Assembly (NCBI GenBank): GCA_027062165.1
Contig: JAMOTU010000018.1
Coordinates: 1 to 13,004, forward strand
From: Candidatus Altimarinota bacterium
GTDB lineage: Bacteria; Patescibacteriota; Gracilibacteria; Absconditabacterales; Absconditicoccaceae
Direction of reading: 5' to 3'
Length of the DNA stretch: 13,004 bases
In this document: positions 1-13,004 of the stretch, one piece after another
Layout of the letters: the number at the start of each line of letters is the position of its first letter
Position numbering within the stretch: the first letter of the stretch is position 1
Program-made: the position numbers and the translations under genes
Notes under the pieces: model-generated
What the model saw: only the letters and a program-made list of their open reading frames with translations
Databases searched by the model: none
What the model was told of the DNA's origin: nothing

Positions 1-429
1 AAAGAAAAACCTTGAATAATTGTTCTTATTACAGATGGAGATTCTAATAAATGATCTGATCCAATTGATGCTGCTAAAGTAGCCGCTAATTATGGAATAC
101 CTGTTTATGTTCTGGCTATTTGAAGAAGTGATTATATAGTATGAAAGGATTATTTTTGATTAGATGTTCCTACTACTATAAATGTTAAACTGTTAAAGAA
201 AATAGCAGATATTAGTGGATGAAAGTTTTATAGAATATTGACTAATAAAGATTTTGATAGATTTAAAAAAGATCTTTTTGATATTGTAAGGACTGAAGAC
301 ATTGTTAAAGTATATTATGAAAAGTTGAATTTAGTAAAATATATGTTAATATATTTAATATTTGTTCTCTTTATTCAAATTTTATATAAAAGTTTTATAT
401 TTTTAAAAATTTATAGGTTATGAAAGTAA
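1..429 (+). CDS. VWA-domain membrane protein, BatA-like (C-terminal part, 5' end outside window)
   Basis: The visible 142 residues, read with UGA as Gly, are the second half of a von Willebrand factor A domain followed by a membrane anchor. Residues 6-13 (IIVLITDG) are the VWA beta strand with its metal-site Asp loop. Residues 35-41 form another core strand. Residues 65-80 carry the helix and ISGGKFYR motif typical of BatA and related proteins. One hydrophobic helix lies at about residues 111-136, and the tail ends in TAA. Known family members are envelope-anchored with the VWA domain exposed, and often sit with MoxR ATPases and other VWA genes. Here the upstream neighbours, and the DxSxS part of the metal site, are outside the window. 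The end overlaps the bL9 start. The VWA fold is clear; BatA-type membership is inferred from the domain followed by a C-terminal helix. Confidence 0.85.
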
Positions 430-869
430 AGGTAGTATTTATAAAAGATACTAAATGGGGTAAAAGATGAGAGGTTAAAGATGTTTCTGCTGCTATGTTT
501 AAAAATATCTTATTTCCTCAAAAATTGGCTTTCAAAGTAGATTCTTCGGAGTGAAAAAATTTTTTAAAAAAATTGGAAAAGAACAATCTAGAACATCAGA
601 AACAGATTGATTTATTGAAAAAAATAGTACAAGATTTATCTGTTAATCCTTTGATTTTTAAAAAGAAAGTTTCACCTAAATGACATCTTTATGATAAAAT
701 AACTCCTCAGGATATTTCAGAAGCTATTTTGAAAAAATATTGATTGAAGGTACCTAAAGATAAAATAAAATTACCACATAAAATAGATACGCCAGGAGTT
801 TATCCAGTTACTATCGATTGGCATAATATTAAATGAGAAATAAAAGTTGATATACAACCACTTGTTTAA
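420..869 (+). CDS. rplI: Ribosomal protein bL9
   Basis: Protein of 149 residues, the usual length of bL9. The N-terminal domain is recognisable: MKVKVVFIKD, then GKRGEVKDVSAAMFKNILFP (residues 14-33), matching the GKKGDVVEVSDGYARNFLIP type of signature. A long charged linker helix follows, as in the family's dumbbell shape. The C-terminal rRNA-binding domain has KVSPKGHLYDKITPQDISEA, close to the usual KxSxxGKLFGSVT region. Several Gly codons are TGA, including the one in KRGEV. bL9 binds 23S rRNA near the L1 stalk base and helps maintain reading-frame fidelity. The ATG lies inside the last codons of the VWA gene (10-nt overlap), which suggests translational coupling; AGG about 3 nt upstream is a weak ribosome binding site. 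Many bacteria have rplI next to dnaB; here dnaB lies about 10.6 kb downstream on the same strand. Some CPR groups lack bL9, so its presence is informative. Confidence 0.95.
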
Positions 870-942
870 TATGTTAATTGTTGAAATTGTCACAATATGT
901 AGTAGTGGTCGTTATTATAAGTAGGTTTATTTTCAATATTAA

Positions 943-2283
943 ATGATGGGTGGTCTTAGAGATTATTTTGAGGAGATAAAGGAGATTAAATTATCGGAGG
1001 AGAAAAAAATGAAAATTTATGAAAATATTTTAGGAAAGCAATATAGACACAATTTTTTGTATAAAGCAAAGTTTTATTTGAAAGTTTTTGGTTATACTTT
1101 TGTTATATTGTTGCTATTGCTTAGTTTTTATCCTGTTATAAATTTTGATAAACGTTCAAATTATATTGTTAAAAAAATTACTTTTATAACAGGTTGAATA
1201 TATACTGAAAAAAGTGAAAAAATAAATAATACTAACTTACTAAGTTATAATAAGGTATTTGCTGATTGGATAGGAAAGATTATAAACGTTAAAGGTGATT
1301 TTTCTATTATAAGAAATAATAATGTTATTAAAACAGATAAAATTTTAGATGGTGATTTTTTGATAATTGATAGAAATACTTATTTGGAGTTTGGAATAGG
1401 TTCTTGATATGTTTGAAGGATTTTATGACCTGCAAAGATTAAAATAGTAAAATCAAAGGATGGTTATACTTTAAATCTTATTTATGGGCAATATCTAGAA
1501 TTAGAAAAAACAGCACATACAGATGATAAAATAAAGGTTGTTACGGATAATTTTGAATTGATACCTAAAGATGAAGATAAGGTAAGTTTTAAGATAGTAG
1601 AAAACTGAAAAAATAAGATAGTAGAAAATAGAGGAAAAACACCTTTAATAATAAAGAAGATAAAAACTAAAAAACAAGTTGTTTTGTCTAAGGATCAGGT
1701 GGCTCAAGTAGATGGAGATATTAAGATCTTGGTAAAAATGATAAAATCTTGAAAAATAGAAGAGAAATATTCTATAAAAAATAATAAATCATTTACTAAA
1801 TTGGAAAATATAGATTTGAATAAGGAATTTTCTAAAAAATATAAAATTGTACCTACTCAAAATCAGATAATAGAACTTAAACAGTTGCTATATCCTAGCT
1901 TCTTGAAGAAAGATATATTAAACTTGATAAATAGTCAAAATGATAAAGCGAAACAAGAAATAGCTATTAATAATTTGATGTATAGAGTTTTGAAAATTTA
2001 TAAATTATTTGATCTTAAGGTCAATAGTGAAATTTTAAAAGCTAAGATTAAGTTTAAAACATTTAATATTGATGATTTATTTTTGTTAATTGATCAGTTG
2101 ATATCAAAATTAAAACAAAAATATTATATTGAACCTAAATATACATATAGGTTAAAACAAATAGAAGCTTGGATTTTATTGCTAAAAAGTTGAAAATTGA
2201 AGGCAATAAATTATAATTCTTTTGATGAAATTTTTGAGAAGAATAAAAATTTGAAAAAATACAAAAATAAGTTAGATTTTTAA
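943..2283 (+). CDS. Single-pass membrane protein with FecR-like domain
   Basis: Protein of 446 residues, uninterrupted when TGA is read as Gly. Residues 1-46 are charged and probably cytoplasmic. One membrane helix lies at about 47-65 (rich in Val, Ile, Leu). A beta-rich segment at about 112-190 resembles the FecR domain: a small strand series containing YLEFGIGSGYVGRILGPAKI, then YTLNLIYGQYLELEK, the same order as the TxVxLxxGSxxRL...GELxV pattern. The rest, from about 280 on, is predicted alpha-helical, Lys-rich and unrecognised. A short cytoplasmic N-terminus, one helix and an outer FecR-type domain is the layout of FecR/anti-sigma-like sensors, but no sigma factor gene is next to it and the C-terminal helical domain is unusual. 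Two adjacent in-frame ATGs open the gene, without a clear ribosome binding site. It starts 73 nt after bL9, and its stop overlaps the stop of the convergent gene. Function unknown; a sensory or envelope role is inferred. Confidence 0.75.
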
Positions 2284-4505
2284 AATTTTATTATTTTTAT
2301 TCCATCGTAATACCATTTTAAAATTTTCTTATAATTTATCCCTTTTCTTGCTAACATTTCTGCTCATTTTCAACTTAATCAAACTCAGTGTCAATGAAAT
2401 GTATTACATTTGTAAAAATCAAGTTTTGATTGTAACCATGGAGTATCGGTCCATCAAAATTTTTCTTTAGCTGACCAAGTAAATCAAGGGGAGCAGTTAA
2501 AATAAGGCAGAATAGGAATATATCAGTTGTAAACAATTATCTCGTTTTCTGTTTCTTTTAAAGCTTTTTGCCATAATCTGCTAGTTTTTTCAAATCAAGC
2601 TCAAACATATTTTTGAAAAATTCTAGCATCATCTATTGCTTGATAGCTACTTCAATCAGGAATATTAGGATGACGATTTTTTAAATAAAATATAGTATAA
2701 TTTTTTATTATTAGAGCCATTGCTTTATTTTTCTCTTGAGGCATTTGATCATTTACTTCAGCTATTCCTTTAAGGTAATCTTTAACAGGTAATTTGTTAA
2801 TAACTACAAATTGTTTTTTTATTTGTCAGTTTAGTAGTTTGATGAAATCTTTTTTTATTATAATTTCATTTTTAAAACTATTCCAAGGAATTCAAGCAAA
2901 TGATTTTCTAGGATAATTTTTAAAAATTATTAAATCTCAATGTAATTTTATTCTAGAAGCAGTTATTGGTTTTCAATTGTTAATTTTAATAGTTAGTTTG
3001 TTTAAATTTTTGTAAATTTTAATATTTTTTATATTTTCAACTTTTATTACATTGTCTATTGTTCATTTACACGATGAATTACAGATTATATTATAGTAAT
3101 TATAATTTACTGAAAGTTGATATAATAGAACAGATATGTTTCAATTAAGTAGTTTTTTAGCTTCGTCTATAGTTATTTTGTATGTAGTTTTTTTAGTTTT
3201 GTATTTAGCTAGCTGGGGATGATATTTTTCTATATATTTCTTTTTTAATTTTTGTAGTAGATAGTCTAAATCTTTTTGAAATATAAGTTTTAGTTTTATT
3301 TTGTAATTGTATTTAGGAGTTTCAACGTATATGTATTTTTTTCAAGAAGCTAAAAATTTTTTCCATTTAAAATTCAATTTTAAATGTCAATTTTCATATT
3401 TACAAGATAAAATTGTAAAATGTGGACTTTTTGCCCAGCATTTAATAATTTTTTCGGTTTTGAAAGGGATTATTAAATAAGATTTTTTATTGATAAAATA
3501 TGTATTTGAAAAATTGATTTTTTTTGTAGGTTTTATTTTTTTTGTTTTATGAGTTTTGTAAGAAGTTAATTTAGTCTTATTTAAATTTTTCCAAACTTGT
3601 TGTCTAATCCATGGTAAAAGTTGATATAAGTTTTTTCAAGGACATTGGGTATGTCATACATCTTTATGTCATACTATTGTTGGTAGTCTTATATCTTTTA
3701 TGTAAGGAGGTTTAGCATTAGGTCATATTATTGGTTTGTGCCAAGTTATATCCTGTAAAGGATTAATATTATACTTTTTGCAAAGATATGTTAGTAAATC
3801 TATTAAAGCGTCTATTTGTTTTTTTGTAGGTTTTTGGATGTTAAAATTCCCTATTAAAGCTATTCAAATAGAAGCTGGGTTATTCCGTTTAGCATGAGCT
3901 CATATTATACCTTCTCATCAAGCTCTTCATTCATAGATATTTCAAAATGGTCATATAACATAGTTGTATCCTATATCTCACCATCATCTTTTAAGTGCGT
4001 GTCGACGATAAATAGCTCTTAAAAGTTTTTTTACATCATTAGGGGATTTGTATTTTGTTAGATTATTTGTTGTATGATGGATTACTATTTTAGTTTTTTT
4101 ATAGTGATATTGTAAGGGCCACCATAGTTTTTCTCAATTTATTTTGTATATTATTTTATCTATTTTAAATTCTTTAGTCCAAAAATTTGTGAGATATTGG
4201 TTCCTTGTTTTTTCAATTTGTTGTTTTTTTAAATATTTTTTATAAAGATTCCGATGTTTTTTTAAATTTTCTATATATTTTTTTTGTTCTTCTAAAAGTT
4301 TTTTGTAAGTTGGATTAGAAGCATATCTTAAACTCTCGTCAGCTCACCGTTGAGAACGAGAAATTATATTAATACCAAAGCTAAAAGATAAGAGATAAAA
4401 AAAACTTAAAGATAAAAAATATATTATATAATGGATTTTTTCCATTTTATTTAAAGACTTTATAAATTTTATAAAATTGTCTGTGATTATAAATTTATTA
4501 TTCAT
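2280..4505 (-). CDS. Bifunctional cell-wall hydrolase: PGRP/Amidase_2 amidase fused to a SpoIID domain
   Basis: Protein of 741 residues. The N-terminus has a signal-anchor helix at about 25-45, then a Lys-rich coiled segment (about 65-105). An N-acetylmuramoyl-L-alanine amidase domain of PGRP/T7-lysozyme type spans about 138-305: IVIHHT (zinc ligand H143), GWGDIGYNY (Y180 equals the catalytic Tyr), GAHA..N..SIGIALIGNF, and GHKDVGHTQCPG (zinc ligands H280 and C288). A linker of about 220 residues follows. The C-terminal SpoIID domain has DYLKGIAEV (Glu583 aligns with the catalytic Glu of the GVAEVPSSWP type) and a C-terminal HGHGVGLSGKGAEMLARKG near 704. In sporulating Firmicutes, SpoIIP (amidase) strips stem peptides and SpoIID (lytic transglycosylase) cuts the denuded glycan; here one chain carries both kinds of activity. 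All five Gly codons in the HGHGVGLSGKG motif are TGA. It overlaps the upstream PKD gene by 8 nt (coupling). A downstream in-frame ATG (M21) is an alternative start. Confidence 0.9.
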
Positions 4506-6789
4506 TATTTACTACTTTTACTTTTAGATTAGCAATTTCAGATGGATAATCATAAAAGTCTACTATCGCTTTTACAGTATAAGTTCCTGGTTCATCATAA
4601 GAAGTAGAAATAGTAGCACATTGCCTTCATTGACAAGAATAAGTATTTCAATTTCCAAAGTTCCAATGGATTGATTTTATTTGTCAATCTGTCTGTAAAT
4701 AAAATGTTATTTTTTCTCAAACTCTTACTATTTGAGATGCGGGGTCTGAGGTTATTTTAACTTTCCTTGGAGGTTGCTTAACGATAACTTTTCCTGTGAG
4801 TATAAGAGTAAGTCATTTTTTAGTTGTTATTTTTACTCTTGGATAAAATATTCAGTTGTTATTTTCATAATCAAATTTATATTCATGAGGTACTTTTCAT
4901 TGAGAAACGTTTTCAAATTTTTGTCAGTCTCCAAAATCCCAAGTATAATATATTACTTCATCATCAGTGTCTTCTAGTTTGATTTCTGAAGCATCTAAAA
5001 TTACTTTTAATGGAGAGAATCAAGAATTAGGAAAGATTTTTAATTTTCCTGATATTTTAGGTGGTTTAGGAGAAAAATGTATTTTAAATTTATCACTTGA
5101 TCAGTTGGTATAGATAATTTTTAATATGTAAGTTGTGTCGTTTTTAACTGTAAAGGTAAATTTTCACTTTTCTGGTTGGTTAACAGGATTTTGATTTTCA
5201 TCAAAGAGTATTAAATTTGCAATATTTTCATTTGTTGGAAGATTTATCAGTAATTTGATAAAATTGATTTTATAAGGTAGGACAACGGTATTTTCTTTTC
5301 ATTTTTCTATAAAGATTTTTTTAAAAAGTTTATAATTTTCTTCTTCTCATTTTGACAAATATATTATAGCAGGTAATTTAGAGAATGTTTTCTGAGTTTT
5401 AAAAGTTTTTTCACATTGTAGCGTTTTGCCATTATTAAGAGTTAAATTTAATTTTAATAAATATGTTCAAGGATTTTTTACTATACCTATTAGTTTATTT
5501 GAAGAAATAACTTTAATAATTCAAACTCTAGAACCATCTAAAGGATTTATAATTGTTCATTTTATTTTTCTTATTTGTATAGTAGGATCTGATAAGGTTA
5601 AATTGATATTTATTTTTTTATTAGTTATAGGTTCAATATTTAGTTGACAATCAGGCAGATCTGATTCATTGATTATTAATGTAGCTACTTTAAAATTTTG
5701 TCATATCTGAGGGAAATTAACATATAATGTATATGTTCATTTTTCTTTGTAAATAAAATATGCTTTTTCTTTATTTTCAGTGTCAATTTTTCCATCTCAA
5801 TCAAAGTCCCATCATATTCTTCAATCTGCTAATAATGTAGGATAATTGTTAAATACATCTGAAGCATTAGTAATAATCTTTACAGGCGCATTTCCACCTA
5901 TTATAGCAATATCTTGTCCGTTTATAGAATTTCTAAATTGGTCATTTAGTTTAAAATTGTTATTATTTTGTCAGTTTATATTAAGATTAATTTGTGATAT
6001 AATTTTAAATGGAAATGGTCAAAATTGTTTGGATAATTTTTTTCAATTTTTCATATAAGTAGTTGTATATGTTATATTATAGGTTCATTTTCTAGGAAAA
6101 AAACAAGTTCATAAAAGCTGAAGATTTTTTAATTTTTGTATACCTCTTCTTCGTAAAATAGGTCATTGTCAGTTTCCACAATTAAATTTTATTTCTATAG
6201 CTGCTGGGTCTAATTTTGTAGTATTAATATAAAAATCAACATAAATTGGAGCAAATGAGAATCATCTTAAATTTTCTACAGGAACTGATCAATCTTTAGT
6301 TTCAATTTGAGCAGTTATTAAAGAGACATTTTTAATCCTATAGTCTGAAGGTATTTTTTTTACAAGATAATAATAAAAACCTCACGTTAATATTCCAAAT
6401 AAAAGTAATATAGTACCTATTAAGGTTCATATTAGATATTTTCATCTGCTTGATTTACTTGTTAGTAGCTTTATTATATTTAATACAGTTAGAAAAAATG
6501 ACAACAAGATTAAAATTCAAAAAATTATTGCTCAGAATATTTTTAAAGTTTGTTTAGGTCATTCGAGATTTGTGTTATTTCAAGACAGAAGTATTTGTGG
6601 ATTTTTTGCTAAGTAAAATAGACCTCCTATTCAAACGAATAAAAATAAAAGAATAAATATTCAACATCATAATACAAATGTTCATAAACCTATTTTTTTA
6701 CCTTTTTTTATTTTTTTAATATTTTTGGTAGTATTTGTTGTAGTTTGAGTATTTGATTTTGAATTTTTTAAAAATGGATCAGTGGTCAT
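4498..6789 (-). CDS. PKD-repeat surface protein with three N-terminal membrane helices
   Basis: Protein of 763 residues. After a Thr/Asn/Lys-rich N-terminus come three hydrophobic helices at about 34-61, 82-109 and 118-143, then a large, presumably extracytoplasmic part made of beta-sandwich repeats. Clear PKD motifs are WDFDGDGK (W327) followed by GTYTLYV, WDFGDG (W617), and WNFGNG (W709) followed by EPGTYTVKAIVDF. A fourth, degenerate copy (FNCGNG near 202, then RKGTYNITYTT) starts the ectodomain. The DxDGDG loop of the first clear copy resembles a calcium site. PKD domains are known as adhesive or spacer modules of bacterial surface proteins. Several Cys near C-terminal motifs (YSCQGRQC) could form disulfides. 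It is the first gene of a two-gene minus-strand unit; its stop overlaps the start of the amidase-SpoIID gene by 8 nt, so the two are probably co-translated and may act together at the wall. Specific role unknown. Confidence 0.85.
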
Positions 6790-6920
6790 TTTAAATGTTT
6801 AAGGTATAAAAATTTCTTTTTAGTTTAAAAATTATGTTGATTTTTTCAATATCAAAAATACCATTGAATTTTTATTCTTTTTTAGTTATTTTTAATTTAA
6901 TTTTTATAAAATAATTTCTT
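6790..6920. promoter_or_regulatory. Divergent intergenic region, likely promoters for both flanking units
   Basis: This 131-bp, extremely AT-rich stretch separates the minus-strand PKD/amidase unit from the plus-strand reverse gyrase unit, so promoters for both should lie here. The best plus-strand candidate is TTGAAT (6864-6869), 17 nt, then TATTTT (6887-6892), which is only a moderate match. A small inverted repeat TTGAT/ATCAA (6837-6841 and 6851-6855) could be an operator. No clear minus-strand promoter stands out, and neither flanking ATG has a convincing Shine-Dalgarno sequence. Base composition makes chance matches likely. Confidence 0.4.
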
Positions 6921-8777
6921 ATGATGAGTGAGAAAATAACAGCTTATGTTAGATTTTGCCCTAATTGTTGAGGTATAATTTATGATGACAGATTGAAGGA
7001 TAGTTTAGTTTGTAAAAATTGTTTAGAAAATATTGATGTTGATATTGATATACAATCAGAAAATTTACCTAAATGGTTTTATGTCTTTGACAAGATTAAA
7101 AAGTGAAATCTTCAAGAATATAAAAAGTTTTTTGATAGTTTTTTAGATTTTAAAGAGTTTTTTTATAAAATAACTGATAAATTACCTTGGTCGTTACAAA
7201 ATAGTTGGACAAAAAGAGTTTTTTTAAAAGAAAGTTTTAGTATTATAGCTCCGACAGGAGTATGAAAAACTACATGGTGATTGGTAATGTGATTGTATCT
7301 TTATTTAAAACCTATTTATAAAAATAAAGAAAAAATTTATTATATTTTACCTACTACATTGCTTGCTAAACATACTTATGAAAGATTCGAGGATTATTTA
7401 GAAAAATTTTGTATATTTTCTGGAAAGTGTAAAAAGGATGTGTATGAAGATATTTTGATATATCATGGAAAACTTTCAAACAAACAAAAAAAAGATATTA
7501 AAGAGAGAATTAAAGAATGAAAATTTAAAATTTTATTTACTACGACTAACTTTTTATATAGAAATTTTGATATTTTAAAACCAAACAAAGGTAAATTTCA
7601 GTTTATTTTTGTAGATGATGTAGATTCTCTTTTAAAAACGGCTAAGAATATAGATTATATATTGTCTTTGATGGGATTTTCAGATGATGCTATTCAATTA
7701 GCTTTGCAAATTGTAAAACTTAAAGTTCAATTACCTTTTTTGAAATGAAGTAGATTAGAAGAAACTTTAAATACTATACAAAATCTTAAAAATAAACTAG
7801 AAAAATTAAAAAAATGAGTAGATGCTATTTTGGTAGCTTCTTCTGCTACCGCCAAACCTAAATGATTAAAGATAAAGATTTTATGAGAATTGTTAAATTT
7901 TGAGGTATGAAAATCTAATACTAATTTAAGAAATATAGAAGATATTTATGTAGACCTTGATAATAAATCTTTAAATTTGGTTAAATCTAATTTTGGAGAA
8001 TTTCTAAAATTATATGAGTCGAAATTTGATAAGTTGATAAATATTTTAAATAATTGAATTTTTTGTTTCATACCTTCTGATTGGTGAAAAGAAGAAGTAT
8101 ATAATGTAAAAGATTATTTTTTGAAAAAATGAATAAAATGTGAAGTTTATGAAAATTTGAAAGATGAAACAATAGAACAATTTAGAAAGTGAGATATAAA
8201 AGTATTAATTGGTATAGCTTCTTGGCGTAATCCATTAGCTAGATGAATAGATTTACCAGATGCTGCCAAGTATGCTATATTTTTGTGAGTGCCTAAATTT
8301 GTATTTGATGCTAATATTGCTTATAATCCTAGATGATTAACTAGTATTATTTTAAATTTGCAGAAAGTTTTACCTGATAATATAAAAGAAAAGATAGATT
8401 GGGATAAAAAAATTACTCAATATCTTAAATTTTTAAAGAAAATATCTAATTACACCAAAGAGTATATTTTGAATAATGATTTTATTAAACAAAGACTTGA
8501 AGAAATTTATTGATTTGTTAATAATTTAATAACTCAAGAAGAAATAAAAAATTTATTACTCAATGCTGACGATATTTCTTTTGATGGACAATCTTTTATT
8601 GTAGCTGATATTGCTGCATATTTGCAGGCTAGTGGTAGAGTATCTAGAATGTATGTTGGATGATTGACGAAATGACTTTCTGTTGTATTTGTAGATAACA
8701 AAAAAGCATTTAATAACCTTCAGAAAAGAATAAAATGGTTTTATGATGATTTAAATTTTAAAAAACTTGAAATATAA
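6921..8777 (+). CDS. rgy: Reverse gyrase, helicase half only (split or truncated reverse gyrase)
   Basis: Protein of 618 residues that follows reverse gyrase from its N-terminus. It has a zinc finger with Cys13, Cys16, Cys31 and Cys34. The P-loop is APTGVGKTT (110-118), with its second Gly coded by TGA. Next come ILPTTLLAKH (141-150), KILFTTTNFLYRNFD and FVDDVDSLLK, the DDVD form of the DEAD box specific to this family. SSATAKP (307-313) follows, then RGIDLP near 441 and GVPKF near 456, then an insert of about 110 residues where the latch sits. Last is QASGRVSRMYVGGLTKGLSV from 569. Normal reverse gyrases are about 1,100-1,200 residues, with a topoisomerase IA domain after this point; here tandem TAA TAA stops follow. 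Full-length enzymes add positive supercoils using ATP and mark hyperthermophiles. Nanoarchaeum equitans has a comparable two-gene split. The second TAA shares its last A with the next gene's ATG. Alone, this half can only be an ATP-dependent helicase-like motor; a topoisomerase partner elsewhere is inferred. Confidence 0.9.
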
Positions 8778-8779
8778 TA

Positions 8780-9148
8780 ATGAAACTTTTAGCAAATTTA
8801 TCTGATCCCAAAAGTGTACTTGATGAATTGAAAACAAATCAGCAAAATATTTCTAAAAAGACTATTAATGAAATATCACAAAGACAATGAATAAAAGATA
8901 CTTTGCAAGGAATTTCCGAATGAATATCTCCTTATATAGATTGGGGATTTTTTATAGCATGGACTGCTGCATTAATACTTTTGATGTACAATGGTATACT
9001 TTTGATGATAAAATCTTGAACCGGGGCATCAGAAGTAGCTAAGATTAAATGAAGATTTATGAATATAGCAATTTGAGTAATTATAATATCATCAATTTAT
9101 ATTATTTTAAGGGTTTTTGTTTGGTTTATCAATTATATTGCTTGATAG
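8780..9148 (+). CDS. Small two-helix membrane protein, type IV secretion pilin-like
   Basis: Protein of 122 residues. A polar N-terminus (1-52) precedes a hydrophobic helix at about 55-77. A short hydrophilic turn, IKSGTGASEVAKIKGR (77-92), leads to a second helix at about 94-118, and the gene ends in TAG. This layout, two helices joined by a glycine-rich and Lys-rich loop in the form LLMIKSG....KIKGRFMNIAIGVII, resembles the VirB2/TrbC-like pilins often annotated in CPR genomes, where the loop reads like TSGGNEEKVKKAR. Such pilins are membrane proteins built into secretion or conjugation filaments. No other secretion gene is present, so the assignment rests on topology and loop only; a holin-like or other small membrane protein is possible. 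Its ATG overlaps the tandem stop of the helicase gene, and only 2 nt separate it from the PBP gene, so it belongs to the same transcript. Confidence 0.6.
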
Positions 9149-9150
9149 AT

Positions 9151-11478
9151 ATGAGGAAAGCTTTAAATAAAGAATATAAATTATGAGTTTTTTTTGGTAT
9201 TTTGATATTAATAATAATTTTAAGATTGTTTTTTTTGCAAATAATAGAAGCAAGTTATTATAAAAAGCTTCTTTTTTTGCAACATTATAAAATGTATAGT
9301 TTACAGCCTCAAAGATGAAATATATATATAGAAAATCAGTCTTGAAATAAGATAGCTTTAACTCAAGATGTGACTTTGTCTAATTTGTTTGTAGATCCTA
9401 AATTTATTCCGGATAAGAAGAAGTTTATTGATATTATTACTCCATATATTTACAAACATTTATGTGAAAATCATTGAATAGAAAAAGTAGAGACTAAAAA
9501 AGAATGTATAAAAAATATTGAAAAATATACTTGAAAAGAGATTTTACCTAAACAAGATAAATTGTTTTATATTTCTTGAGCTGTTAATGATATAGTTTTA
9601 CAAACAAAATTGTATGAAAAAGAAGAAAAAGAAATTATAGAAAAATTTAATACATGATTAGCTTATAGATTAATAAAAGAGAAATTAAATTCTATTATTA
9701 AGACAGGGTATAGACAGCTTAATTATTTAGGTTTTTATTCTGACAATGCTCTTTTAGAGGAATTAAAAAAATTATATTTTATTAGCATAGTAGATAATTA
9801 TTATGTTTATGTTGATCCTAGGAAGGTTAGAGATTTTAAAAAGGCTAAAGAAAGTTTAAAAAAAGTCTTTGACAAATATTGATATTTTGTAGATGATGCT
9901 AAGATAGATTTTGCTTTACATTTACAACCTATTAGATATATTGTAATTGCTAAAAATGTATTTCCTGAATATGTTAGAGAGTTAAAAAAATTAAAAGAAG
10001 AATATTATAGTAAAAAAATCAACTGAATTCCTATTCTACATTGACTTGGCTTTGAAAAAGTTTTCAAGAGATATTATCCTTTATGAGAATTTTTAGCTAA
10101 TGTTTTAGGTTATGTAGACGAAAAGTGAGATTGACATTACGGAATAGAAGAATATTTTAATGACCTTTTAAAATGAAAACCTTGAAAAGTTTATGGATTG
10201 TCAGCTCATTGAATAGCTTTTATTACTAAAAGATGATTAAAAGTTCAGCCGGCTCAAGATTGAGCAGATATATATCTTACCATAGATTTTGACTTACAAA
10301 AGAAATTAGAGCAACTTCTAAAGTATCGGTATGTAAATCTTAAAGCAGATAGTATCGCTGCTATAGTTATGGACCCTAATACTTGAAAAATAAAGGCAAT
10401 GGCAAACCGACCTACTTTTAATCCTAATTTTTATAAAAAGGTTTATAAGATTAGACCTTTAACTTATAAAGATAGATATTTAATCGATGATGATACTTAT
10501 ATAGATATACCTATTTTGATAGAAACAGGTTGAAAATTGAAAGTAGCTAATTTTGAAGAAAGAAAAGATTTAAATTTAAAAAAATTTATTTTTCTCAATT
10601 TATTGGGTCCACAGGTTTTTGTTGATAAAAATATATCTATGCCTTATGAGCCTTGATCAGTTTTTAAAACTTTTACTTTAGCTATATGAATTGATTCTGA
10701 TAGTATAGATCTTTATGATTTTTACGAAGATAAATGATGGATTAAAATTTGACCTTACAAAATAAAAAATGTAGCTAAGGAATGCAAATGAATTCATACT
10801 TTTTTGCATGCTTTGGAATGGTCTTGTAATGTTTGAATGGTTAAAATAGCAGAAAAAATAAAAAGATATGTATTTTATAACTACTTAGATAGATTGGGCT
10901 TTGGTAAAAAAACAGGGATACAATTAGCTTGAGAAGATCCTGGAGATATACCAGCATTAAGGAATTTTTCTTTGGCAAGATTTTTTAATAATACCTTTTG
11001 ACAAGGTATCTTGGTTACTCCTTTACAGTTAGCAGTTTGATATTCAGCAATGGTAAATTGATGATATTTGATAAAACCAACTATTGTAGAAAAGATATAT
11101 TATCCTAATACTAAACAATGGATATATTATAAACCTCAGATTTTAGGCAGAATATTTTCATCTAAGACATCAGAAGATATAAAATTAGCTTTGTATAAAG
11201 TAATTTATGAGTGAGATTTACCAATGCTTGCAATTAGTGGTTTTACATTGTGAGGTAAAACTTGAACATCCCAAATAGCTTTTAAAGGAAAATATCAACA
11301 ATGAGCTTGATGGACAAATGGTTCTTTTGTATGAATAGTAACTAAGAATAATTTAAAATATGTGATTGCTATACAAGTTAGACGTCCTAGGACTTGTCAA
11401 TGGTGAGTTTGTTCAGCATGAAAAATTTTTAAAGATATAGCACAATATTTAATAGAAAGGGATTGAATACAAAATTAG
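9151..11478 (+). CDS. Class B penicillin-binding protein (PBP2/FtsI-type peptidoglycan transpeptidase)
   Basis: Protein of 775 residues. A membrane anchor lies at 11-32. The dimerisation-domain signature QRGNIYIENQSG starts at 54, with the RGN Gly (56) coded by TGA. A PBP-dimer region follows, including LANVLGYVDEKGDGHYGIEE and LTIDFDLQ. The transpeptidase domain has all three catalytic motifs: SVFK (nucleophile S503, K506), SCN (S558, N560) and KTGT (703-706, its Gly coded by TGA). This enzyme cross-links peptidoglycan stem peptides outside the membrane; class B enzymes work with RodA or FtsW glycosyltransferases, neither of which is in the window. It is longer than the usual 580-700 residues; one reason is about 77 residues between the FNPN strand (ending N426) and the catalytic Ser, against about 20-25 in most relatives. 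It lies 2 nt after the pilin-like gene and 29 nt before dnaB. Division (FtsI) and elongation (PBP2/MrdA) roles cannot be separated from sequence alone. Confidence 0.93.
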
Positions 11479-11507
11479 TTTTACTTTGTTTAGATATGAT
11501 TTAAAAT

Positions 11508-12869
11508 ATGGTAAATATAGAAGATTTAAAACTTCCTCCTCACAATATAGAGGCTGAAAAAGGAGTAATTGCAGCAGTTTTTTTAGATAATGACAATATG
11601 TACATTTTTGATTGATTAGCTCTTACTGATAAAGATTTTTATTTGAAAGAACATCAATATATTTATAAAGCAATTCTTGAACTTCGAAATGAGAAGAAAA
11701 CTATTGATGTTGTGACTTTGTCTGATAGGTTAAAAAAAGATTGAGTATTGGATAATATAGGAGGTATAGATTATCTTTATGAGCTTTCTAGTATAATAGT
11801 TAGTCCTTCTGTTGCTAAAGAATATGCTAAAATTGTTAAGGAAAAGTCTGTTTTAAGACAGATATTAAAAACCGCTCAAAAAATTATTTGAGATGTTTAC
11901 GAAGAAAAAGATATTCATGAAATATTAGATACTATAGAAAAAAGAATATTTGATTTAACTCAAGTAGATTTTCACGATTCTTTAAGACATATAAAGGAAA
12001 TATTAGACCAAAGAGCACAAGAATATGTAGAAATAGTGGATAATCCTGAAATTTTAGAAAAAAATAAAGTTTTATCTGGTTATAAGAAATTAGATTCTAT
12101 TTTATGAGGATTTAAGCCAGGAGAACTTATAATATTGGCGGCAAGACCTTCTATGGGTAAAACAGCTTTCTCTTTAAATTTAGCGATAAATGCTGCTTTA
12201 AAGCAACAAAAAGCAGTAGCTATTTTCTCTTTAGAGATGTCATCTGAACAAATCGTTGATAGAATTTTGTCTTCTGTATCAGAGATACCTTTATACAAAA
12301 TTCATAAATGACTTTTGGACGAAGAGGATTTTGCTAAACTTGGAGAAGCTATGGAAAAACTTTCAGAAGTTAATATTTATATTGATGATAGATGAGGTTC
12401 AACAATACCAGAATTAAAATCTAAATTAAGAAGATTAAAAATTGAAAAATGACAGCTTGATATGGTTATAATTGATTATTTACAACTTATGAGTTGAACT
12501 CAATTTAAATGAGCTTGAAACAGAGTACAAGAGATAGCTGAGATTTCCAGATGATTGAAAGAATTAGCAAGAGAGTTGAAAATACCAATTATTGCACTAT
12601 CACAACTTTCTCGTGCAGTGGAACAAAGACCTGATAAAAGGCCTCAACTTGCAGATTTGAGAGAATCTTGAGCTATTGAACAAGATGCAGATGCTGTATT
12701 GATGCTTTACAGAGAAGATTATTATGATCCTGAGACAGATAGAAAATGAATAGCAGATGTTTTTATTAGAAAAAATAGAAATTGACCAGTATGAGAAGTG
12801 CAGCTTTATTTTAAAAAAGATATTATGAAATTTTACGATATTGAAGAAAATGAAGAGATGATGGAATAG
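11508..12869 (+). CDS. dnaB: Replicative DNA helicase DnaB
   Basis: Protein of 453 residues, the normal length for DnaB. The N-terminal domain begins [20 protein letters not shown], the standard primase-interacting hairpin region. The RecA-like C-terminal domain opens with SGYKKLD and [20 protein letters not shown], with Walker A at 212-219. FSLEMSSEQ, the Walker B strand [10 protein letters not shown], and [17 protein letters not shown] follow. Then come [40 protein letters not shown] (the DnaB motif 4 region) and the terminal IRKNRNGPVGEV with the arginine finger. It is a ring hexamer that unwinds DNA at the fork using ATP. By my codon reading, 15 of its 24 glycines are TGA and 9 are GGN, so TGA is the main Gly codon here. 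No intein is visible at the P-loop, a frequent intein site in DnaB. It follows the PBP gene by 29 nt with no obvious terminator and is probably cotranscribed. Its stop is TAG. Confidence 0.97.
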
Positions 12870-12896
12870 TATTATTTTTAAAAAGTATACAAAAAT

Positions 12897-12953
12897 TTGA
12901 CAAAGAATAAGTAAATAGATAAAATAGAGAAAGATTTGTATAATAAAAGGAAG
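12897..12953 (+). promoter_or_regulatory. Sigma70-type promoter and ribosome binding site for the last gene
   Basis: A perfect -35 box TTGACA (12897-12902) is followed by a 17-nt spacer and a -10 box TAAAAT (12920-12925). An AGGAAG Shine-Dalgarno sequence (12948-12953) lies 6 nt before the ATG at 12960. A further TATAAT at 12939-12944 lacks a -35 partner at proper spacing. It lies in the 90-nt gap after dnaB, so the next gene starts its own transcription unit. This is the only close-to-consensus promoter I found in the window. Confidence 0.65.
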
Positions 12954-12959
12954 TGAAAG

Positions 12960-13004
12960 ATGTCTTTTAAAGAAGATTTAGGTTTCAAGGAAGTTTCTGA
13001 GGGT
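12960..13004 (+). CDS. Start of an unidentified protein (3' end outside window)
   Basis: Fifteen codons are visible (MSFKEDLGFKEVSEG) before the window ends. The ATG is well placed after an AGGAAG ribosome binding site and a strong promoter, so it is very likely a real start. Too little sequence is present to name the product. Confidence 0.6.
   Translation, partial: MSFKEDLGFKEVSEG

What the first reader, a model, noticed from the sequence alone, without database searches (positions are those of the whole stretch)
6921..8777. Stand-alone helicase half of reverse gyrase in a UGA-recoded bacterium
The protein carries the reverse-gyrase-specific markers: N-terminal zinc finger, DDVD box, SSATAKP, GVPKF, a latch-sized insert and QASGR. 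It stops with two tandem TAA codons exactly where the topoisomerase IA domain should start, and the next gene is unrelated. All ATPase motifs look intact, so it does not look like a decayed remnant. A comparable split is established for Nanoarchaeum equitans, an unrelated tiny-genome symbiont; one in a CPR bacterium with code 25 would be a separate, possibly convergent split or a transfer. It also implies a hot habitat for a lineage mostly known from moderate ones.
Basis: partly seen in the sequence, partly recalled or inferred. Interest (0 to 1): 0.92.

Follow-up and report, generated by a model that had tools for sequence, protein, structure and literature searches.

The report
Two-gene reverse gyrase in recoded bacteria
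A small bacterium that reads the stop codon UGA as glycine carries the motor half of reverse gyrase, the heat-protection enzyme, as its own gene; relatives carry the matching cutting half as a second gene, a division that looks separate from the one known in tiny archaea.

Summary
The ORF at 6921-8777 (code 25, 618 aa) is a reverse-gyrase helicase half (zinc finger, both motor domains, latch) that stops in the linker before the topoisomerase domain. Its assembly (76% complete, 242 contigs) gave no type IA topoisomerase match at all, so its own partner is unseen. A relative in the same family (G382, 94% complete) has both halves on one contig as separate genes with a PEBP gene between them. More UGA-recoded stand-alone helicase halves (P0002-P0006) and topoisomerase halves (P0122-P0129, P0213) exist. 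Trees separate them from Nanoarchaeota-type halves (AU p 0.0012 and 5e-18) and the helicase cut lies 9-16 residues further on, so the splits look independent. G000 and G382, the only carriers found in 353 genomes of the class, have the two highest 16S G+C values of 26 family members (60.1%, 56.7%). Best reading: helicase subunit of a two-gene reverse gyrase. Not shown: partner in this genome, subunit binding, activity, number of fissions (fused relatives P0031 and recoded P0132 exist).

The parts
6921..8777 (+). reverse gyrase helicase half (618 aa, code 25), stand-alone ORF
   Evidence: AlphaFold2 mean pLDDT 86.0, pTM 0.61; the 11 best PDB matches are all reverse gyrase, but with TM-score at most 0.50 and rmsd 9-20, so domain orientation is not reproduced
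6957..7022 (+). N-terminal reverse-gyrase zinc finger (C13, C16, C31, C34)
   Evidence: Pfam zf_Rg 5.5e-9; motif positions
7248..7274 (+). Walker A / motif I APTGVGKTT (residues 110-118)
   Evidence: A110, T112 and K116 invariant in 48 sequences
7614..7625 (+). motif II DDVD (residues 232-235)
   Evidence: invariant in 48 sequences
7839..7859 (+). motif III SSATAKP (residues 307-313)
8298..8603 (+). latch (about residues 460-561), placed by alignment to T. maritima 389-459
   Evidence: alignment; latch limits from PMC10233626 (passage); GVPK-to-QASGR spacing 115 residues here, 101-116 in the other recoded halves, 92-112 in three fused rows, 23 in Thermosipho P0119; the pattern failed in 3 of 16 rows
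8625..8639 (+). motif VI QASGR (residues 569-573)
8745..8774 (+). C-terminal DDLNFKKLEI, end of the half in the inter-domain linker
   Evidence: junction alignment; distances
8775..8780 (+). two tandem in-frame TAA stops; the next gene's ATG begins at 8780

Best explanation
The gene encodes the helicase subunit of a reverse gyrase made from two separately encoded polypeptides. The helicase half (zinc finger, H1, H2, latch) would open DNA with ATP and, docked on a separately made type IA topoisomerase half, drive strand passage that adds positive supercoils and protects DNA in a hot habitat. The split arose in or near this UGA-recoded lineage in the short linker between the domains, independently of the Nanoarchaeota split; in G382 an unrelated gene now separates the halves, in the window's organism they lie further apart. 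Shown: anatomy, cut point, partner halves in relatives, separate placement in trees.
For: Identity. Motifs and latch. Two-gene arrangement in G382: helicase half (ATG 11376 chosen; the ORF list starts at TTG 11340) to stop 13070, PEBP-family gene 13109-13693, topoisomerase half 13666-15534, all + strand, the last two overlapping by 28 bases. That topoisomerase half scores 576.5 bits on TIGR01054 positions 565-1171; the next best topoisomerase match in the 49 genomes is 296.1 bits and starts near position 703. It keeps TYHRT and DPDTEGE; its model (pLDDT 87.8, pTM 0.81) has its six best PDB matches in reverse gyrases. Further recoded stand-alone halves: P0002-P0006, P0122-P0129, P0213. The seven recoded helicase halves form one clade, 100/98. 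One clade with Nanoarchaeota-type halves rejected, p 0.0012 and 5.2e-18. Helicase halves end 45-51 residues after QASGR, Nanoarchaeota-type ones 35-36. 16S G+C ranks 1 and 2 of 26.
Against: No type IA topoisomerase was found in G000, although 22 of 24 genomes of this family have one; the two lacking are G000 and the 65%-complete G394. TopA and the partner would both have to lie in the missing part, about 6% if independent at 24% each. One search had no positive control. Free trees interleave fused P0031 and P0132 with split rows; a single fission is only 'not rejected' (p 0.36; p 0.352). Seven recoded topoisomerase halves start 4-6 residues later than Nanoarchaeota ones, but the G382 one starts about 3 residues earlier than most of them, so only the helicase cut separates the two groups throughout. 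Binding and activity are untested.
Confidence: 0.85

Rival explanations
1. Repurposed stand-alone helicase: in the window's lineage the topoisomerase half was lost and the helicase half works alone, for example as a heat-stress DNA-binding or unwinding ATPase.
For: No topoisomerase half in the 76%-complete assembly; neighbours unrelated.
Against: Stand-alone recoded topoisomerase halves with intact catalytic motifs exist (7 of 7 scanned; trees); the latch, whose known role is to couple helicase and topoisomerase domains (PMC10233626, passages), keeps ordinary length; G382 keeps both halves; ordinary TopA is missing from this assembly too, which points to gaps.
Confidence: 0.09
2. The split is shared with Nanoarchaeota through transfer of already split genes.
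For: Nanoarchaeota have stand-alone halves of similar size (P0102, P0097, P0201); P0031, 60% identical over 38% of the window protein, is named Nanoarchaeota archaeon by its source.
Against: AU tests reject one clade (helicase p 0.0012; topoisomerase p 5e-18); the helicase cut differs by 9-16 residues; P0031 is fused.
Confidence: 0.03
3. Assembly, binning or frame artefact: the topoisomerase part was lost at a join, or the parts are joined during translation.
For: The contig is only 13004 bases in a 242-contig assembly.
Against: P0002 ends at the same residue and four more recoded halves plus G382 end 0-6 residues from it; 7 of 8 recoded topoisomerase halves aligned start with Met in one column; downstream open frames encode a pilin-like protein, a PBP and DnaB, with TGA inside the frames.
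Confidence: 0.02

Closest known systems
Split reverse gyrase of Nanoarchaeota (Nanoarchaeum equitans NEQ434 and its partner; here P0097 Nanobsidianus, P0102 Nanopusillus, P0201 Nanoclepta)
   Same: Helicase and topoisomerase halves are separate genes divided in the linker between the domains.
   Different: Different part of the tree; helicase half ends 9-16 residues earlier; archaeal. The N. equitans proteins themselves were not fetched; the paper on them was not held.
Fused bacterial reverse gyrase (Thermotoga maritima, PDB 4ddt/7fsf)
   Same: Same domains, motifs and latch; best PDB matches for both halves.
   Different: One polypeptide there, two genes here; 25% (helicase model) and 35-36% (G382 topoisomerase model) identical in the structural alignments.
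Methanopyrus kandleri reverse gyrase
   Same: Two polypeptides.
   Different: Its cut does not follow the domain boundary (PMC8185306, passage); not compared by sequence here.
P0031 (fused, standard code) and P0132 (fused, UGA-recoded)
   Same: Fall with the recoded halves in the trees.
   Different: One polypeptide across the linker; both are fragments, 661 and 690 aa.

Membership tests
Reverse gyrase (TIGR01054) | Profile score over the curated cut-off 471.7 | tested here: met
   495.1 bits with half of the profile; the six-frame genome scan gave 443.1, below the cut-off
Reverse gyrase (TIGR01054) | Reverse-gyrase zinc finger, SF2 motor motifs and latch insert | tested here: met
Reverse gyrase (TIGR01054) | Type IA topoisomerase domain in the same protein | tested here: not met
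   The frame stops at 8777 before it; hence 'helicase subunit', not whole enzyme
Two-gene (split) reverse gyrase | Both halves encoded as separate genes in one genome | tested here: inconclusive
   Seen in G382; only the helicase half seen in the window's 76%-complete genome
Two-gene (split) reverse gyrase | The two subunits bind and together add positive supercoils with ATP | not testable with these tools
   needs purified proteins
Nanoarchaeota split reverse gyrase lineage | Common descent with the Nanoarchaeota halves and the same cut | tested here: not met
   AU p 0.0012 and 5e-18; helicase cut 9-16 residues apart; topoisomerase start 4-6 residues apart except in G382

The most novel reading that the evidence does not exclude
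Reverse gyrase has been cut, and perhaps rejoined, several times at one linker inside a single lineage of UGA-recoded bacteria, with exchange to a standard-code lineage (fused P0031, named as an archaeal symbiont). Tiny episymbionts in both domains would then have arrived independently at a two-subunit reverse gyrase, which suggests that separate control of the helicase part is useful to them.
Probability: 0.3. Interest if true: 0.8.

Novelty: new variant of a known kind. Interest (0 to 1): 0.68.

Why it matters
Reverse gyrase is the hallmark enzyme of life at high temperature, and the split forms that I could find in print are archaeal. A second, separately cut two-gene form in bacteria with a changed genetic code gives a natural comparison of how the helicase and topoisomerase parts couple, with subunits that can be expressed apart. 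It also marks apparently heat-adapted members of a lineage known mostly from moderate habitats (recalled).

Tried and rejected
Transfer of a split gene from Nanoarchaeota was tested and rejected. Looking for the partner by way of the PEBP gene gave one PEBP homologue in G000, on contig C84; its surroundings were not read, but no topoisomerase was found anywhere in G000. Searching the class for topoisomerase halves found only G382 (1 of 353 at E up to 1e-110). The zinc-finger family matched 4 of 379 genomes drawn from the phylum: G000 and G313 over the cut-off, G186 and G315 weakly. tRNA counts as a completeness check were ambiguous: G000 18, four relatives 38-41, but the 98%-complete G396 only 22. 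No Rfam match and no tRNA in the window. P0127 could be the window protein's partner by tree position and because it has the same three source labels as P0002, but nothing ties it to this genome.

Rows dropped or capped: protein searches scored 7991, 7999 and 7992 candidates and listed the best 120 of 162, 4533 and 133 matches. One search scored at most three candidates a genome. Helicase tree: 243 to 99 rows by identity over 58% with chosen rows kept; P0237, P0103, P0097, P0077, P0002 left out. Topoisomerase tree: 228 to 83 rows by identity over 55%. 16S: 26 of 29 genomes with a match used; G396, G411, G414 (partial or broken matches) left out; G421 was read at a wrong offset (0.419) and corrected (0.504). 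P0010, P0032, P0033, P0037, also of half length, were not in the AU test groups.

Full report
What is there. The ORF at 6921-8777 on the + strand gives 618 residues in code 25 with 21 TGA read as glycine; at 13 of these 21 positions glycine is the commonest residue in 81 standard-code reference rows. TIGR01054 matches it over positions 5-566 of 1172 with 495.1 bits against a cut-off of 471.7; the six-frame scan scored 443.1, below the cut-off. The Pfam reverse-gyrase zinc finger and the T. maritima sequence (1.1e-52) agree. The model has mean pLDDT 86.0 and pTM 0.61; its 11 best PDB matches are all reverse gyrases, though with TM-score at most 0.50 and rmsd 9-20, presumably because the relative placing of the domains differs. 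By alignment to T. maritima 389-459 (limits from PMC10233626, passages; alignment) the latch is about residues 460-561.

Where it stops. The frame ends in two TAA at 8775-8780, in the linker between the helicase part and the first helix of the topoisomerase part. Downstream are a 122-aa protein resembling T4SS pilins (22.9 bits, Pfam cut-off 26.6), a penicillin-binding protein and DnaB.

The window's genome. G000 has 1,080,583 bases in 242 contigs, completeness 76.35%; the window is the whole of contig C18. It gave no match to the type IA topoisomerase family, the helicase half plus two weak matches (under 20 bits, helicase part of the profile) to TIGR01054, and nothing to the G382 topoisomerase half at E up to 10 (which had no positive control). 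The topoisomerase family rang in 37 of 40 relatives searched, UGA-recoded ones included, and in 14 of 14 control genomes, so the search copes with the code. Of the 24 genomes of this family in that call only G000 and the 65%-complete G394 lacked it. Both G000 and G382 have a GyrB-family C-terminal domain. The absence in G000 is weak evidence either way.

The partner in relatives. All 49 genomes of the family match TIGR01054, but mostly through other type IA topoisomerases (profile 696-1170) and weak helicase matches; strong helicase-half matches are in G000 and G382 only, and a match reaching back to position 565 is in G382 only. Of 353 genomes of the class, the helicase alignment found G000 and G382 (E up to 1e-20) and the topoisomerase alignment found G382 (E up to 1e-110). 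G382 carries on contig C26, on one strand: a UPF0114 protein, the helicase half (ATG 11376 to stop 13070), a PEBP-family gene (13109-13693) and the topoisomerase half (13666-15534, 622 aa), the last two overlapping by 28 bases. It also has a separate type IA topoisomerase on C4. The topoisomerase half keeps TYHRT and DPDTEGE, and the six best PDB matches of its model are reverse gyrases.

More halves. In a collection of 5.8 billion proteins, P0002-P0006 (599-625 aa) are stand-alone helicase halves and P0122-P0129 and P0213 (581-632 aa) stand-alone topoisomerase halves. They carry tryptophan at many conserved glycine columns (9-11 of 18 for the five helicases, 6-14 of 16 for the nine topoisomerases), the mark of UGA-recoded genes called with another code. 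A search with the recoded helicase alignment added five proteins to those already listed, P0240-P0244 (1084-1093 aa), none with such tryptophans in the motifs checked. Seven of seven topoisomerase halves scanned (P0123, P0124, P0125, P0126, P0127, P0129, P0213) keep the catalytic motifs.

Independent origin. In the helicase tree (99 rows) the seven recoded halves form one clade (100/98), next to a Micrarchaeota protein (99/91) and mostly bacterial enzymes; the Nanoarchaeota-type halves lie across a 100/100 branch. Holding the two split groups together is rejected: helicase p-AU 0.0012 (7 recoded rows with P0102, P0077, P0097, P0045, P0071, P0104), topoisomerase p-AU 5.2e-18 (7 recoded rows with P0149, P0188, P0201, P0231, P0232, P0172-P0174). 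These groups were chosen after the first tree, and of the archaeal-type rows only P0097, P0102, P0201 and P0232 carry an archaeal name. Counted from QASGR, the seven recoded helicase rows end after 45-51 residues and the six Nanoarchaeota-type ones after 35-36; unnamed P0032, P0033 and P0037 end after 39-42. Seven of the eight recoded topoisomerase halves aligned start in one column, 4-6 residues later than Nanoarchaeota ones; G382 and P0122 start about 9 residues before that column, so for the topoisomerase half the difference is not uniform.

How many fissions. P0031 (standard code, fused) and P0132 (recoded, fused) fall with the recoded halves. In the helicase tree P0031 sits inside the split rows, beside P0001, at 85/84; in the first topoisomerase tree it is sister to seven split rows at 94/86, with P0132 and P0213 outside; with P0132 and P0213 masked, G382 moves to the base and the starred set has 11 rows, one more than these ten. 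The free tree needs three changes between fused and split among 13 labelled rows; one clade of all split halves is not rejected (helicase p 0.36; topoisomerase p 0.352). One fission is possible, and so are several, or re-fusion.

Heat. Of 26 family genomes with a usable 16S gene, G000 (60.1%) and G382 (56.7%) have the highest G+C; the third is G383 (53.7%), the other 23 lie between 46.4 and 50.9% (G421 corrected). The window is 24.4% G+C. Two carriers in the top two places has odds of 1 in 325 by chance (my arithmetic; it ignores kinship, and the two 16S genes are each other's nearest among nine compared, 86.8%). Raised rRNA G+C is named as a temperature adaptation in the abstract start of PMC13185595 (search listing). 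Of 174 reverse-gyrase species with a known optimum, 89% are above 65 C (PMC6878951, section 6 read).

Name.

Literature. Searches of the held library: 'reverse gyrase' with Gracilibacteria 0 papers, Absconditabacteria 0, SR1 and genetic code 0, Patescibacteria 4, Patescibacteria and split 1, candidate phyla radiation 10; 'split reverse gyrase' 6. PMC6878951 (passages; sections 6 and 15 read) names split enzymes of Nanoarchaeota and Methanopyrus and potential new ones in a supplementary figure that I did not see. PMC8185306 (passages) describes the N. equitans and M. kandleri cases; PMC3491384 (passages) the N. equitans gene. PMC9789041 (passages) lists MAGs without reverse gyrase and omits its one Patescibacteria MAG, so reverse gyrase in that phylum is implied in print. 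PMC9793634 (passages) has no occurrence of 'reverse gyrase' in the main text. In these searches I found no report of a split reverse gyrase in bacteria; most of the listed papers were not opened, and nothing outside the library was searched.

Verdict. It is a new variant of a known kind: a two-gene reverse gyrase, bacterial, UGA-recoded, and apparently cut independently.

Noticed in passing
P0078 (1076 aa, protein collection): A full-length fused reverse gyrase with tryptophan at 4 of 17 and 6 of 16 conserved glycine columns, so probably UGA-recoded; it groups with P0050, named Campylobacterota, and P0059 (100/96 and 100/99, unmasked), which suggests a second, separate acquisition by recoded bacteria.
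   Followed up: partly
L057:13109-13693: A PEBP-family gene sits between the two reverse gyrase halves in G382 and overlaps the start of the topoisomerase half.
   Followed up: partly
L057:13666-15534: By eye in the alignment, the recoded topoisomerase halves and fused P0031 lack the four-cysteine motif that the two Nanoarchaeota rows show at the same place; in the G382 model this stretch is of low confidence.
   Followed up: no
L004 (G313): A member of another family of the same phylum has the reverse gyrase zinc finger in an open frame of 1208 residues without TGA, so apparently a fused enzyme in standard code; only its helicase part was in the fetched stretch.
   Followed up: partly
P0010, P0032, P0033, P0037: Four more helicase proteins of half length (584-595 aa), unnamed, near the Nanoarchaeota-type halves in the tree (94/96) and ending 36-42 residues after QASGR; possibly further split enzymes.
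   Followed up: no
window 8780-9148: Small membrane protein resembling T4SS pilins, just below the Pfam cut-off.
   Followed up: no
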